64,000 nt of DNA from Verrucomicrobiota bacterium. Its GTDB lineage: Bacteria > Verrucomicrobiota > Verrucomicrobiia > Opitutales > Opitutaceae. This document shows, piece after piece, positions 1 to 64,000 of this stretch. Every line of letters begins with the position of its first letter. Position 1 is the stretch's first letter. The notes under the pieces were generated by a model. It searched no databases. It worked only from the letters and a program-made list of their open reading frames with translations, and was not told the DNA's origin. The DNA lies in assembly GCA_030604905.1 (NCBI GenBank), contig JAUVVA010000005.1, positions 1 through 64,000 on the forward strand, given 5' to 3'. Both the position numbers and the translations under genes were made by a program.

Positions 1-2
1 AG

Positions 3-712
<710 letters not shown>

Positions 713-719
<7 letters not shown>

Positions 720-754
720 CCCCTAGCCCCTAGCAACTAGCCTCCAGCTCCTAG
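713..754 (+). repeat. Six imperfect CCCCTAG heptamers between lutB and lutC
   Basis: Exactly 42 bases form six 7-base units: CCCCTAG three times, then CAACTAG, CCTCCAG and CTCCTAG. The array starts at the lutB stop codon and ends one base before the lutC ATG. Five units contain CTAG, a tetranucleotide that is usually scarce in bacterial DNA. No Shine-Dalgarno sequence precedes lutC, so this spacer replaces the expected ribosome-binding region. Confidence 0.85.
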
Positions 755-755
755 C

Positions 756-1376
756 ATGTCCTCCGCCCGCGACACCCTTCTTGCCCGCGTCAAAGCCGCC
801 CTCGCGCCGCTGCCCGAGCGCGCGCCGCTGCCCGACTGGGAGCGCGAGCTCGTCGTCATGCGCGAGGCCCGCGGCGCGGTGGATGCGTGGACGCTTTTCT
901 CCGCCCGCCTCGCTGGCGTGAACGGCACCCCGCTCACCTCCGTCGCCGAGCTCATCGCGCTGCTCACCAAGAGCGACTGGCGTCGCGGCTACTGCGACCC
1001 CGTGCTCTGGGCCGAGCTGCGCCCGGCCTTCGACGCCGCGGGCGGTTTCACGGTGGAGACGAGCTTCGACCGCGCCCGCGTGGACGATTACCAATTTGGC
1101 ATCACCGCCGCCGTCGGCGCCATCGCCGAGACCGGCACGGTGGTGCTCTCCGACGCCGCCACCTCGAGCCGCCTCGCCGCGCTCGCGCCCTGGACGCACA
1201 TCGCGGTGCTGCGCCGCGCGCAGATCCACCTCGACCTGCCCGCCGCCATCGCCGCGCTGCCGAAGGACCCGAACGTCGTGTGGTGCACCGGCCCCTCCAA
1301 GACCGCCGACGTCGAAGGCATCCTCATCGAGGGGGTGCACGGCCCCGGCATCCAGGTGGCGTTGCTCCTGGGTTAA
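756..1376 (+). CDS. lutC: LutC/LUD-domain lactate utilisation protein
   Basis: This 206-residue protein has the LUD domain of LutC. The typical segment FGITAAVGAIAETGTVVLSD lies in the middle, and the conserved C-terminal signature TGPSKTADVEGILIEGVHGPG is present almost unchanged. LutC is the third component of the LutABC lactate oxidation complex; its exact chemical role is not settled. The gene follows lutB on the same strand after the heptamer array, so the two are presumably co-transcribed. The ATG at 756 is the only sensible start, although no ribosome-binding site precedes it. About 195 bp without a visible gene separate it from pyrH. Confidence 0.9.
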   Translation: MSSARDTLLARVKAALAPLPERAPLPDWERELVVMREARGAVDAWTLFSARLAGVNGTPLTSVAELIALLTKSDWRRGYCDPVLWAELRPAFDAAGGFTVETSFDRARVDDYQFGITAAVGAIAETGTVVLSDAATSSRLAALAPWTHIAVLRRAQIHLDLPAAIAALPKDPNVVWCTGPSKTADVEGILIEGVHGPGIQVALLLG

Positions 1377-1572
1377 CCCCGGAATCCGCGCTTGTGGAAG
1401 AGCCGGCGGGCCTCGCGCTCCTTTCGTTCCCGCGCCCCCGGCCATCGCCGCGCCGATTCGCCATGCCCTCTCAGGCGCTCTTCCTCCTTTCCCCCGGTCT
1501 TTTGCGTAGGTGACGCCGAGCCCCGCCGCGCTTGACCGCCCGGCGCGCGCCCCGCTTTCCTACGCTGCAACC

Positions 1573-2310
1573 ATGAGCGACCGTCCGGCCACGCCCTCCA
1601 CCGTCAAATACAAGCGCATCGTCCTGAAGCTCAGCGGCGAGGTGCTCCGCGGCAAGGGCGCCGATCCCATCGACCCGCAGATCCTCGAGGACATCTGCCG
1701 TCAGGTGAAAGTCGTGCACGATCTCGGCATCGAGGTCTGCGTCGTCATCGGCGGCGGCAACATCTTCCGCGGCCTCACCGGCTCGCAGCGCGGCGTCGAC
1801 CGCACCACCGGCGACTACATGGGCATGCTCGCCACCGTGATCAACTCGCTCGCGATCATGGACTGCCTCGAGAAAATGGGCGTCAACGTGCGCGTGCAGT
1901 CCGCCATCCCCATGAACCAGGTGGCCGAGCCCTTCATCCTCCGCCGCGCCGTGCGCCACCTCGAGAAGGGCCGCGTCGTCATCTTCGCCGCCGGCACCGG
2001 CAACCCGTATTTCTCCACGGATACGACCGCCGCCCTGCGCGCCTCCGAGATCCGCGCCGACATCATCATGAAGGCCACCAAGGTCGACGGCATCTACAAC
2101 AAGGACCCGAAGAAGCACGCCGACGCCGTCCGCTACGACAGCCTCACCTTCCTCGAGGCCCTCAAGCAGCGCCTCAACGTGATGGACAGCACCGCGTTTT
2201 CGCTCTGCCTCGACAACCACATGCCCATCCTCGTGTTCGACCTCCACGCGCCCGACGCCATCACCCGCGCCGGGCACGGCGAGCCGGTCGGCACCTTGGT
2301 GCATAGTTGA
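1573..2310 (+). CDS. pyrH: UMP kinase
   Basis: The product is a 245-residue hexameric-type bacterial UMP kinase of the amino acid kinase family, which phosphorylates UMP to UDP with ATP in the cytoplasm. Visible signatures are [14 protein letters not shown] at the N-terminus, [10 protein letters not shown] for phosphate binding, [31 protein letters not shown] and the C-terminal nucleotide-binding segment [15 protein letters not shown]. An in-frame GTG at 1510 would add 21 proline- and alanine-rich residues. I prefer the ATG at 1573 because the family normally starts shortly before the [10 protein letters not shown] strand. In many bacteria pyrH sits with tsf and frr; neither is seen here, so the gene is displaced. 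Confidence 0.95.
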
Positions 2311-2377
2311 GGTTCCCCGGGGCCTTTTCGCCCGCGGCCTTCGGCCTCTCGCGACCTGCCGCCCGAGCAGGCCTCGT

Positions 2378-3013
2378 CTAGCTGCACCAAAAGGCCAGCG
2401 TTTCCTTCACCCGGGCCAGCAGCTTCTCGCCGGCCGGCCGGGTGTCGCGCAAGGTGTCCAGCCGCGGGGCGAAGCGCGCTTTGCCCACGCAGGCGAGGGA
2501 CCGGAGCACAAAAAGCAGGAGCGGGAGCACGAGGATCGCGCGATGGAGGATCGATAAACGCCGCGCCAGCAGATCGCCGGGCAAGAGCAACGCGAGCGCC
2601 GCGAGCGCAAAGGCCGCCCCGAGCGGCAGCACCGTGAGCAGCACCACGGGACGCGGCATGAAGAGCTCCGCCGCCGCGGTCCAAATCCTGAGCGCGGTGC
2701 CGAGCACCAGGAGGACGCCCAGCGCGAGCAAGGCCGGCAGCTGGGCTTGGCCGGTCATCACCTGATAGAAGAACACCGAGAGCGCGGCCGCCGTCGCGGC
2801 GAGGACCCCCTCGAAAAGCGCGGGCGCGATCCACACGTTGCGGTGCGCGAGCAGAGCGCGGGTCGCGGCGCCCGCGCCAGGCGCTTCCTGCTTCACCGCG
2901 CCTCGGCGCGGGCGCGAGAGCTTCTCGGCCCCGGCCGCCATCCGGGCTCGCGGCAGACCGCTCGTCGGGCGGGACTGGGTGGCTTCGGCGGTCGGGAGGT
3001 CAAGGGCGGCCAT
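2378..3013 (-). CDS. Predicted integral membrane protein of unknown function
   Basis: The 211-residue product has a basic, proline-containing N-terminus of about 50 residues followed by four hydrophobic stretches, such as VLAATAAALSVFFYQVM, LPALLALGVLLVLGTAL, VLLTVLPLGAAFALAALALL and AILVLPLLLFVLRSLAC. This composition is far from that of an antisense shadow, so I take it as real. No enzymatic motif is visible. The ATG at 3013 lacks a clear ribosome-binding site, and the true start could be a later codon nearer the first hydrophobic segment. It converges with pyrH and follows the GH42 gene on the same strand after 150 bp. I do not recognise the family. Confidence 0.6.
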   Translation of the reverse strand: MAALDLPTAEATQSRPTSGLPRARMAAGAEKLSRPRRGAVKQEAPGAGAATRALLAHRNVWIAPALFEGVLAATAAALSVFFYQVMTGQAQLPALLALGVLLVLGTALRIWTAAAELFMPRPVVLLTVLPLGAAFALAALALLLPGDLLARRLSILHRAILVLPLLLFVLRSLACVGKARFAPRLDTLRDTRPAGEKLLARVKETLAFWCS

Positions 3014-3163
3014 AGCGGTTCAAGCTGCCGGCACACATCGGGCGCTGTCGACCGACCTTTAGCCCAAAACGCCAAGATATTTCCCCTATCCCGGCACGAG
3101 CCGCGTCCGCGCGTCGGAGCGACAACGCGGCCGGGCTCTGATCGAGCCTCTCCGACGAAACGG

Positions 3164-5233
3164 CTACTCCACGAGGGCGACGCCGTTGGGCTCGAGCTCA
3201 AGCGCGCCACCGGGTGCGAGCTCGCGCTCGCCCAGCCACTCGCGTTTCGCCCCGGCGGGCAGGGGCACGCTCACGGGCTCCTCGCGGTGGTTGATCATCA
3301 CGCGCAGCAGGCGTCCGTCGCGGCGCACCCGCTCCACCACCTCCACGCCGGGCGTGGTCGAGACCGGCAGGGGCAGCGCGCCGAGGCGGCCGAGGAGCGG
3401 CAGGAGCGCCTCGGTGAAGGCGCGCGTGAGATAGGTGCCGACGTAGAGCACCTGGCCCTGACCCAGCGCGCGGCGCGTGATGGCGGGCGAGCCGGCGAGG
3501 TGGCGCGTGGTCCAGCGTGCGACGACCTCCGTGCCCGCGGCGGCGTCGGGCGCGAGCTGTTCATACCAGAGCGTGGTCGGCGTGTCGGTATCGGCGCCGT
3601 CGATACGCAGCGCGAGCGGACGGCGCTCGGGCTTGTTCTGCCGGCCGTATTCCTCGACGCTCGCGCCGACGAGGGCGCGCAGGCAAGCGGGCAGGATGTC
3701 GGGCACCACGTTGCTGCGCAGGTCGCGCGAGGCCGTGCGCGCGCCGACGACCAGCGTGCCGCCCTCGCGGACAAACTTTTCCAGGGCCGGCACCCAGGCG
3801 GGATCGAAAATCGCGAAGTGGGGAATGACGTAGAGCTTCAGCCCGGCGAGCGCGTCGGCCGGATGCACGACGCCGACGGCATGGCCGGCGCGGTAGAAGA
3901 CACCGTGCGTCTCCCAAGCCATGTGCTTGGGCGAGGGCAGGCCGTGCGAGATCGGCTCGTGGCCGTGCTCGACGGAGAAATCGCAGCCCGCGATGGCGAC
4001 GTCGATCCGCACGGTCGAGCCGAGCAGCTCGCGGCCGACGCGGGCGAGCTCGGCGCCCAGCCGGGCGGCCTCGCGGTAGCGGCGGCGCGGGACGTTGTCG
4101 TGGTCGAGGATGCCCTCCCAGTATTCCTCGGCGCCGAAGCGGCAGGAGCGCTCGCGGAAGAAGAGCAGGCCGTCGGCGCCGCGGGCGATGCTCGTCCAGG
4201 CCATGCGGCGCATCTCGCCGGGCTCGGGCTTGTCGTGGAAGTAGTTGCCCTGGCCGCCCGCGCCCGACTGGTGCTCGAGCATGAGGAAGTGGCCGGAGTA
4301 GCCGCGGGTCAGGTCGAGGTTGAAGGCGTGGCCGGCGGCGCGGGTGGCGGGATCGTAGTCGAAGAGCGGATACGAATCGTAGCCGAGAAAATCGAGGTCG
4401 CGCGTGAAGTCGCCGCGGAAGTCGATCGATGGGAAGCAGCCGTTGTGGGTGACGAACCAGCGCGGCTGCGTGGCGCGGAGGATCTCGACCTGGTCGCGCT
4501 GGAAGACGGTGACACCGTCGGAGAGGAAGCGGTGGTAGTCGAGCCAGTGGGCGGGGTTGGCGTAGGTCGGGCGCCAGTTGCGCGGGAGCACGACGTCCTC
4601 GAAGCGCTCGTAGGTGTTGGCCCAGAAGGCGGTGCCCCAGGCGCGGTTGAGCGCGCCGATATCGCCGCCAAAGCGGGCGCGGAGCCACTCGTGCCAGGCG
4701 GTCTCGGCGGCGGCGCTGTAGTCCTCGCGGAAGTGGCAGTGGAACTCGTTGTCGGTCTGCCAGCCGATCACGTGCGGGTTGTCGCGGTAGTGCTCGGCCA
4801 TGGCTCGCGTGATCTTGCGCGAGTAGTCGCGGTAGAGCGCGCTGAAGTGGCTGGCGTGCTGGCGGGAGCCGTGCTCGAGGCGGCGGCCGTCGGCGTCGAC
4901 CCGCAGCACCTCGGGGTGGTCACGGGTCAGCCAGCGCGGTGGCGTGGCGGTGGGCGTGCAGAGGATGCTGCGGATGCCGACCGCGCCGAAGCGGGCGATG
5001 GTCTCGTCGAAGAGGGAGAAGTCGAAGACGCCCTCGCGCGGCTCCATCAGGTCCCAGGCAAACTCGGCCATGCGGATCACGTTCCAGCCGGCGGCCTTGA
5101 AGAGGGCGGGGTCGCCGGCGCGGATCTCGGCGTCCCAGTGCTCGGGGTAGTAGGGCGAGCCGTAGAGAAACTCGCCCAGCGCGGCGGGGCGGAGGTGCGA
5201 GAGGGGGGCGGAGGACGCGGAAGGGGAGGCCAT
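3164..5233 (-). CDS. GH42 beta-galactosidase
   Basis: This 689-residue protein matches glycoside hydrolase family 42 over its full length. The TIM-barrel start is FLYGSPYYPEHWD, near residue 22. The acid/base glutamate is E163 in WQTDNEFHCHF, and the likely nucleophile is E320 in GHFLMLEHQSG. The segment LVVGARTASRDLRSNVVPD belongs to the glutaminase-like trimerisation domain near residue 500, followed by the small C-terminal beta domain. No signal peptide is visible, so it probably acts in the cytoplasm on imported galacto-oligosaccharides. It is divergent from an AraC-family regulator; the two annotated start codons overlap inside one CCATGG palindrome. Substrate control by that regulator is inferred from position only. 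Confidence 0.93.
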   Translation of the reverse strand: MASPSASSAPLSHLRPAALGEFLYGSPYYPEHWDAEIRAGDPALFKAAGWNVIRMAEFAWDLMEPREGVFDFSLFDETIARFGAVGIRSILCTPTATPPRWLTRDHPEVLRVDADGRRLEHGSRQHASHFSALYRDYSRKITRAMAEHYRDNPHVIGWQTDNEFHCHFREDYSAAAETAWHEWLRARFGGDIGALNRAWGTAFWANTYERFEDVVLPRNWRPTYANPAHWLDYHRFLSDGVTVFQRDQVEILRATQPRWFVTHNGCFPSIDFRGDFTRDLDFLGYDSYPLFDYDPATRAAGHAFNLDLTRGYSGHFLMLEHQSGAGGQGNYFHDKPEPGEMRRMAWTSIARGADGLLFFRERSCRFGAEEYWEGILDHDNVPRRRYREAARLGAELARVGRELLGSTVRIDVAIAGCDFSVEHGHEPISHGLPSPKHMAWETHGVFYRAGHAVGVVHPADALAGLKLYVIPHFAIFDPAWVPALEKFVREGGTLVVGARTASRDLRSNVVPDILPACLRALVGASVEEYGRQNKPERRPLALRIDGADTDTPTTLWYEQLAPDAAAGTEVVARWTTRHLAGSPAITRRALGQGQVLYVGTYLTRAFTEALLPLLGRLGALPLPVSTTPGVEVVERVRRDGRLLRVMINHREEPVSVPLPAGAKREWLGERELAPGGALELEPNGVALVE

Positions 5234-6200
5234 GGGCGGGTTGATGGATGTGACCGATGCTTTGGCTGGAGCTTCCGCTAGGCGAGAGCTAGAGCTTGAT
5301 GGCCATGCCCAAAAAATTGACGAAAGTGCCCGGAAAAAGGATCCCGGGCATCATCGTCTCTGGGCGGAGCTGAGAGGGGATTCGCGGCTGGAGTCGCTGC
5401 GCATCGCCGCGCTGGGCTGGGTGCCGCGCAAGGTGGAGCGGGTGACCGGGGTGCAGGAGCGCTTTTCCCTCTGTGTGTTGCGCGCGGGCTCGGCCGGCAC
5501 TTACCGGGAGGCGGGTGAGTCGGCGCCGCGACGCGTGCGCGGGCCGGGCGTGTTTTTTGTGTGGCCGGGCGGCAGGCAGGATTACGGGCCGGCGGCGCGG
5601 GCGGATCGCTGGGAGGAGTTTTATTTCACCGTCGAGGGCGAGCGCGCGGCCGAGTGGTTGAAGGCGGGGTGGTGGGGCGGCGAAGCGAGGTTCTGGCCGG
5701 TGGAGGAGGCGGCGGTGGACGAGGCGTGGCGGCTTTTCCAAGCGGGCTGCGAGGCGCTGGAGCGGCGCGATGGGCGGGCGCTGGATCGGTTGAAGCTGGC
5801 CTTGGAGCGATGGCTGGCGGAGGGGCCCTGGGCGGCGGCGGCGAGCGGGCCGCGGCCGGGTGATACGCGGGTCGGCCGGGTGGTGGAGGCGTGGCGGCGC
5901 GATCTTGCGCGGGCCTGGTCGCTGCGGGAAAGCGCGCGGGCGGCGGGGATGAGCTACACGCGGTTTCGCGCGAGGTTTGTGGAGGAGTTGGGGCGCAGCC
6001 CGCACGCGCACCTCACGCGCCTGCGCCTGGAACTGGCGCGGCGCTGGCTGCGCGCGACCGAGGAACCGGTGAAGGCGGTGGCGCAGCGCTGCGGTTTTCC
6101 GCGGGTGGAGACCTTTATCCGGGCTTTCGCCAAGGCGCACGGCGCGCCGCCCGCACGCTGGCGGGCGGAGCAGGCGGCGAAGCGAAAAACCCGCGCGTAA
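5232..6200 (+). CDS. AraC-family transcriptional regulator (N-terminus uncertain, possible frameshift)
   Basis: The C-terminal hundred residues form the two helix-turn-helix motifs of AraC regulators: SLRESARAAGMSYTRFRARF, then VKAVAQRCGFPRVETFIRAF. The upstream part resembles a cupin-type sensor domain (FSLCVLRAGSAGTYREAG). The N-terminal 45 residues in this frame look unlike protein. Another frame, from ATG 5299 or 5305, reads MPKKLTKVPGKRIPGIIVSG and stops at TGA 5371, exactly where the good sequence RGDSRLESLRIAALGWV starts in the annotated frame. One extra base near 5365-5370 would join the two. The real start is therefore probably 5299 or 5305, with a frameshift or sequence error. It is divergent from the GH42 gene, its likely target. 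Confidence 0.8.
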   Translation: MGGLMDVTDALAGASARRELELDGHAQKIDESARKKDPGHHRLWAELRGDSRLESLRIAALGWVPRKVERVTGVQERFSLCVLRAGSAGTYREAGESAPRRVRGPGVFFVWPGGRQDYGPAARADRWEEFYFTVEGERAAEWLKAGWWGGEARFWPVEEAAVDEAWRLFQAGCEALERRDGRALDRLKLALERWLAEGPWAAAASGPRPGDTRVGRVVEAWRRDLARAWSLRESARAAGMSYTRFRARFVEELGRSPHAHLTRLRLELARRWLRATEEPVKAVAQRCGFPRVETFIRAFAKAHGAPPARWRAEQAAKRKTRA

Positions 6201-6246
6201 CCTGCTCCCGTTTGTGGAATGCGCCTGGGGCCGGCCTAAGCAGGGG

Positions 6247-8064
6247 TCACTCGATTCCGCTTACCAGCATGTCCGCCGGGTGCTCGATGCTGAAACGCAG
6301 CGGGATCTCGCGGCGCTCGCCCGGACGCAGGTCGAAGCGCCAGGTCATCTTGCCGTCGGCTTCGCGCGCGATGCCGGGGCGCGGCGGCTGGGCGGTCGCC
6401 TCCTCGCCGCGCAACAACTCGCGCTCGAGCGGGGCGAGCAAGCGCACCACGATCTTCTCGTCGCGCGCCACCGGCACCGCGTCCTTGAGCACGATGCGCT
6501 CCACGCCGCGCTTGTTGTTGGTGACCGTGACCAGGATGTCGTAGGTGGTCCGCCGTCCGCGCGAGGTGAGACCGATGTCCTCGGTGAAGCGCGAGACGAC
6601 CTTGCGCTTGATCGAGATGCCCTCGTCGGCGCCGAGGCTGAGCGCGAACTTCTCGCCCGGCATCGTGGTGCCGAGGCGCGAGCCCGCCACGAAGGTCTCG
6701 TCGAGAAACACGTTCATCGCGCCGGCCAGGAAAGGCAGCTCGCTCGTGTTGCGCACGTAGGCGGCGAGGTAGGCCGTCTCCTGGAGCTTGGGCGTCGCCT
6801 GATACTGGAGCTCCGCCGCGAAGGCCGCCGAGCCGATGGGCACGCGCTGCGGGGTGTTGTCGCTCGGCACCGTGACCGGCGTGGCGATGCGGAAGCTCGC
6901 GCTCGTCGCCGCGCTCTCCACCGCGGCCTGCGCGAAGCCGGCCTCGACCACGGGGGGCGCGGGCGGCGCGAAGTGGTCGGCCGCCGCCGCGTCACCGACG
7001 GCGCCGGCCAGCCGCAGGTTGTTGGAAAACGCGCCGAGCTCGCGCGAGCTGAGCACTCCCTGCTGCCCGATCACCGTCGCGCTCGGCGAGGGTCGCGCCG
7101 GCCGCAGCACGTCGACGAACCACGGCGAGATCTCCGGCGCGGAGCCGCCGAGCCCGGGGCGCGCGGTGGAAAGGGTGAGCTCGACGCCGCTCCAGTCCTC
7201 GCCGGTGGCGTTGCGCACCACGCCAAAGGCGTCGAGCTGCACCTGACGCTCCGCGCTGCGCAGCCGCGCGTCGTAGGCGGGCGTCCAGCTCGCGCCGGCG
7301 ATTGCGTAGCCGAGCCGCAGGTCGAGCGCGCCGGCCGCCGGGGCGGAGAGCCGCACCGTCACGACCTTCGTCGCGCGCCGGCCGGGCTGGCGCCCGCGCA
7401 GCTCGCGCAACTGGTTCTCGGCCGCGGCGATCTTTTCGGCCAGCGCCACGCGCTCGACCTCGAGTGTGCGCACCTGCTCGTCGAGCCGCGTGCGCTGCTC
7501 GGCGGAAAAACTCAGCAACTTCGCGAACTCATCGAGGCTCGGCCGCGCCGGCGGCGTCGCCCCGGCGCCCGCTCCCGTGGGCGTGGTGTAGGCCTTTTCA
7601 ATCGAGCCGAGCAGGGCGCGCTGCGAATCGAGCAAGCCCCGCCGGTCGTTCAGCGCCGCCTCCTCGCGGCGCAGCTCGGCGACGCGGTCCTCGGCCGCCT
7701 TCACCCGCGGATCGGGCTCGGCGCTCACGAACACCGTGCGCGTGGCGATATCGAGCAGGCTCGCCGCCACCTCGCCGCGGGCCGACACCTGCACGGAGTC
7801 GTCCATCAGCGCCACCGGCAGGCCCGGAAAACTCCATTCGCTCACGCCGGCCGGCACGGTCACCCGCGCCTCGCGCCGCACCACCGCGCGGTCGGAATAC
7901 ACCGTCACCGCCCCGAGGCGCGACTCGGCGATCGGGTTTGGCACGGCCGCCTGCGCGGCGGCGGACTGGGCTTGGAGCGAAAGGGGCAGGACGAGCGGTG
8001 CGGCGGCGAGGAACGCGGCGAACAGCGCGACGGAGGCGAGGGGACGGAGATGGCGGGGGTGCAT
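6247..8064 (-). CDS. Secreted DUF4140/DUF4139 (mucoidy-inhibitor-A-like) protein
   Basis: The 605-residue product starts with a signal peptide (RHLRPLASVALFAAFLAA, cleaved near LSLQAQS). The N-terminal DUF4140 region is recognised by GAVTVYSDRAVVRREARVTV. A predicted coiled coil follows at about residues 105-235 (repeated EDRVAELRREEAAL-type heptads). The DUF4139 domain then runs to the end, with LRLGYAIAGASWTPAYDARL as its family signature. Proteins of this architecture are widespread and their biochemical role is unknown. I chose ATG 8064, 25 codons inside the longest frame, because the signal peptide begins there. It converges with the AraC gene and has a truncated repeat element upstream. 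Confidence 0.85.
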   Translation of the reverse strand: MHPRHLRPLASVALFAAFLAAAPLVLPLSLQAQSAAAQAAVPNPIAESRLGAVTVYSDRAVVRREARVTVPAGVSEWSFPGLPVALMDDSVQVSARGEVAASLLDIATRTVFVSAEPDPRVKAAEDRVAELRREEAALNDRRGLLDSQRALLGSIEKAYTTPTGAGAGATPPARPSLDEFAKLLSFSAEQRTRLDEQVRTLEVERVALAEKIAAAENQLRELRGRQPGRRATKVVTVRLSAPAAGALDLRLGYAIAGASWTPAYDARLRSAERQVQLDAFGVVRNATGEDWSGVELTLSTARPGLGGSAPEISPWFVDVLRPARPSPSATVIGQQGVLSSRELGAFSNNLRLAGAVGDAAAADHFAPPAPPVVEAGFAQAAVESAATSASFRIATPVTVPSDNTPQRVPIGSAAFAAELQYQATPKLQETAYLAAYVRNTSELPFLAGAMNVFLDETFVAGSRLGTTMPGEKFALSLGADEGISIKRKVVSRFTEDIGLTSRGRRTTYDILVTVTNNKRGVERIVLKDAVPVARDEKIVVRLLAPLERELLRGEEATAQPPRPGIAREADGKMTWRFDLRPGERREIPLRFSIEHPADMLVSGIE

Positions 8065-8207
8065 GGGCAGGGCGCGGTTTACGAGGACCTTGTGCACCGG
8101 GCGCTCCGCGAAAGCGAGAGCCTGACAAAACCCTGACACGGCCCGCCTCGCCCCCGCTCAGCGGCGCGTAAGGGCCAGCGCCTCCGCCGCCGGCGCATTT
8201 CGACGGA

Positions 8208-8242
8208 AGCTGTAGCCGGCTCGGAGTGGCACGGGCGTCCCG
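8208..8242 (-). repeat. Truncated copy of the twin-hairpin dispersed repeat
   Basis: The reverse complement reads as one arm of the repeat also found at 18166 and 26286: GGGACGCCCGTGCCACTCC followed by GAGCCGGCTACAGCT. Only the right-hand half is preserved. It lies in the gap between the DUF4139 gene and the VOC gene. Confidence 0.7.
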
Positions 8243-8360
8243 AACAGATTTCGCACTCGCAGGCGCGCCAGCTCCGCGTGGGCCGGTGGGGTGCCGACCT
8301 CCTTCGGTTGATTCGCCCGATTGCCAGGGCGCCCGCGGCGGGCATGATTGGGAGAACCCC

Positions 8361-8813
8361 ATGATCCGCCGCCTCGCCCACCTCTGCTTGCTCACCAACG
8401 ATCTCGGGCGTCTCGTCGCTTTCTACCGCGACGCGCTCGGGCTGCCGGTGAAGTTTCGTTTCCAAGCCGTCGACGGCGCCGTCTTCGGCGCCTACATCGC
8501 CGCCGGCGACACCACCTTCGTCGAGTTTTTCGACCAGGCGCTCGCGGCCAAACAATGGGGCGGCGGCACCGAAGCGCTCGCTTCCGGAAACCGCTACCAA
8601 CATTTCTGCCTCGAGGTCACCGGCCTCGCCGCCTTTCGCGAGGCCCTGCTCGCCCGCGGCGTATCCGTAGGAGAGATACGCGGCGGCCTCGACGGCTCGC
8701 TGCAGGCCTGGCTCGCCGATCCCGACGGCAACCGCATCGAGCTGATGGAATACACCCATCGCAGCGCCCAGCTCGCGCCGGGCAACGACGGCGTGGCCCG
8801 CTCCGAGCGCTGA
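8361..8813 (+). CDS. VOC-superfamily (glyoxalase/bleomycin-resistance-like) protein
   Basis: This 150-residue protein has the paired beta-alpha-beta-beta-beta modules of the vicinal oxygen chelate fold. The start IRRLAHLCLLTNDLGRLVAF supplies the first metal-ligand position (H), and the end DPDGNRIELMEY carries the typical final glutamate. The middle YQHFCLEVTGLAAFREALLA starts the second module. Length and motifs fit a lactoylglutathione-lyase-like enzyme, but the substrate cannot be read from sequence. The longer frame from 8226 begins inside a repeat element. ATG 8361 is preceded by GGGAGAA at a good distance and begins directly with the first beta strand, so I use it. Confidence 0.88.
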   Translation: MIRRLAHLCLLTNDLGRLVAFYRDALGLPVKFRFQAVDGAVFGAYIAAGDTTFVEFFDQALAAKQWGGGTEALASGNRYQHFCLEVTGLAAFREALLARGVSVGEIRGGLDGSLQAWLADPDGNRIELMEYTHRSAQLAPGNDGVARSER

Positions 8814-9161
8814 CACCGGCCCGGCGAGCGGGGGCGGGAGCGACCACGGCAGGCGGGCGCCAGGCCACCAAAGCCGCCTGGCCCCATCGGCTCGGCCCAT
8901 AACAACGATCGGCGTGCCCGTTGGTTTGATTGCCCGGCGGTATGCCCCGGGCGTTCACCCAAGCTTGCCATGCGGGGGCGAGAAAGCGCACGGTGCAGGG
9001 TCTTCTGAACTTTCTTTCCGCCCGCTGAACCGACTCTAACACTCTTAAAAATCAATTTCGCGTAGCTTCGGCTGCTGTCCGTCACGAAACCGCTAATTTC
9101 GAATCAAAGGACATCGCTCGATGCGCGCTCCCGGCTGGGGGCGTGTTGAAAGCGTTCCTTT

Positions 9162-9236
9162 GAGGGCTCTTAGCGGTGCCTGTGACGGGACGTGTGTAGG
9201 CACGTCCCCTCTTATTTTTGGCACCGCAAGGCCCTC
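9162..9236 (+). promoter_or_regulatory. Nested inverted-repeat leader structure upstream of mod
   Basis: Three complementary pairs are nested. GAGGGC at 9162-9167 pairs with GCCCTC at 9231-9236. GCGGTGCC at 9173-9180 pairs with GGCACCGC at 9220-9227. An inner hairpin GGGACGTG (9187-9194) / CACGTCCC (9201-9208) has a six-base loop and is followed by CTCTTATTTTT. The inner hairpin plus the T-rich run resembles an intrinsic terminator, and the outer pairs could form an alternative stem. This is what a transcription attenuator or a structured RNA would look like; function is inference. Confidence 0.6.
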
Positions 9237-9253
9237 TTGGGACCTCCGACAGA

Positions 9254-9279
9254 GCAGATGTGAGCGCGAACGCATCTGC
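9254..9279 (+). promoter_or_regulatory. Hairpin immediately upstream of the mod start codon
   Basis: GCAGATG (9254-9260) and CATCTGC (9273-9279) are perfect complements around a 12-base loop. The right arm ends two bases before the GTG start of mod, and no Shine-Dalgarno sequence is visible outside the stem. Such a structure could limit ribosome access. Confidence 0.55.
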
Positions 9280-9281
9280 CC

Positions 9282-10898
9282 GTGCCCACCCTGAATTGGA
9301 TTGGTAAGGACGCGGTGGTAAACCATCACCACGCGGTCCCGTTTTATTTGCTGCGCGACGTGCCCGCGCTTGCCTGCGGCGAGCCGGGTGAAGGCAACTT
9401 GATCGTGCAGGGCGACAACCTCGTCGCGCTCAAGGCCCTGCTGCCCTACTACGCCGGGCGGGTGAAGTGCATCTTCATTGATCCGCCCTACAACACCGGC
9501 AACGAGGGCTGGGCCTACAACGACAACGTCAACAGCCCCGAGATTCGCGCTTGGCTCGGCAAGGTAGTCGGAAAGGAAGGCGAAACGTTGGACCGCCACG
9601 ACCGCTGGCTCTGCATGATGTATCCGCGGCTGGTTTTGCTGCGGCAGTTTCTGAGGGACGACGGGGTAATCTTTGTGAGCCTTGATGACAACGAGACCCA
9701 CGCGTTCCGGTTCTTGATCGGAGAAATTTTTCGCGACAAAAACTTCGTTACGACAATTGCCTGGCAAAGGCGCACATCGCCAGACGCTCGTCTGGGGCTT
9801 AGTCCTGCGCACGACCACATCACAGTCTTCGCAAAGAACGTAGAGAAGTTGATTTTTCAGCGTGTTCCGCTGGCGCTGGGAAAGTCGGCGGCGTTCAAAA
9901 ATCCAGATAACGATCCACGGGGAGCGTGGACATCGACAGATTTTACGGCGCAAGGCTGGCGACCGAATCAGATGTATAAGATTCGCACTCCGGGTGGCGC
10001 CGAATACGAGCCTCCGCCCGGTCGATGCTGGGGGAACATCGAGTCAGAGTTTCGACGTCTGCTTCAGGAGGGACGCATGTGGTTTGGTCGGAATGGGCGT
10101 TCGCGGCCTCGCGTGAAAACCTACCTGGCGGAGAGTGAGGGCGTAAGTGCATGGACGTGGTGGTCGAATGAGGAAGCCGGTCACAACCAAGAGGCGCGAA
10201 AAGAGCTGAATGATATCTTCGCGAATGAATCGGTCTTCGATACCCCCAAGCCCACCCGTCTTCTCGAGCGCATTCTCCAAATCGCCACTAAACCGGGTGA
10301 CTTGGTCCTCGATTCGTTCGCGGGCTCCGGCACGACGGCGCATGCGGTCCTAAAGCTAAACGCCGCGCAGCCGGACCAACCGCCGCGCCGCTGCATCCTC
10401 GTCGAGATGGATCAGAAAATCGCTCGCGAGGTCACGGCGGAGCGCGTGCGTCGCGTGGCGCAGGGCTACACGAATGCGAAGGGCGAGACCGTGCCCGGGC
10501 TCGGCGGCGGTTTTCGTTTTTGCGAGCTGGACGAGCCGCTTTACGACGAGGCGGGGCACATCCGGCCGGCGGTGAAATTCGCCGAGCTGGCGCGGCACAT
10601 CTACTTCGTCGAGACGGGCGAGCCGCTGCCGCGCGAACGTGTGCCCACCACGCCACTGCTCGGCGTGCACAAGGGGCGCGCCGTCTGCCTGCTCTACAAC
10701 GGCATCCTCAAGGACCGTTCGCCCGAGGGCGGCAACGCGCTCACCCACGAATCGCTGGCCCTGCTGCGCGAGGCCGCGGCGGGCCGCTCCTTCGAGCGCA
10801 TGGTCGTCTACGGCACCTCGCGGCGCCTCAGTCCGGCGCGGCTCCAGCGCGAGGGCATCACGTTTAAACAAATCCCCTACACTCTCCGCACCGCATGA
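9282..10898 (+). CDS. mod: Type III restriction-modification methyltransferase (Mod)
   Basis: The 538-residue protein opens with LNWIGKDAVVNHHHAVPFYL, typical of type III Mod subunits. The adenine methyltransferase motif DPPYNTGNEGW (DPPY at residues 67-70) precedes the AdoMet motif DSFAGSGTT (residues 344-352), the order of beta-class N6-adenine enzymes. The segment between them, about residues 140-320, is the target-recognition region and is clearly lower in GC than the flanks. Mod recognises and methylates the asymmetric site and is needed for cleavage by Res. The start is GTG 9282, behind a hairpin; an upstream start is not available with a recognisable ribosome-binding site. It overlaps res by four bases (ATGA). 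Confidence 0.93.
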   Translation: MPTLNWIGKDAVVNHHHAVPFYLLRDVPALACGEPGEGNLIVQGDNLVALKALLPYYAGRVKCIFIDPPYNTGNEGWAYNDNVNSPEIRAWLGKVVGKEGETLDRHDRWLCMMYPRLVLLRQFLRDDGVIFVSLDDNETHAFRFLIGEIFRDKNFVTTIAWQRRTSPDARLGLSPAHDHITVFAKNVEKLIFQRVPLALGKSAAFKNPDNDPRGAWTSTDFTAQGWRPNQMYKIRTPGGAEYEPPPGRCWGNIESEFRRLLQEGRMWFGRNGRSRPRVKTYLAESEGVSAWTWWSNEEAGHNQEARKELNDIFANESVFDTPKPTRLLERILQIATKPGDLVLDSFAGSGTTAHAVLKLNAAQPDQPPRRCILVEMDQKIAREVTAERVRRVAQGYTNAKGETVPGLGGGFRFCELDEPLYDEAGHIRPAVKFAELARHIYFVETGEPLPRERVPTTPLLGVHKGRAVCLLYNGILKDRSPEGGNALTHESLALLREAAAGRSFERMVVYGTSRRLSPARLQREGITFKQIPYTLRTA

Positions 10899-13564
10899 GC
10901 AGCGACCGCTACGGCCATAAAGATTACCAAAACAAGACGCTCGAATCGCTCGCGCGCTACCTGCGGCGCTGTCGCGAGACGGGCGATCCGGCGCGCAGCT
11001 TTCTCGAGGTGACGGCGCAGCTCTGGGGCGCGGCGCATCCCTATCACCCGATCACGGGGCTGCCTCCGGGCGAGAGCTTCCCCGCCGACATGCCCTTCGT
11101 TTGCCTGCGCGTGCCGACCGGCGGCGGCAAGACGGTGATCGCGGCGCGAGCGCTTCGCGTGGCACGAGAGGCCCTGCTCGACACCGAGCATCCGCTGGCG
11201 CTCTGGCTGGTGCCAAGCGACGCGATCCGAGCGCAGACTTTGGCGGCGATGCGTGACCGAGACCATCCCTTGCGGCAACTGCTCGATGAGGAGCTGGGTG
11301 TGGTGGAGATCCTCGATGGCGACGACGCATTGCAGGTGAGCCCCGCCACCCTGAGTGGCGCGGCGACGATCATCGTGGCCACTATCCAGGCTTTTCGCGT
11401 GGAGAAGACCGAGGGGCGCAAGGTTTACGCGAACAACGGCGCTTTGATGGACCACTTCACGCACATCCCGCGCGAGACGAAGGTGCGTTTCCCCGCGGGC
11501 TTTCCCCACTCGCTGGCCAACGTGCTTCGGCTACGGCGTCCGCTGGTGGTGGTGGACGAGGCGCACAACGCGCGTTCGCCGCTGAGCATGACGGTGCTGG
11601 AGCGCTTCCGGCCACGAGCGATCCTTGAGTTTACCGCCACGCCCGAGACGGAGAAAAATCCGAGCAATGTGCTGCACAGCGTGTCGGCGGCGGAGTTGAA
11701 GGCCGAGGACATGGTGAAGCTCCCCATCGTGTTGGAGGCGCAGACGGGGTTTAAGGAGATCGTCGCGAGCGCCATCGCCATGCGCGGCGAGCTGGAAAAA
11801 GAGGCCGCGGCGGAGCGCGAGGCGACGGGTGAATACATCCGCCCCATTCTGCTCTTGCAGGCGGAGCCGCGCGATCAGGCGCGGCCCGACGCGCTGACGG
11901 TGGAGGTGGTCGAGAAGGCCTTGCGCGAGGAGCATCACGTCCCGGAGGAGCAGATCGTGGTGGCCACGGGCGAGCGGCGCGGATTGGAGGGCGTGGACCT
12001 GAACGCGGAGAGCTGCGCGGTCCGCTACGTGATCACGCAGTCCGCGCTCAAGGAGGGTTGGGATTGCCCGTTCGCGTATGTGCTTTGTTCGGTCGCGCCC
12101 CTGCGCAGCGCGACGGCAGTGGAGCAGCTGCTCGGGCGCGTGCTGCGCATGCCGAAGGCGAGGAAGAAGGCGCGTCCGATGCTCAACCGCGCCTACGCTT
12201 ATGTGCGCTCGCCGCATTTCTTCGCGGCGGCCGAGGCGCTGCGCGATCAGTTGGTGAAGAACTCCGGCTTCGACCGGCGCGAGGCGCGGGAGTTTTTCGC
12301 ACCGAGCAAGCCGGTGCAGACGGAGGTCGCCGCGCTGGTGCGGGCCGACCTGCGGCGGAGAGTGAAGATCACGCTGCCGGAGCCGCTGGCGCTGGCCGAG
12401 CTGCCGGAGGCGGTGCGGGAATTTGTCGTGAGTGCGGAGGATGGCGCGCGCACGCTCACCTTGACCGGGGCGCCGAGCAAGGCGGAGACGGAGGCCTTGG
12501 TCGCCCGGGCCGCGAGCGAGGAGGCGAAGGAGATCCTGCGCGGCGCGCTGGCCGAGCTGGCCGCGCACGAGCGGGTGATGCTGGCCCCGGCGGAGCGCGG
12601 CGAGCGCTTCGAGGTGCCGCAGATGATGCTGGAACTGAATGGCGAGCTGGTGCGCCCCGACGAGGCCGAGTGGCTGGAGGCGGGCTGGCGTCTGCCCCTG
12701 CCGCCGGGCGAGCAGGACGCGCCTGCGCTCGATGCGCCGCGGCCCGAGGACACGGTGGGCCTGGTGGACGTGGAGGATGGCAAGGTGGTGACGCGCCAGA
12801 TGCCGGAGCTCGCGCGCGAGCTGCAACTCATCGAGACGCAGGAAAACTGGACGCAGGCGCGGCTGGTGGCGTGGCTGGACCGAAACATCCCGCACGACGA
12901 CATCGACCCGCAGGAGGCCTGCGCCTACCTCGATGGCGTGGTGTCGGCACTGCTCAGGCAGCACACGCTGGGGCGCTTGGTGCGCGAGCGTTTCGAGCTA
13001 AGGCGGCGGATCGAGGCTCGGGTGGCCGAGCTGCGGAAGCTCGCGCGTCGGCACGAGTATCAGCGGGTGCTTTTCAATGCGGAGCAGGGTGGGGATGCGG
13101 CGCGCCGCGTGCGGGTGCGCGTGGGCGAGGGGCATGTGTTTGCCTACGATCCCGACACCTATCCCTGCCGCGAGGTCTGCAAGCGGAGCCGCGAGTTCAC
13201 GAAGCACTTCTATGAAAACGTCGGGGAGCTGGCGGAGGAGGGTGCGGAGTATCGCTGCGCGCGGTTCCTTGACGGGCTGCCCGAAGTGAAGTGGTGGGTG
13301 CGAAATCTGGAGCGCCATCCGGCGCATTCGTTTTGGCTCCAGACGAGCACGGACCGATTTTACCCGGACTTCGTGTGCCAGCTCGATGATGGTCGTGTAT
13401 TGGTGGTTGAATACAAAGGCGGCGACCGCAGCACGAACGAGGATTCGCAGGAGAAGAAGCGGCTGGGCGAGCTGTGGGCGGCGCGCAGCGGAGGCAAGGG
13501 GCTCTTCACTATGCCGGTGGACGGCGACTATTCGGATATTCTGCGGCTGGTGCGGGGTGGCTGA
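10895..13564 (+). CDS. res: Type III restriction endonuclease, Res subunit
   Basis: This 889-residue helicase-nuclease has Walker A VPTGGGKT at residues 73-80 and the DEAH box at 221-224 (VVVDEAHNARS). Helicase C-terminal motifs follow around VEQLLGRVLRMPKARKK. The C-terminal PD-(D/E)xK nuclease core reads FYPDF (D825) and then VVEYKGG (E839, K841). All residues needed for ATP-dependent translocation and cleavage appear intact, so the system looks functional. The ATG overlaps the mod stop codon, indicating translational coupling. The adjacent HipA-family gene on the opposite strand and the lower GC of the mod recognition region suggest an acquired defence island. Confidence 0.93.
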   Translation: MSSDRYGHKDYQNKTLESLARYLRRCRETGDPARSFLEVTAQLWGAAHPYHPITGLPPGESFPADMPFVCLRVPTGGGKTVIAARALRVAREALLDTEHPLALWLVPSDAIRAQTLAAMRDRDHPLRQLLDEELGVVEILDGDDALQVSPATLSGAATIIVATIQAFRVEKTEGRKVYANNGALMDHFTHIPRETKVRFPAGFPHSLANVLRLRRPLVVVDEAHNARSPLSMTVLERFRPRAILEFTATPETEKNPSNVLHSVSAAELKAEDMVKLPIVLEAQTGFKEIVASAIAMRGELEKEAAAEREATGEYIRPILLLQAEPRDQARPDALTVEVVEKALREEHHVPEEQIVVATGERRGLEGVDLNAESCAVRYVITQSALKEGWDCPFAYVLCSVAPLRSATAVEQLLGRVLRMPKARKKARPMLNRAYAYVRSPHFFAAAEALRDQLVKNSGFDRREAREFFAPSKPVQTEVAALVRADLRRRVKITLPEPLALAELPEAVREFVVSAEDGARTLTLTGAPSKAETEALVARAASEEAKEILRGALAELAAHERVMLAPAERGERFEVPQMMLELNGELVRPDEAEWLEAGWRLPLPPGEQDAPALDAPRPEDTVGLVDVEDGKVVTRQMPELARELQLIETQENWTQARLVAWLDRNIPHDDIDPQEACAYLDGVVSALLRQHTLGRLVRERFELRRRIEARVAELRKLARRHEYQRVLFNAEQGGDAARRVRVRVGEGHVFAYDPDTYPCREVCKRSREFTKHFYENVGELAEEGAEYRCARFLDGLPEVKWWVRNLERHPAHSFWLQTSTDRFYPDFVCQLDDGRVLVVEYKGGDRSTNEDSQEKKRLGELWAARSGGKGLFTMPVDGDYSDILRLVRGG

Positions 13565-13605
13565 GTGGGCGAGATCGGAGCCGGCCCACGTATCTTCGCT
13601 TGGCT

Positions 13606-15009
13606 TTACCCGAAGCGCTCGCGGAGGGTGCGGAGGGCGGAGAGGGCGACGGCGGCGTGGGGGCGAAAGCCGTCCGAGACGCGGATGTCCGCCTCGGCGC
13701 GTTCCCAAAAACGCTCCGCCAGCGTCGCCGCCTCGGGCCAAAGCGCCAGCTCCTGCGGCAGGGGCGCGGGCGGGGTGAACACGGGTGCGGGCGAGGCTTC
13801 CCCGGGACGCGGAGCCCAGAGCATGGGCAGCATGTCGTAGGCGGGCGCGAGGCTCAGCGGGAGCTCCGGCTTCAGGTAAAAGGCAAGGTTGCCGAAATGC
13901 ATGTCGGTGTTGCCGATCAGGCGGCCGAAAAGCCGGCGCAGTCGCACGGCGCGCAGGTCCGCCTCGCCGATCCAGCCGCGCGCGTGCAGGCCGGCGGCGG
14001 CCTCGGCCCAGTCGTTGGTGTCGGCGCCGGAAAAGCCGGCATCGTGTAGTGCGCGCAAGGATACGAGTCCGCGGCGGCCGTGCGCGCCCACGCGGTCGAA
14101 GCGCGGCAGCTCGTAGAAACGGCGGCCGCCGAAATCGAAGGTCCGGGGCGGTTCCACCCCGGCGCCCGCTTGCGCGGCCCCGCTCAGCACTTCCAGCGCG
14201 AGGGCCTCGGCGACGAGCAGGTCGGCCCAGCGGCGGCCGGTGGGCGTGTCGAGCCGGTCGGTGAACTTCACCAGCATGCCGAAGACCTGATCCTCGGCGG
14301 AGGTCCGCAGCCAGGTGGTGAACTTGGGTTGCTCGCCCTCGACGGAGGAGCCGACGGGGTCGCCTAGGCTGGCCCGCGCGGCCAGCTCGGGGTAGCGCGC
14401 GGCGCGCGTTTCGGGCGTGACGGGGTCGGGCACGGCGGCGTTGAGCGCGCGCCCGGTAGGGCCATCGCCAAGAGTGAGGTTGCCCGGCAAGTCGTCCCCG
14501 TGTTCGCGCAGGTAAAAGAGGGTCTGGTCGTCGCTCCAGTCGCGCGGGTCGGTGGGCAGTCCAAGCGTGGCGGGCAAGCGGCGGGCGATTGCCCGGCCAA
14601 GAAAACCCTGCGGCCGCAGGTCGGTGAGAAAAAAGGGCAGCCCCTCGCAAAACCCGGCGTGGTCGTGGACCAAGCCGGCCCATTCTGGGCGCTCGGTAGG
14701 CGATGCCCATTCCAGGCGCCAGCCGCCATGCAGCGCGGTGAGTTGGCACCACTCGTGCGCGATGCCGGTCTCGTTGAAGCGCGAGATGCGATGGGAGCTC
14801 AGCTGCCCAAACACGGCGCGACGCAGGGCGTAACGGGTGGCGCGGGTCTTGCCGAGCTGGACCACCGCCGGGCCGAGTGTCCGCAGGGCGCGCTGCACCG
14901 TGACCCGGTCCGAAGCTACGCGGTCGGCCAAGGCTTGCGCACTCAGCACGCCACCGCTCTGCAGAAGCAGAGTAAGCCGGGCGGGATCAAGTTGTGCAGG
15001 ACGAGCCAC
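13606..15009 (-). CDS. HipA-family serine/threonine kinase, YjjJ-like, with fused winged-helix domain
   Basis: The 467-residue protein begins with a winged helix-turn-helix (about residues 7-55: LLLQSGGVLSAQALADRVAS, SDRVTVQRALRTLG). A HipA-like kinase follows. GSSVEGEQPKF (219-229) matches the phosphate-binding, autophosphorylated loop. K248 in MLVKFTD fits the ATP-binding lysine, and NTDMHFGNLAFY supplies catalytic D369 and N374. APAYDML gives the metal-binding aspartate D392. This fusion architecture is that of E. coli YjjJ (HipH), a HipA-family toxin. No separate HipB gene is adjacent, consistent with the fused DNA-binding domain acting in cis. GTG 15009 is the start, only 11 bp from the first iteron of an AT-rich control region. 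It converges with res. Confidence 0.85.
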   Translation of the reverse strand: MARPAQLDPARLTLLLQSGGVLSAQALADRVASDRVTVQRALRTLGPAVVQLGKTRATRYALRRAVFGQLSSHRISRFNETGIAHEWCQLTALHGGWRLEWASPTERPEWAGLVHDHAGFCEGLPFFLTDLRPQGFLGRAIARRLPATLGLPTDPRDWSDDQTLFYLREHGDDLPGNLTLGDGPTGRALNAAVPDPVTPETRAARYPELAARASLGDPVGSSVEGEQPKFTTWLRTSAEDQVFGMLVKFTDRLDTPTGRRWADLLVAEALALEVLSGAAQAGAGVEPPRTFDFGGRRFYELPRFDRVGAHGRRGLVSLRALHDAGFSGADTNDWAEAAAGLHARGWIGEADLRAVRLRRLFGRLIGNTDMHFGNLAFYLKPELPLSLAPAYDMLPMLWAPRPGEASPAPVFTPPAPLPQELALWPEAATLAERFWERAEADIRVSDGFRPHAAVALSALRTLRERFG

Positions 15010-15019
15010 ACAGGGCAGT

Positions 15020-15113
15020 ATTATGAACAGATATTTTAGGGAAAGATAAAAAGTAACGCGTTTAAATACAGATATTAAAGAATGGTAACTGGCTGATTAT
15101 GAACAGATATTTT
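15020..15113 (-). promoter_or_regulatory. AT-rich iteron region upstream of the YjjJ-like gene
   Basis: An 18-bp sequence, ATTATGAACAGATATTTT, occurs perfectly at 15020-15037 and at 15096-15113. The core ACAGATATT also occurs a third time at 15068-15076. The cores start at 15027, 15068 and 15103, giving spacings of 41 and 35 bp. The region is far more AT-rich than the rest of the window and directly precedes the HipA-family start codon, so it probably holds the promoter and operators bound by the winged-helix domain (inference). Confidence 0.7.
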
Positions 15114-15193
15114 CCGATAAAGTGGAGGCCCAGGTCGGTTTTTTGTGTGATGTCACAGATTGAGAGCTGGAGGGAAGAGGTGGGGTGGACACG

Positions 15194-15224
15194 AAAAAGC
15201 CGCGCCCGGGTGGGGCGCGGCTTT
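15194..15224 (-). terminator. Intrinsic terminator of gnd
   Basis: AAAGCCGCGCC (15196-15206) and GGCGCGGCTTT (15214-15224) form an 11-bp stem with a seven-base loop. On the minus strand the stem is followed by a T run (A15194-15198 on the plus strand). It lies about 70 bp past the gnd stop codon. Confidence 0.85.
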
Positions 15225-15291
15225 GAAGGTATCCCGGCGCGAGGGACGAAACGGCTCCGCCGTTCCGCCACGTGCCGCGGGAGCGGAGGCT

Positions 15292-16800
15292 TTAGGCCTC
15301 GAGCTGAGGGCGGTGAGCCTCGGGCCAGTCGATGTGGAAGAACTTGTCGCGGGGCTTGTCGACGCGCTCGTAGGTGTGGGCGCCGAAGAAGTCGCGCTGG
15401 GCCTGGAGCAGGTTGGCGGGCAGGCGGGCCGAGCGGTAGCCGTCGTAGTAGGCGAGGGCGGACGCGAAGGTCGGCACCGGGATGCCGTTTTCGGCCGCGA
15501 GGCTGACCACCTTGCGCCAGTTGGCCTGGGCCTTCTGGATCGTCTTGTTGAAGTAGGAATCGAGCAGGAGGTTCGCGAGCTTCGGGTTCTTGGCGAAGGC
15601 CTCGGTGATCTTCTGCAGGAAGGCCGCGCGGATGATGCAGCCGCCGCGCCAGATCTGGGCGATCTGGCCGAAGTTGAGCTTCCAGTTATACTCGACCTGG
15701 GCCTGGCGCATGAGCTGGAAGCCCGGCGCGTAGGAGCAGATCTTGGAGCAGTAGAGGGCGTCGTGGATCGCCTGGATGAGCGCCTTCTTCTGGGCGGGGG
15801 CGATCTTCTTCACCTTCGGGCCCTTCAGCACCTTGGAGGCGGCGACGCGCTCTTCCTTGATGGCGGAGAGGCAGCGCGAGAAGACGGACTCGGCGATGGT
15901 CGGGGCGGCGACGCCCATGTCGAGGGCGTTGACCGAGGTCCACTTGCCCGTGCCCGTCTGGCCGGCGGTGTCGAGGACGACGTCGACGAAGGGTTTCTTT
16001 GTGACCGGGTCCTTCTGCTTGAGGATGTCGGCGGTGATCTCGATGAGGAAGCTGTCGAGCGCGCCCTTGTTCCACTGGGAGAAGATCTCGCCCATCTCGG
16101 CGGGCTTGAGGCCGAGCAGGCCCTTCATGAGGTCGTAGGCCTCACAGATCATCTGCATGTCGCCATACTCGATGCCGTTGTGGACCATCTTCACGTAGTG
16201 GCCGGCGCCGTTCTCGCCGATGTAGGCGGTGCAGGGCACGCCGCCCTTGACGGGCTTGCCGGGCTTGGCGCCGAGGATCGGCTTGCCGGTCTTCTTGTCG
16301 ACCTTGGCGGCCACGGCCTTCCAGATGGGCTCAAGGTGCTTGAAGGCGGCCTTGTCGCCGCCGGGCATGAGGGAGGGGCCGAAGCGCGCGCCCTCTTCGC
16401 CGCCGGACACGCCGGAGCCGATGAAGAGCAGGCCCTTTTCCTTGAGCGCCTTTTCGCGGCGGATGGTGTCGGTCCAGAGGGCGTTGCCGCCGTCGATGAT
16501 GATGTCGCCCTGCTCAAACACGGCGGCGAGGCCGTCGATCACGGCGTCGGTGGCCTTGCCGGCCTGGACGAGGATGATGGCCTTGCGGGGGCGGGCGAGG
16601 GACTGGGCGAACTCCTCGAGGGTCTTGGTGGCGACGAGGCCGCCGGGCGTGGACGGGTTTTCCGAGACGAACTTCTCCGTCTTTTCGACCGTGCGGTTGT
16701 AGACCGAGATCTGGAAGCCGTGGTCGGCGATGTTGAGGGCGAGGTTCTGACCCATGACGGCGAGGCCGATGAGTCCGATGTCGGATTGCTTCGTGGGCAT
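15292..16800 (-). CDS. gnd: 6-phosphogluconate dehydrogenase, decarboxylating
   Basis: The 502-residue product is the long form of Gnd, converting 6-phosphogluconate to ribulose 5-phosphate with reduction of NADP in the oxidative pentose phosphate pathway. The N-terminal Rossmann fold reads [21 protein letters not shown], with NRTVEKT for dinucleotide binding. The family signature [22 protein letters not shown] is present, as are catalytic K and N in [16 protein letters not shown] and the substrate segment [17 protein letters not shown] short lysine-rich insertion ([17 protein letters not shown]) lies before the catalytic helix. ATG 16800 is chosen because the longer frame adds 22 proline-rich residues. 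A strong terminator follows. Confidence 0.96.
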
Positions 16801-16992
16801 GTGGATAAAAACGAAAGGTCCAGCGCTAGGGGGCGCGGGGGCGGGGGCCAACCTCATTTTGCGCAAACGTGCTCATCTTCCGCTTGAGACGGGCTAATGG
16901 ATCGGTTGCGTGCTATCCAGGACCCGGGGCGCGGCGGGCTCCGCCGTTGCCTCGCGGCGCGGACGCGGGCAGCGTGTCGGGGAGTCACCGCC

Positions 16993-18096
16993 ATGTTCGA
17001 CGAACGCGAAAATCCCGACGCCCCGCGCCAGCAGATGAAGAAACCCTCGTTTCCCATCGAGGACGCGTTGCGGGCTTATTTGCGCCGCACGCGGCGCGAG
17101 CGGGAGTTGCCCGTCACCTACGAGCGCCTGCGGCGTTTCGCGGACTCGGTGCCGCTTTCCGACCGGCAGGGGAAGCCGACCCTCTGGGAAAGCGTGTTCT
17201 ACGACCGGCTCGACATGCAGGCTCTGCACGAGGACCTGAAACGCGTGTATGCCATCCTGCGCGTCGACGGCGACCTCTCGGTGATGCAGCACCTCTACAT
17301 CGACCGGATCGATTTCTGCGCTTTCGGAAACTCCGCGCCCTTCCGCGTGCGGATCGTCAACGCCTACAACGACAATCCCGACCATTTCTACATCAAGCGC
17401 GCCGACGCCTCTCGCATCTACGGGCTCGAGCTGGAGCACCTGCTCTCGCCCAACCGGCTCAACTACCTCACCTGCGGCGCCACCTTGATCGAGGAACACA
17501 TCGCGGGCATCCCGGGCAACGAATTCATCGAGCGCTGGCTCAACAACCCCGAGATCCGCGGCGTGCGTCTGGCCAAGGAACTCGTGAAGTTCAACGAGCG
17601 CTGCTTCATCCGCCTGCTGGGCGACATGCGCGCCTACAACTTCGTGGTGGTGGTGACGCCGGATTTCGAGGGCGCGCAGATCCGGGTGCGCGCGATGGAT
17701 TTTGACCAGCAGAGCTACGAGGGGCGCCTCAACCTCTACAAGCCGCAGTTTTTCAAGGACAACGCGCCCTTCGCGTTGTTTTGCGCAAAACACCTCCGGA
17801 TCGAGACCGCGCGCCAGTATCAGCGCGAGGAGCAGGTGCTGATCCTGCAACGCGCCGCGATCATCGAGGAGCGTCTGGCGCATCTGCTGCACGCCATGTC
17901 GGCCGATCCGCTGGCGCCGCCCGAGCACGTGCGCCAGTTGCGTGAGTCGTTGGCCGAGCACTACGGGCGTCGCGAATACCTCGCCTGCGAGTCGATGGGC
18001 GCGCTGGTGCGCGAGAACCTGGAAAGCATCCGCCTGCTGGTGGCCGCGCAAGGCGGCGTCGCGCACGTCACCGCGGCGGGGCGTCCGGGCGTGTAG
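16993..18096 (+). CDS. Unknown protein with protein-kinase-like active-site spacing
   Basis: I do not recognise this 367-residue family. It has no signal peptide or membrane segment. Residues in the usual order of a kinase fold can be seen: K135 in HFYIKRADASRIYG, E146/E148 in GLELEHLLS, a hinge-like LIEEHIAGIPGNEFIE (near 165-180), D211 and N216 in RLLGDMRAYNF with the D-x4-N catalytic-loop spacing, and D236/D238 in VRAMDFDQQSYEG as a possible metal-binding loop. The C-terminal 100 residues are helical and charged. The role is inference and unproven. ATG 16993 follows GGGGAG; ATG 17035 is an alternative. It is divergent from gnd and stands alone. Confidence 0.75.
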   Translation: MFDERENPDAPRQQMKKPSFPIEDALRAYLRRTRRERELPVTYERLRRFADSVPLSDRQGKPTLWESVFYDRLDMQALHEDLKRVYAILRVDGDLSVMQHLYIDRIDFCAFGNSAPFRVRIVNAYNDNPDHFYIKRADASRIYGLELEHLLSPNRLNYLTCGATLIEEHIAGIPGNEFIERWLNNPEIRGVRLAKELVKFNERCFIRLLGDMRAYNFVVVVTPDFEGAQIRVRAMDFDQQSYEGRLNLYKPQFFKDNAPFALFCAKHLRIETARQYQREEQVLILQRAAIIEERLAHLLHAMSADPLAPPEHVRQLRESLAEHYGRREYLACESMGALVRENLESIRLLVAAQGGVAHVTAAGRPGV

Positions 18097-18165
18097 TCCG
18101 CATGCGGTTGGCTTGAGCTTCGGCGAGACGCCGAAGCCCGTTGATTTGGATCGCCGCGGGGCATC

Positions 18166-18255
18166 GACGTGGCACGGGCGTCTCGGCCGTGGGTTAGGAA
18201 CATGGGCGGGGACGCCCATGCCACTCCAAGCCGGCTACAGCTGGGCGGGACGCCC
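18166..18255 (+). repeat. Twin-hairpin dispersed repeat, copy A
   Basis: GTGGCA and TGCCAC bracket two small hairpins: a slightly mutated CACGGGCG...GGCCGTG arm and CATGGGCG...CGCCCATG. The right flank continues as CCAAGCCGGCTACAGCT and then GGGCGGGACGCCCC, which forms another short hairpin. It closely matches the copy at 26286, and its right half matches the truncated inverted copy at 8208. The rest of the gap between the two neighbouring genes (18097-18377) shows no gene. Confidence 0.85.
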
Positions 18256-18377
18256 CGCGCAGCACCCGAGACGGGTGCGCTCCCCGGACCGATCGGGATT
18301 GGGGCGTGACAGTGGCGCGGCGGCTTCTTGGGCTGGGCCATGTCTCTTGCGAAAGGTGCAGCTTGAACGCGGGTTGG

Positions 18378-19646
18378 ATGGCGGCGACGCCGCAGGCCAC
18401 GCGGCCCGGGGAGCGCCGACCCTTTCCCGATCTGGTGCGGGGCGCGGCCCTGCTCGGCATCGGTTTGGTCAACGTGCACCTGATGAGCGCGCCTTACCTG
18501 AGCATGCACGGCGAGACGCGCTTGTGGACGGATCCTGCGAGCGAGGTGACGCGCTTCCTGGTGAGCTTTTTCTTCGAATCCACGTCCTTCGTGGTCTTCT
18601 CGATCCTCTTTGGCGCGGGTTTCGGCCGCCTGATGGAGAAGCGCGCGGAGGCGGGCGGCGCGGGCCTGGGCTTTTACTGGCGGCGACTCGCGGTCCTCGC
18701 CGGACTCGGGCTGCTGCATGTGGGCTTTTTGTGGTATGGAGACGTGTTGCTGCTCTACGCGATGTGCGGAGCCGCGTTGTTGCTGTTTCACCAGTGCCGG
18801 GAGCGCACGCTGTGGATCTGGGTCGGGGTGGCCGCGCTCATGCCGCTCGTGGCGATGCTGGGATTCCACGCGCTCTTCGCGCTGGCCACGCTGACTTATG
18901 GGGAATTCGACTCCGCGGGCTGGCAGGAGGCCCAGCTGCTGGGAATGATCGAGCGGCGGGACGGCTTGGTGGCGACTTACTCCACGGGCTCCTGGGGGGA
19001 GGTGGTATGGGCGCGCCTCGGCGAGTATGGTGACGCGGCCTGGTCGCTGCCGTTTTTTCTGCCCGAGATTCTGGCGGGGATGTTGGTCGGCCTGATCTTG
19101 AGCCGGCGCGGGGTGCTCGCGGAGCCGGAGCGGCACGGGGAGTTTTTCCGCCGCGTGGTGTGGGTGGCGCTGCCGGTCGCGGTGCTGGGCAAGGGCTTTT
19201 ACGCGCTCAAGGTGAACGAAGCGGGGCTGGTGCCCGGTCCGCTGATCTACGGCGTGCTGGCTTCGGGGTTCATGGGCGGCCTGGCCCTGGCGTTGGTCTA
19301 TCTGGCGGCGCTGCGTGCGCTCTGGCTGAGCGGGCGGGCGCGACGCTTGCTGGAGCACGTGAGGGCGGCGGGACGCATGGCGCTCACCCACTATCTGGGC
19401 CAATCGCTGATCGCGACCACCGTGCTCTATTCCTACGGGCTGGGCTGGTATGGCGGCATCACGTGCTGGCAGGCCGTGCTGCTGATGGGGGCGATCTACG
19501 CGATGCAGCTGGCGGTGAGTCCGGCCTGGTTTCGCCGTTTTCCGCTGGGGCCGGTGGAGTGGGTTGCGCGGAGGATCAGCTACGGCCGACCGCGCGCGGC
19601 GCCCCGGCCGGCGCCCTTGCCGCCTTCGTCGGGGATCCAGCCCTGA
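18378..19646 (+). CDS. DUF418 (YeiB-like) membrane protein
   Basis: This 422-residue protein has about nine hydrophobic helices. The conserved N-terminal start is FPDLVRGAALLGIGLVNVH; the region FGAGFGRLMEKRAEAGGAG follows the second membrane segment. The C-terminal DUF418 region reads GRMALTHYLGQSLIATTVLY and GPVEWVARRISYG. Both ends match the YeiB/DUF418 family, an acyltransferase-3-like group of inner-membrane proteins without firm function. The start is uncertain: ATG 18378 sits 15 residues before the conserved segment, while the longest frame begins at 18306 in poorly coding sequence. It follows a repeat element and appears monocistronic. Confidence 0.88.
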   Translation: MAATPQATRPGERRPFPDLVRGAALLGIGLVNVHLMSAPYLSMHGETRLWTDPASEVTRFLVSFFFESTSFVVFSILFGAGFGRLMEKRAEAGGAGLGFYWRRLAVLAGLGLLHVGFLWYGDVLLLYAMCGAALLLFHQCRERTLWIWVGVAALMPLVAMLGFHALFALATLTYGEFDSAGWQEAQLLGMIERRDGLVATYSTGSWGEVVWARLGEYGDAAWSLPFFLPEILAGMLVGLILSRRGVLAEPERHGEFFRRVVWVALPVAVLGKGFYALKVNEAGLVPGPLIYGVLASGFMGGLALALVYLAALRALWLSGRARRLLEHVRAAGRMALTHYLGQSLIATTVLYSYGLGWYGGITCWQAVLLMGAIYAMQLAVSPAWFRRFPLGPVEWVARRISYGRPRAAPRPAPLPPSSGIQP

Positions 19647-19820
19647 GCGCGCCGGGCCGGGGGCGGCGCGGGGAAAGGACGCCGCACCGCTTCGCGCGCC
19701 GAGCTCGCGAAGCGGCCGAGCAGGGAAGGGCGTTCGGGGTCCGTCCCGAGCTGCGCTCGACCGCCCGCGACGGCTGCGCGGTCGAGGGCGGTGGCGGCTT
19801 GCAGGACGAGCCGGTCCGGA

Positions 19821-22010
19821 TCAGGCGGAGGGGGCGAGCGTCACGCTCTCGCGCAGGCAGTCGCCCTCGCGCGAGGAGGGGCCGACGAGCAGCGTGAAGG
19901 CGCCGGGCTCGACCACGCGCTCGCCGGCGGCGTTGACGATGGAGAAGGCGTCGGGCGCCAGCTCCACCTCGACCGCGCGACGCTCGCCGGCCCGCAGTTC
20001 GAGGCGACGGAAGGCCTTGAGCTCGCGCTGCACCCAAGTCGCCGAGGTCACCTCGTCGCGCACGTAGACCTGCGCCACCTCCACGCCGTCGCGCTCACCG
20101 ACGTTGGCGACGGTGAAGGCGAGGCGGAGCGGCTCTCCGACGCGGGGCGAGGGCGTGAGCACGCGCAGCTCCGAGTAGGCGAAGCGCGTGTAGGAGAGGC
20201 CGAAGCCGAAGGGATAGAGCGGCTCCTGCGTGAGGTCGGCGTAGCGGTCGCCGTGCTGGCCGCGCACCTGGCTGTAGAAGATCGGCTGCTGGCCGACGTG
20301 GCGGGGGAAGGAGATGGGCAGGCGGCCGGCCGGGTTGATGTCGCCGGCGATGAGCTCGGCGATGGCGCGGCCGCCGAGCATGCCGGGGTTGAAGGCCTCG
20401 ATCACGGCGGCGGCCTCGCGCACCGCGGCCGGGAGCACGAGGGGCTTGGTGTTGATCAACACCACCACGAGCGGGCGGCCGGTCTCGGCGAGCGCGGAGA
20501 GCAGCTCGAGTTGTCCGCCCTGCATCTCGAGGGTGGCGGTGCTGCGGCACTCGCCGGTGAAGGCGAGGCTGTCGCCCACCACCGCGACGACCAGATCGGC
20601 GGCGCGCGCGGCGGCGAGGGCGGCGGGGATGAGGTGGCGCTCGGCCTCGTCGATCCCGCAACCGCGGGCGTGCACGATCTCGTGCGTGGCGCCGAAGCGC
20701 GCGCGCAGGCCGTCGAGCACGGTGACGGTGAGCTCGCGCGGGTGTTTACCGTAGTCGGCGCTGTATTGGGAGGCGCCGAGCGACCAGTCGCCGAGCTGGT
20801 TGAGATCGTGGTCGGCGTTGGGGCCGACGACGGCGATGCGGCGCACGGTGGAGGCGAGCGGGAGCACGCCGTCGTTGCGCAGGAGGACGAGGCTCTCGCG
20901 CGCGGCGACGAGGGCGGCCTCGCGGTGCTTGGCGCCGCCGACCACGGCGGCCACGGCGGCGGGATCGGAGGGGCGGGGGTTTTCGAAGAGACCGAGGCGG
21001 AACTTGAGGGTGAGGATGCGGCGGCAGGGCTCGTCGAGATCGGCCTCGGTGATGCGGCCCTCGGCGAGGGCGGCGCGGGCGCCCTCGTGGAACTGGGGCG
21101 TCGACATGATGAGGTCGTTGCCGCTCTTGAGCGCGAGCGCGGCGGCCTCGGAGTAGGTGGCGCAGACGCGTTGCTCCCAGACGAGGCGACCGCAGTTGTC
21201 CCAGTCGGTGACGAGCACGCCCTCGAAGCCCCACTCGCCGCGGAGCACGTCGCGCAACAGCCAGCGGTTGGCCGTCGACGGCACGCCCTCGATGGACTGG
21301 TAGCCGGTCATGAAGGTCATGCAGCCGGTCTTCACGGCGCGCTCGAAGGCGGTGAAGAAGTAGCTGCGGAGCTTGCGGCGCGAGAGGTCGGCCTCGGAGG
21401 CGTCGCGCCCGCCGTGGGTCTCGGAGTAGCCGGTGAAGTGCTTGGCGGTGGCGAGCACGCCCTCGGGGTCGCCGAGGCCGCGGCCCTGGTAGCCGCGGAT
21501 CATGGCGGCGCCGAGCTCGGCGATGAGGAAGGGATCCTCGCCGAAGGTTTCACCGACGCGGCCCCAGCGCAGGTCGCGCGCGAGGCAGAGCACGGGCGAG
21601 AAAGTCCAGGCGACGCCGGTGGCGCGCATCTCGGTGGCGGTGACGCGCGCGACCTCCTCGAGGCGCTCCACGTTCCAGGAGCAGCCGAGGGCGAGCTGGG
21701 TGGGGAAAATCGTCGCGCCCTTCCAGAAGGAGTGCCCGTGGATGCAGTCTTCGGCGAAGAGGATCGGGATGCCGAGGCGGGTGCGGGCGGCGCACTCGAT
21801 GGCGCGGTTCATGCGCTCGCCGAGGATGTGGAGCATCGAGCCGGGCTGCTTCTCGGCGATGTCCTTTTCAAAGTCGAACTGGCCGGTGAGCTGCATGAGC
21901 TGGCCGATCTTTTCCTCGGGCGTCATGCGGCCGAGCAGGTCGGCCACGCGGCGTTCGACGGGCTGGGAGGCGTCGCGATAGACGGGCAGGGAGGCGGGGG
22001 CGGTGGACAT
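19821..22010 (-). CDS. GH3 beta-glycosidase (beta-glucosidase/xylosidase type)
   Basis: The 729-residue protein shows the full bacterial GH3 architecture. The barrel contains [40 protein letters not shown], the [14 protein letters not shown] segment and the nucleophile D269 in [10 protein letters not shown]. The alpha/beta sandwich follows, with probable acid/base E487 in FTGECRS. The C-terminal fibronectin III-like domain carries [15 protein letters not shown]. No signal peptide is present from ATG 22010, so it is probably cytoplasmic, releasing monosaccharides from imported oligosaccharides. The longest frame adds 52 arginine- and proline-rich residues, which I reject. It is divergent from a LacI-family gene 146 bp away, its likely regulator. 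Confidence 0.94.
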
Positions 22011-22156
22011 GGTGGGAAAGGAGCCGAGGCGGAGGCGAGGGCGGGCGGGGAAAGGAGGACGGGACGGGCGGGGAGGAGGAGCGAGCAGGCTTGTCTCGAC
22101 GGGTGGACCGGGCAAGGGTGGCCGAGGATTACACGTTGTCCTCGCCCTCGCCCGCC

Positions 22157-23176
22157 ATGCCCGCACCCACGCTTCGAGACATCGCCCGGCGAGCCGGGGT
22201 GAGCGCGACCACGGTTTCGAAGGCCTTGCGCAACCACCCCAAGATCAGCGCGACCCGGCGGGCGGAGATCGCGGCGCTGGCCGAGCGCATGGGCTATCGG
22301 CGCAACCCGGCGCTTTCCGCCTGGATGCGCCATGTGCGTGACCTGCGGCGGCCGGCGGCGGGCGAGACCCTGGCCTACGTGACCTCGCGTTCGCTGGCGG
22401 AGACGCTGCGCGCGCGCGATGCCTGGGCGCACCGCTACCATGCGGGGGCGCGCGCGTTGGCGGAGCGGCTGGGCTTTCGCTGCACCACGTTCGCGCTGGA
22501 AGATCACGACGAGGACTGGGGCCGCTTGTTCCGGATGCTGCACCAGCGCGGGGTGCGTGGTGTGGCGATCGGACCTTTGGCGGGGCTGGCGCCGCCCTCG
22601 GTGGAGGCCGCGCCCTTCAGCCTTGCGTCGATCGAGTCGCTGGGTCCGGGGGCCGCGGTGGACTGGGTGGCGACGGATCACTATCGCGGCATGTTGCTCG
22701 CGGTCGAGGAGGCGAAGCGCCGGGGGCATCGCCGGATCGGCTACATCCGGAGCGCGATCCAGACGCCGGAGCACGAGCGCTGGCGGGCGGCCTTCGCCTT
22801 GTATCTGGCGGACGCGCCGGAGGCGGAGCGGGTGCCGGCGCTGGCGCCGGGCGTGGGCGGGCCGAGCGAGGCGGCCTTGAGCGAATGGCTGCGACGGCAT
22901 GAGCCGACGGTGATCTTGAGCCCGGACAACGCGGTGCTGGGCCGGTTGCGGCGCATCGGCGTCTCGGTGCCGCGGGATCTGGCCTACGTGACGCTCGACC
23001 AAGAGGGCGCCGCGGCGGGGGTGGCGGGGGTGAAGCAGCACATGGAGGAGGTCGGCGCGGCCTTGGTGCGTCTGCTCGCGATGAAGATCGAGCTCAACGA
23101 AACGGGGCCGGCGCTTGTGCCGCGGAGTCTGCTTTTGCAGCCGACCTGGGTGGAGGGTCGGACCTTGCCGGGATGA
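22157..23176 (+). CDS. LacI-family transcriptional regulator
   Basis: The 339-residue product begins with the LacI helix-turn-helix and hinge: [20 protein letters not shown] at residues 5-24, then [22 protein letters not shown]. The rest is a periplasmic-binding-protein-like effector domain, with [20 protein letters not shown] and the C-terminal [21 protein letters not shown]. LacI regulators of this type bind a sugar and act on adjacent catabolic genes. Here the divergent GH3 gene is the obvious target. ATG 22157 lies just before the DNA-binding domain; the longer frame from 22091 is unlikely. The operator should lie in the 146 bp between the genes. Confidence 0.93.
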
Positions 23177-23207
23177 GCAGGGGGTGGGCCGCGCGAGGCG
23201 GAGTCGC

Positions 23208-23639
23208 TTAGGCGGCTGCCTTGTAGCGGAAGCCGAGCTGGATGTGCGGCGCGGCATGGGCGCGGTCCTCGGTGACCTCGCGCATGAGGCGGCGGCAGCA
23301 GCTTTCGAGGTCCTCGGCGTCGAGGCGCACGGGGAAGGTTTCCAAGAGGCGCCCGTCGGCGTCGGTGGCGGCGGCCTCGATGCGGGCCTCGAGCCAGGCG
23401 CGGAGCGGGGTGAGGCGCGGTTGCTCGGCGCGTGGCGCGGCGGCGAGCAGGTTGAAATAGCAACGGATGCAGCGCCCGGGGGCGGTGCCGGAGCGGGCGG
23501 CCTCGCGCAGATCGAGCAAGCTGTCGGAGGCGCGGCGCAGCGGGGCGGCGAGCGAGGCGAGGAGGGCGTCGAGATCGGAGACGGCGGCGGGGCTAAACGA
23601 GACGGGCGCGGACAGGGGCTGCATGACTTTGAGACTCAT
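23208..23639 (-). CDS. Small hypothetical protein with a CxxC pair
   Basis: The 143-residue frame from ATG 23639 (or 23624) is unrecognised. It contains GRCIRCYFNLLAAAP near residue 60 and a double cysteine in DLESCCRRLMREVTED near residue 120, and it ends LGFRYKAAA. The body is acidic-helical, with repeated DLREAARSG-type segments. The upstream part of the longest frame (to 24155) overlaps the next small gene and has no protein character, so it is left out. A metal-binding or redox role for the cysteines is possible but unsupported. It converges with the LacI-family gene and may be co-transcribed with the small protein gene upstream, 158 bp away. Confidence 0.6.
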   Translation of the reverse strand: MSLKVMQPLSAPVSFSPAAVSDLDALLASLAAPLRRASDSLLDLREAARSGTAPGRCIRCYFNLLAAAPRAEQPRLTPLRAWLEARIEAAATDADGRLLETFPVRLDAEDLESCCRRLMREVTEDRAHAAPHIQLGFRYKAAA

Positions 23640-23797
23640 TCTCGCGCAGCGGAGGCGGAATGCAAGGGGCGCTGTGCTCCAAACGCGCAAAAGCCGGCCG
23701 CGGAGGCCGGCTTGCGGGGGGGCGAGCTGCGGGGCGCAGCCGCTGGGGGCCTGTCGTTTGCGTGAGGCGGAGGGGGCGCCGCGGGCGCGTGGGCCGA

Positions 23798-24010
23798 TCA
23801 CGACTTGGCGAAGAATTCTCCGCACCAGTCGCTCGCCTTGATGGTGGGGAAGCGAGACTCGAAGCGGGTTTGCTCGTCGACTTGGAAGGCGACCGTTTGC
23901 GGGGAGTGGCGTCGGCATTCGCCCTGTTCGCCGGAGGTGGGGTTGAAGTGGGCGCAGGACGAGCAGGCCTTGATCGAGGAGGAGGTGGAGACGATTTGTT
24001 GCGGGCTCAT
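23798..24010 (-). CDS. Small four-cysteine protein (CxxC...C...WCGEF type)
   Basis: The 70-residue protein has cysteines at 16, 19, 32 and 63 in the pattern CSSCAHF, GECRRHSP and ASDWCGEFF. I recognise this as a widespread class of small proteins with an N-terminal CxxCxxF, a central CRRxxP and a terminal WCGEF. Four cysteines suggest one bound metal ion or iron-sulfur cluster, but the function is not known to me. The long frame that contains it (to 24610) is antisense to the next gene, so only this C-terminal part is real. The start ATG 24010 is directly followed by polar SPQQIVSTS. Confidence 0.75.
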   Translation of the reverse strand: MSPQQIVSTSSSIKACSSCAHFNPTSGEQGECRRHSPQTVAFQVDEQTRFESRFPTIKASDWCGEFFAKS

Positions 24011-24223
24011 GTGGCGGATGGGTTGAGGGTTTGGGTGTGGCGGGGAAGTGGCGGAGGACGCGCGCCGGGACGCTTCCTCCGGACGCGCCTTCGTGTAGGA
24101 CAAGATGCCTCGCAAGGGGTGGCGGCGAAACGGGGTCACGGGCCCAAGCGCCCATCGGAGCGCCTCCGGGGCGGAGCGGAAATGGCCTCGGCTTTCGGGC
24201 AAGGTGCGCATTAAAAGGAGTCT

Positions 24224-25732
24224 GTGGATCACGCTACGTCGAAGCCGGAGTCGGGTCTGTCGGCGAAGCCGCCGCTCCCGCGCCGGGTCGCGTGGCGGCG
24301 AGCGGGGGGCGTCGTGGGGTTGGGCCTCGCGGCGGGGCTCGCGTGGCTGACCCTGGAGGATGGGCCGATGCCGGACGTTTCGGATTTGTTGCCCCAGCCT
24401 ATCGAGGTCGCCCCCGAGGAGAATTTCTATGCGCGGGCGCTGGAGTTGGGTGCGAGATTCCTGGCGGACCCGGTCGTGGCGGAGGACGCGGTGGACGAGA
24501 CGGCGCCCCCGCCGCCGCGCAAGGAGCCCGATGAGGACGAGGCGCCGGGCCTCTGCGGCGTCGCGAGCGGGCACCGTGATGGGGAAGCGGACTACCCGCC
24601 CAAGTTGCACGAGCGTCTTGGCGCAGGCGAGGGGTGGACGCCGGAGCGCGTCGCTCTCTATCGGTCAGCGCTGGAGGCCTTGGTCGCCGAGGTGCGCGAG
24701 CTTTATGAGCGCTATCCGCTGGCGCAGGGTGATTTTGAGCCGGACTACACGAGCCCGGGGCCGGGGCCGGCGGGGCGCGAGCTGCGGTCGCTGGGCACGC
24801 ACCTGAGGCTGGCGGCCTGGGCGCGCTATCGTGCGGGCGAGCAGGTGGAGGCGGCGGAGGTGGCGGTCCTCGCGCTGGAGGTCGGGCGGCGGCTCCGCGA
24901 TTCGCGGGGGTCGCTCATCGACCATCTCACAGGAATTGCGGTGATGGGGATGATGCAGGAGACGATCGAATCTTGGCTCCGGGCGGAGGGGACCAAGCCG
25001 GATGCGCTGCGTGCGCTGTCGGCGGGCTTTGAGACATTGGACGAGGTATCGGAGCAGCAACTACGGGAAAGCTACGCCCACTCGCTACGCGTCGAGTTCG
25101 GCGCATCTCATGCAATCCTGCGCGATCACGTGACTCGGGATAAGATGGTGGAGGGCGGAACCGGCATGGGCGCGGTCGTCGATGTGATGGCACGAAGCCG
25201 CGTGTTCTTTCCGCTCGTCTACAAGCGCCACCGGTCTCTCGCGCTGCATGCCGACGGTGTGCGTGAGGAGTTCGCTTGGGCGAAGATGTCGGTCGTCGAG
25301 GAGAAGCGGCTGCGGAAGAGGCCGGAGAATTGTCCGCATTGCGACGCGTTGCTGAAGTCGCGCTGGCGTCCGCGCAACATCTACGGGGAGTATCTGGTCA
25401 CGATCATCATGCCCACGGTGGGGCGGATACGGTTGACGGGTGCGAGATCGGAGTCGCGAATCTCGGCCTTGCGGGCCCTGACCGCGCTCCGGCTGTATTC
25501 GCTGGAGCACGACGGCGGGCTGCCGGGCGCGCTCGACGAGCTGGTGCCCGCCTACCTGCCGGCGGTGCCGAGGGATTTCGCCGACGGGGGCCCGATTCGC
25601 TATTCGCGCGAGGCGCGGGCGCTTTGGTCCGTTGGCCTGAACGAATTACGGCTCACGGCCGCGGACCAGGAGGTGAGGAACGAGCGCGAGGAGCTTATCG
25701 TTCGGCTGAGTTTCCCGGCGTCGGCGCCTTGA
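24224..25732 (+). CDS. Membrane-anchored hypothetical protein with pseudopilin-like C-terminal segment
   Basis: The 502-residue product has one N-terminal membrane segment (about residues 26-44, GGVVGLGLAAGLAWLTLE), an acidic proline-rich linker (TAPPPPRKEPDEDEAPG) and a helical central domain. A CxxC pair in PENCPHCDALL lies near residue 370. The end, DELVPAYLPAVPRDFADGGPI followed by a tyrosine and a final SVGLNELRL, resembles the terminal motif often seen in verrucomicrobial and planctomycetal surface proteins and GspG-like domains. It is probably located on the outer face of the inner membrane. GTG 24224 follows AAAAGGAG, an unusually strong ribosome-binding site for this window. No family name is assigned. 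Confidence 0.72.
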   Translation: MDHATSKPESGLSAKPPLPRRVAWRRAGGVVGLGLAAGLAWLTLEDGPMPDVSDLLPQPIEVAPEENFYARALELGARFLADPVVAEDAVDETAPPPPRKEPDEDEAPGLCGVASGHRDGEADYPPKLHERLGAGEGWTPERVALYRSALEALVAEVRELYERYPLAQGDFEPDYTSPGPGPAGRELRSLGTHLRLAAWARYRAGEQVEAAEVAVLALEVGRRLRDSRGSLIDHLTGIAVMGMMQETIESWLRAEGTKPDALRALSAGFETLDEVSEQQLRESYAHSLRVEFGASHAILRDHVTRDKMVEGGTGMGAVVDVMARSRVFFPLVYKRHRSLALHADGVREEFAWAKMSVVEEKRLRKRPENCPHCDALLKSRWRPRNIYGEYLVTIIMPTVGRIRLTGARSESRISALRALTALRLYSLEHDGGLPGALDELVPAYLPAVPRDFADGGPIRYSREARALWSVGLNELRLTAADQEVRNEREELIVRLSFPASAP

Positions 25733-25847
25733 TGGTGACAGCTGTGCGCTTCTTTGGTGATCGCAATGGCCTTGCGCTTCCGGGGCGCGGCGGATGCGCG
25801 GGTCCGCCCTTGCCGGGAGGAAGGCCGGATGCTTGCATGGCGAGGCC

Positions 25848-26186
25848 ATGAAAACCCCGACCCTCTGTATCCGCGCGGTCATTACGGCCGTCGCCTTTGG
25901 ATTCTGCGCCGGCGCGAGCCTGCATGCCGAAACCACCGCCAAGCCCGAGAAGCCCATTCCCGCAGGCGTGCTCAAGAAGTTCGACAAGGATGGTGACGGT
26001 AAGCTCGACGACGCCGAGATGGCCGCCTGGAAAGCCGCTCGCGAGGCGGAGAAGAAGGCCATGATGGAGAAGTATGACACCAACAAGGACGGTAAGCTCG
26101 ACGAGTCCGAGAAGGCCGCGATGAAGGCCGACAAGGACAAGGAGAAGGAGCTGAAGAAAGAGCAGAAAAAGAAGACGACCGACTAA
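25848..26186 (+). CDS. Secreted EF-hand calcium-binding protein
   Basis: The 112-residue precursor has a signal peptide (LCIRAVITAVAFGFCAGASL, cleaved near LHAET). Two canonical 12-residue EF-hand loops follow: DKDGDGKLDDAE near residues 45-56 and DTNKDGKLDESE near residues 76-87. The protein ends in a lysine- and glutamate-rich tail (KEKELKKEQKKKTTD). It should bind two calcium ions in the periplasm or outside the cell; the partner is unknown. I chose ATG 25848 because the signal peptide starts there; the frame upstream is poor. An intrinsic terminator follows 50 bp after the stop, so it is transcribed alone or ends a unit with the preceding gene. Confidence 0.88.
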   Translation: MKTPTLCIRAVITAVAFGFCAGASLHAETTAKPEKPIPAGVLKKFDKDGDGKLDDAEMAAWKAAREAEKKAMMEKYDTNKDGKLDESEKAAMKADKDKEKELKKEQKKKTTD

Positions 26187-26235
26187 ACAGACCGGCTCCG
26201 CAGGGCCCGTTTCTTTCGCTCAAGCTACCCGCACG

Positions 26236-26263
26236 GCGGCTCCTCTCGCGGAGCCGCTTTTTT
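26236..26263 (+). terminator. Intrinsic terminator after the EF-hand gene
   Basis: GCGGCTCC (26236-26243) and GGAGCCGC (26250-26257) form an eight-bp stem with a six-base loop, followed by six T residues. Confidence 0.88.
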
Positions 26264-26285
26264 GTTGGTGCGCGGTCGGCGATCC

Positions 26286-26362
26286 GACGTGGCACGGGCG
26301 TCTCGCCCGTGGGTTCGGAACATGGGCGGGACGCCCATGCCACCTCCAAACCGGCTGCAGCT
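26286..26362 (+). repeat. Twin-hairpin dispersed repeat, copy B
   Basis: An outer inverted repeat, GTGGCA (26289-26294) and TGCCAC (26338-26343), encloses two perfect hairpins: CACGGGCG-TCT-CGCCCGTG and CATGGGCG-GGA-CGCCCATG. The right flank, CCAAACCGGCTGCAGCT, matches that of copy A. The unit lies between two converging transcription units. Confidence 0.9.
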
Positions 26363-26377
26363 TCAATTTGGGACGCT

Positions 26378-27589
26378 CTACTCGACCCAGAAGCGCAGGC
26401 GGTAGAAATCGCGCGGGCCGGGGGCGGCGGCGCGGGCGCTCAGGGTGACGCGTTGCGTGAGGGGATCGGGCGCGGAGCTCTCGATGCTCGCGCCGGCGGC
26501 GAGGATTTCGAAGGCCCCGCCGTCGACCGAGCGGGCGAGGGTGGTCCAGGTGGCGAGGTCGGAGGAGTGCTCGATCTCGATGGTGGCGCCGGCGGGCGCC
26601 GGGGCGGGGCGGGTGAAGCGGAAGGTCGGCCCGCTCTCCGTTTGCCCCAGGCCGGGACGCAGGGCGAGGGGCACGGCGGGGTCGCGGGGCGGGAGCCCGA
26701 GCGCGAAGGCGGCGGCGTTGTTCAGGCCCGGGGCGGCGGCGAGGTGGGAGGGGGCGGCCAGGCCTTGGCGCCATTCCGCGGGGCTGAAGTGGGTCTTGGC
26801 CCACCAAGCGTAGGGACTGGGCAAGGGGCCCACGGCCGCGCTGAGCGTCACGGTGGCGGAGCTGGTCGGCGTGAGCGAGGCGTCGTTGAGAAAGGCGCTG
26901 GCGCGCAGGTCCAGCTCGTAGATGCCGGCGTGGCTGAAGGCCCAGTCCATGTGGTCGTGGCCGCCGGGGATCGTGAACCAGACGTCGCCGCCGAGCGGCG
27001 GGCGGGCGGTCGACCAGTGCACGATCGGGGAAGCGCCGCCGCGCCAGAGCGAGACGTGTCCGGGATCGGCCAGACCCCAGTGGCGGAGGGCGACGAGCTC
27101 GATGCGCATCCAGCGGTTGGGCGTGGAGGACACGCGCGGGTCGGACTCGGAGTAGGCGGCGAGCAGGCTGGCGGGCGTGCCGGTGGTGCTGAAGCCCGGC
27201 TCGAGCAGTTTGGCCGACGGGGTGCTGGTGATGGGGCGGAAGGGGGGCGCGTTCCAAAACGGTTCGTTTGCGGCCACGCCGAGAAAATCCCAGGTGGCGC
27301 CGGTGGGGCGGGCGGGGACGAGGTGGCCCTCGGGGAAGGGGGCGCTGTTGAAGTGCAGCAGCACCTGATCGAAGGCGAAACTGAGCCCGAAGTCGTCGTG
27401 GATGACGGCGGTGGTCCAGCCGGCGCTGGTGTAGTCGAAGGTGAGGTCGAGGTGTCCGTCGTCGAGGACGGTGCGCCCGCCGACGGCATGCAGGCTCGGG
27501 GCGGCGAGGCCGGCGGCCAGGAGGGCGGTGCAGGCGGCGAGGCGCAGCGGGCGCAGCAGGGAGTGAAGGGGGGCGGCGGGGGTGGGCAT
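26378..27589 (-). CDS. Secreted surface protein with choice-of-anchor M-like domain
   Basis: The 403-residue precursor has a signal peptide (RLAACTALLAAGLAAPSLHA). Its main domain runs from GHLDLTFDYTSAGWTTAV to GHDHMDWAFSHAGIYELDLR; this last GHxHxxWxFxxxGxY motif is the mark of the surface-anchored (choice-of-anchor M) domain. The C-terminal region has FSPAEWRQGLAAPSHLAAAP and ATIEIEHSSDLATWT, a tail common in exported verrucomicrobial proteins. No PEP-CTERM segment is present, unlike the related protein at 31218. The ligand is unknown. It lies 40 bp downstream of a prepilin gene and is probably co-expressed; a 17-bp tandem repeat fills the junction. Confidence 0.78.
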   Translation of the reverse strand: MPTPAAPLHSLLRPLRLAACTALLAAGLAAPSLHAVGGRTVLDDGHLDLTFDYTSAGWTTAVIHDDFGLSFAFDQVLLHFNSAPFPEGHLVPARPTGATWDFLGVAANEPFWNAPPFRPITSTPSAKLLEPGFSTTGTPASLLAAYSESDPRVSSTPNRWMRIELVALRHWGLADPGHVSLWRGGASPIVHWSTARPPLGGDVWFTIPGGHDHMDWAFSHAGIYELDLRASAFLNDASLTPTSSATVTLSAAVGPLPSPYAWWAKTHFSPAEWRQGLAAPSHLAAAPGLNNAAAFALGLPPRDPAVPLALRPGLGQTESGPTFRFTRPAPAPAGATIEIEHSSDLATWTTLARSVDGGAFEILAAGASIESSAPDPLTQRVTLSARAAAPGPRDFYRLRFWVE

Positions 27590-27596
27590 GGGTTCT

Positions 27597-27643
27597 CAGG
27601 CTCCGGGGATGATCAGGCTCCGGGGATGATCAGGCTCCGGGGA
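27597..27643 (-). repeat. 17-bp tandem repeat at the end of the prepilin gene
   Basis: CAGGCTCCGGGGATGAT is present at 27597-27613 and 27614-27630, with a partial third copy (13 bp) at 27631-27643. The third copy encodes the last codons and the stop of the prepilin gene, so the duplication copied a stop-codon-containing segment into the junction with the next gene. Confidence 0.9.
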
Positions 27644-28424
27644 CGAGCGCGGGGTTCCGGCCGGCCTCGATGGTGGCGCGCAGCTCGCGGGCGGGGATGG
27701 AGCGCACGCTGCCGTCGCCGTAGAGGTAGTTGGCGCCGCCGTGGACGCGCTCGCCCACGCCTTGCTGGCGGCTGTGCAGATCGGGGGTGATGTCGGCGAG
27801 GACGCGAGTCCACGAGGTCCATTGGAGCGCGTGGATGTGGTCGTTGCCCGCGCCCAGGCCGCGATTGGCGGAGGCGGGGAAGGCGAAGAGGGTGCGCGCG
27901 AGGTTGGGGATGCGGTGGATCTCGTTGAGCGCGGGGGGCGGCGGAGCCCAGGGGCTGACGGGCACGCCGGAGCCGAAGATGAGGTCGTTGAGCACGTAGC
28001 TGGTGCCGCCCTCGGCGAGGCGGAGTTCGCGATTGGGATCGGAGGGGCTCACGCGCACGGCGTCGGTGTTGCCGAGGTAGCCATGCAGTTGGAAGATCCA
28101 GGCCTGCTGGGCATCGCTGGCCGATTTGGTGATGCCGGGGAGCTTGCCCTTGTTGTTGGCGGCGAAGAGGTGGAGGGCGACGCCGATCTGGCGCATGTTG
28201 GAGGCGCAGGCGGCGCGCTTGCCCGCCAGGCGGACCTCGCCCACCACGGGGATGAGGATCGCCGACAAGATGCCGATGATCGCGATCACCGTGAGCAGCT
28301 CGATTAAGGTGAAACCGGGGCGGGCGGGTCGGCGCGCGGACCCGCGGCCACCCGGTGCGGCGGCCTGAGGCCGGTCGCGGCGAGCGAGGGGGGACAGATC
28401 AAATCGGGAGGAATCGCGGGACAT
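27630..28424 (-). CDS. Type IV prepilin-like protein (GspG/DUF1559-like)
   Basis: The 264-residue protein has a long basic leader ending RPARPG, and then the prepilin helix [20 protein letters not shown]. Cleavage is expected between G37 and F38, with E42 as the +5 glutamate needed for assembly. The globular part ends [17 protein letters not shown], the usual closing motif of single-gene verrucomicrobial and planctomycetal prepilins. It would be processed by a prepilin peptidase and kept at the envelope. Its arrangement, directly upstream of a secreted anchored protein, is repeated at 51017-53222. The start at 28424 gives a 37-residue leader, long but usual in this group. Confidence 0.88.
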
Positions 28425-28565
28425 TTACTAGGGCGAGATTCTCGCGTTAGTTTGCGGAAGCGTCAACCGTCGAGCGGGTGGAAGGGCGCGGGTTTGCCCC
28501 GGTTTGGGGGTGCGGGAACTCAACCGGCCTCCTGCGGATGGCCGCCATTCTCGCAGCATGCCGGT

Positions 28566-31130
28566 TCAACGAATCGGCGTGCCGGTCCAGAGGGTCCAGT
28601 CGAGGTGTGAGGGGGCGAGGTAGTCGGGCGGCAGGGCGAGGGGAGCGAGGCGGCGCGCCTCGAGGATGGTTTCCCGGGATGGGGCGCCCCCGGGGCGGGT
28701 GGCGGAGGGCGGGGGGCCGAGGGTCTGCGGGTCGTCTTGGGCGACGCGGTGGAGGAGCTCGGCCAAGCGGCGAAAGGCGACGGCATCTCGCGAGGCGGCC
28801 GGCGGTGGTGGGGGCGGGGAGGGGAAGAGGCGGGGGCGCAGGGCGTCCCAGCGTTCGCCATCGAGGTAGGGGGCGGCCCGGCCGGCGGAGATCTGTTGGC
28901 GGCCGGCGAGGATTTCGAGGCGCAGGGAGTTGAGGGTGTCGGGCCGGGTGTGGCGAAAGAACTCCGGGTCGGGCCGGCCGAGGTGCAGGAGCGCGAGGCC
29001 CGAGAGGTGGCCCAGCAAGGGGTCGCGGACCCGGCGGCCCTCTTCCTCGATGCGGGCGGCGGCCACCTCCCAGTCGAGCCGGGCGGAGCCGTCGGCCCAG
29101 CCGACGAGCGCGATCAGGGGCATGCGGCCGCCAAAGCCCCGGGCAAACACCTCGAACTCGGGGAAGGCGGCGTGAAAGGAGGCGAGGATGATCGCGAGGT
29201 GTTCCTCGGTGAGCTGGTGGAGGGGCAGCCACTGGCAAAAGAGGCCGTCCTCGCGCAGGGCGCGGCGCACCGAGCGGAAGTGGTCGGTGGTGAAGAGGCG
29301 CGCCTCGCCCGGGCCCCAGGGCAGGAAGAGGTCGCCCACGATGACGTCAAAGGCGGCGCGGTGCGCGGCGACGCGGATGCGGGCGTCCTCGATCACCACG
29401 CGGGTCTTGGGCGAGTGGAGGATCTCGGCGTTGGCTTCGGCAAACCAGCGCCCGGCGAGGCGGGCGACCTGGGGCGAGAGTTCCACGGCCTCGATCCGGT
29501 GCACTTGGTCCGACACCACTCCGGCCGAGGCGGTGATGCCGGTCGCGAGGCCGAGGTAGGCGACCTCGCGCGGGGCCGGATGGAGGAGCAGGGGCAGGGC
29601 GCCGAGGCGTTGTTGCTCGGCGTGGTTGCCACTGCTGCCGAGCAGATACTGGTTTTGCACGAGGATGCCGCGCCCGAGGAGCGGGCCCTCGACCACGGCG
29701 AGACCGCCCTCACGGCCGGCGCTGAGTTCGAGGACCTTGAAGGGCAGGTGGGGATTCACCGTCGGCAGGCGGGAGAGCGTGGGAAAGGCGAGCACCCCGA
29801 GGCCGAGCAGGGCCAGCGTGCCGGCCATGCGCGGGGTCGAGGCGCCCAGCGGCAGCGCCAAGGCCGTGGCCGCCGCATACACGATCCCCACCGCCGCCAC
29901 GGTGCCGTGGAGGCCGAAGCGAGGCAGGGCCACATGCTGGGCCAACTCCGCGCCGGCGAAGGCCGCGAGGCCGTTGACCGCGATGAGCCAGCCGAGCCCC
30001 GCGCCTTCGGGGCCGGACCGCTTCTCGTCGGCGGCGCAGGCGGCGGGGAAGACCAGTCCCGCCGCCGCGAAAGCCGGGCCCAGGATGAGCAGGGCAAAAC
30101 CGGTCGCGGAAAAGGTGAACCAAGTCGCGGAGCCCGCCGCGAAGAGATCGACGCGGAGCTGCACGGTCACGAGGTGAAAGAGCAGGGGCGTGGCGAGTGT
30201 GGCGGCGGCCGCCCAGCCCAGGGCGCGGGCGAGGGCGTTTTCGGGGCCGCCGGAGCGGCGCTCGAACCACGGGTAGAGCAGCGCGGCCCCGCCGAGCGTG
30301 AGCAGCACCGCCGCGAGCAGCGCGCCCGCCGCCTGGTAGGAGATCGGGGCCGCCAGTTGCAGCAGGTGGAAGCCGGCGACCTCGGCGGCCAGCACGCAGA
30401 AACCCGAGAGCGCCGCCATGGCGATGGGCAGGCTCCAGGCGGGCGAGGCGCGCCGGATCTGGTGTGCGGGCTCGGCGGGGGCGGCCGCCGCGGGGCGGGG
30501 GGCGGCGGCGAGCAGACGCGGCATCGCGAGAGCGCCGAGGGCGGTGAGCAGGTTGCCCGCCATCAGGGCGGCCAGCGTGCCGTTGGCGCCGAGGAGCGGC
30601 AGCAAAACGGTGAGCGTGAGGCCGAGACCGAGCACGCCGCCGAGGGTGTTGATGCCATAGGCGACCAGGCCCTCGCGCCCGAGGCGGCCGCCCGGCGCGA
30701 GCAGGGTCGGCAGGGCGAGCGGGAGGAAAAACCCCATCGCGACCGAGGGCGGCAGCAGCAGGACGAGCGAGCCGAGGGTTTTCAGCCAGGTGCCGGCGCC
30801 GCCATCGAGCCCCGCGGGGCCGATCCAGCGCCACACCGGCTCGATCCAGCCGGGCAGGAAAAACAGCGGCACGACCGCAAGCACCACTACCAGCTCCGCC
30901 CCCGCGATCCAGCGCCAAGGGTGGCGGGTGCGGGCGACGAGGCGGCCGGCGAGGAAGGAGCCCAGCGCCAGTCCGAGGAAAAAGGCGCCAAAGACCCGCG
31001 TGGCCGCCTCGCCGCCCACCCCCATCAGATCCGCCATCCGCCGCGTCCAAACCAGTTGGTGCCCGAGGGCGGTAAAGCCGCTCAGGGCGCACAGAGCCCA
31101 GAAAAAGTTCGGAGCGCGAAAGGCTTTCAT
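28566..31130 (-). CDS. Fused MFS-like transporter and spermidine synthase-like protein
   Basis: The 854-residue product has an N-terminal half with about 11-12 hydrophobic helices (LCALSGFTALGHQLVWTRRM through MAGTLALLGLGVLAF). From about residue 470 a cytoplasmic domain related to spermidine synthases follows: REVAYLGLATGITASAGVVS, RIEAVELSPQVARLAGRWF and FDVIVGDLFLPWGPGEARLF. The usual glycine-rich GGGDG nucleotide motif is replaced by LGLATG, so polyamine synthesis is doubtful. Such fusions are common and of unknown function. ATG 31130 is chosen; the longer frame starts at a TTG (31166). It is divergent from the PEP-CTERM gene across an 87-bp region. Confidence 0.85.
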   Translation of the reverse strand: MKAFRAPNFFWALCALSGFTALGHQLVWTRRMADLMGVGGEAATRVFGAFFLGLALGSFLAGRLVARTRHPWRWIAGAELVVVLAVVPLFFLPGWIEPVWRWIGPAGLDGGAGTWLKTLGSLVLLLPPSVAMGFFLPLALPTLLAPGGRLGREGLVAYGINTLGGVLGLGLTLTVLLPLLGANGTLAALMAGNLLTALGALAMPRLLAAAPRPAAAAPAEPAHQIRRASPAWSLPIAMAALSGFCVLAAEVAGFHLLQLAAPISYQAAGALLAAVLLTLGGAALLYPWFERRSGGPENALARALGWAAAATLATPLLFHLVTVQLRVDLFAAGSATWFTFSATGFALLILGPAFAAAGLVFPAACAADEKRSGPEGAGLGWLIAVNGLAAFAGAELAQHVALPRFGLHGTVAAVGIVYAAATALALPLGASTPRMAGTLALLGLGVLAFPTLSRLPTVNPHLPFKVLELSAGREGGLAVVEGPLLGRGILVQNQYLLGSSGNHAEQQRLGALPLLLHPAPREVAYLGLATGITASAGVVSDQVHRIEAVELSPQVARLAGRWFAEANAEILHSPKTRVVIEDARIRVAAHRAAFDVIVGDLFLPWGPGEARLFTTDHFRSVRRALREDGLFCQWLPLHQLTEEHLAIILASFHAAFPEFEVFARGFGGRMPLIALVGWADGSARLDWEVAAARIEEEGRRVRDPLLGHLSGLALLHLGRPDPEFFRHTRPDTLNSLRLEILAGRQQISAGRAAPYLDGERWDALRPRLFPSPPPPPPAASRDAVAFRRLAELLHRVAQDDPQTLGPPPSATRPGGAPSRETILEARRLAPLALPPDYLAPSHLDWTLWTGTPIR

Positions 31131-31217
31131 CTTGTGTAAACGCGACAATATCGTTTTAGCGGACAACTGGGGCTAGTTCTCCCCGCTCTGCCTGCTAACT
31201 GTCAACCCACCCGCCGC

Positions 31218-32054
31218 ATGAAACATATTCGCAAATCTCTTTCCGCTTCCGCCGCCCTGCTCGGCGTTCTCGTGACCGCGCCCGCTCCGGCCTCCGCCCA
31301 GGCGATTTTCTTCAGCCAGGGCGTCGCCGACCTGACCTTCTTCTACAATACCAACGCCGGGACCTTCGACGTCGTCTTTCGCTCCAAGGGCACCAACACG
31401 ACCGCGTCCAACCTGACGAGCGAGTATGCCGGCCCCTCGGGGGGGCTCGGGGGCCCGACCGGCGCGGATCGGGACTGGAATTTCTCCAGCCTCACCACCT
31501 TGGTGCGGGGCAATCAGACCGTCGCCATCGGCGGCACGGATTTCTTCGTCACCACCGCCTCCGGGAATGGCTACACCCGCGTGGAGGATCCGTCCCAAGC
31601 CGATCTCGGTTTCCGCACCCGCTTCCGGGACAGCGCCTTGATCGATGCGGTGAGCAATCCCAACGGTGACCAGTTCGCCAGCCTCGGCCTCACGCTCAAC
31701 CTCCTGGCCTCAACGATGCCGGGTGAGTTCGCGCTCTTTCGCACGGACTCTTTGCTGAACGCCAACACCATCTTGATCAACTCCGACGCCGAGCAGTTTT
31801 CCGCCACCCTGTCCAATTGGGGGCACAGCCACTACCACTGGGGCTTCTCCGCGCCGGGCAACTACACCTTGGTCTTCGATATCGTCGGCTTGAGCGGCGG
31901 CGAAACTCCGGTCGCTTTGACCCCGACCGGCTCCTTCAGCCTCGATTTCCAAGTGATCCCCGAGCCGGCCGCCTTCGCCGGCGCTTTCGGCGCGGTCGCG
32001 CTCGGCTTCGCGCTGATGCGTCGTCGCCGCCAAGCGGCCGCCGCCGCGGGCTGA
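31218..32054 (+). CDS. PEP-CTERM protein with choice-of-anchor M-like domain
   Basis: The 278-residue precursor has a signal peptide (SLSASAALLGVLVTAPAPAS). The body contains NWGHSHYHWGFSAPGNYTLV, the same GHxHxxWxFxxxGxY motif as in the protein at 26378. It closes with a PEP-CTERM sorting tail: VIPEPAAFAGAF, a hydrophobic helix and RRRR near the end. PEP-CTERM proteins are exported and processed by an exosortase and often belong to exopolysaccharide-producing cells. No exosortase gene is in the window. ATG 31218 begins the signal peptide. A perfect intrinsic terminator follows about 70 bp downstream, so the gene is monocistronic. Confidence 0.88.
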   Translation: MKHIRKSLSASAALLGVLVTAPAPASAQAIFFSQGVADLTFFYNTNAGTFDVVFRSKGTNTTASNLTSEYAGPSGGLGGPTGADRDWNFSSLTTLVRGNQTVAIGGTDFFVTTASGNGYTRVEDPSQADLGFRTRFRDSALIDAVSNPNGDQFASLGLTLNLLASTMPGEFALFRTDSLLNANTILINSDAEQFSATLSNWGHSHYHWGFSAPGNYTLVFDIVGLSGGETPVALTPTGSFSLDFQVIPEPAAFAGAFGAVALGFALMRRRRQAAAAAG

Positions 32055-32120
32055 TCCCTATCGACTCAGTCTCGCGGGGCCGCAGCAGCGAGCGGCCACC
32101 GACTCCCACCACGCCTCCCT

Positions 32121-32148
32121 ACGCCGCCGGTCTTCCGGCGGCGTTTTT
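32121..32148 (+). terminator. Intrinsic terminator after the PEP-CTERM gene
   Basis: ACGCCGCCGG (32121-32130) and CCGGCGGCGT (32135-32144) form a 10-bp stem with the stable four-base loop TCTT, followed by a T run. Confidence 0.92.
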
Positions 32149-32257
32149 GTTTCCCCCGCCTTCCCCGCCTGGCACGCCTGGCACGTCGTCGCGCGGGGCT
32201 GATTCGGTCGGCGGCATTGACTCGGCCAAGGGATGCGACGAAGGGTGTGCGATTCCG

Positions 32258-32737
32258 ATGGCCGTCCACTGTGACCGTTGCAGCCCAGCCGCCCGCGAGT
32301 TTGTGCCGGGAGTATTGGTCGACACTTTGCTTGAGCGGTGTCGGGCCAAGGGTCTCAGGCGCACTTTTCTTTTGCGCAAGGTGCTCTCCCGCCTGGTGTC
32401 GCACGACCACCCGCTGAGCATCCCGACCCTGCTCGCGGACGAGGAGGTCGCCGAGGCCTGCGATCCCGCCACGCTCTACCGGCTGATGGAGCGCCTGGAG
32501 TCGCATCAAATCGTGCGCCGCGTCGGGCTGCACGAGCGCGCCGCGCATTATTATCTCAACCTTCCCCAGCAGCACCGCGACTTCCTCGTGTGCGTCGAGT
32601 GCGGCTTGGTGCAGGCGCTGAAACTCAGTTGCCCGATCGGCGAATTCGACGAGGAGGTGAGCCGCAGCACCGGCTTCTCCGAGGTCTTTCACGAGCTGCA
32701 GTTCTACGGCCGCTGCCGGACCTGCCAGCAGGGTTGA
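32258..32737 (+). CDS. Fur-family metal-responsive regulator
   Basis: The 159-residue protein has the Fur winged helix (TFLLRKVLSRLVSHDHPLSI, then DPATLYRLMERLESHQIVRR) and the C-terminal dimerisation domain. HYYLNLPQQHRDFLVCVECG is the typical metal-site region, and FHELQFYGRCRTCQQG is the end. Three CxxC pairs are visible (C5/C8, CVEC and CRTC). The last two form the structural zinc site in many Fur proteins; the N-terminal CDRC pair is unusual. The family includes Fur, Zur and PerR, and I cannot separate these from sequence. A ferric-reductase-like flavoprotein lies next to it, which favours iron. ATG 32258 follows AAGGG. Confidence 0.88.
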   Translation: MAVHCDRCSPAAREFVPGVLVDTLLERCRAKGLRRTFLLRKVLSRLVSHDHPLSIPTLLADEEVAEACDPATLYRLMERLESHQIVRRVGLHERAAHYYLNLPQQHRDFLVCVECGLVQALKLSCPIGEFDEEVSRSTGFSEVFHELQFYGRCRTCQQG

Positions 32738-32847
32738 GCGGGCCCGGAGCGGGGTCTCGGCGGAATGGCCACCAAAAGCGCAAGACGTATCGGAAATCGT
32801 GCGACAGGTGCGGCCGGGGTGCCGCGATGCGACCCGGGCAACGCGGG

Positions 32848-34167
32848 CTAGCGAATATCGAACTCCTCCATCACGATCTGCTTCTCAGCGACGCCGGCCT
32901 CGGTGAGGAGCTTGCGCATCGCCTTCATCATCGCGGGCGGGCCGCAGACGAGGAAGAGGTGCTTGGCGAGGGCGTTCCCCGTGAGGCGCTCGAGGTAGGC
33001 GCGGTTGATGAAGCCCTCGCGGCCCGAATCGTGCGCGACGAAGGTGAAGTTGCCCAGTTGCGCCGCGCGGGCCTCGAGTTCGGCACGGTAGACGAAGGAG
33101 GGCTCGTCGGGCACGGAGTAGACCAGCGTGGCCGATCCGCGGCGGCGCGCGAAATCCTCCGAACCGACGATGCTCAGGAAGGGCGTGATGCCGATGCCGC
33201 CGCCGAGCATCACGACCGGCAGCTCCGGGTGTTCGAGCAGGGTGCGTGAGAAGTGGCCGTAGGGCCCCCAGATGCGCGCGGGTTCTCCGGCGCGAATCTT
33301 CGAGATGTCGCTCGTCCAGTCGCCGAGGCGCTTGATCGAGAGGCGCAGGTGCGGGGCCTCGGGCGCGTTGGAGATGCTGAAGGGGTGCGGCTCCTCGGTG
33401 ACGGCGTCGGAGTCGAAGCTGATGTAGACGAACTGGCCGGGGCGGGACCGGAGTTTTCGGCCCACGGGGCTCAGCTCGACTTCGGTGATGGAGTCGCCCG
33501 CGTCGCGCACGAAGCGGGTGACGTAGTCGTATTGGGGGCCGACGAAGCGGTAGAGCACGCGGATGTAGACGTAGGCGGCGAGGCCGACCGCGACCCAGGC
33601 GCCGTGCCAGGCGAGGAGGAGCGGGTAGCGCATGATCTCGCCGCCCGAGATGGCGCCGTGAAACACGACGAGCACGAGCAGGAGGCCGAAGAAGTCGTGG
33701 GTGCGCTTCCAGCGGTGGTAGGCGATTTTGACGTAGATGGAGAGCGCGACGAGGAGGATGAAGGCGGCGAGGGCGACGATGCCGGTGTTGCGCACCAGGT
33801 CGTCGGAGAACCAGAGGTAGCGGAAGAAGGCGCCGCTGCTGTCGGCGTGGGCCACCGCGAGGAAGATCGGGTGGAGAAAGATCAGGAAGAAGGCGCTTTC
33901 GCCGACGACGCGGTGGGCCTTGTAGACGTGGTCGAGGCCGCCGAAGAGGCGTTCGACGGGGCGGAAGCGGGTGGCGAGGATGAAGGCCCAGCACATGAGG
34001 AGGAGCGTGCCGTGGCTGCCGACCTTGGCCGGGTATTTCCACGGGTTCTCATACCAGTCGTCGTGTGCGGCGAGGCAGCCGATCCACAGTCCGTAGGTGA
34101 CGAGCAAGGTGGCCGCGATGGCGGAGTAGCCAAACCACTTGCGGGGAGCGGGAAGCGAGGCGGGCAT
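32848..34167 (-). CDS. Ferric reductase-like transmembrane flavoprotein (NAD(P)H oxidoreductase)
   Basis: The 439-residue protein joins six or so membrane helices with a ferredoxin-reductase module. Haem-ligand histidines are likely in YKAHRVVGESAFFLIFLHPI and in HDFFGLLLVLVVFHGAIS. The FAD site is GQFVYISFDS plus PHPFSISNAPE. The NAD(P) site is VVMLGGGIGITPFLSI with VCGPPAMMKAMRK, and the terminal EEFDIR is a normal family ending. It should move electrons from NAD(P)H through FAD and haem across the inner membrane, probably reducing ferric iron or another acceptor. It converges with a Fur-family gene and may be under its control (inference). ATG 34167 is chosen over the frame start at 34215. 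Confidence 0.9.
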   Translation of the reverse strand: MPASLPAPRKWFGYSAIAATLLVTYGLWIGCLAAHDDWYENPWKYPAKVGSHGTLLLMCWAFILATRFRPVERLFGGLDHVYKAHRVVGESAFFLIFLHPIFLAVAHADSSGAFFRYLWFSDDLVRNTGIVALAAFILLVALSIYVKIAYHRWKRTHDFFGLLLVLVVFHGAISGGEIMRYPLLLAWHGAWVAVGLAAYVYIRVLYRFVGPQYDYVTRFVRDAGDSITEVELSPVGRKLRSRPGQFVYISFDSDAVTEEPHPFSISNAPEAPHLRLSIKRLGDWTSDISKIRAGEPARIWGPYGHFSRTLLEHPELPVVMLGGGIGITPFLSIVGSEDFARRRGSATLVYSVPDEPSFVYRAELEARAAQLGNFTFVAHDSGREGFINRAYLERLTGNALAKHLFLVCGPPAMMKAMRKLLTEAGVAEKQIVMEEFDIR

Positions 34168-34312
34168 GGGCGCGTGGGATTGCCCGAACGGTGAGCGCGA
34201 GAGCGCGGAAGCCAAGCCGAAGGACGCACCGGCGCTCCTGTCCGACCAGGCGGGGAACTCACCTTTTGACTCGGGTGAAGGGAGGCGCTGCGCTCACGGC
34301 GTGGACGAGCAG

Positions 34313-34606
34313 ATGTCGCTCTTTTCCGATTTGCCGCCGGGGCGCTCGCTCGACGAGCCGCCTTTGCCGGGCTTTACCGATTTGGCGCCGGAGTGGGCGG
34401 ACGAGGCGGCGCGCGTGTGGGGGCTGCCGGTCGGGCAACGCGCGCGGGTGACGCTGCGCGGCCATGCGATGGCTGGACTGCAGGGGCTGGTGCAGATCGC
34501 CGGTCTGCCCGACCTGCCCTTCGACCCACATCTGCCGCTGCGGCTGCGCATCGGGCACGTGGAGTTCACCAGCCGCCAGGTGGCGGCGTGGGTGGTGGAG
34601 GAGTGA
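34313..34606 (+). CDS. Small hypothetical protein
   Basis: This 97-residue soluble protein (MSLFSDLPPGRSLDEPPLPG at the start, TSRQVAAWVVEE at the end) is not recognised. Its second half, from VWGLPVGQRARVTLRGHAM to RLRIGHVEFTSRQVAAW, has alternating hydrophobic positions that suggest a small beta-barrel-like fold. It has no cysteine, no signal peptide and no membrane segment. The ATG at 34313 is chosen because the upstream part of the frame has no protein character. It is divergent from the flavoprotein gene, with 145 bp between them, and converges with the acetyltransferase operon. Confidence 0.6.
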   Translation: MSLFSDLPPGRSLDEPPLPGFTDLAPEWADEAARVWGLPVGQRARVTLRGHAMAGLQGLVQIAGLPDLPFDPHLPLRLRIGHVEFTSRQVAAWVVEE

Positions 34607-34642
34607 GTTGACCGCGGCCGGCGGGGCACCTTCCCCGTCGCC

Positions 34643-35161
34643 TCACGCTTCGCGAGGCGAGACCGGGCCGGGCAGCGTGAGCTGCATCAACTCCACGTCG
34701 AGCCAGCGACCAAACTTGTAGCCCACCGAGCGCAGCCGCCCGGCCGGCTCGAAGCCGAGCGCGCGGTGCAGGGCGATGCTGGCCGCGTTTTCCGCGTCGA
34801 TGACGCCGACCATCACCCGTGGTCCCCGCACCCGCGCCTCCTCGATCAGCGCGCCGAGCAGGGCGCGCGCGAAACCGCGGCGCCGGCGGTCCGCGCGCAC
34901 GTAGACCGAGTGCTCCACCGTGTATTGGTAGGCGGGCAGCTGGCGAAAGGCGCCGTAGGTCGCGAAGCCGCACAAGCTGCCGTCCTCCCCGAAGGCGCCG
35001 ATCACCGGCTGATTTTCCCGCTCCTTGGTGTCGAACCAGCCTTGCATGAACTCGGGCGGTCGCGGGCGGTATTCATACAGCGCGGTGCTGTGCAGGATGG
35101 CCTCGTTGAAAATCGCCAGGATCTCGGAGGCGTGGGCGCGGTTGCAGCTGCTCAGCTTCAT
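34643..35161 (-). CDS. GNAT acetyltransferase (phosphinothricin acetyltransferase-like)
   Basis: The 172-residue protein matches the phosphinothricin/methionine sulfoximine acetyltransferase branch of the GNAT superfamily. The start has AILAIFNEAILHSTALYEY-like sequence (EILAIFNEAILHSTALYEY). The acetyl-CoA-binding segment is VRADRRRRGFARALLGALIE, an R-x-x-G-x-A version of the usual motif. The end DAENAASIALHRALGFEPAG is typical. It transfers an acetyl group from acetyl-CoA to an amine, perhaps an amino acid analogue. It is the last gene of a four-gene minus-strand operon, and its ATG overlaps the cysteine synthase stop codon by four bases. Confidence 0.88.
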   Translation of the reverse strand: MKLSSCNRAHASEILAIFNEAILHSTALYEYRPRPPEFMQGWFDTKERENQPVIGAFGEDGSLCGFATYGAFRQLPAYQYTVEHSVYVRADRRRRGFARALLGALIEEARVRGPRVMVGVIDAENAASIALHRALGFEPAGRLRSVGYKFGRWLDVELMQLTLPGPVSPREA

Positions 35162-36144
35162 CGTCGGGGAAGGGGCAGGCCGCGCGCGGCGAGCCAGCGG
35201 GGATCGTGGATCGTGGCGGCGTAGCGCGCGCCGCCGTCGCAAAGGATCGCGACCAGCGTCCGCCCCGGGCCGCGCTCGCGGGCGTCGCGCAGGGCCGCGG
35301 CGACGTTGATCGCGGCGGAGAGCCCGACGAAGACACCCTCCTCGTCGCGCAGCCGGTGCAGCACCTCCACGGCCTCGGCGTCCGGGATGCGTTCCGCGCC
35401 CGCCACCCGGGCGCGGGCGACATTGGCCGTGACACGGCATTGCCCGATGCCCTCGGCCACCGAGTCGCCGATCACGTCGTCGAGATGGCCTCGGGTGAAC
35501 CAGGACCACATCGCGGCGCCGTGGGGGTCGGCGCAGACCACCCGCACGGGCAGGTCGCGCTCGGAAAAAAAGCGCGAGAGCCCCGCGAGCGTGCCGCCCG
35601 AGCCCACCGCGGCGAAGACCGCGTCGAGCCGCCCTCCGGTCTGGCGCCAGATCTCGGGCGCGGTGCCGCGGTAGTGCGCCTCGTGGTTGGCGAGGTTGTC
35701 GAACTGGTTGACCCACCAGGCCGCCGGATCGCCCGCGGCGTCGCGCTTCGCCATTTCCTGAAAATTCTCCGGGTGCCCGCAGGGGCGGTCGGGCACGCGG
35801 CGCACCTCGGCGCCGAGCGCGAGCAGGAGATCCGTCTTGGCCGCGCAGATCGACTCCGGCACGAAGAAGCGGCACGCATAGCCGCGCGGCCGGCCATAGA
35901 GCGCGAGCGCGGCCCCGGTGTTTCCCGCCGTGCCCTCGACGATGCGTCCGCCGGGCCGCAAGTCGCCCGAGCGCTCGGCGGCCTCGAGCATCGCCAGCGC
36001 CGCGCGGTCCTTGATCGAGCCCCCGGGGTTGAGAAACTCGGCTTTGCCGAGGATCTCGCAACCCAGCTCCGCCGAGAGGCGGCCGAGCCGGATGAGCGGC
36101 GTGTGGCCCACGCAGGAGGCGAGGTCGGGCGCGGCGGCGCTCAC
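35158..36144 (-). CDS. Cysteine synthase-family PLP enzyme
   Basis: The 328-residue product belongs to fold type II PLP enzymes. The PLP lysine lies in LNPGGSIKDRAALAM, the phosphate/substrate loop is VEGTAGNTGAALAL, and the cofactor loop is VFAAVGSGGTLAGLSRFF. The segment WWVNQFDNLANHEAHYRGTA resembles the CysK2/cystathionine-synthase-like branch rather than classical CysK. It probably makes cysteine or a related amino acid from an activated serine. The start is GTG 36144, which overlaps the stop of the MazG-like gene (GTGA); the longer frame upstream is antisense-like. It sits between genes for a nucleotide pyrophosphatase and an acetyltransferase. Confidence 0.9.
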   Translation of the reverse strand: MSAAAPDLASCVGHTPLIRLGRLSAELGCEILGKAEFLNPGGSIKDRAALAMLEAAERSGDLRPGGRIVEGTAGNTGAALALYGRPRGYACRFFVPESICAAKTDLLLALGAEVRRVPDRPCGHPENFQEMAKRDAAGDPAAWWVNQFDNLANHEAHYRGTAPEIWRQTGGRLDAVFAAVGSGGTLAGLSRFFSERDLPVRVVCADPHGAAMWSWFTRGHLDDVIGDSVAEGIGQCRVTANVARARVAGAERIPDAEAVEVLHRLRDEEGVFVGLSAAINVAAALRDARERGPGRTLVAILCDGGARYAATIHDPRWLAARGLPLPRR

Positions 36145-36524
36145 AGCTCGGTGTATTTGGCGCTGCGGCCCTTCGCCTTCGCCACGGGATACTTGGCCGC
36201 GTTTTGCGCCATCTTGCGCTCGATCGCCGCGGCGACGTCGATGCCGGTCATGTTGGCGAACTCGAGCGCATAGATCACCACGTCCGCCAGCTCCTCCTCG
36301 ATCTTCGCGCGCCGCGCCGGATCCTCGGTGGCCTTGCCCCGCGAGGCCTCGGGGCTGTCCCACAGGAAGTGCTCCATCAACTCGCCCGCCTCGGCGGCGA
36401 GCGCCATGCTCAGGTTTTTGGGCGCGTGAAACTGCTCCCAGTCGCGCTCGTGCGCGAAGGCGAGCACCCGCGCCTTGATTTCGCCGAGGGTCGCCGTGGC
36501 ATCCTTTAAGCCGGACTTTTCCAT
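36141..36524 (-). CDS. MazG-like nucleotide pyrophosphohydrolase (DCTPP1/RS21-C6 type)
   Basis: The 127-residue all-helical protein has HERDWEQFHAPKNLSMALAA followed by EAGELMEHFLW and the metal-binding helix EEELADVVIYALEFANMTG. These are the ExxE and ExxD elements of small MazG-like dNTP pyrophosphatases, which hydrolyse dCTP or modified nucleotides to monophosphates and protect the nucleotide pool. The lysine-rich end AQNAAKYPVAKAKGRSAKY is common in the family. ATG 36524 is chosen; it overlaps the 3' end of the upstream kinase gene by 19 bp, and the stop overlaps the cysteine synthase GTG, so the genes are translationally coupled. Confidence 0.92.
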   Translation of the reverse strand: MEKSGLKDATATLGEIKARVLAFAHERDWEQFHAPKNLSMALAAEAGELMEHFLWDSPEASRGKATEDPARRAKIEEELADVVIYALEFANMTGIDVAAAIERKMAQNAAKYPVAKAKGRSAKYTEL

Positions 36525-37480
36525 TGCGTCAGCAAACGCGCCCGCGCCGCGGCGTCGAGCCCGCGCCCGCCATCCGCCGTCCGGGCGGCCAGCAACACCG
36601 CACCGAGCACCGGCTCGCCCCAGGGCTCCACCGGCGCGAACAAGGTGCTCCACGCCTCGTCGCGAATCACCGCGCCCATTTCCAGACCGCCGGTCACCGC
36701 CAGCGGAAAGTCCAGGGCCTCCCGCTCGTCGCGCGCCGTCAGCCGGTCTCGCACCGCCCGGGCCAGGCGCAGCAACTCCTCGCCCGCCGCCCGCACCAGA
36801 CGCCGCGCCACCGCGTCGCCCGCCTCCGCCTCCGCCCGCACCTCGCGGGCGAAGGCCGCGACGGCGGTCCGATCACGCCGTCCCGCGTGCAAGGCGCGCA
36901 GGACCTCGCGCAGGCCCCTCTCCTCGAAAAAACCAGCCGCGCGGGCGCCGAGGGTGGTCGCCTCGCCGCGTCCGTCCTCGCCTTCGCAGGCCGCGGCCAG
37001 CGCCTGCACGGCGAGCCAGTAGGCGCCGCCCTTGTCGTCGGTCAGCCAGCCCCAACCGCCGGCCTGGCAGGTCTCGCCCGCGCGGTTGCGCCCCCACGCC
37101 GCCGATCCCGTGCCCGCGATCACCACCACGCCCGGCCCGCCCGCCAGGGCGCCCGCGTGCGCCGCCTCCAGGTCGCCGCCGATCCCCATGGGACCCCCGA
37201 GCCCCGGCATCGCCAACTCGCGCCGCATCAGCTCCCGCTCCTCCTCGGTCCGCACCCCCGCGAGTCCGAAAAAACTCCCGCCCACCGCGCTCGCCTCGGC
37301 GCCGGCCCGCGCAAGGGCCTGCTCCACCGCGCGCCGGATCTGCGTGCCCGCCTCCGCCGCGCCGAGCGCCTGCCAGTTGCCCGGGCCGGCCTCGCCGCGG
37401 CCGAGCACCGTGCCGGAGACGTCGGCCAGCAGCGCCCGCGTCTTCGTCCCGCCCGCATCCACCCCGAGGTAAAGCATCAT
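36506..37480 (-). CDS. BadF/BadG-type sugar kinase (N-acetylglucosamine kinase-like)
   Basis: The 324-residue protein has the ASKHA phosphate-1 motif LGVDAGGTKTRALLAD at the N-terminus, GGDLEAAHAGALAGGPGVVV, the phosphate-2 motif IAGTGSAAWGRN and the segment GWGWLTDDKGGAYWLAVQAL typical of eukaryotic-like N-acetylglucosamine kinases in the BadF family. VTGGLEMGAVIRDEAW gives the adenosine-binding glycine pair. It likely phosphorylates an amino sugar such as GlcNAc in the cytoplasm. ATG 37480 (or 37477) is used; the longer frame is not coding. It is the first gene of the operon and is divergent from the methyltransferase gene 206 bp away. Confidence 0.88.
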   Translation of the reverse strand: MMLYLGVDAGGTKTRALLADVSGTVLGRGEAGPGNWQALGAAEAGTQIRRAVEQALARAGAEASAVGGSFFGLAGVRTEEERELMRRELAMPGLGGPMGIGGDLEAAHAGALAGGPGVVVIAGTGSAAWGRNRAGETCQAGGWGWLTDDKGGAYWLAVQALAAACEGEDGRGEATTLGARAAGFFEERGLREVLRALHAGRRDRTAVAAFAREVRAEAEAGDAVARRLVRAAGEELLRLARAVRDRLTARDEREALDFPLAVTGGLEMGAVIRDEAWSTLFAPVEPWGEPVLGAVLLAARTADGGRGLDAAARARLLTQWKSPA

Positions 37481-37686
37481 CCCCCATCCAAGGCCCGGAC
37501 CGACACCGCGGGCAAAGCACTTTTGGGCCCCAGCCGGCGACCGGTCCGCTTCGCCGAGGGAGGCCGGGAGTCGCGGCCGCCGCTCGTGGTGGACTCCCAT
37601 TTTGTCCCTCCGGCTCCTGCCGGAGCGGGCCGTCAAAACGCCCAGGCCCGCTTGCGTCACGGCCTTGCGGCAACTTCCTGAAACGC

Positions 37687-38331
37687 GTGACCCGCCTGCT
37701 GCAACCCGAGCTCCTCGACAGCCTCCCCCCGGAATCGCCCTCCGCCCAGCGCAGCCGTCGCGATCTCGCGCGGATCAACCGGATCATGGGCAACCACGCC
37801 TGGTTTGCCCGCACCCTTCCCCCGCTCGTCCGCGGCGGGGAGGCCGCCCTCGAGCTCGGATCGGGCGACGGCGCCCTGGCCCGGCGGCTCCGCGAGGTCG
37901 GTCTCGCCGTGGACGCGCTCGACCGCGTGCCGCCCCCTTCCGGCTGGCCCGCTGTCGCCCGCTGGCACCAGGCCGACCTGCGGGATTTCGAGAATTGGGC
38001 GGACTATCCCGTCGTCCTCGCCAACCTGGTCCTTCACCACCTCGCCGACGCGGAGCTCGCCGAGCTCGGCGCGTGGCTGGACCGCCACGCCCGCGTGCTT
38101 GTATTCAACGAAACCCTACGCCGCGAGCGCTGCCTCTTCGTCTGGCGCTTCGCGGCGCCGCTCGGCGGCGCCGGCCCCGTCACCCGGCACGACGGGCGGG
38201 TGAGCATCGAGGCCGGCTTCCGCGAAGACGAGTTGCCGGTCGCGCTCGGCCTTCCGCCCGCGCGCTGGGAGTGGAGCGTGCGGGAGACCTTTCTCGGGGC
38301 CTACCGCCTCGTCGCCATCCGTCGCCCATGA
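37687..38331 (+). CDS. Class I SAM-dependent methyltransferase of the polyketide cluster
   Basis: The 214-residue protein has the AdoMet motif I in AALELGSGDGALARRLREVG, the acidic end of strand 2 in AVDALDRVPP and a later VVLANLVLHHLADAELAEL, as in small-molecule methyltransferases. The N-terminus VTRLLQPELLDSLPPESPSA and RINRIMGNHAWFARTLPPL are also typical of this group. GTG 37687 is the only plausible start. Its stop overlaps the ATG of the FAD oxidoreductase gene (ATGA), and a type III polyketide synthase follows, so it probably methylates the polyketide or a precursor. The exact acceptor is unknown. Confidence 0.85.
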   Translation: MTRLLQPELLDSLPPESPSAQRSRRDLARINRIMGNHAWFARTLPPLVRGGEAALELGSGDGALARRLREVGLAVDALDRVPPPSGWPAVARWHQADLRDFENWADYPVVLANLVLHHLADAELAELGAWLDRHARVLVFNETLRRERCLFVWRFAAPLGGAGPVTRHDGRVSIEAGFREDELPVALGLPPARWEWSVRETFLGAYRLVAIRRP

Positions 38332-39470
38332 AAACCACCGATACCCGCGATCCCACCCCCGTGCCTCGTTCGCCCGGCCTGCCGCCCGGGGCCCTTTCCT
38401 CCCCTCGCGCCGCCACCTCCGTGCGCGACGCCGCGCCCTCCCGTCCGGTCGAGATCATCGGCGGCGGCCTCGCCGGGCTCTCGCTCGGCCTCGCCCTGCG
38501 TCGCGCCGGCGTCTCCGTGACGCTGCACGAGGCCGGCGACTACCCGCGCCACCGCGTCTGCGGCGAGTTTATCGCCGGGCTCGATGCCGCCACGCGCCTC
38601 GCGCTCCGGCTCGATCCCTTCCTCGTCGGCGCCCGCGCGCACCAGGAGGTCGCGTGGTTCCGGGGCGCCGCGGCCCTGCGCAACCACACCTTGCCCGCCA
38701 CCGCGCTCGCGCTCAGCCGCCACACCCTCGACTCGCGCCTCGCCGAGGCCTTCGTCGCGGCCGGCGGCGAACTGCGCGTGCGCTCCCGGGTGCCGGCCAA
38801 CGAGCCCGCGCCCGGACGGGTTTTCGCCCACGGCCGGCACGCCGCTCCGGATTCGCCGTGGCTGGGGCTGAAGCTCCACGTGCACGGTCTCCCGCTGCGC
38901 GCCGATCTGGAGGTGCACCTCGGCGATCACGCCTACGTCGGGCTCTGCCGGGTCGAGGACGACCGCGTCAATGTGTGCGGGCTTTTCCGCCGCCGGCCGG
39001 ATCTCTCGCTCGACCGGGAAACGGCGCTCCTCGCCTACCTGCGCGCCGCCGGGCTCGCGGAACTGGCGGAGCGGGTGGACAGCGCCGAGACCGACCCCGA
39101 GTCGCGCTGCGCCGTCGCGGCCCTCGCCTTCGGTCGCGCGCCCGCGCCCGCCGCCGAGACCGGGGACCGCCTCGTGCTCGGTGATGCGCACGCGCTCATC
39201 CCGCCCTTCACCGGCAACGGCATGTGCATGGCCTTCCAGTCCGCCGCCCTTGCCCTCGGGCCGCTGCTCGCCTGGTCGCGCGGCGAGGCCGAGTGGGGCA
39301 TCACCGTCGCGCGCGTGCGCAGCCTGCTCCACGCCCGCTTTCGCCTGCGCCTCGCCACCTCGGCGCTTTTGCACCCGGCCTTGCTCCACCCCGGCGCCCA
39401 GTCGGGCCTCGCGGCGGCCGCCCGCGCCAAGCTTTTGCCCGTCGGCCCGCTCTACCACGCCACGCACTGA
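38328..39470 (+). CDS. FAD-dependent oxidoreductase of the polyketide cluster
   Basis: The 380-residue protein has a 40-residue proline-rich N-terminus and then the FAD motif EIIGGGLAGLSLGLALRRAG. The region YPRHRVCGEFIAGLDAAT is typical of geranylgeranyl reductase-like or tryptophan halogenase-like flavoproteins. The C-terminal FAD motif is VLGDAHALIPPFTGNGMCMA. It probably hydroxylates or reduces the polyketide product. The ATG at 38328 overlaps the methyltransferase stop; the alternative long frame upstream is antisense-like. The polyketide synthase gene starts 52 bp after the stop, so all three genes form one transcription unit. Confidence 0.88.
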   Translation: MKTTDTRDPTPVPRSPGLPPGALSSPRAATSVRDAAPSRPVEIIGGGLAGLSLGLALRRAGVSVTLHEAGDYPRHRVCGEFIAGLDAATRLALRLDPFLVGARAHQEVAWFRGAAALRNHTLPATALALSRHTLDSRLAEAFVAAGGELRVRSRVPANEPAPGRVFAHGRHAAPDSPWLGLKLHVHGLPLRADLEVHLGDHAYVGLCRVEDDRVNVCGLFRRRPDLSLDRETALLAYLRAAGLAELAERVDSAETDPESRCAVAALAFGRAPAPAAETGDRLVLGDAHALIPPFTGNGMCMAFQSAALALGPLLAWSRGEAEWGITVARVRSLLHARFRLRLATSALLHPALLHPGAQSGLAAAARAKLLPVGPLYHATH

Positions 39471-39522
39471 TTCCCTCCGCGCTCCTGTTTCGGACCGGCC
39501 ATGACCGGCCTTCCAGCTCTCG

Positions 39523-40578
39523 ATGTTCCTTCAATCGCTCGCCACCGCTCTGCCTCCCGCTCGATTCACCCAAGCCGAAAGCCTGCGCCTCATCGCGGCC
39601 TCGGAGGGCCATGCCCGCCTCTCGCGTCGCTCCCGCCTCACGCTGCAAGCCGTCTTGCGCGGTGAGAGCGGGGTCGCGACGCGCCACTTCGCCTTTGATC
39701 CCATCGACCGGCTTTTCGGCGCCTCGGCCGACACCCTCAACGAGGCCTTTCGCGAGGAGGCGCCGCGGCTCGCGGGCCGGGCCCTGGCCGACGCGCTGCA
39801 GAAAGCCGGTCTCGAGGCCGCGCAACTCGACGCGCTCGTGATCTGCACCTGCACCGGCTACCTGTGCCCCGGGGTGACGAGTTACGTGGCGGAAAAACTC
39901 GGCCTGCGCGCCGACGCCTACCTGCAAGATCTCGTCGGGCTAGGTTGCGGCGCCGCCATCCCCGCGCTCCGCTCCGTCGAGGCGCTGCTCGCCGTCCGCC
40001 CCGCCGCCACCGTGGCCTGCGTGGCGGTGGAGATCTGCTCGGCCGCCTTTTACCTCGACGACAATCCCGGCGTGCTCATCAGCGCCTGTCTTTTTGGCGA
40101 CGGCGCCGCGGCCACGATTTGGCGCGCCACGCCGCCGCCCTCCGCGGCCGGGCCGGCCCTGCGCGCGGGCGGCTTCAACACCCTGCACCTTCCGGAAGCG
40201 CGCGATCACATCCGCTTCGAGCAGCGCTTCGGCAAGCTGCGCAACTTGCTCACCCCGGCCGTGCCCGCCCTCGCCGCCGAGGCGGTGGCGAGGCTCTTCG
40301 CCGAGGAGTCGCGGCGGGCGCCCGAGCCCGTGCGTATCCTCAGTCACCCGGGCGGACGCGACGTGCTCGACGCCATCGAGGCCGCCTTGCCCGCGCATCG
40401 TCTCGACGCCAGCCGCCACATCCTTCGCGAGTTTGGCAACATGAGCAGTCCATCGGTGCTCTTCGCGCTCGAGCACGCCTTGCGCGAGGACGCGCCGCGC
40501 CCGGGCAAGCCGTGGTGGTTGGTGAGCTTTGGCGCCGGATTCGCCGCCCACTCCTGCCGGGTGGAGGCGGTGGCGTAG
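39523..40578 (+). CDS. Type III polyketide synthase (chalcone/stilbene synthase-like)
   Basis: The 351-residue protein has the catalytic triad of type III polyketide synthases: C142 in DLVGLGCGAAIPAL, H275 in RILSHPGGRDVLD and N306 in REFGNMSSPSVLF. LVICTCTGYLCPGVTSYV and the C-terminal WLVSFGAGFAAHSCRVE are strongly conserved family segments. It condenses an acyl-CoA starter with malonyl-CoA, giving alkylpyrones, alkylresorcinols or related compounds; the starter cannot be read from sequence. It closes a compact cluster with a methyltransferase and an FAD oxidoreductase. Only six bases separate its stop from the convergent rpe stop. Confidence 0.93.
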   Translation: MFLQSLATALPPARFTQAESLRLIAASEGHARLSRRSRLTLQAVLRGESGVATRHFAFDPIDRLFGASADTLNEAFREEAPRLAGRALADALQKAGLEAAQLDALVICTCTGYLCPGVTSYVAEKLGLRADAYLQDLVGLGCGAAIPALRSVEALLAVRPAATVACVAVEICSAAFYLDDNPGVLISACLFGDGAAATIWRATPPPSAAGPALRAGGFNTLHLPEARDHIRFEQRFGKLRNLLTPAVPALAAEAVARLFAEESRRAPEPVRILSHPGGRDVLDAIEAALPAHRLDASRHILREFGNMSSPSVLFALEHALREDAPRPGKPWWLVSFGAGFAAHSCRVEAVA

Positions 40579-40584
40579 CGCGTC

Positions 40585-41253
40585 CTACCAGGCCGCGGCC
40601 TCGCGCACGAAGGCGGCGCGGTCGGGGGCCTTGAAGAAGGCGGTGCCGGCCACGAAGGTGTCGGCTCCGGCCGCGCGGCATTCCGGGCCGGTCTTGGCGT
40701 CGACGCCGCCGTCCACTTCGAGGCGGAAACGCAGCTCGCGCTGGCGGCGCCAGGTGTCGAGCTGCACGAGCTTGGGCAGCATGTCGCGGCGGAAGGACTG
40801 GCCGCCGAAGCCGGGCTGCACGGTCATGACCAGCAGCAGGTCGATCTCGGCGAGGAAGGGCTCGGCCAATTCGGCGGGCGAACCGGGGTTGAGCACGAGG
40901 CCGGTCTGGCAGCCGAGCTCGCGCACGCGGGCGAGCAGGGCGCGGTGGTCGATGGCGGGCTCGAGGTGGAAGCTGATGAGGTTGGCCCCGGCCTTGGCGA
41001 AGGGCTCCACGAAGTCCTGCGGGTTGTCCAACATCAGGTGGACGTCGAAGAAGAGCCCGGGCTGTTCGCGGCGCAGCTCCGCCACCATCTGCGGACCGAA
41101 GGTGAGGTTGGGCACGAAGTGGCCGTCCATGATGTCGAGGTGCAGCCAGGGGGCGCCGGCGGCGGCGACCTGCGCGGCGCTCTCGGCCAGGCGGATGTGT
41201 TGGCCGGCGAGGATCGAGGGGGCGAGAAGGGAGGAGTGGACGGGTGCGGGCAC
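40585..41253 (-). CDS. rpe: Ribulose-phosphate 3-epimerase
   Basis: The 222-residue TIM barrel shows all Rpe signatures: LAPSILAG at the start, APWLHLDIMDGHFVPNLTFG with the metal-binding aspartate, FDVHLMLDNP, LVMTVQPGFGGQSFRRDML, and VDGGVDAKTG with the second catalytic aspartate. The end reads AGADTFVAGTAFFKAPD. It interconverts ribulose and xylulose 5-phosphate in the pentose phosphate pathway, together with gnd encoded at 15292. The start is GTG 41253. It is divergent from sufE, with an inverted repeat in the 188-bp space between them. Confidence 0.95.
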   Translation of the reverse strand: MPAPVHSSLLAPSILAGQHIRLAESAAQVAAAGAPWLHLDIMDGHFVPNLTFGPQMVAELRREQPGLFFDVHLMLDNPQDFVEPFAKAGANLISFHLEPAIDHRALLARVRELGCQTGLVLNPGSPAELAEPFLAEIDLLLVMTVQPGFGGQSFRRDMLPKLVQLDTWRRQRELRFRLEVDGGVDAKTGPECRAAGADTFVAGTAFFKAPDRAAFVREAAAW

Positions 41254-41335
41254 GATGCCACCGACCGTGAAGAAGGCCCCCGCGCCAGCGCAAGGCTAGG
41301 CGGCGCCGGCGACGCGACATCCGCGACGCGGCCGC

Positions 41336-41371
41336 CCGGAAAGTGTAAGCCATTGGGTGACACTTTTCCGG
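41336..41371. repeat. Inverted repeat between rpe and sufE
   Basis: CCGGAAAGTGT (41336-41346) and ACACTTTTCCGG (41360-41371) are complementary apart from one extra base. The centre carries CATTGGGTGACAC, resembling one arm of the GTCACC...GGTGAC palindromes found in the helicase gene. It could be a bidirectional regulatory site or a mobile palindromic repeat. Confidence 0.65.
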
Positions 41372-41441
41372 CGGGCCCCTCCGCCTTTGAGGCTGGCGAG
41401 GGTCGGGCGGATGGGTTTGGGTGTCGGGTTTCCTCTTTCGA

Positions 41442-41873
41442 ATGAGCCTGCCCGAAAAACGCCAAGCCCTGCTCGACGATCTGATCACCCTGCCCGACGC
41501 GGAGGAGCGCTTCGTCTATCTGCTCGACAAGGCGAAGAAATGGAAGCCGCTCGACGCCGCGCTCAAGACCGACGCGCGCCTGCTGCCGGGCTGCGTCTCG
41601 CGACTCTGGTTGTATCCGGAATTTCGTGACGGTCGCTGCTGGTTCCACATGGACGCCGACGCCATGATCTCCAAGGGCATCGCCGCCGTGCTCTGCGGTT
41701 TCTACTCCGGCGAGACCCCGGGCGACATCCTGGCGGTGGAGCCGGATTTTCTGGCCGAGGCCGGTCTCACCCAAGTGCTCTCGGCCAACCGCAGCAACGC
41801 CCTCACCAACCTGCGCAAGCGCATCAAGGCCTACGCCGAGGCCTGCCTCGCGGGCGAGGTGAGCGCGGGCTAG
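41442..41873 (+). CDS. sufE: SufE-like sulfur acceptor protein
   Basis: The 143-residue product is a SufE family member: KRQALLDDLITLPDAEERFV at the start, the catalytic cysteine C51 in DARLLPGCVSRLWLYPE, and the helical C-terminal part with AVLCGFYSGETPGDILAVEP. SufE accepts sulfur from the desulfurase SufS and passes it to the SufBCD scaffold for iron-sulfur cluster assembly. No other suf gene is present here, so it is a stand-alone copy. ATG 41442 is preferred to the GTG frame start at 41421 because family members begin near this point. Confidence 0.92.
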   Translation: MSLPEKRQALLDDLITLPDAEERFVYLLDKAKKWKPLDAALKTDARLLPGCVSRLWLYPEFRDGRCWFHMDADAMISKGIAAVLCGFYSGETPGDILAVEPDFLAEAGLTQVLSANRSNALTNLRKRIKAYAEACLAGEVSAG

Positions 41874-41912
41874 GCTGGCACCCCGCTGCTCAGCCTCCGA
41901 CCGGGGGCTGGC

Positions 41913-44132
41913 CTAGATCGTGCGGCGTTCGGGCAACCGGATCGTCGCGCGCGTGAGCCGGTGCTGCACCGGGCGGCGTTGCTCCGGGGTGAGCGGCGGC
42001 AAGTCGGGCAAGTCCGCCGCGCGCGCGTCGCCGAGCAGGCGTGAGGCCACGGCACGTGCGGCGTCCCAACGTTCGCGCAAGGGCGCGGTGGCGAAGGGCA
42101 GGCCTTCGGCCAAGGGCTCGGCGGCGGCGAGGCTGCGCAAAAAGCTGCGCCACTCGGTGAGCAGGCGGTCGATGTCGCCGCGGCCGGCGGCGGCGTGTTC
42201 GTCGGCGAGCGTGTGGGCGAGCGCGCCGCGCGAGGCGTGACCCTCGACGAGGGCCTGCACGATCTCGCTCGCGCCGTAGCCGTAGGCGGGCGGCAGTCCC
42301 TCCTCGAGGTAGCCGCCGACGCTGAGGCGCCGGTAGGTTTTTTCGCAGGCGAAGGCGAGGCGGCCGAGGCGGCGCGGGTTGGTGCCGGCGAAGCGGTCGC
42401 CGGCGAAGAGATTGGCGCAGTCGAACAGGAGCTGGTCGACCGGGTAGCGGCGGTCCTCGAGGCCGGCGGCCAGCGCCAGGCCCTCGGGACCGAGAAACAC
42501 GGCGACGATGGCGCCGCGCGCGGTGAGGCGGAGGCGTTTGTCGAGGATGCCGGCGCGTTGCCATTCCCAGAGCGGGGTGGGCTCGGGCGAGAGGGACAGG
42601 CACTCGGCGCGGTGCGCGCAGCCGCGGCAGCCGGGGAAGGGCTCGCGGCGGCGGCGCACCAGGCGGGCGCGGCCCGTATCGGTGAGGAGACCACAGGGCA
42701 GGGTCTCGTCGGGCGGGAGGGCGGAGGTGGCCTCGGCGCCGAGGCGCAGCGGCTGCTCGGTGAAGAAGCGCGCGGCGGCGTCGCGCGCGAGCGAGAGAGC
42801 CGATTCGCCGGGGGCGAGGCGGCGGAGGAGCGCGGCCCAGGGCAGGGGCGCGGCGCGTTTGAGGCGGAGCGGGGCGGCGCGGCGCAGGCGCGGGGTGCGG
42901 CCGGAGACGAGCACGTAGCCGGTCTCGTCGAGGCCGCGTCGGCCGGCGCGCCCGATCATCTGGAGCAGCTCGTGCGGGGCGATGTCGCGCTCGAGGGCGC
43001 CGACGCGGTAGCTCGCGGCGGTGAGCATGACCGAGCGCAGGGAGAAGTTGATCCCGGCGGCGAGGCCGAGGGTGGCGACGACGGCGCGCAGTTGCCCGGC
43101 CTTGGCCAGCGGCTCAACGAGGCCGGCGCGCTGGGCGTAGGAGAGCCCGCTGTGGTGGTGGGCGACGCGGCGCTGGAGGAGGCGGGCGAGGGCGGGGCCG
43201 GCCATCGATTCCTGCTCGGGCGTGAGCGGGAGCGGATCGGCGAGCGGGAGTTCGCGGGCGAGCTGGCGGGCGAGGCGCTCGGCGTCGGCCCGGTGGGGGG
43301 CGAAGACGAGCACCGGCGCGAGGCCTTCGCGCAGGGCGCCGGCGACGCGCCGCGCCCAGAAGCTGCCGATCTCGGAGGGCAGGCCGCGGGCGAGGTCGTC
43401 GATCTCGACCTCCTCGAGCGGCACGGGGCGGATCGCGGTGCGCACCACCTCGACGCGGCGGCCGAGGCGGGCGAGCCAGGCGGCGACGTCCTCGGGATTG
43501 GCGACCGAGCCGGAGAGCAGGAGCAGTTGCACCGAGGGGGGCAGGGTGGCGACGACGCCCTCGTAGTGGTTGCCGCGGGCGGGATCGGCCAGCCACTGGT
43601 ATTCGTCGATCACGAGGAGGTCCGGCAGGCGCTCGCCCGCGGCGCGAGGGCCCGGTGCCGACGCCGGGGCGGGAGCAGACGCCGCGGCGTCGGGCGAATT
43701 GTCACCAATCTGGTGACAGTTTTCGGAGGGCGTTTCCGAGGGGGGAGGGAGGGAATTGTCACCCAATGGGTGACAAAAGGCGGGGGCGGGGAGGGCGCGG
43801 AGGAAGGCTCCTTGGGCGGCTTCGAGGGTGGCGACGACGATCGGGGCGTGGGGGGCGACGGAGAGGTCGCCGGTGGTGATGCCGACGCGCCAGCCGCGGG
43901 CGCGCCACTCGGCGTATTTGTCGTTGGCAAGGGCGCGGGTGGGGACGGTGAAGATCGCGCGGCGGGCGAAGTTGCCCTGCTCGACGAAGCGCTCGAAGAC
44001 GTGGGTTTTGCCGGCGCCGGTGGGGGCGTCGACGATGACGTCGTGGCCGGCCAGAAGGGCGTGCACGGCGTCGCGTTGCCACCGGTCGGGCAGCATGAGC
44101 GATTGCAGGCCTTGGAAGTCGCCGAGCCGCAT
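41913..44132 (-). CDS. Ski2-like DEAD/DEAH-box helicase
   Basis: The 739-residue protein has the Q-type start LPDRWQRDAVHALLAGHDVI, Walker A VDAPTGAGKTHVF near residue 40, TVPTRALANDKYAEWR, motif II LLVIDEYQWLADPARGNHY (DEYQ instead of DExH), motif III LLLLSGSVAN, and motif VI LLQMIGRAGRRGLDETGYV. The Ski2-like C-terminal part includes a cluster of cysteines (PGCRGCAHRAECLSL), perhaps a metal site. Between motifs Ib and II lies an inserted proline-rich stretch containing CHPLGDN and CHQIGDN, encoded by two palindromic DNA repeats. It unwinds nucleic acid with ATP; the physiological role is unknown. ATG 44132 is chosen; a GTG lies four codons upstream. Confidence 0.9.
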   Translation of the reverse strand: MRLGDFQGLQSLMLPDRWQRDAVHALLAGHDVIVDAPTGAGKTHVFERFVEQGNFARRAIFTVPTRALANDKYAEWRARGWRVGITTGDLSVAPHAPIVVATLEAAQGAFLRALPAPAFCHPLGDNSLPPPSETPSENCHQIGDNSPDAAASAPAPASAPGPRAAGERLPDLLVIDEYQWLADPARGNHYEGVVATLPPSVQLLLLSGSVANPEDVAAWLARLGRRVEVVRTAIRPVPLEEVEIDDLARGLPSEIGSFWARRVAGALREGLAPVLVFAPHRADAERLARQLARELPLADPLPLTPEQESMAGPALARLLQRRVAHHHSGLSYAQRAGLVEPLAKAGQLRAVVATLGLAAGINFSLRSVMLTAASYRVGALERDIAPHELLQMIGRAGRRGLDETGYVLVSGRTPRLRRAAPLRLKRAAPLPWAALLRRLAPGESALSLARDAAARFFTEQPLRLGAEATSALPPDETLPCGLLTDTGRARLVRRRREPFPGCRGCAHRAECLSLSPEPTPLWEWQRAGILDKRLRLTARGAIVAVFLGPEGLALAAGLEDRRYPVDQLLFDCANLFAGDRFAGTNPRRLGRLAFACEKTYRRLSVGGYLEEGLPPAYGYGASEIVQALVEGHASRGALAHTLADEHAAAGRGDIDRLLTEWRSFLRSLAAAEPLAEGLPFATAPLRERWDAARAVASRLLGDARAADLPDLPPLTPEQRRPVQHRLTRATIRLPERRTI
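43701..43776. repeat. Two palindromic repeats inside the helicase gene
   Basis: GTCACCAATCTGGTGAC (43701-43717) and TTGTCACCCAATGGGTGAC (with AA at the end, 43756-43776) are near-perfect palindromes with three-base centres, 55 bp apart start to start. The sequence GGTGACAGTTTTCGGAGGGC next to the first one resembles the sequence near 41355. Both units are in frame and encode CH(P/Q)(L/I)GDN. Confidence 0.85.
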
Positions 44133-44166
44133 GGGGCCGCGCACGGTAGGGCGCGCACCCCGCGGG

Positions 44167-45477
44167 TCAAACGGCGGGGGCGGGTGGCGACGGGCTCGCG
44201 GGCGCGGCGGGCTTGAGCGCGAGCGGGAGGAGGAGGGCGAGGCCGGCGGCGAAGAAGGCGGTGTTGGCCAGGATGGCGGGGCGGTAGCCGGAGTGCGTTA
44301 CGATCCAGCCGAAGACGAGCGGACCGATGACGGCGGCGACTTTGGAGAAAAGGCCCCAGTAGCCGAAGAACTCGCCCTGGCGGCCGTCGGGCGTGAGGGT
44401 GGAGACGACCGCGCGGCCGGCGGATTGCAGGCCGCCCATGCCGATGCCGGCGAGCACGCCGATGCCGTAGAACTCGAGCTTGGTCGTGGCGAAGCTGGCC
44501 CAGACACAGGTGGCGATCCAGACCCAGAGCGAGCCGAGGAGGGCGGTCTTGGAGCCGACTTGATCTTGCAGGAAGCCGAAGGCAAAAGCGCCCGCCACGC
44601 CGGCGAATTGGAGCACGATGAAGAGGGCGATGACTTCCTCCTGCGTCATGCCGATGACGTTGACCGCGTAGAGCGCGGCGAAGGCCACAACGGCGGTGAG
44701 GCCGGAGAGGTAGACCGTCATGGCGAGGAAGAAACGGGAGAGGGTGCGGTGCTGAGGGAGGTCGCGGCGCAGTTGGGCCAGTTGGGAGAGGGCGAGGGCG
44801 GTGTAGGTGACGCCGGGGGGCTTGGGGCGGGGCAGGGCGCGCTCGCGCAGGAGGAAGAGGGTGGGCAGGCAGGCGACCACGAAGAAGATACCCGTCATGA
44901 GGAAGGTCCAGTGGGCGCGGCCTTCGCCGGAACGTAGGATGACGAGGGCGAGCACGAGGCTGAGCAGGCCGCCGATGTAACCAAAGCTCCAGCCGTAGCC
45001 GGAGATGCGACCGGCGGTCTCCGGGGTGCTCAGCTCGGGCAGGAAGGCGCCGCAGATGTTTTCGCCGAGGGAGAAGGCGATGTTGGCGATGAACACGATG
45101 GCAAGCGCGAGCCAGACCTCGCCGGGCCCGACGAAGAAGAGGGCCGCGGTGCCGAGGGCGCAGATGCCGGCCGTGCGCATCAGGTGGACTTTTTTGCGAG
45201 CGGTGACGTCGCCGATGGCGCCGATGAGCGGTGAGAGCACGAGGACGACGAGCTGGGAGAGCCCGAGGGTGGTGCCCCACCAGCCCTCGGCGCGGGTGTC
45301 GCCGCCGGCCACCACGGACTGGAAGTAGACCGAGTAGACGACGGTGATGATGATCGTGGTGAAGGCGGAGTTGGCGAAGTCGAAGCAGCACCAGCCGAAG
45401 ATCTCGCGGCGGCGCACGGGGGAGAAGACGCCGGCGGGAGCGGCGGGAGCGGGGGAGGAGGCGGCGGCTTCGCTCAT
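44167..45477 (-). CDS. MFS transporter of the UMF1 (Atg22-like) family
   Basis: The 436-residue membrane protein has about 12 hydrophobic helices. The start REIFGWCCFDFANSAFTTII and the loop LVLSPLIGAIGDVTARKKV (a major-facilitator-type cytoplasmic loop) are characteristic of UMF1-type transporters, as is GRISGYGWSFGYIGGLLSLV. The later LTPDGRQGEFFGYWGLFSKV is another conserved segment. It exports or imports an unknown small molecule. ATG 45477 is used; the 55 upstream residues of the longest frame are proline-rich and not protein-like. It follows the tRNA on the opposite strand and lies upstream of the helicase gene on the same strand, 34 bp away. Confidence 0.88.
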   Translation of the reverse strand: MSEAAASSPAPAAPAGVFSPVRRREIFGWCCFDFANSAFTTIIITVVYSVYFQSVVAGGDTRAEGWWGTTLGLSQLVVLVLSPLIGAIGDVTARKKVHLMRTAGICALGTAALFFVGPGEVWLALAIVFIANIAFSLGENICGAFLPELSTPETAGRISGYGWSFGYIGGLLSLVLALVILRSGEGRAHWTFLMTGIFFVVACLPTLFLLRERALPRPKPPGVTYTALALSQLAQLRRDLPQHRTLSRFFLAMTVYLSGLTAVVAFAALYAVNVIGMTQEEVIALFIVLQFAGVAGAFAFGFLQDQVGSKTALLGSLWVWIATCVWASFATTKLEFYGIGVLAGIGMGGLQSAGRAVVSTLTPDGRQGEFFGYWGLFSKVAAVIGPLVFGWIVTHSGYRPAILANTAFFAAGLALLLPLALKPAAPASPSPPAPAV

Positions 45478-45663
45478 GTGGCGCGAGCGCAACGACCTGG
45501 CACCAGGCTGGCAAATGTTCTGTGCGGGCGGCGGCCCGGGGCGGAGCGGCGGCGAGCGTCCGGGAGGTGGGCGCGTGGGCGTCGGGTTTTCCGAATCCGG
45601 TTCCTCAAAATCGCCCTTGATTCGCGGGCCCCGGCCGCCCAAGTTCCGCCCTCCCCGACAGCC

Positions 45664-45740
45664 GGACGCCTAGCTCAGTTGGTTAGAGCACATCCTTCAC
45701 ACGGATGGGGTCACAGGTTCGAGTCCTGTGGCGTCCACCA
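45664..45740 (+). tRNA. tRNA-Val (anticodon CAC)
   Basis: A complete cloverleaf is visible. The acceptor stem is GGACGCC/GGCGTCC, the D arm contains AGCTCAGTTGGTTAGAGC, and the anticodon stem CATCC/GGATG encloses the loop TTCACAC with anticodon CAC. The T arm is ACAGGTTCGAGTCCTGT, and ACCA is encoded at the 3' end. CAC reads the valine codon GUG. Confidence 0.95.
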
Positions 45741-45995
45741 TCGCTCGATACCGCCAAAAAGCGGAGAGCTTTAGATTCGGTCGGGCTCCGATCCTGGCGC
45801 CGTATCGAGGGTATCAATACGAGGACGCGGGAAGCGACGCCGGCGGCAGCCTGACGCATGGCGCGCCGCGAGCCGGCCCGGGAGGAGCTCCCGCCTGCCT
45901 TTTCCGGCGCAAGGCCATCAAGGTTCCTAATTGTGAAAAAAGTATGATTGCAGCCGGCATCTGGGGTCTTCACCCTGGTTCAAGCGCAACGGATC

Positions 45996-47393
45996 ATGAA
46001 CCAATACCTCGTGTTGCTCTTGGACGGGTTGCTCTACGTGGCTGCGTGCGGCTTGTTGGTGGTGTTGACCGCGCTGTGTGTGCGTCTGTTCTACCGAGGG
46101 CATCTGCGGGCGTCCTGGATGACGGCGGTGGTGGCGTTGATCCTGATCGCGACCGCGAAAAGCGTGGTCGATTCGCAGGTGGGAACCTGGCTGCCCGAAC
46201 TGGATCCGTATCCGCAGATGGCCCTCGGTGCTTTGGCGACTTTTTTGGCGGCGGGCGTCGTGGTGTATTGGCGCTACACCTGCTCGATCACGAGCGCGAT
46301 GGCGACCGGCTTGATCGTGGTGCTGGCCATGAATGGTCTCTCGATGGGCTTGCCGCGGATCTCGGAGCGTTTGCTGCCACCGGGGCCCCGGATGGCGGAA
46401 TACATCGACTCCGCCTACACCCGGACGCGGCAGGCGCGAGAGGCCACCCGGGACTTCAAAACCGTCAACGAGAGCGCGCGAACCATGCTGGCGGCGTCGC
46501 TTCACACCTTGGCCGACCTGAGTTCGAAGGCCGAGTTCGAGGCCTTGAAGGCCAACTTCCGCGGGGGCGTGAAGTTTTGGGCCGAGCGCAAGGCGGAGTG
46601 GGATGCGATGACGCCGGAGGAGCGCGAGGCGAACCGACGGGCGATGGCCGAGTTCATGGCCGAACAGGGGATCGCGGCCGACCGGCACTCGCTCGCCGCC
46701 CTCAGGAACGCCAGTGGCGATGACGTGCAGAACCTGGTGGCGTTTATGCGGGAGATGCGGACGGAGTTGCCCGCCGCCCCGGCCACGGCCGTGGCGCCCC
46801 GGCCCGCGGCGGAGTCGTTGCAGATTCTTCTGCGCAACATCCGCGGACACAGCTTCACCGCGGAGGATCACGAGACGATGGCGACCTTCGCGCGAATTTT
46901 CGTCGAACAAGGCCTGGATGCCGCCGTCGCGCAGACCCGCACGGAGTTGGTCACGCAACAGGTGAACCCGGAATGGGCGGGCACTTTCCTGGCCGCGATG
47001 CTCGAGGCCAAGAGCGGCCTGCCGATCACGGTGATTCTCGCCGAAACCGGGGACCTCGCAGGGCTCCCCGAGGTGGCGGGCGGCCAAGGGGCACCGGCCC
47101 AGACGGCGCCTCCCGTGGCACCAGTCGTGCGGACCGTGTCGCTGCCGACCAAGTTCGGATACGTGCGGGTGCCGCGCGGGTTCAAGGAGGTCGATGAGAT
47201 CACGGCCGCGGCGAACACGATGCCCGTGACCGGGTTTCTGGTGGGTGGAGACCGCGTGCGGGTGGCGATGGGCGGGCGCTCACTTGGCATCGGTGAGGTT
47301 TACACCGTGACGCGAGGGGCGCGCACCTTCGCCTTTCGCATGGAGGAAGTCGCGGACGGCCTGCTCCATGTCTCCGGGGTTGGGATCGACTAG
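45996..47393 (+). CDS. Hypothetical membrane protein with large soluble C-terminal part
   Basis: The 465-residue protein has four hydrophobic helices in its first 120 residues (LVLLLDGLLYVAACGLLVVL, WMTAVVALILIATAK, MALGALATFLAAGVVVYW, AMATGLIVVLAMNGLSMGL) and then about 340 soluble residues with helical, charged segments such as MTPEEREANRRAMAEFMAEQ. The end, RVRVAMGGRSLGIGEVYTVT, could be a small beta domain. I do not recognise the family. ATG 45996 is the first ATG in frame and starts shortly before the first helix. The gene is 255 bp after the tRNA; those 255 bp show no further gene. The gene downstream encodes a secreted protein, so they may be related. Confidence 0.7.
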   Translation: MNQYLVLLLDGLLYVAACGLLVVLTALCVRLFYRGHLRASWMTAVVALILIATAKSVVDSQVGTWLPELDPYPQMALGALATFLAAGVVVYWRYTCSITSAMATGLIVVLAMNGLSMGLPRISERLLPPGPRMAEYIDSAYTRTRQAREATRDFKTVNESARTMLAASLHTLADLSSKAEFEALKANFRGGVKFWAERKAEWDAMTPEEREANRRAMAEFMAEQGIAADRHSLAALRNASGDDVQNLVAFMREMRTELPAAPATAVAPRPAAESLQILLRNIRGHSFTAEDHETMATFARIFVEQGLDAAVAQTRTELVTQQVNPEWAGTFLAAMLEAKSGLPITVILAETGDLAGLPEVAGGQGAPAQTAPPVAPVVRTVSLPTKFGYVRVPRGFKEVDEITAAANTMPVTGFLVGGDRVRVAMGGRSLGIGEVYTVTRGARTFAFRMEEVADGLLHVSGVGID

Positions 47394-47594
47394 CGTGATT
47401 CGTCCCGGCTTCTCCGCCGGGGCAGGGAGGGCCTGCCAATCTCCGCCGTCGCCGCGTTATCCCGCGCGCGTTGTCGGCGCCCTTGCAGGGCTCGATCCGC
47501 GCGGCGTTTCGAGTGGAACTTTGGCGTTGGATTCCAATTGGTTGGACTAGTTCTTCCTTCCCCGCAGGGACTTGGCTCAGTAACGCTTCGGCCG

Positions 47595-48278
47595 ATGAAA
47601 ACGCTTCTCCTTTCCATCGCCTGTCTGTTTTCCGCGCTCAGCGCAGTCGCCAATGCCGTCCCCGGTTCCTTCTCGCCGGTGAGCATCGCGTTGACGGTCA
47701 CGTTTACGAGACCTCCCACTTCCACCCTGCTGCAAAACGGCAACACCCGGTTCACCGTGACGCAGGGACGATACACGGTGAACAACGCCGCGATTTTTGC
47801 CGAGGCCACGCGGCGCGGGCTTCTCGACACGAGCGACTATCGGCTGTGGCGCCTGGTGGCTGTGTTCGATCAAGAGGGGAGTTTCATCGGATTTTTCGCG
47901 CACAACGCGACCGAGAATCGGGCCGTAAATCTTTCCGAGATCATCTCGCCCGACCCGCAACAAGGCTCGCGCACAGAAGCGAGCCGGTGGGTCCGCTCGG
48001 CGAATGACGAACTTCTTTCGGGTTCCAGCGCCTACACGGACGCGGTCCCGCTTTATCTCGGCCTGAACGAGACGGTTTTCACGGGGCTGGCGATCATCCG
48101 CAGCCGCGAAAGTGTCCGCCCGGCGTCCGGCGGCGGTGTGCAATGGGTGCCCGGTGCGGCGACGGGCTCGTTCAACGGCTACACGAGCGACGGAGGCCAG
48201 GTGTTTGTGGGCTCGATCCGCGCGGCGCCGGCCGTGCAAGTCGCCGACCTGCGCGCGGTGTTCCTCCCCCAAGACTGA
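47595..48278 (+). CDS. Secreted hypothetical protein
   Basis: The 227-residue precursor has a signal peptide (MKTLLLSIACLFSALSAVAN, cleaved after NAV). The mature part is beta-rich, with SIALTVTFTRPPTSTLLQNG, GSFIGFFAHNATENRAVNLS and a final VADLRAVFLPQD. No known domain is recognised. Its start is ATG 47595; the 19 residues before it in the longest frame do not extend the signal peptide sensibly. It lies about 200 bp downstream of the membrane protein gene, in a gap without visible features, and converges with the nucleoside hydrolase gene. Confidence 0.72.
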   Translation: MKTLLLSIACLFSALSAVANAVPGSFSPVSIALTVTFTRPPTSTLLQNGNTRFTVTQGRYTVNNAAIFAEATRRGLLDTSDYRLWRLVAVFDQEGSFIGFFAHNATENRAVNLSEIISPDPQQGSRTEASRWVRSANDELLSGSSAYTDAVPLYLGLNETVFTGLAIIRSRESVRPASGGGVQWVPGAATGSFNGYTSDGGQVFVGSIRAAPAVQVADLRAVFLPQD

Positions 48279-48383
48279 GCGGGGTCCATTCAGCCTCGGC
48301 TGTGATACGCTTGGCCGGGATCATTCCGGCCGGCCGGAAGTCGACGCGGGCCTTTTTCGCGAGCCCGCGTGCTTTGGGGCCGG

Positions 48384-49283
48384 TCAGTGGCTGGTGGAGG
48401 CTTTGGTTTGGGTTTTCAGGTGGCGGAAAAAGTCGGTCCGCATCCCGGCGACGTCGATCGCGCTGTAGATTTTGATTTCGCGCACGGTGTTTTCCGGCGG
48501 GGTGCGAACCGTCGTGAGGCTGGCGAGTTCGGGGCGGAGCAGGGCTTGCACGAGGGCGAGATCCCAGAGCACGCGGGTGCGGTCCTGCGGGTTGGTTTCG
48601 AGCCAGCGGTCTTTCAGCATCTTTTCGGCCGGCACGTCGTCGCTCAGCGCGCGGAGGGTTTCCTCCTGCCGGTAGATGTAGGGGCGCGCGGTGGAGATCG
48701 GCATGATCGCCAGCTCGAGCGTCGGGTGGTCGAGGAGGAGATCGAAGCCGTTGAGGTCGTTGCGGACGTTGAACTCGTTTTTGTTCCAGGCGCCGGTGGC
48801 GGGATTGTAGTCGGCGGCGAGGAGGTGGATGGAGAGGCGGTCGGCGATGCTGGGATCGAGGGCGAGGGCGGAGGCCAGGTTGGTCACGGCGCCGAGGCCG
48901 AGCACGAGCAGCTTCGCGTCGGCGGGCTGGGCGTGGGCGGCGGCGATGAGCGCGCGCACGGCGGGGCAGTCGCGGGGCTGGCGGCCGCCCCAGGCGCGGC
49001 CCATCTGGCGATCGGCGCCGCGGGGGTGGGGGAGATCGGAGCGGCCCATCGCGGCGAGCAGGGCTTCGTTGAGCGCTTGGGAGAGGCCGACGGTGTCGAT
49101 GCCGGCGGTCGGGTATTGGTTCCAGCGTTCGAAGACGAGGAGGTCGGGATTGTTGAAGTGGACGGAGCTGAGGCCGGCGATCGAGAGGCTGGGCTCCACG
49201 AGGACGCGGTAGAGCGCGTAGAGGTCGTCCATCTCGTTGCCGGTGTCGGCGTCGAGCCAGAGAGCGGGGAGGCGTGCGGGCAT
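48384..49283 (-). CDS. Inosine/uridine-preferring nucleoside hydrolase-like protein
   Basis: The 299-residue protein has the calcium-binding N-terminus LWLDADTGNEMDDLYALYRV (D11, D13, D19, D20; normally DTDxGxDD, here slightly changed), the middle segment LLVLGLGAVTNLASALALDP and the later EFNVRNDLNGFDLLLDHPT. These are the signatures of the IunH family, which splits nucleosides into base and ribose. NEMDD instead of DGxDD suggests a variant with perhaps different substrate use. It is downstream of a GntR-LacI-type regulator on the same strand, separated by 238 bp that contain two palindromes. Confidence 0.85.
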   Translation of the reverse strand: MPARLPALWLDADTGNEMDDLYALYRVLVEPSLSIAGLSSVHFNNPDLLVFERWNQYPTAGIDTVGLSQALNEALLAAMGRSDLPHPRGADRQMGRAWGGRQPRDCPAVRALIAAAHAQPADAKLLVLGLGAVTNLASALALDPSIADRLSIHLLAADYNPATGAWNKNEFNVRNDLNGFDLLLDHPTLELAIMPISTARPYIYRQEETLRALSDDVPAEKMLKDRWLETNPQDRTRVLWDLALVQALLRPELASLTTVRTPPENTVREIKIYSAIDVAGMRTDFFRHLKTQTKASTSH

Positions 49284-49361
49284 GGGGGGAGCGGAAAAAT
49301 CCTGGCGTGCGGTGGGTGGGGCGCGGCCCCGCTTTGACGGCGGACCTTCGCGCGAAGTTTT

Positions 49362-49379
49362 GTCACCAGTCCTGGTGAC
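49362..49379. repeat. GTCACCAG...CTGGTGAC palindrome
   Basis: A palindrome of eight bases per arm, with a two-base centre, upstream of the nucleoside hydrolase gene. It shares the GTCACC/GGTGAC arms with the repeats inside the helicase gene at 43701 and 43756. Confidence 0.75.
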
Positions 49380-49499
49380 GCCAGACCGACCTTGGCGGCT
49401 GGGGGGAAGCGATGTTCCCCTGGGAGCCCGCCATCGAAGTGATTTGAGTAAATTCGGTCAGAGAATGGCCGCAAAAAGGAGCAAGAGGCGCGAAGAACA

Positions 49500-49531
49500 G
49501 GCAAACTTCGATGACGGGGCACTAGTTTGCC
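49500..49531. promoter_or_regulatory. GGCAAACT...AGTTTGCC inverted repeat at the regulator stop codon
   Basis: GGCAAACT (49500-49507) and AGTTTGCC (49524-49531) are perfect complements with a 16-base spacer and cover the regulator's stop codon. The half-site GCAAA/TTTGC is the same as in the inverted repeat upstream of the regulator. It may be a second operator, controlling the nucleoside hydrolase, or an imperfect terminator. Confidence 0.45.
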
Positions 49532-50731
49532 GCGGTCGCGGCGGCGCTCACGGCGGAGGGCGCGGGCGGCGCGGAGGGTGGAGGCGCGGCGCCCGAATCG
49601 ACGCCGTCCACTTGGAGGAGGCCCAGGCTGGCGAGCGAGGCTCGGAAAGCGTCGTCGATACGGGCGCGCCCGCCGCAGCTGCCGCGCACGAGCAAGCGGG
49701 GCATGATGTTGCCGGGCGATTGGGCGACCGAGCCTTTGCCGAGGGCGAGAGCATTGTTGAGCAGCCACTCGCTGATGTCGTCGAAGTTCTGCGGGATCGT
49801 GCTGAGCGGAGGGTCGCTAAAGGCGCTGGCCTCGGTGTCGTTGAAGCCGGCGATGCGAAAATCGTGAGGGGCGCTTAGGCCGCGCTTGTGCATCGCGGTC
49901 ATGAAGCGAAGCGCGTGCTCGTCGTCATAGCTGATGATCGCGAGTCCGCGGCCGAGGCGTGCCCAGCGCTCCGCGAGTTGATCCATCGCCGCGGCTCCGG
50001 GGCGCACCAGGCCGCAGTGGCTGGCCGCGCCGTCCCGCGAGACGCGGCAGATGTAGGCGCTGAGCGCTTTTTGCAGGATGGTATCCGAAGGGCTGTCGGG
50101 CCCGAGGAAGGCGATGTGTTCGGCGCCCAGGCCTTGGAAGTAGGCGTGGAGCAGGTTGGTCGCCCGCTGGGTGCCGCCGCCAAAGCGGGCGGGGTCGACG
50201 AAGCAGTGCCGCTCCAGACCGGGGATCGCCATCGGCAGGCTCGGGGGCAGGGGGCTGCGGGCCACGAACTCGCGGACCTCGTTGATCGAGGAGGAGGGAA
50301 ACCACGGGAGCACGAGCGCGACGCAGCCTTCCGCGACCAGTTGCTTGGCTTGGCCGAGGGCCTCTGCGCCGAAATCGGAGATCCAACAGGAGCGCAGATC
50401 CAGTTCCTTGCGCCACCGCTTGCAGCACGCGATAGGCATAGGCGTCGCTGTTGCGGTAAACCAGGACGCCGACGCGGGGGATGGCGCCGCTCGGGGCTCC
50501 ATCGACCGCCGGGGGGCGGTGGCGAGCCACGAAGGTCCCGCTGCCGATGCGCCGAACGACGGTGCCGTCTTCGACGAGGGATTTCAGCGCGCGGCGCACG
50601 GTGAGAAAATTGCAGCCGAACGAGGAGGCGAGGTTGCGCTCCGCCGGAAGGCGCGCACCGAGCGGCAGGTTTTGGGACAGCTGGCGGATGCTACGCTCGA
50701 CTTGCTGGTGTTTAAAGGGAGGGGCTTCCAC
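49522..50731 (-). pseudogene. GntR-LacI-type sugar regulator interrupted by a frameshift
   Basis: The N-terminal part, in one frame, has a GntR winged helix: FKHQQVERSIRQLSQNLPLG, LPAERNLASSFGCNFLTVRR and IGSGTFVARHRPP. It then enters a LacI-like effector domain, IPRVGVLVYRNSDAYAYRVL. Near 50400-50440 the reading moves to another frame, which continues with ELDLRSCWISDFGAEALGQA and on to HDFRIAGFNDTEASAFSDPP and a normal end at 49522. Neither frame alone makes a complete protein. Either a single base is missing in the sequence or the gene is broken. I use GTG 50731 as start because an operator-like repeat covers the upstream TTG (50794). It is transcribed towards the nucleoside hydrolase gene. 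Confidence 0.75.
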
Positions 50732-50787
50732 GGAAAGTGCCGACTTGGCGAGGTCGTTCCCGGCGAGACAGGGGGAACTCCCGGTAG

Positions 50788-50816
50788 ATAGCAAATCAAT
50801 TATAGCGGTTTGCTAT
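50788..50816 (-). promoter_or_regulatory. ATAGCAAA...TTTGCTAT inverted repeat upstream of the regulator
   Basis: ATAGCAAA (50788-50795) and TTTGCTAT (50809-50816) are perfect complements around a 13-base AT-rich centre, 57 bp before the chosen start. It looks like an autoregulatory operator for the GntR-LacI-type regulator. Confidence 0.6.
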
Positions 50817-50989
50817 GTTTGGTCCGGGCCGCGGCCTGACTAGTTTCTTAAATTGCTTTTTAAGAGGTGGTAACGATGTTAAAGAATGGCTTTTTGTGCT
50901 CTGCTTGCTTCTACGCAAAATAAAGTGCTTGCATAGCGATGTGAGCGGGGCATGGTGCGGCCTACCGGTCCGCTGTTCGTCAACCCCAA

Positions 50990-51003
50990 CCCCCCCCCCC
51001 CCC
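50990..51003 (+). repeat. Run of 14 cytosines upstream of a prepilin gene
   Basis: Fourteen consecutive C residues lie 13 bp before the ATG of the prepilin gene at 51017. The run occupies the usual place of the ribosome-binding site or the spacer before it, and its length would be prone to slippage. Confidence 0.9.
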
Positions 51004-51016
51004 TCCTTAGTCTGCC

Positions 51017-51718
51017 ATGCGTGCCAACCCCGTCTCCTTGCCCCCCCGTGTAAGGCGCCCTGCTTCGGTGCTCCCTTCGCGGTGCGGTGGATTCACGTTG
51101 ATCGAGCTTCTCACGGTGATCGCGATCATCGGGATTCTCGCGGCTATTTTGATCCCTGTAGTTGGTCGGGTGCGGCAGGCGGCCAGTTCGGCGCAGTGCG
51201 CCGCGCAGATGCGCGAGATCGGCCGAGCGATCTACCTCTATACCGAGGACAATCGCGAGCGCCTGCCGACCTCGCCGGTGCACAACTCGCTCCATTCGCG
51301 CCAAGGCCCTTGGTTCAATCGCGAGGAGCGTCGCCTCCAGTTTTTCCTTGGTCGCTACCTGAATTCTCCCCGGGCCACCACCTGGAGCACCAATTCGGCC
51401 GAGATGGATTTTGATCCCAACTTTGCGTGGCCCGCCTTTCTCTCCGCCGCTCCCGTGGGCGCGCCCAGCGTTGTGCTCAACACGTCTGTTCGTCTGCGCA
51501 ATGGCAGCACCGGCTCGCCATGGGTTGGTCCGAGTTCCGGGGCTCCCTATTTGGGAAGACGCTTCGCCGACATCGAGGATCGGAGCACTCAGATGGTGTT
51601 CATTGAGGTGGATCAGAAGAATTCCACCTCCACCAACGGCCCGCTCAACCCCGTCCACGGCTCCGTCCGCAACGCCCTCTTCTTCGACTGGCACGTCGGG
51701 AAGGTGCCCGTGAATTGA
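51017..51718 (+). CDS. Type IV prepilin-like protein
   Basis: The 233-residue protein has a short leader ending RCGG and the helix [20 protein letters not shown]; cleavage is expected between G25 and F26, with E30 as the +5 glutamate. The helix is almost identical to that of the prepilin at 27630. The C-terminal motif GSVRNALFFDWHVGKVPVN is the usual end of this single-gene prepilin class. It is followed 61 bp later by a PEP-CTERM gene, so the two are likely one operon. A poly-C tract lies directly upstream of the start codon. Confidence 0.9.
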   Translation: MRANPVSLPPRVRRPASVLPSRCGGFTLIELLTVIAIIGILAAILIPVVGRVRQAASSAQCAAQMREIGRAIYLYTEDNRERLPTSPVHNSLHSRQGPWFNREERRLQFFLGRYLNSPRATTWSTNSAEMDFDPNFAWPAFLSAAPVGAPSVVLNTSVRLRNGSTGSPWVGPSSGAPYLGRRFADIEDRSTQMVFIEVDQKNSTSTNGPLNPVHGSVRNALFFDWHVGKVPVN

Positions 51719-51779
51719 GCCCCTCCCCGCCGCCCGACGCTGTTTTCTGTATCCACTCCATAACTACACACCCCACGTC

Positions 51780-53222
51780 ATGTCCCTCCGTCATACTTCC
51801 TGCGCCCGCCAAGTCTCCGTTCTCGCCGCCACCTGCGCGCTCTTTGCCGTCTCCGGCCACGCCGCCACGCTGTATTGGGACGGTGAGACCAATCTCGACT
51901 GGAACACGGCATCCAATTGGTCAACGGCCTCCAACGCGACCACCCCAAATCCGACCACGGCTCCCACCGCAGCCGACGACGTCGTGTTCAACATTACCGG
52001 GCTGAACGTCGGTCCGCAGGTGACAACGGCTCAAAACATCGCGGCGAATTCGCTCACCTTCAACGGGAACGGTGGCCTCGCCTACCGTATATCCTCCAAT
52101 AGTGGCACCTCCCGCCAATTTTTGCTCGGAGCAGGTGGCGTCACCGTCAATTCCGGCTCCGGCCAGGTCAATTTGGGCAATACCTCCGCCACGGTGCGCT
52201 TCGGCATCACTGCGAGCCAGACTTGGACCAACCATTCCACCAGCAATATCGTGCTCCAGAACTCGGGTGGGGCCGCCAACACTGGCACGGATGCCGTAAC
52301 GCTCACGGTGAGCAACACCAGCTCCGGACAGACAACCTTTAACAACGCGCTTCAAAACGGCACCGAGGGACGCGTGCTCACGCTCGTCGTCAACTCCAGC
52401 GGCAGCGGCGCCACCAACCTTAGCAACACGGCCAACCACACATTCAGCGGCGGCACCGTCGTCGAACGAGGTCTTCTGATCTCCAACTCGCAGGTTATAG
52501 GATTGGGCGGCGTCAATCTCTCCGCGACCGCTTCGCACACCGCAACCCTCCGCATCCATTCCGTTAACGCTGTCGCCAACAACTTTACCTCTTCCGGTGC
52601 AGCCACCGGCACCAACGTCCTCGAGTTCACGCAGACCAGCGGCACGCTCGACGGCAACATCACCCTCAACCGGAACCTCAACGTCGGTGTCCGCCTCACC
52701 GGCGCGACCGGGGTCGTCTTCAACGGCAACATCACCGGCACCGCCGATCTGATCAAAGGCCTTTACCAAAACGGCAACAGCGGCCTGCTCACCATCGCCG
52801 GACATGCCACCCACTCCGGCGACACCGTTATCAACAACGGCGCCTTCACCCTCGCGGATTCCGGCTCGTTCACCTTCTACATCGGCGCCAATGGCGTGAA
52901 CAACCGCATCACTGGCACCACGGCCAGCTTGGCCACGTTCGACGGCACCTTCAACTTCGACTTCACCAACGCCTCGCTCGTCGACGGCAACAGTTGGAGC
53001 ATCGTCTCCTTGTCCAATCGCTCTTTTGGCAGCGGCTTCGAAGTTGCTGGTTTCAACAAGGCAGGAGACGGGCTCTGGACTCACGCCAATGGTTTCAGTT
53101 TCTCCGAATCCACGGGCCTCCTGACCTACAGCGTCATCCCCGAGCCCTCGGCCGTCGCCGCGTTGGCCGGTCTCGGCGTCCTGGGCTTTGCCGCCCTTCG
53201 CCGCCGCCGCGTCCGCGGTTGA
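51780..53222 (+). CDS. PEP-CTERM protein with autotransporter-like repeat beta-helix
   Basis: The 480-residue precursor has a signal peptide ending SGHAAT, then LYWDGETNLDWNTASNWSTA, a segment typical of autotransporter-associated repeat proteins. A serine-, threonine- and asparagine-rich beta-helix region follows (examples: SGSGATNLSNTANHTFSGGT and GTVVERGLLISNSQV). The end is a PEP-CTERM signal, VIPEPSAVAALAGLG with RRRRVRG. The protein is probably exported and anchored or processed at the cell surface. The coding sequence is lower in GC than its neighbours because of the asparagine-rich composition. It follows the prepilin gene and precedes a small secreted protein gene in the same direction. 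Confidence 0.9.
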   Translation: MSLRHTSCARQVSVLAATCALFAVSGHAATLYWDGETNLDWNTASNWSTASNATTPNPTTAPTAADDVVFNITGLNVGPQVTTAQNIAANSLTFNGNGGLAYRISSNSGTSRQFLLGAGGVTVNSGSGQVNLGNTSATVRFGITASQTWTNHSTSNIVLQNSGGAANTGTDAVTLTVSNTSSGQTTFNNALQNGTEGRVLTLVVNSSGSGATNLSNTANHTFSGGTVVERGLLISNSQVIGLGGVNLSATASHTATLRIHSVNAVANNFTSSGAATGTNVLEFTQTSGTLDGNITLNRNLNVGVRLTGATGVVFNGNITGTADLIKGLYQNGNSGLLTIAGHATHSGDTVINNGAFTLADSGSFTFYIGANGVNNRITGTTASLATFDGTFNFDFTNASLVDGNSWSIVSLSNRSFGSGFEVAGFNKAGDGLWTHANGFSFSESTGLLTYSVIPEPSAVAALAGLGVLGFAALRRRRVRG

Positions 53223-53281
53223 TGTTTTTTTCGCCTGCCTGCTCTCCCGTCATCTCAACCCCTCAGACTACGAAAAACCCG

Positions 53282-53845
53282 ATGCTCTTCCCGAAAAACC
53301 TCCGCCCCTCCCGCCTCCTCGCCGCCCTCGTGCTTTGCCTCGGCGTGCTCGCCGGTCCCGCCCACGCGTCTTTGATCAAGAACCCGGACATGGAGGCCGA
53401 CACCAACGGCGACGGCTGGCCCGACAACTGGCCCAAGCTCAAATCCGGCGGCACTTGGGAAAACGAAGCCGGCAACCACTTCATCCGGATGACCGCCACC
53501 GAGCCGAACAAGACCACCATGCTCTACATGGAGATCAACGTCCCCGCCGGCGTGAAGGAGCTCGAACTCTCCTGGCGCTGGCGCGTCTCCAACCTCGTCG
53601 TCGGCGCCCAGTCCTGGTTCGACGCCCGCATCATGATGGAGTGGATGGACGCCGGTCGCAGCAAGGTGAACCCCTCGCCCCGCGCTCCGAGCACCCGCAA
53701 CAACACCGACGGCTGGGTGCAGCGCTCCATGCGCATCACCGTGCCCGAGGGCGCGCGCATTCTCAAGTTCATGCCCTCCCTCTTCCAGGTGCAGAGCGGC
53801 ACGCTCGACATCGACGACGTCGTGCTCCGCCCCGTCACGCCCTGA
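53282..53845 (+). CDS. Secreted protein with carbohydrate-binding-like domain
   Basis: The 187-residue precursor has a signal peptide (LLAALVLCLGVLAGPAHAS). The mature part, LIKNPDMEADTNGDGWPDNW through WRWRVSNLVVGAQSWFDARI to GTLDIDDVVLRPV, has the look of a jelly-roll carbohydrate-binding module (CBM4/9/22-like), including the calcium-like DTNGDGWPD loop. No catalytic domain is attached. It may bind polysaccharide at the cell surface or serve as a secreted lectin-like factor. It lies 59 bp after the PEP-CTERM gene and ends with a strong terminator, so it is probably the third gene of the unit starting at 51017. ATG 53282 begins the signal peptide. Confidence 0.78.
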   Translation: MLFPKNLRPSRLLAALVLCLGVLAGPAHASLIKNPDMEADTNGDGWPDNWPKLKSGGTWENEAGNHFIRMTATEPNKTTMLYMEINVPAGVKELELSWRWRVSNLVVGAQSWFDARIMMEWMDAGRSKVNPSPRAPSTRNNTDGWVQRSMRITVPEGARILKFMPSLFQVQSGTLDIDDVVLRPVTP

Positions 53846-53870
53846 GCGAATCTATTGGATAAACATCTCG

Positions 53871-53908
53871 GCCGCTCGGTGACCTCAAATCACCGAGCGG
53901 CTTTTTTT
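53871..53908 (+). terminator. Intrinsic terminator closing the prepilin/PEP-CTERM unit
   Basis: GCCGCTCGGTGA (53871-53882) and TCACCGAGCGGC (53890-53901) form a perfect 12-bp stem with a seven-base loop and are followed by seven T residues. Confidence 0.95.
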
Positions 53909-53967
53909 GTGCGCCCGCCTCGAGGGAAACCGCAGATGATACCAGCAGCTAAAAAGATTCAGACTTT

Positions 53968-54213
53968 ACCACAGATTACACCGATGGACACAGATGGGCA
54001 AAGGCAGGACTTTAACCACTGATCACGCGGATGGCCGCAGATAATGACTGGTGAACGTCCTGCTTCTTATCTGTGATATCTGTGCCATCTGTGGTCAAAT
54101 TCCAGGCTCCAAAACTCTAGTTCTTCACAGCCGTCGGTCGCCGTATTCGCGTCCGCGAAGACTCTGTTTCGGCGATGATCTTATCTGCGTTCTTTGCGCT
54201 ATCTGCGGTCAAC
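53968..54213. repeat. Cluster of CACAGAT/CGCAGAT dispersed repeats in two orientations
   Basis: The 380-bp gap before the GH130 gene carries no coding signal. It holds two plus-oriented copies (53968-53995 and 54012-54042) of the pattern ACC(A/G)CAGAT with further (C/G)AGAT or GGAT steps about every nine to ten bases. Two minus-oriented copies lie at 54069-54095 and 54183-54213, reading ATCTGTG...ATCTGTGCC...ATCTGTGGT and ATCTGCG...ATCTGCGGT. GC is lower than average here. I associate this repeat type with verrucomicrobial genomes, but copies elsewhere cannot be checked here. Confidence 0.8.
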
Positions 54214-54225
54214 CATGACAGGACA

Positions 54226-55227
54226 CTAGGCCAGCGGCTTACAGGCCGCGATCAGGTCCTCGACCGGGGCCGAGGCGACCGCGATCACCGTGTCGGCCGC
54301 GCCGTAGTAGAGGCGCGCCTCGCCGCTTTCCTCGACCACGAAGCCGCAGGGGAAAATCACGCTGCCGCGGAAACCATCCACCTCATAGTCGGCCTCGGGA
54401 GCGAGCAGGGGCTCGCGCATCAGCCCGATCACCCGCGAGGGATCCTCGAGATCCAGCAGCGCCAGGCCGGCGTAGTAGGTCTTGAACCAGCCGCCCGACT
54501 CCCAGCCGAGCAGGCGCTTTTCCGGATCCTTGCGCACGGCGTGGATCGGCGTCAGCCAGCCGGCGCGGGTGCGCACGGGCGGCGCCGCCGGGCCGATCTT
54601 GCTGTTCGCGTAGGGCAGGTCGCGCGGCGCGAGCACCGGGCGGCACTCGCCCCAGCGCGAGAGATCCTTGGAGCGGCTCAGCCACATCGGAAAATCCTCC
54701 GCGCCGCCGCGCAGATACATCGGGAAGGGGCGCTCGAGGCGGACGTAGTCGCCGCCGATCTTTTCGGGGAAGAGCACCATGTTGCGGTTTTCCGGCGCGG
54801 AGAGTCCGGTGAAACGGTAGTGCTCGAAATCCTCCGTGGTCGCCATCACGCCGCAGACGCCGTGGGCGGTATCCACCGCGAAGCAGAGGTGCGCGAGGCC
54901 GTCGATCACCGTGATGCGCGGGTCGTAGATGCGGCGCACGAAGTCACTGCCGAAGCGTTCCGGGTAGAGGTGGCGCATGCCCGCGCGGGCCTTCTCCTCG
55001 TCGAGCACGGGCTTGGAGCGCGCGCTCCACGTGATGCCGTCGCTGCTCTCGGCGAAGCCGAGGTTGGTGCCGTCGAAACGCGGGTCGCCCCAGCGGCCGT
55101 AGTCGTTGCGAAAGAGCATGACGTAGCGGCCGGCAAACTTGGCCACGCCGGCGTTGAACACCGTGGTGGCGGGAAAGGGCACGTCCGTGTGGCGCAGGAC
55201 GGGATTGGCGGGATGGCGTTGAAGCAT
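54226..55227 (-). CDS. GH130 beta-mannoside phosphorylase-family protein
   Basis: The 333-residue protein has the five-bladed propeller of GH130. The start NPVLRHTDVPFPATTVFNAG, YVMLFRNDYGRWGDPRFDG, the catalytic aspartate D102 in RIYDPRITVIDG (family EDPR-like), LGWESGGWFKTYYAGLALL and the final GFRGSVIFPCGFVVEESGE are conserved segments. Enzymes of this family phosphorolyse beta-mannosides, releasing mannose 1-phosphate, or hydrolyse them. No signal peptide is visible, so it works inside the cell. Together with the GH5 genes nearby it suggests mannan or mannosyl-oligosaccharide use. It is the last gene of the minus-strand polysaccharide locus. Confidence 0.9.
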   Translation of the reverse strand: MLQRHPANPVLRHTDVPFPATTVFNAGVAKFAGRYVMLFRNDYGRWGDPRFDGTNLGFAESSDGITWSARSKPVLDEEKARAGMRHLYPERFGSDFVRRIYDPRITVIDGLAHLCFAVDTAHGVCGVMATTEDFEHYRFTGLSAPENRNMVLFPEKIGGDYVRLERPFPMYLRGGAEDFPMWLSRSKDLSRWGECRPVLAPRDLPYANSKIGPAAPPVRTRAGWLTPIHAVRKDPEKRLLGWESGGWFKTYYAGLALLDLEDPSRVIGLMREPLLAPEADYEVDGFRGSVIFPCGFVVEESGEARLYYGAADTVIAVASAPVEDLIAACKPLA

Positions 55228-55265
55228 GGCGCGAGTGCGAAGGAGGGGAAAGTGGATCCGAGGAC

Positions 55266-56843
<1,578 letters not shown>

Positions 56844-56864
56844 GTCGTGGGAAAGGCCGGCGGC

Positions 56865-58016
56865 TCAGCGGGTGGTTTCCAGCAGCGGCGCGACCTCGGT
56901 GAGCGCGACGTCCACGCGGTCGTGCACGGTGGTGGTGTAGCAGACGTAGCGATCGTGGAGGCAGAAGCAGGGGTGCGGGTGCAGGTGGATGATTTGCGTG
57001 AGCTCGCGCGCGAGCGGGCCGCGGTCCACGAGCGTGATCTCGCGCCCGCTGGCGACCTCGCGCAGGTGCACGCGGCAGTCGGCGGGATCGGGCAAGGCCA
57101 TGGCGTCGGCGACGAGCAGGCGGCCGTCGCGCGAGGAGTGCGCGTGCGAGAGCGAGCCGGGCCAGACGAGGGTCTCCTCGCGGGTGGCGAGGCTGACTTT
57201 TTTCACGCCGACGCCGTAGTGGAGATACCATATGTGGCGGCCGTCGGCGTCCCACCACTCGTGGCCGGAGTGGGAGACGGGCTCGCGGAGCAGGGGCTCC
57301 AGTTCCTTGCCGGGACGCGCGAGCCAGATGCGGTGGTAGGGGAGGGTGCCGTCGAAGGCCTCGCCGCGGCGGAGGGCGTCGTCCCAGTATTCGTGGGCGA
57401 TGATCTGCAGCTCGGGGTCGTTCGGGCAGCCGAGGGCGTGGTCGAGGTTTTTGCCGTCGGTGCGGCACCAGAGGCGAAACTCGCCGTCGGCGACGCTCAT
57501 GTCGCCGATGATGGAGACGAAGACGCCGTCGGAGCGGAGGAGGCGGAGGTCGAGGTTGAAGCGGGATTTGTCGGGCGTGAAGGTGGGGTGCGTGGCGAGG
57601 GAGATGAGGCGCAGGCCGCGCACGAGCTCGGCGGGCACGGCGCCCACGCGCTCGGCGGCGTCGCCGGGGAGGGGGCCGCGTCGCCAGACCTCGTAGTTAT
57701 TGCACCAATACGCCTGACCGGTGGCGTGGTCTATCCAGGCGCGCGAGCTGCCCAGCTGCGTCTCGGGGAAGACGCGCAGCTCGTCGGTCTCGAAGTCGAC
57801 GAGAGCGAGGACGGGCACGGCGTGGCGGCCGCCGGGCGGGGGGAAGGCGGCGTGAAACCAGAGGTGGCGGCCGTCGTCGGTCCATGCCGGATGGGTGTAG
57901 TAGAAGCTCTGCTGCACCGGGGCGATCCGGGTGGTGAGGATGTGCGAGACGGCACCGTTGGCAGGGTTCGTCCAGGCGCTGAAGTGACGGGAGGTCGCGG
58001 GGGTGCGGAGGGCCAT
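56865..58016 (-). CDS. Oligogalacturonate lyase-like beta-propeller (PL22 type)
   Basis: The 383-residue protein has the repeated propeller blades of oligogalacturonate lyases: PAWTDDGRHLWFHAAFPPPG, the metal-site segment SHSGHEWWDADGRHIWYLHY and SLSHAHSSRDGRLLVADAM. The histidines in these segments match the metal-binding and catalytic histidines of PL22 by position, as far as can be judged. It lacks a signal peptide, as expected for a cytoplasmic enzyme acting on short unsaturated oligogalacturonides. Another carbohydrate specificity is possible because the neighbours are GH130 and GH5. It is followed by the FAD oxidoreductase gene. Confidence 0.8.
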   Translation of the reverse strand: MALRTPATSRHFSAWTNPANGAVSHILTTRIAPVQQSFYYTHPAWTDDGRHLWFHAAFPPPGGRHAVPVLALVDFETDELRVFPETQLGSSRAWIDHATGQAYWCNNYEVWRRGPLPGDAAERVGAVPAELVRGLRLISLATHPTFTPDKSRFNLDLRLLRSDGVFVSIIGDMSVADGEFRLWCRTDGKNLDHALGCPNDPELQIIAHEYWDDALRRGEAFDGTLPYHRIWLARPGKELEPLLREPVSHSGHEWWDADGRHIWYLHYGVGVKKVSLATREETLVWPGSLSHAHSSRDGRLLVADAMALPDPADCRVHLREVASGREITLVDRGPLARELTQIIHLHPHPCFCLHDRYVCYTTTVHDRVDVALTEVAPLLETTR

Positions 58017-58025
58017 GGCGGGCGA

Positions 58026-58811
58026 TTACAGCGAATCGGTGTAGGTGAGCCAGACGTGGGTGGGCGGAGGCGGGCCGCTCATGTCGTTCAGTTCCTCGGC
58101 GGTGTAGAAGTGGCGCATCCCGGAGGGCGAGTGGAAGAAGAGCGCGGTCACCCGCTGGCGAGGTCTGATGACGAGGATCGTGTCGCTGATGAATTGCCAC
58201 CCTTCCGGGGATTGCGCGGCGACGCGTGCGATCACGCGGTGGCGGGCGTCGGTCGTCGGGCGATGCAGTCGCGTGGCGCCGCGTTCCACGGTGATCGTCT
58301 CGGTGCCCAGCTGCGCGGCCATGGTGGCGTGTCCACGGTGAATGATGCGCAGCGAGCCCTCGGGGAAGGCGCTCGGGTCGTTGTTGATGAATTCGATGTC
58401 GAGGCCGGAGGGCAGGGTGCTTCCGGGGGCCGGCGGCCGGGGCGTGATGATCGCCAGTGCGGCGCTTGCGCCGGTCGGCGGGGAGATGCTGCCGATTTTC
58501 ACCGGATCCAGGAGACCGGTGACAGGATCGGGCCGGAGCGGCTTTTTGTAGATGTCGAAGGGGCCGCGGTCGGGTGGCGAGAAGGGGGAGCTGATGGCGT
58601 AGGGCGACGAGCTGATGACGTGAAGGTCGCGGCCGACCTTGAGCGAGTAGGCGCCGGGGCTCTCGTCGATGAAGAGGAAGCGGAGCTGGGCCGGGGGCTT
58701 CGGCGGGTTTTGCGCGAGGGCCTTCGCGGGAGCGGCAAGGAGCGCGAGCGTGATCGCGATAACCGCGCCCAGGGTTCGGGCAAGGAGGCGGAGCGGGAGC
58801 GGTATTTTCAT
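58026..58811 (-). CDS. Secreted hypothetical protein coupled to Verru_Chthon cassette protein A
   Basis: The 261-residue precursor has a signal peptide (RTLGAVIAITLALLAAPAKA). The mature part is proline-rich (LAQNPPKPPAQLRFLFIDES) and then beta-rich, with SLKVGRDLHVISSSPYAISS and QFISDTILVIRPRQRVTALF, ending THVWLTYTDSL. I recognise no domain. Its ATG overlaps the stop of cassette protein A (ATGA), so the two are translationally coupled and probably act together, for example as pilus-like component and cargo or accessory protein. The remaining cassette genes (B, C, D) usually found with A are not in the window. Confidence 0.75.
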   Translation of the reverse strand: MKIPLPLRLLARTLGAVIAITLALLAAPAKALAQNPPKPPAQLRFLFIDESPGAYSLKVGRDLHVISSSPYAISSPFSPPDRGPFDIYKKPLRPDPVTGLLDPVKIGSISPPTGASAALAIITPRPPAPGSTLPSGLDIEFINNDPSAFPEGSLRIIHRGHATMAAQLGTETITVERGATRLHRPTTDARHRVIARVAAQSPEGWQFISDTILVIRPRQRVTALFFHSPSGMRHFYTAEELNDMSGPPPPTHVWLTYTDSL

Positions 58812-61800
58812 AGATCCTCGGGGCCGAGCCAACGGAAGCTGACGACGACGTAGCGTCGGCCGAAATGGATGTTGGAGGCGTCGGTGGGAACGTCTTCGGG
58901 GTTGTCGCCGGTGGAGCCGGATCTGGGGCGCACGTAATCGGGCAGGCGTTGCACCACGGCCTCGCACCAGGCGCGGGCCTCCACGGCTCCGGTGGCCGGG
59001 TTGGTCGCATCGCCGTAGGTGCGGATCGTGAAGGTGTCGGACCGCGCGCTGAGGCTGTCGCCGATCGTGGACAAGACGTCGCCTTGGAGGAGGTAGCCGG
59101 GGAAGCCGCTGATGACATTGGGCATGCGGTAGGCGACCTCGGCGAGGACGGGGCCGGTGCCGCCCACGCCGGAGGGGCGGTTGGCGGTGGCGGTGGATAC
59201 CGAGTTGAACGGGGCGGGCACGACGGCGGGGCGGTTGATCACCTTGTCGAGCGCGGACTGGAGGGCGCCGGAGAGGCCGAGGTCGAGCGGATCGTCGGCG
59301 AGGGGGAAGAGGGCGTGCGCGGAGCTGCGCGGCGGGGTGGGCGGCAGGCGTCGATTGACGAACTGCGAGAGCGAGAGAAAGGGGCCGCGCTTGCGCACGT
59401 GGAGCACCATCTCCCGGGCGAGCTGGTCGATCTCTCCGGGGCTGAGATCGCGGAAGCCGGTCCAGGCGTTTTCGGTGTTGCCGGCGCTGGCGCCGGCGGA
59501 GCCGCCGCTGCGGTCGAGGGTGCGGGCGAAGGGCGCGGAGGGCGCGGTTTCGGTGCCGGTGGGCACGCCCTTGAGCGCGGAGAGCACGGTGCGCCACGCA
59601 TCGACGGAGGTGGAGTTGATGTTGAAGGCGCCCTCGACCAGCAGGTTTTTGGCGGGTTCGTAAACCCCGCGGAAAGCGGTCTCGTCGTCGAGGGGCACCA
59701 GCGTCGGATCGCGGAAGGGACGATAGCGGGCGTTGACGAGTTTTTGCGTCGCGAAGTCGAAGGATCCGGAGGCGGGGAAGGACGAGAAGTGGAAGCGGTC
59801 CCAGAGGATTTCGTTGAGCAGGTAGGAGCCGTCGTAGTGGTAGCCAAAGTGGCCCTTGGAAATGAAGACGCGGTCGCGGTCGACCCGGGGATTGGGGTAG
59901 GAATTTCCGATCGGGTAGTTGACCTGCCAGGCGTGGACGGTGGTGGCGTTGCCGTGGTTGGACGTGCCGGTGATTCCGGTGAGATGGCCGATGGTGTTGA
60001 AGTGCTGGAGCTGACCGAGGGAGTTGAGTTCGCGACCGGGGGCGGGGACGTCGTAGAGGACGTTGACGAAGCCGACGTCGCCGAGCAGCTCGGGCGCGGC
60101 GGTGTCGAGGAAGAGGCCGACGCCGGTGTTGCGCAGGCCCCAGCGGACTTGGTTGGTGCTGCCGGGGCGGCGGACGAAGTGCGCGAGGAGGTAGGGGTTG
60201 GGCGTGGAGTCGGTGCCGCCGGTGGCTCCGTCTTTCATGAAGGCGCGGGCCCATTGCAGGGGGTGCTGGTTGTCGGAGAGGAAGCCCATGGGGCGGATGA
60301 CATGGGTGCGGTAATTGACCTGCGAGAAAGTCGCCTGCTGCACGCCGGAGGTGGCGCCGTCGATCAGGGCGAAGAAGGCGCCTCCGCCCTGCCGCAGGCC
60401 GTCGGAGATGGGGTAGACGAGGAATCCGGCTCCGGGATTCTCCACGGTCGATTCGGTGCTGGGTCGACGGCTGCCGACGCGGGCGATCTGGTTGGCGGTG
60501 ACGGGGTCGCCAAGGTAGAGGTGGGCCACCATGCTGCTGCCGGCCGTGTAGAGCGCGGCGCGGGTCTTGTCCGCCGGGATGCGCTGTCCGGTGTCGAAGG
60601 AGAGACTCGTGGAGGGATCGTAGTCGTCGATCAGGATCGCCTCCACGCCGGCCTGCGCGGCCGCTCCTGCCGGGATGGCGACGTCAGTATCCAGCGAGAA
60701 GATACGAGCTTCGCCCGGGGCGAGGCCCTCGGTGTTGCGGAGCAGCAGGCGAATGGCGCCGGTGTAGCCGTTGCCGAGGTCGGTGTAGGAGGCGGGCGGG
60801 GTGAAGAGGGCGAGGTCGGGCGGGGAGCTTTCGTCGGTCCAATCGCCAAAGCGCAGGCTGGGGGAGAAATCGGTGAACCGAAGCCGGTAGTCGGCGGGGG
60901 CGATGGGCACGTTGTAGGGATTGGCCAATACAACCATGGGCAGGATGTCCACGCGAACGGTTCCGCTGCGGTTCACCCCGTCGGCGTCGGCCGCGGCGGG
61001 ACCGATGCGCAGCCGGTAAAAGAGTTTTCCTTGGACGAGCATGGGATGGAGCCCGTGCTGGGTGGCGGTGGAGAGGCGCGGGGCGAGCGCGGCGCCGGTG
61101 CCGAGGCGGTGGTAGGACCAGAGCTGCTCCCAGGTGGCCGAGTAGGTGAAGATGTCGGCGTAGGAGGTGCTTCCGCTGAGGATGTTTGGGTAGGCGGCCG
61201 CATAAGGGGAGGAGGCGGCGGAGATAAGCGGGTTGTGGGAGGCGGCGGGGGCGGGCGAGAAGCCCGCGCCGTTGAGCGCGGCGCGAAAGTCGCCGAGAGT
61301 GGGGCGGCCGAGGATGTGGGTGAGATCGCGCTTGAGCCCGCCGTTGCGTGTGTCGGCGAGCACGCCGCGCGAGTGGAGCGTGAGGTCGTGGAAGCGCTCT
61401 CGAAGCCGACTGTGGTAAACCGGATCGTTGTTCAGGAAACCGAGCTGGGTGAGGGTGAGCGCGCGGCCGAGCAGGGCATGCTTCGGGTCGTAGAAGGGCT
61501 GCAGGCCGCCGATGCCGTTGGTCGCCATAGCCTCGATGACGGGACGTTGGGCGGAGCGGCGTCGGATGCGGTTGTCGGCCGAGTCCGCCGAGCTGGAGCC
61601 GGTGTCGCGGGAGTCGGTGAGGCCGGCGCGCGCTTTGACGCCCTCGTCGCCCACCCACCAGGCGTAGTGGCCGATGGTCGCGGGGCCGGCCTGTCCGGGA
61701 ACATTGTCAGCGATTATCGGGATCTGCGGCGCGGTGACGGCCCGATCAAGCGTGGCGGCGGAGTCGGCTGCCGCGGAGTTCTTGACGAGCAGGCGATGGG

Positions 61801-62404
61801 GTCGGCCCGCCGAGTCGAGGATTGGCTCGAGGGGGCTGCTGGTCGCGGTGAGGCCGGTGACGATGTCGCCGGGGCTGAAGGTGGCGGGGTTGTTCTCGTT
61901 GCCGCTGACGAGCCAGGCTTGCAGCTCGGGCTGGGGGTTGATGCTCGGAGCATCGTTGGGGTCGAAGGCGGCATTGTTGCCATCGCGCCAGGCTCCGGTC
62001 CAGCGGCGGTTGCGTTGGGCGCGCCAATAGGCGTCGATGCCGTCGAGCACGGTCGCGGCGTTGGCGGGGGAGAGATCGACGCCGCTCGCCGCATCTTGCG
62101 TGGCATTGGTGGGCATCGGCTGGACATCGGCCGTGGCGGTGACGCGCTGGTCGGGGCCGGTGTGGCGCTGGAGCTGGCCGAGGGCGAGGTTGAGCGCGAA
62201 GAGGGCGTTTTGGCGCGCCTGGGCCTGGGATTGCGTGTTGGTGGCGACCTGTGTCTCGACGCGGGTGAAGGTGGCGAGGCCGACGAGGATGAGGACGAGA
62301 AACGCGACCAGAACGATGGTGACGATGAGCGCGAAACCGGCCGAGCGGGGACGCGGCGAGGCGAGGGAAGCGGGACCCATGGGGGCTGCGGCGGGGCGGT
62401 GCAT
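58808..62404 (-). CDS. Verru_Chthon cassette protein A homologue (GspK-like prepilin giant)
   Basis: The 1198-residue protein begins with a prepilin-like leader ending SAG23 and the helix FALIVTIVLVAFLVLILVGL; the +5 position is valine, not glutamate. A lysine/arginine-poor extracellular part follows with TFTRVETQVATNTQSQAQAR and the segment NALFALNLALGQLQRHTGPD, and then WVGDEGVKARAGL and SLSQFVNRRL. These match Verru_Chthon cassette protein A (TIGR02600), a large protein of the verrucomicrobial type II-like secretion cassette. The missing glutamate is as in GspK-type tip pseudopilins. It lies between a GH5 gene (upstream) and a coupled secreted protein gene (downstream). Confidence 0.85.
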   Translation of the reverse strand: MHRPAAAPMGPASLASPRPRSAGFALIVTIVLVAFLVLILVGLATFTRVETQVATNTQSQAQARQNALFALNLALGQLQRHTGPDQRVTATADVQPMPTNATQDAASGVDLSPANAATVLDGIDAYWRAQRNRRWTGAWRDGNNAAFDPNDAPSINPQPELQAWLVSGNENNPATFSPGDIVTGLTATSSPLEPILDSAGRPHRLLVKNSAAADSAATLDRAVTAPQIPIIADNVPGQAGPATIGHYAWWVGDEGVKARAGLTDSRDTGSSSADSADNRIRRRSAQRPVIEAMATNGIGGLQPFYDPKHALLGRALTLTQLGFLNNDPVYHSRLRERFHDLTLHSRGVLADTRNGGLKRDLTHILGRPTLGDFRAALNGAGFSPAPAASHNPLISAASSPYAAAYPNILSGSTSYADIFTYSATWEQLWSYHRLGTGAALAPRLSTATQHGLHPMLVQGKLFYRLRIGPAAADADGVNRSGTVRVDILPMVVLANPYNVPIAPADYRLRFTDFSPSLRFGDWTDESSPPDLALFTPPASYTDLGNGYTGAIRLLLRNTEGLAPGEARIFSLDTDVAIPAGAAAQAGVEAILIDDYDPSTSLSFDTGQRIPADKTRAALYTAGSSMVAHLYLGDPVTANQIARVGSRRPSTESTVENPGAGFLVYPISDGLRQGGGAFFALIDGATSGVQQATFSQVNYRTHVIRPMGFLSDNQHPLQWARAFMKDGATGGTDSTPNPYLLAHFVRRPGSTNQVRWGLRNTGVGLFLDTAAPELLGDVGFVNVLYDVPAPGRELNSLGQLQHFNTIGHLTGITGTSNHGNATTVHAWQVNYPIGNSYPNPRVDRDRVFISKGHFGYHYDGSYLLNEILWDRFHFSSFPASGSFDFATQKLVNARYRPFRDPTLVPLDDETAFRGVYEPAKNLLVEGAFNINSTSVDAWRTVLSALKGVPTGTETAPSAPFARTLDRSGGSAGASAGNTENAWTGFRDLSPGEIDQLAREMVLHVRKRGPFLSLSQFVNRRLPPTPPRSSAHALFPLADDPLDLGLSGALQSALDKVINRPAVVPAPFNSVSTATANRPSGVGGTGPVLAEVAYRMPNVISGFPGYLLQGDVLSTIGDSLSARSDTFTIRTYGDATNPATGAVEARAWCEAVVQRLPDYVRPRSGSTGDNPEDVPTDASNIHFGRRYVVVSFRWLGPEDL

Positions 62405-62470
62405 GGGTGGGGAGTGGGACGAATGCCGACGCAGGGCGGCGACGGGTTTTGGCGTGGCGTTCGTATCCGT

Positions 62471-63670
62471 TTATCGGAGACGGGAAGGCGGCGGGAACTG
62501 CTTGCCGGAGAGGGCGTCCTTGGCCGGCTGGCCCCAGAAGGGCGTGGGCGTGTAGTTCCAGTCGGAGATCATGATCGGCGTGGCCCAGGCGTGGAAGGAC
62601 CAGCCGGTCCAGTGGAGGCGGTGCTGCTGGATGAGGCCAAGCATGTCGGGCACCCAGGTCTCGGCGTCTTCCTGGATCTCGTGCGGCATGAAATCCATCT
62701 TGCGGATGTCGGCGCCGACCTCGCCGACGAAGATCGGGTGGAGCGCGGCGGCGTCGAGGAAGCGCTTTTGCCAGCCGCGTTTCCAGGGGTAGATGTGCGA
62801 GGCATACATGATGCCGTTGCCCTGCGGGTCGGAGAGCGCGAAGCCGTTGACTACGCCGGAGAGATCGTAGGCCCAGTCGAGGCCGCCGGCGATGATGATG
62901 TTGCGCGCGCCGGTGGCGCGGATCACGTCCACGGCGAGCTGCATGCCGGGGGAGTGGAAGCCGTGGGTCTTGGCCTTTTCGGCGGCGTCGAGAAAGGCGG
63001 ATTCGTCCACGGTGTTTTTGGGCTTCTCGGCGACGAAGCCGCCGTCGCGCCAGACTTCCCAGGAGATGCCGTGGGGCTCGTTGATGATGTCGAAGAGGAC
63101 GGCGGGGTGGTTTTTGTAGCGCAGGGCGACATCGACCCAGAAAACGAGGTGCTCGTCGCGTATGGCGCGGTAGCGGTGGTTGTCGATGACGAGGTAGGCG
63201 CCGCGGTTGGCGGCGGCGACCACGGCGGCGTCCACGAGCGCGCGGTAGGCGGCGCCGTGGTCGGTCTGGCCGGCGCTGCGGTTGGTGGGCTTGCCGCGGC
63301 CGAACCAATACTCGTCCTTCACGGCGAGGCGGATAACGTTGGCGCGCCAGTTGTCGATCGCCTCGAGGGTGGAGGCGACGGGGCCGTGGCCCTCGGGCTG
63401 GATCTCGAGGCCGGGGATGGCGACGCCCTGGAGCCAGACCTCGCGGCCGTTCGTATCCACCAAACGGTTACCGGAGACGCGCAGTTCGGAGGGCCAGGCG
63501 GCGGGATTGGGCGTCTCGGCGGGCGGGTTGGCGGGGTAGTTGCGCGGCTTGGTGTCCACGGCGGGTGCGGCGGGCGGGGTCGCGGCGGGCGTCGCGGCGA
63601 GGGCGGCGGACGCGAGGCAGGCGAACGCGAGGGCGAGGCCGCAGCCAAGGAGGCGAGAGGACGGGGGCAT
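62471..63670 (-). CDS. Secreted GH5 endoglycanase
   Basis: The 399-residue precursor has a signal peptide (LLGCGLALAFACLASAALAA) and a proline- and alanine-rich linker. The GH5 barrel starts at NRLVDTNGREVWLQGVAIPG. The catalytic acid/base is E198 in VLFDIINEPHGISW, the nucleophile is E317 in ALHPIFVGEVGAD, and NIIIAGGLDWAYDLSGVV and GIMYASHIYPWKRGW are typical. It is an exported cellulase/mannanase-type enzyme; the substrate is not decided by sequence. ATG 63670 starts the signal peptide. A second GH5 gene with the same C-terminus lies upstream and is cut by the window edge. Confidence 0.92.
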   Translation of the reverse strand: MPPSSRLLGCGLALAFACLASAALAATPAATPPAAPAVDTKPRNYPANPPAETPNPAAWPSELRVSGNRLVDTNGREVWLQGVAIPGLEIQPEGHGPVASTLEAIDNWRANVIRLAVKDEYWFGRGKPTNRSAGQTDHGAAYRALVDAAVVAAANRGAYLVIDNHRYRAIRDEHLVFWVDVALRYKNHPAVLFDIINEPHGISWEVWRDGGFVAEKPKNTVDESAFLDAAEKAKTHGFHSPGMQLAVDVIRATGARNIIIAGGLDWAYDLSGVVNGFALSDPQGNGIMYASHIYPWKRGWQKRFLDAAALHPIFVGEVGADIRKMDFMPHEIQEDAETWVPDMLGLIQQHRLHWTGWSFHAWATPIMISDWNYTPTPFWGQPAKDALSGKQFPPPSRLR

Positions 63671-63771
63671 GGGCGTGGTGGCTGAGGCGGGGGCTAGGGC
63701 TGGGGCGGCGACGCGGGCGTGCGGACGCCGCTCCGACGGGGGTGGCGAAGCGGCGGCGGGTGGGGGAGTTT

Positions 63772-64000
63772 TTAGCGCAGGCGCGAGGGGGGCGGGAACT
63801 GCTTGCCGTGGAGGGCGTCCTTGGCCTGCTGGCCCCAGAAGGGCGTCGGCGTGTAGTCCCAATCGAGGATCATGCGCGGGGAGGCCTTCGGGTGGAAACA
63901 CCAGCCGGTCCAGTGGAGGCGGCGCTGCTGGATGAGGCCGAGCATGTCGGGCACCCAGGTCTCCCAGTCCTCCTGGATGTTGTGCGGCATGAAGTTCATC
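63772..64000 (-). CDS. Second GH5 enzyme, C-terminal part (5' end outside window)
   Basis: The last 75 residues ([20 protein letters not shown] to [16 protein letters not shown]) align without gaps to the end of the GH5 enzyme at 62471; I count about 62 of 75 identities. This indicates a tandem duplication. The catalytic part lies beyond the window edge. The two genes are 101 bp apart, in the same direction. Confidence 0.85.

What the first reader, a model, noticed from the sequence alone, without database searches (positions are those of the whole stretch)
13606..15113. Stand-alone YjjJ-like HipA kinase with an iteron control region next to a restriction system
The gene has intact HipA kinase residues, a fused winged helix and no separate antitoxin. 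It is preceded by an AT-rich region with two identical 18-bp repeats plus a third core (ACAGATATT). This looks like an autoregulated single-gene toxin-antitoxin or an abortive-infection partner of the type III system.
Basis: partly seen in the sequence, partly recalled or inferred. Interest (0 to 1): 0.6.

Follow-up and report, generated by a model that had tools for sequence, protein, structure and literature searches.

The report
Lone toxin kinase reads own operator
The gene is an ordinary YjjJ/HipH toxin kinase, but the repeats in front of it prove to be a control site found in front of YjjJ genes across at least three bacterial phyla, E. coli included, and they change in step with the protein's own DNA-reading helix, so this lone toxin very probably regulates itself.

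Summary
Window 13606-15009 (-) encodes a 467-aa YjjJ/HipH kinase (NCBIfam equivalog, 425.7 bits, cut-off 401). It is preceded by two identical 18-bp repeats, and ACAGATATT occurs 3 times in the window against 0.02 expected.

The repeats are not local. In 122 YjjJ genes, including E. coli K-12, an EM motif wATC[TG][AG]T[TG]C[AG] occurs about 2.9 times upstream, in the gene's orientation. The commonest variant, ATCTATTCA, occurs 94 times in 21.6 kb upstream against 6 in 924 kb of flanks. Sites lie 11-12, 65-67 or 76-78 bp apart (best period about 11 bp), although the DNA between them is not conserved.

The site bases co-vary with residues 34-36, the start of the recognition helix of a confidently modelled winged helix. 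Gln35 goes with A at base 5 (70/70). Arg35 goes with G at base 4 or 5 (31/35, against 4/79 without Arg). Independent-pairs tests on a kinase-only tree give p=0.004 and 0.016.

I conclude that the repeats are the protein's own operator; autorepression and looping are inferred. The link to the type III restriction system is not supported. A published ChIP-exo study found no YjjJ binding in E. coli, so the operator needs a bench test.

The parts
13606..15009 (-). yjjJ/hipH: 467-aa HipA-family Ser/Thr kinase with an N-terminal winged helix
   Evidence: NCBIfam NF007297 425.7 bits over cut-off 401; Pfam HipA_C; model pLDDT 91.3, best PDB matches HipA
14821..14985 (-). winged-helix domain, residues 9-63
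   Evidence: helices 9-19, 24-31, 35-44 and strands 49-52, 59-63 in the model
14902..14910 (-). codons of residues 34-36 (Asp-Arg-Val), start of the recognition helix; the residues that co-vary with the operator
   Evidence: helix start
14320..14352 (-). Gly-rich loop with conserved serines, GSSVEGEQPKF (residues 220-230)
   Evidence: alignments A1 and A2
13888..13911 (-). catalytic loop NTDMHFGN with D369
   Evidence: D369 invariant in A1 and A2
13831..13839 (-). Mg-binding YDM with D392
   Evidence: D392 invariant in A1 and A2
15020..15037 (-). proximal operator site (18-bp repeat; core ATCTGTTCA at 15024-15032); the core ends about 15 nt before the start codon
   Evidence: family-wide motif
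15096..15113 (-). distal operator site (identical 18-bp repeat; core 15100-15108), 76 bp from the proximal site
   Evidence: spacing class 76-78 bp in the family
15068..15076 (-). third, partial core (ATCTGT only), out of the 11-bp register; probably a weak site or none
15196..15224 (-). perfect 12-bp inverted repeat followed by T's: likely terminator of gnd, separating it from yjjJ
   Evidence: (inverted repeat), sequence; the terminator scan did not list it, so this is a reading of the sequence

Best explanation
The gene is a member of the YjjJ/HipH family: a HipA-type kinase toxin that has no antitoxin gene and carries its own winged helix. The upstream repeats are the operator of that winged helix. 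Each site is a 9-bp, non-palindromic ATCnnnnCA-type sequence in the gene's orientation. One or two sites lie against the promoter and start codon, and one or two lie six to eight helical turns upstream, so that all sit on about the same face of the DNA. The start of the recognition helix (residues 34-36) reads the variable bases. Most likely several HipH molecules bind the array together, probably looping the DNA, and repress their own promoter, so that toxin level is held low by feedback in place of an antitoxin gene. Shown by computation: family membership, the array, its orientation and spacing, and the protein-DNA co-variation. Inferred: physical binding, repression, looping and any signal that relieves it.
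For: Equivalog match and confident wHTH plus kinase model. Array present upstream of YjjJ genes from Verrucomicrobiota to E. coli. ATCTATTCA: 94 upstream on the gene strand and 2 on the other, against 6 and 0 in 924 kb of flanks. EM motif, about 2.9 sites per gene in 122 genes. Distances 11-12, 65-67, 76-78, 87-89 bp, period 10.9-11.0, R 0.65, n 322, with unconserved spacers. Best co-varying columns of 414: residue 35 for site bases 4 and 5, residue 34 for base 7, also after down-weighting relatives. Q35 with A5 70/70, S34 with T7 83/83. Independent pairs on a kinase-only tree: about 9:0, p=0.004, and 7:0, p=0.016. The tandem site occurs at only one place in each of seven genomes. Literature: E. 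coli hipH is regulated at its promoter region, and HipH needs its HTH for toxicity and localises to the nucleoid (PMC11452175).
Against: ChIP-exo of C-terminally myc-tagged YjjJ in E. coli K-12 found no binding sites (PMC8464067). No consensus sigma-70 promoter was found in the window, so the overlap with the promoter rests on position and on modest -10-like enrichment in relatives. 8 of 122 genes had no called site, though some of these show other repeats. Distance and co-variation statistics come from related sequences; only the independent-pairs tests correct for that, and the S34/T7 pairing did not reach significance there (p=0.125). Nothing here separates repression from activation.
Confidence: 0.82

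Rival explanations
1. Another regulator, not YjjJ, owns the sites, and the gene is simply one of its targets.
For: ChIP-exo found no YjjJ binding in E. coli (PMC8464067).
Against: Site bases track the YjjJ recognition helix better than any other of 414 columns. In seven genomes the tandem site occurs at only one place, as expected of a self-operator. The motif varies between clades while staying at yjjJ.
Confidence: 0.06
2. The array is HipH's operator, but HipH activates its own gene or acts through a signal such as c-di-GMP, so the feedback is positive or conditional rather than plain repression.
For: In E. coli c-di-GMP raises hipH expression through its promoter region and binds HipH (PMC11452175). 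Distal sites could be activator sites.
Against: Proximal sites lie about 15 nt from the start codon in the window and at or over the likely -10 in relatives, which favours occlusion. c-di-GMP could equally act by relieving repression.
Confidence: 0.15
3. Stand-alone abortive-infection partner of the neighbouring type III restriction system.
For: mod and res are adjacent and match PADLOC type III models.
Against: gnd-yjjJ without mod/res in the two nearest relatives; no Mod relative in any other YjjJ locus held; in G005 the Mod relative lies on another contig; neighbours of 41 YjjJ loci mostly housekeeping; no exact operator copies near mod/res.
Confidence: 0.03
4. The repeats are replication iterons or chance AT-rich repeats.
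For: Direct repeats in AT-rich DNA are typical of plasmid origins.
Against: gnd, kinase and res next door, no replication gene among the neighbours tested. 94 against 6 occurrences and co-variation with YjjJ exclude chance.
Confidence: 0.01

Closest known systems
YjjJ/HipH of E. coli K-12 (HipA-kinase clade X; PMC8262856, PMC9948734, PMC11452175)
   Same: Same architecture, single gene without antitoxin, 35% identical to the window protein; its upstream region carries four ATCTATTCA sites in the same orientation, 65, 12 and 12 bp apart.
   Different: Different clade-specific site (ATCTGTTCA in the window) matched by a different recognition-helix start (DRV against SQA). The operator is not described in the papers found.
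HipBA autoregulation (HipB operator TATCCN8GGATA; PMC3376134)
   Same: A Hip kinase gene with DNA sites in its promoter region; HipA is the closest solved fold.
   Different: No HipB. The DNA-binding domain is fused to the kinase, and the sites are short direct repeats in one orientation, not palindromes.
HipBST (HipT; PMC10627512)
   Same: Related kinase core.
   Different: Three genes with a separate HipS antitoxin and HipB; none here.
Plasmid iterons
   Same: Phased direct repeats near a gene for a DNA-binding protein.
   Different: No replication gene or origin context; the sites belong to a kinase gene.

Membership tests
YjjJ/HipH (clade X HipA-like kinase) | Scores above the curated equivalog cut-off | tested here: met
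   NF007297 425.7 bits, cut-off 401
YjjJ/HipH (clade X HipA-like kinase) | Kinase motifs (Gly-rich loop with serines, catalytic D, Mg-binding D) intact | tested here: met
   D369 and D392 invariant
YjjJ/HipH (clade X HipA-like kinase) | N-terminal HTH domain | tested here: met
   winged helix in a model with pLDDT 91
YjjJ/HipH (clade X HipA-like kinase) | Single gene without linked antitoxin | tested here: met
   flanked by convergent res and by gnd; no plausible small antitoxin ORF upstream
YjjJ/HipH (clade X HipA-like kinase) | Kinase activity and toxicity on overexpression | not testable with these tools
   reported for the E. coli protein only (PMC9948734)
Type II toxin-antitoxin module | Adjacent protein antitoxin gene | tested here: not met
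HipBA operator | Palindromic TATCCN8GGATA sites | tested here: not met
   sites are one-orientation ATCnnnnCA direct repeats
Self-regulated operator of the fused winged helix | Sites present, oriented and spaced alike across the family | tested here: met
Self-regulated operator of the fused winged helix | Recognition helix co-varies with site bases | tested here: met
Self-regulated operator of the fused winged helix | Protein binds the sites and alters its own transcription | not testable with these tools
   only contrary datum: ChIP-exo without peaks (PMC8464067)
Type III restriction-linked defence partner | Conserved linkage of yjjJ with mod/res | tested here: not met
Plasmid iteron origin | Replication initiator gene next to the repeats | tested here: not met
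   neighbours are kinase, gnd and res

The most novel reading that the evidence does not exclude
The phased operator array is more than a repression site: bound and looped operator DNA acts as the missing antitoxin by holding HipH molecules in an inactive assembly, and a signal (for instance c-di-GMP or autophosphorylation) both releases the promoter and frees active toxin.
Probability: 0.12. Interest if true: 0.85.

Novelty: new variant of a known kind. Interest (0 to 1): 0.62.

Why it matters
HipH is a Hip kinase without an antitoxin gene, and the authors of the Hip tree wrote that how its activity is controlled is unknown (PMC8262856). A conserved operator that co-varies with the protein's own helix gives a concrete answer at the level of transcription. 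It questions the reading of YjjJ as a protein without a DNA-binding domain (PMC8464067). It also offers a physical site for the promoter-level c-di-GMP effect reported in E. coli (PMC11452175). The base code (Gln with A, Arg with G) makes the claim testable with single residue and base swaps in a laboratory strain.

Tried and rejected
Partner of the type III system: rejected. Operator sites elsewhere in the genome: the other exact ATCTGTTCA copies are single and scattered, and the fourth ACAGATATT is in an intergenic repeat. Inverted-repeat operator: inverted 8-mers exceed shuffles only mildly (9 of 108 regions at p<=0.01, against 46 for direct repeats). AT-matched windows from the same loci also showed repeated 8-mers fairly often (144 of 324), so I did not rely on that test and used motif counts, spacing and co-variation instead. 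Rfam: no match. Consensus promoter in the window: none. Phage records with a YjjJ relative: none. The 2017 YjjJ paper (Maeda et al.) did not turn up in the library, so whether it mentions the repeats was not checked.

Full report
1. What is there. The gene at 13606-15009 (-) starts at GTG 15009, the first possible start in its frame. The 104 bp between it and 15113 are the repeat region. Two 18-bp repeats (15020-15037, 15096-15113) are identical, and ACAGATATT occurs a third time at 15068-15076. The window holds 3 copies against 0.02 expected, and the whole 4.19 Mb assembly 4. The fourth lies in a CACAGATGG-type intergenic repeat. On the gene strand the core is ATCTGTTCA; the two copies are 76 bp apart, and the proximal one ends about 15 nt before the start codon. 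A perfect 12-bp inverted repeat followed by T's (15196-15224) probably ends the upstream gnd gene. That is my reading of the sequence, since the terminator scan did not list it.

2. The protein. NCBIfam calls it YjjJ (425.7 bits, cut-off 401), and Pfam finds HipA_C. D369 and D392, conserved lysines and the Gly-rich loop are kept in alignments of 21 and 32 relatives. The model (pLDDT 91.3, pTM 0.89) has a winged helix: helices 9-19, 24-31, 35-44, then two strands. Its best PDB matches are HipA structures. This is clade X, renamed HipH, of the published Hip tree, whose authors wrote that control of the kinase is unknown (PMC8262856).

3. The repeats belong to the family. Upstream regions of relatives in the same bacterial family showed paired direct repeats of drifting sequence in the same place. 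E. coli K-12 yjjJ has four ATCTATTCA copies at -101, -36, -24 and -12. A genome scan gave 80 named loci from Opitutia, Akkermansiaceae, Lysobacterales, Burkholderiales, Enterobacterales, Desulfuromonadia and others. Over 108 distinct genes ATCTATTCA occurs 94 times on the gene strand in the 200 nt upstream (21.6 kb), 2 times on the other strand, and 6 and 0 times in 924 kb of flanks. ATCGTTTCA is 20 against 3. With 122 genes, an EM model converged on wATC[TG][AG]T[TG]C[AG], about 2.9 sites per gene. It was started from ATCTATTCA, so it is a refinement, not a blind discovery; a count of longest exact repeats without the model gives the same spacings.

4. Spacing. Site-to-site distances pile up at 11-12, 22-24, 65-67, 76-78 and 87-89 bp; the best period is 10.9-11.0 bp (R 0.65, n 322). 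Spacers of equal length are hardly more alike than shuffled ones (median identity 0.28-0.38 against 0.27-0.31). Two E. coli alleles keep 65/12/12 bp spacing with unrelated spacers. The pairs are not phylogenetically independent, so I quote no p-value. The window's third core breaks the register and is probably not a full site.

5. Who reads the sites. Mutual information between site bases and 414 protein columns puts residue 35 first for bases 4 and 5 and residue 34 first for base 7; residues 35, 36 and 34 are the top three for base 5. After down-weighting relatives (effective n 64) the top column for each base is unchanged. These residues start the recognition helix. Gln35 goes with A5 in 70 of 70 genes; Ser34 with T7 in 83 of 83. 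Arg35 has G at base 4 or 5 in 31 of 35, other residues in 4 of 79. On a tree of the kinase part alone, independent pairs give about 9:0 (p=0.004) for Gln35/A5 and 7:0 (p=0.016) for Arg35/G. The two tests overlap, and Ser34/T7 was not significant (p=0.125). Gln with A and Arg with G are the classical pairings of HTH proteins (own knowledge). Genes without called sites include one with a degenerate helix (L160) and some with other repeats.

6. Scope. In seven genomes the tandem site occurs at only one place, and in the window's genome only yjjJ has two ATCTGTTCA copies. So the regulon is probably the gene itself.

7. The restriction system. mod and res are type III genes by PADLOC models. The two nearest relatives (L066 74%, L067 67% identical) keep gnd-yjjJ without them, and no other YjjJ locus held encodes a relative of this Mod. 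The 82 nearest neighbours of 41 loci give only isolated defence-model hits and mostly housekeeping families. In G005 the best Mod relative lies on another contig than yjjJ. The adjacency looks incidental.

8. Mechanism and doubt. Position near the start codon, with -10-like enrichment at the site edge in relatives, suggests repression; phasing suggests cooperative binding or a loop. Both are inference. The main contrary evidence is ChIP-exo without YjjJ peaks, with a C-terminal tag and growth in glucose minimal medium (PMC8464067). Low expression of a repressed toxin could explain it, but that is untested. A 2024 study reports promoter-level control by c-di-GMP, c-di-GMP binding, a need for the HTH in toxicity, and DNase activity (PMC11452175); another reports kinase activity (PMC9948734). 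I take no side on the DNase claim. I found no paper that describes the operator, within an open-access library in which the 2017 YjjJ paper did not turn up.

9. Verdict. Family: already known. The self-coded operator array: apparently undescribed, well supported by comparison, and cheap to test. New variant of a known kind.

Noticed in passing
L146 (NZ_CP025881.1) 4938-5035; L147: These E. coli strains have lost yjjJ between deoD and lplA but keep its iterons, in front of a small opposite-strand HTH (pseudo)gene. Of 5,426 E. coli genomes 5,221 match the iteron segment, but only 1,362 match 80% or more of the region into the yjjJ start.
   Followed up: partly
L148 (NZ_KX880944.1) 3948-5290: IncY (P1-like) E. 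coli plasmids carry a yjjJ about 35% identical to the K-12 gene, with two ATCTATTCA sites 12 bp apart in front of it.
   Followed up: partly
L001 1490-1520 (own genome, contig C114): A CACAGATGG-type intergenic repeat accounts for the only other ACAGATATT in the genome.
   Followed up: no
window 9282-13564: Type III mod and res overlap by 4 bp and look intact by length and family match; res ends 41 bp before the convergent yjjJ stop.
   Followed up: partly
L162 and L026 upstream regions: Two YjjJ genes without called sites carry other repeats (TTCTAGACA; AAAGCGTAAA), perhaps further site classes.
   Followed up: no
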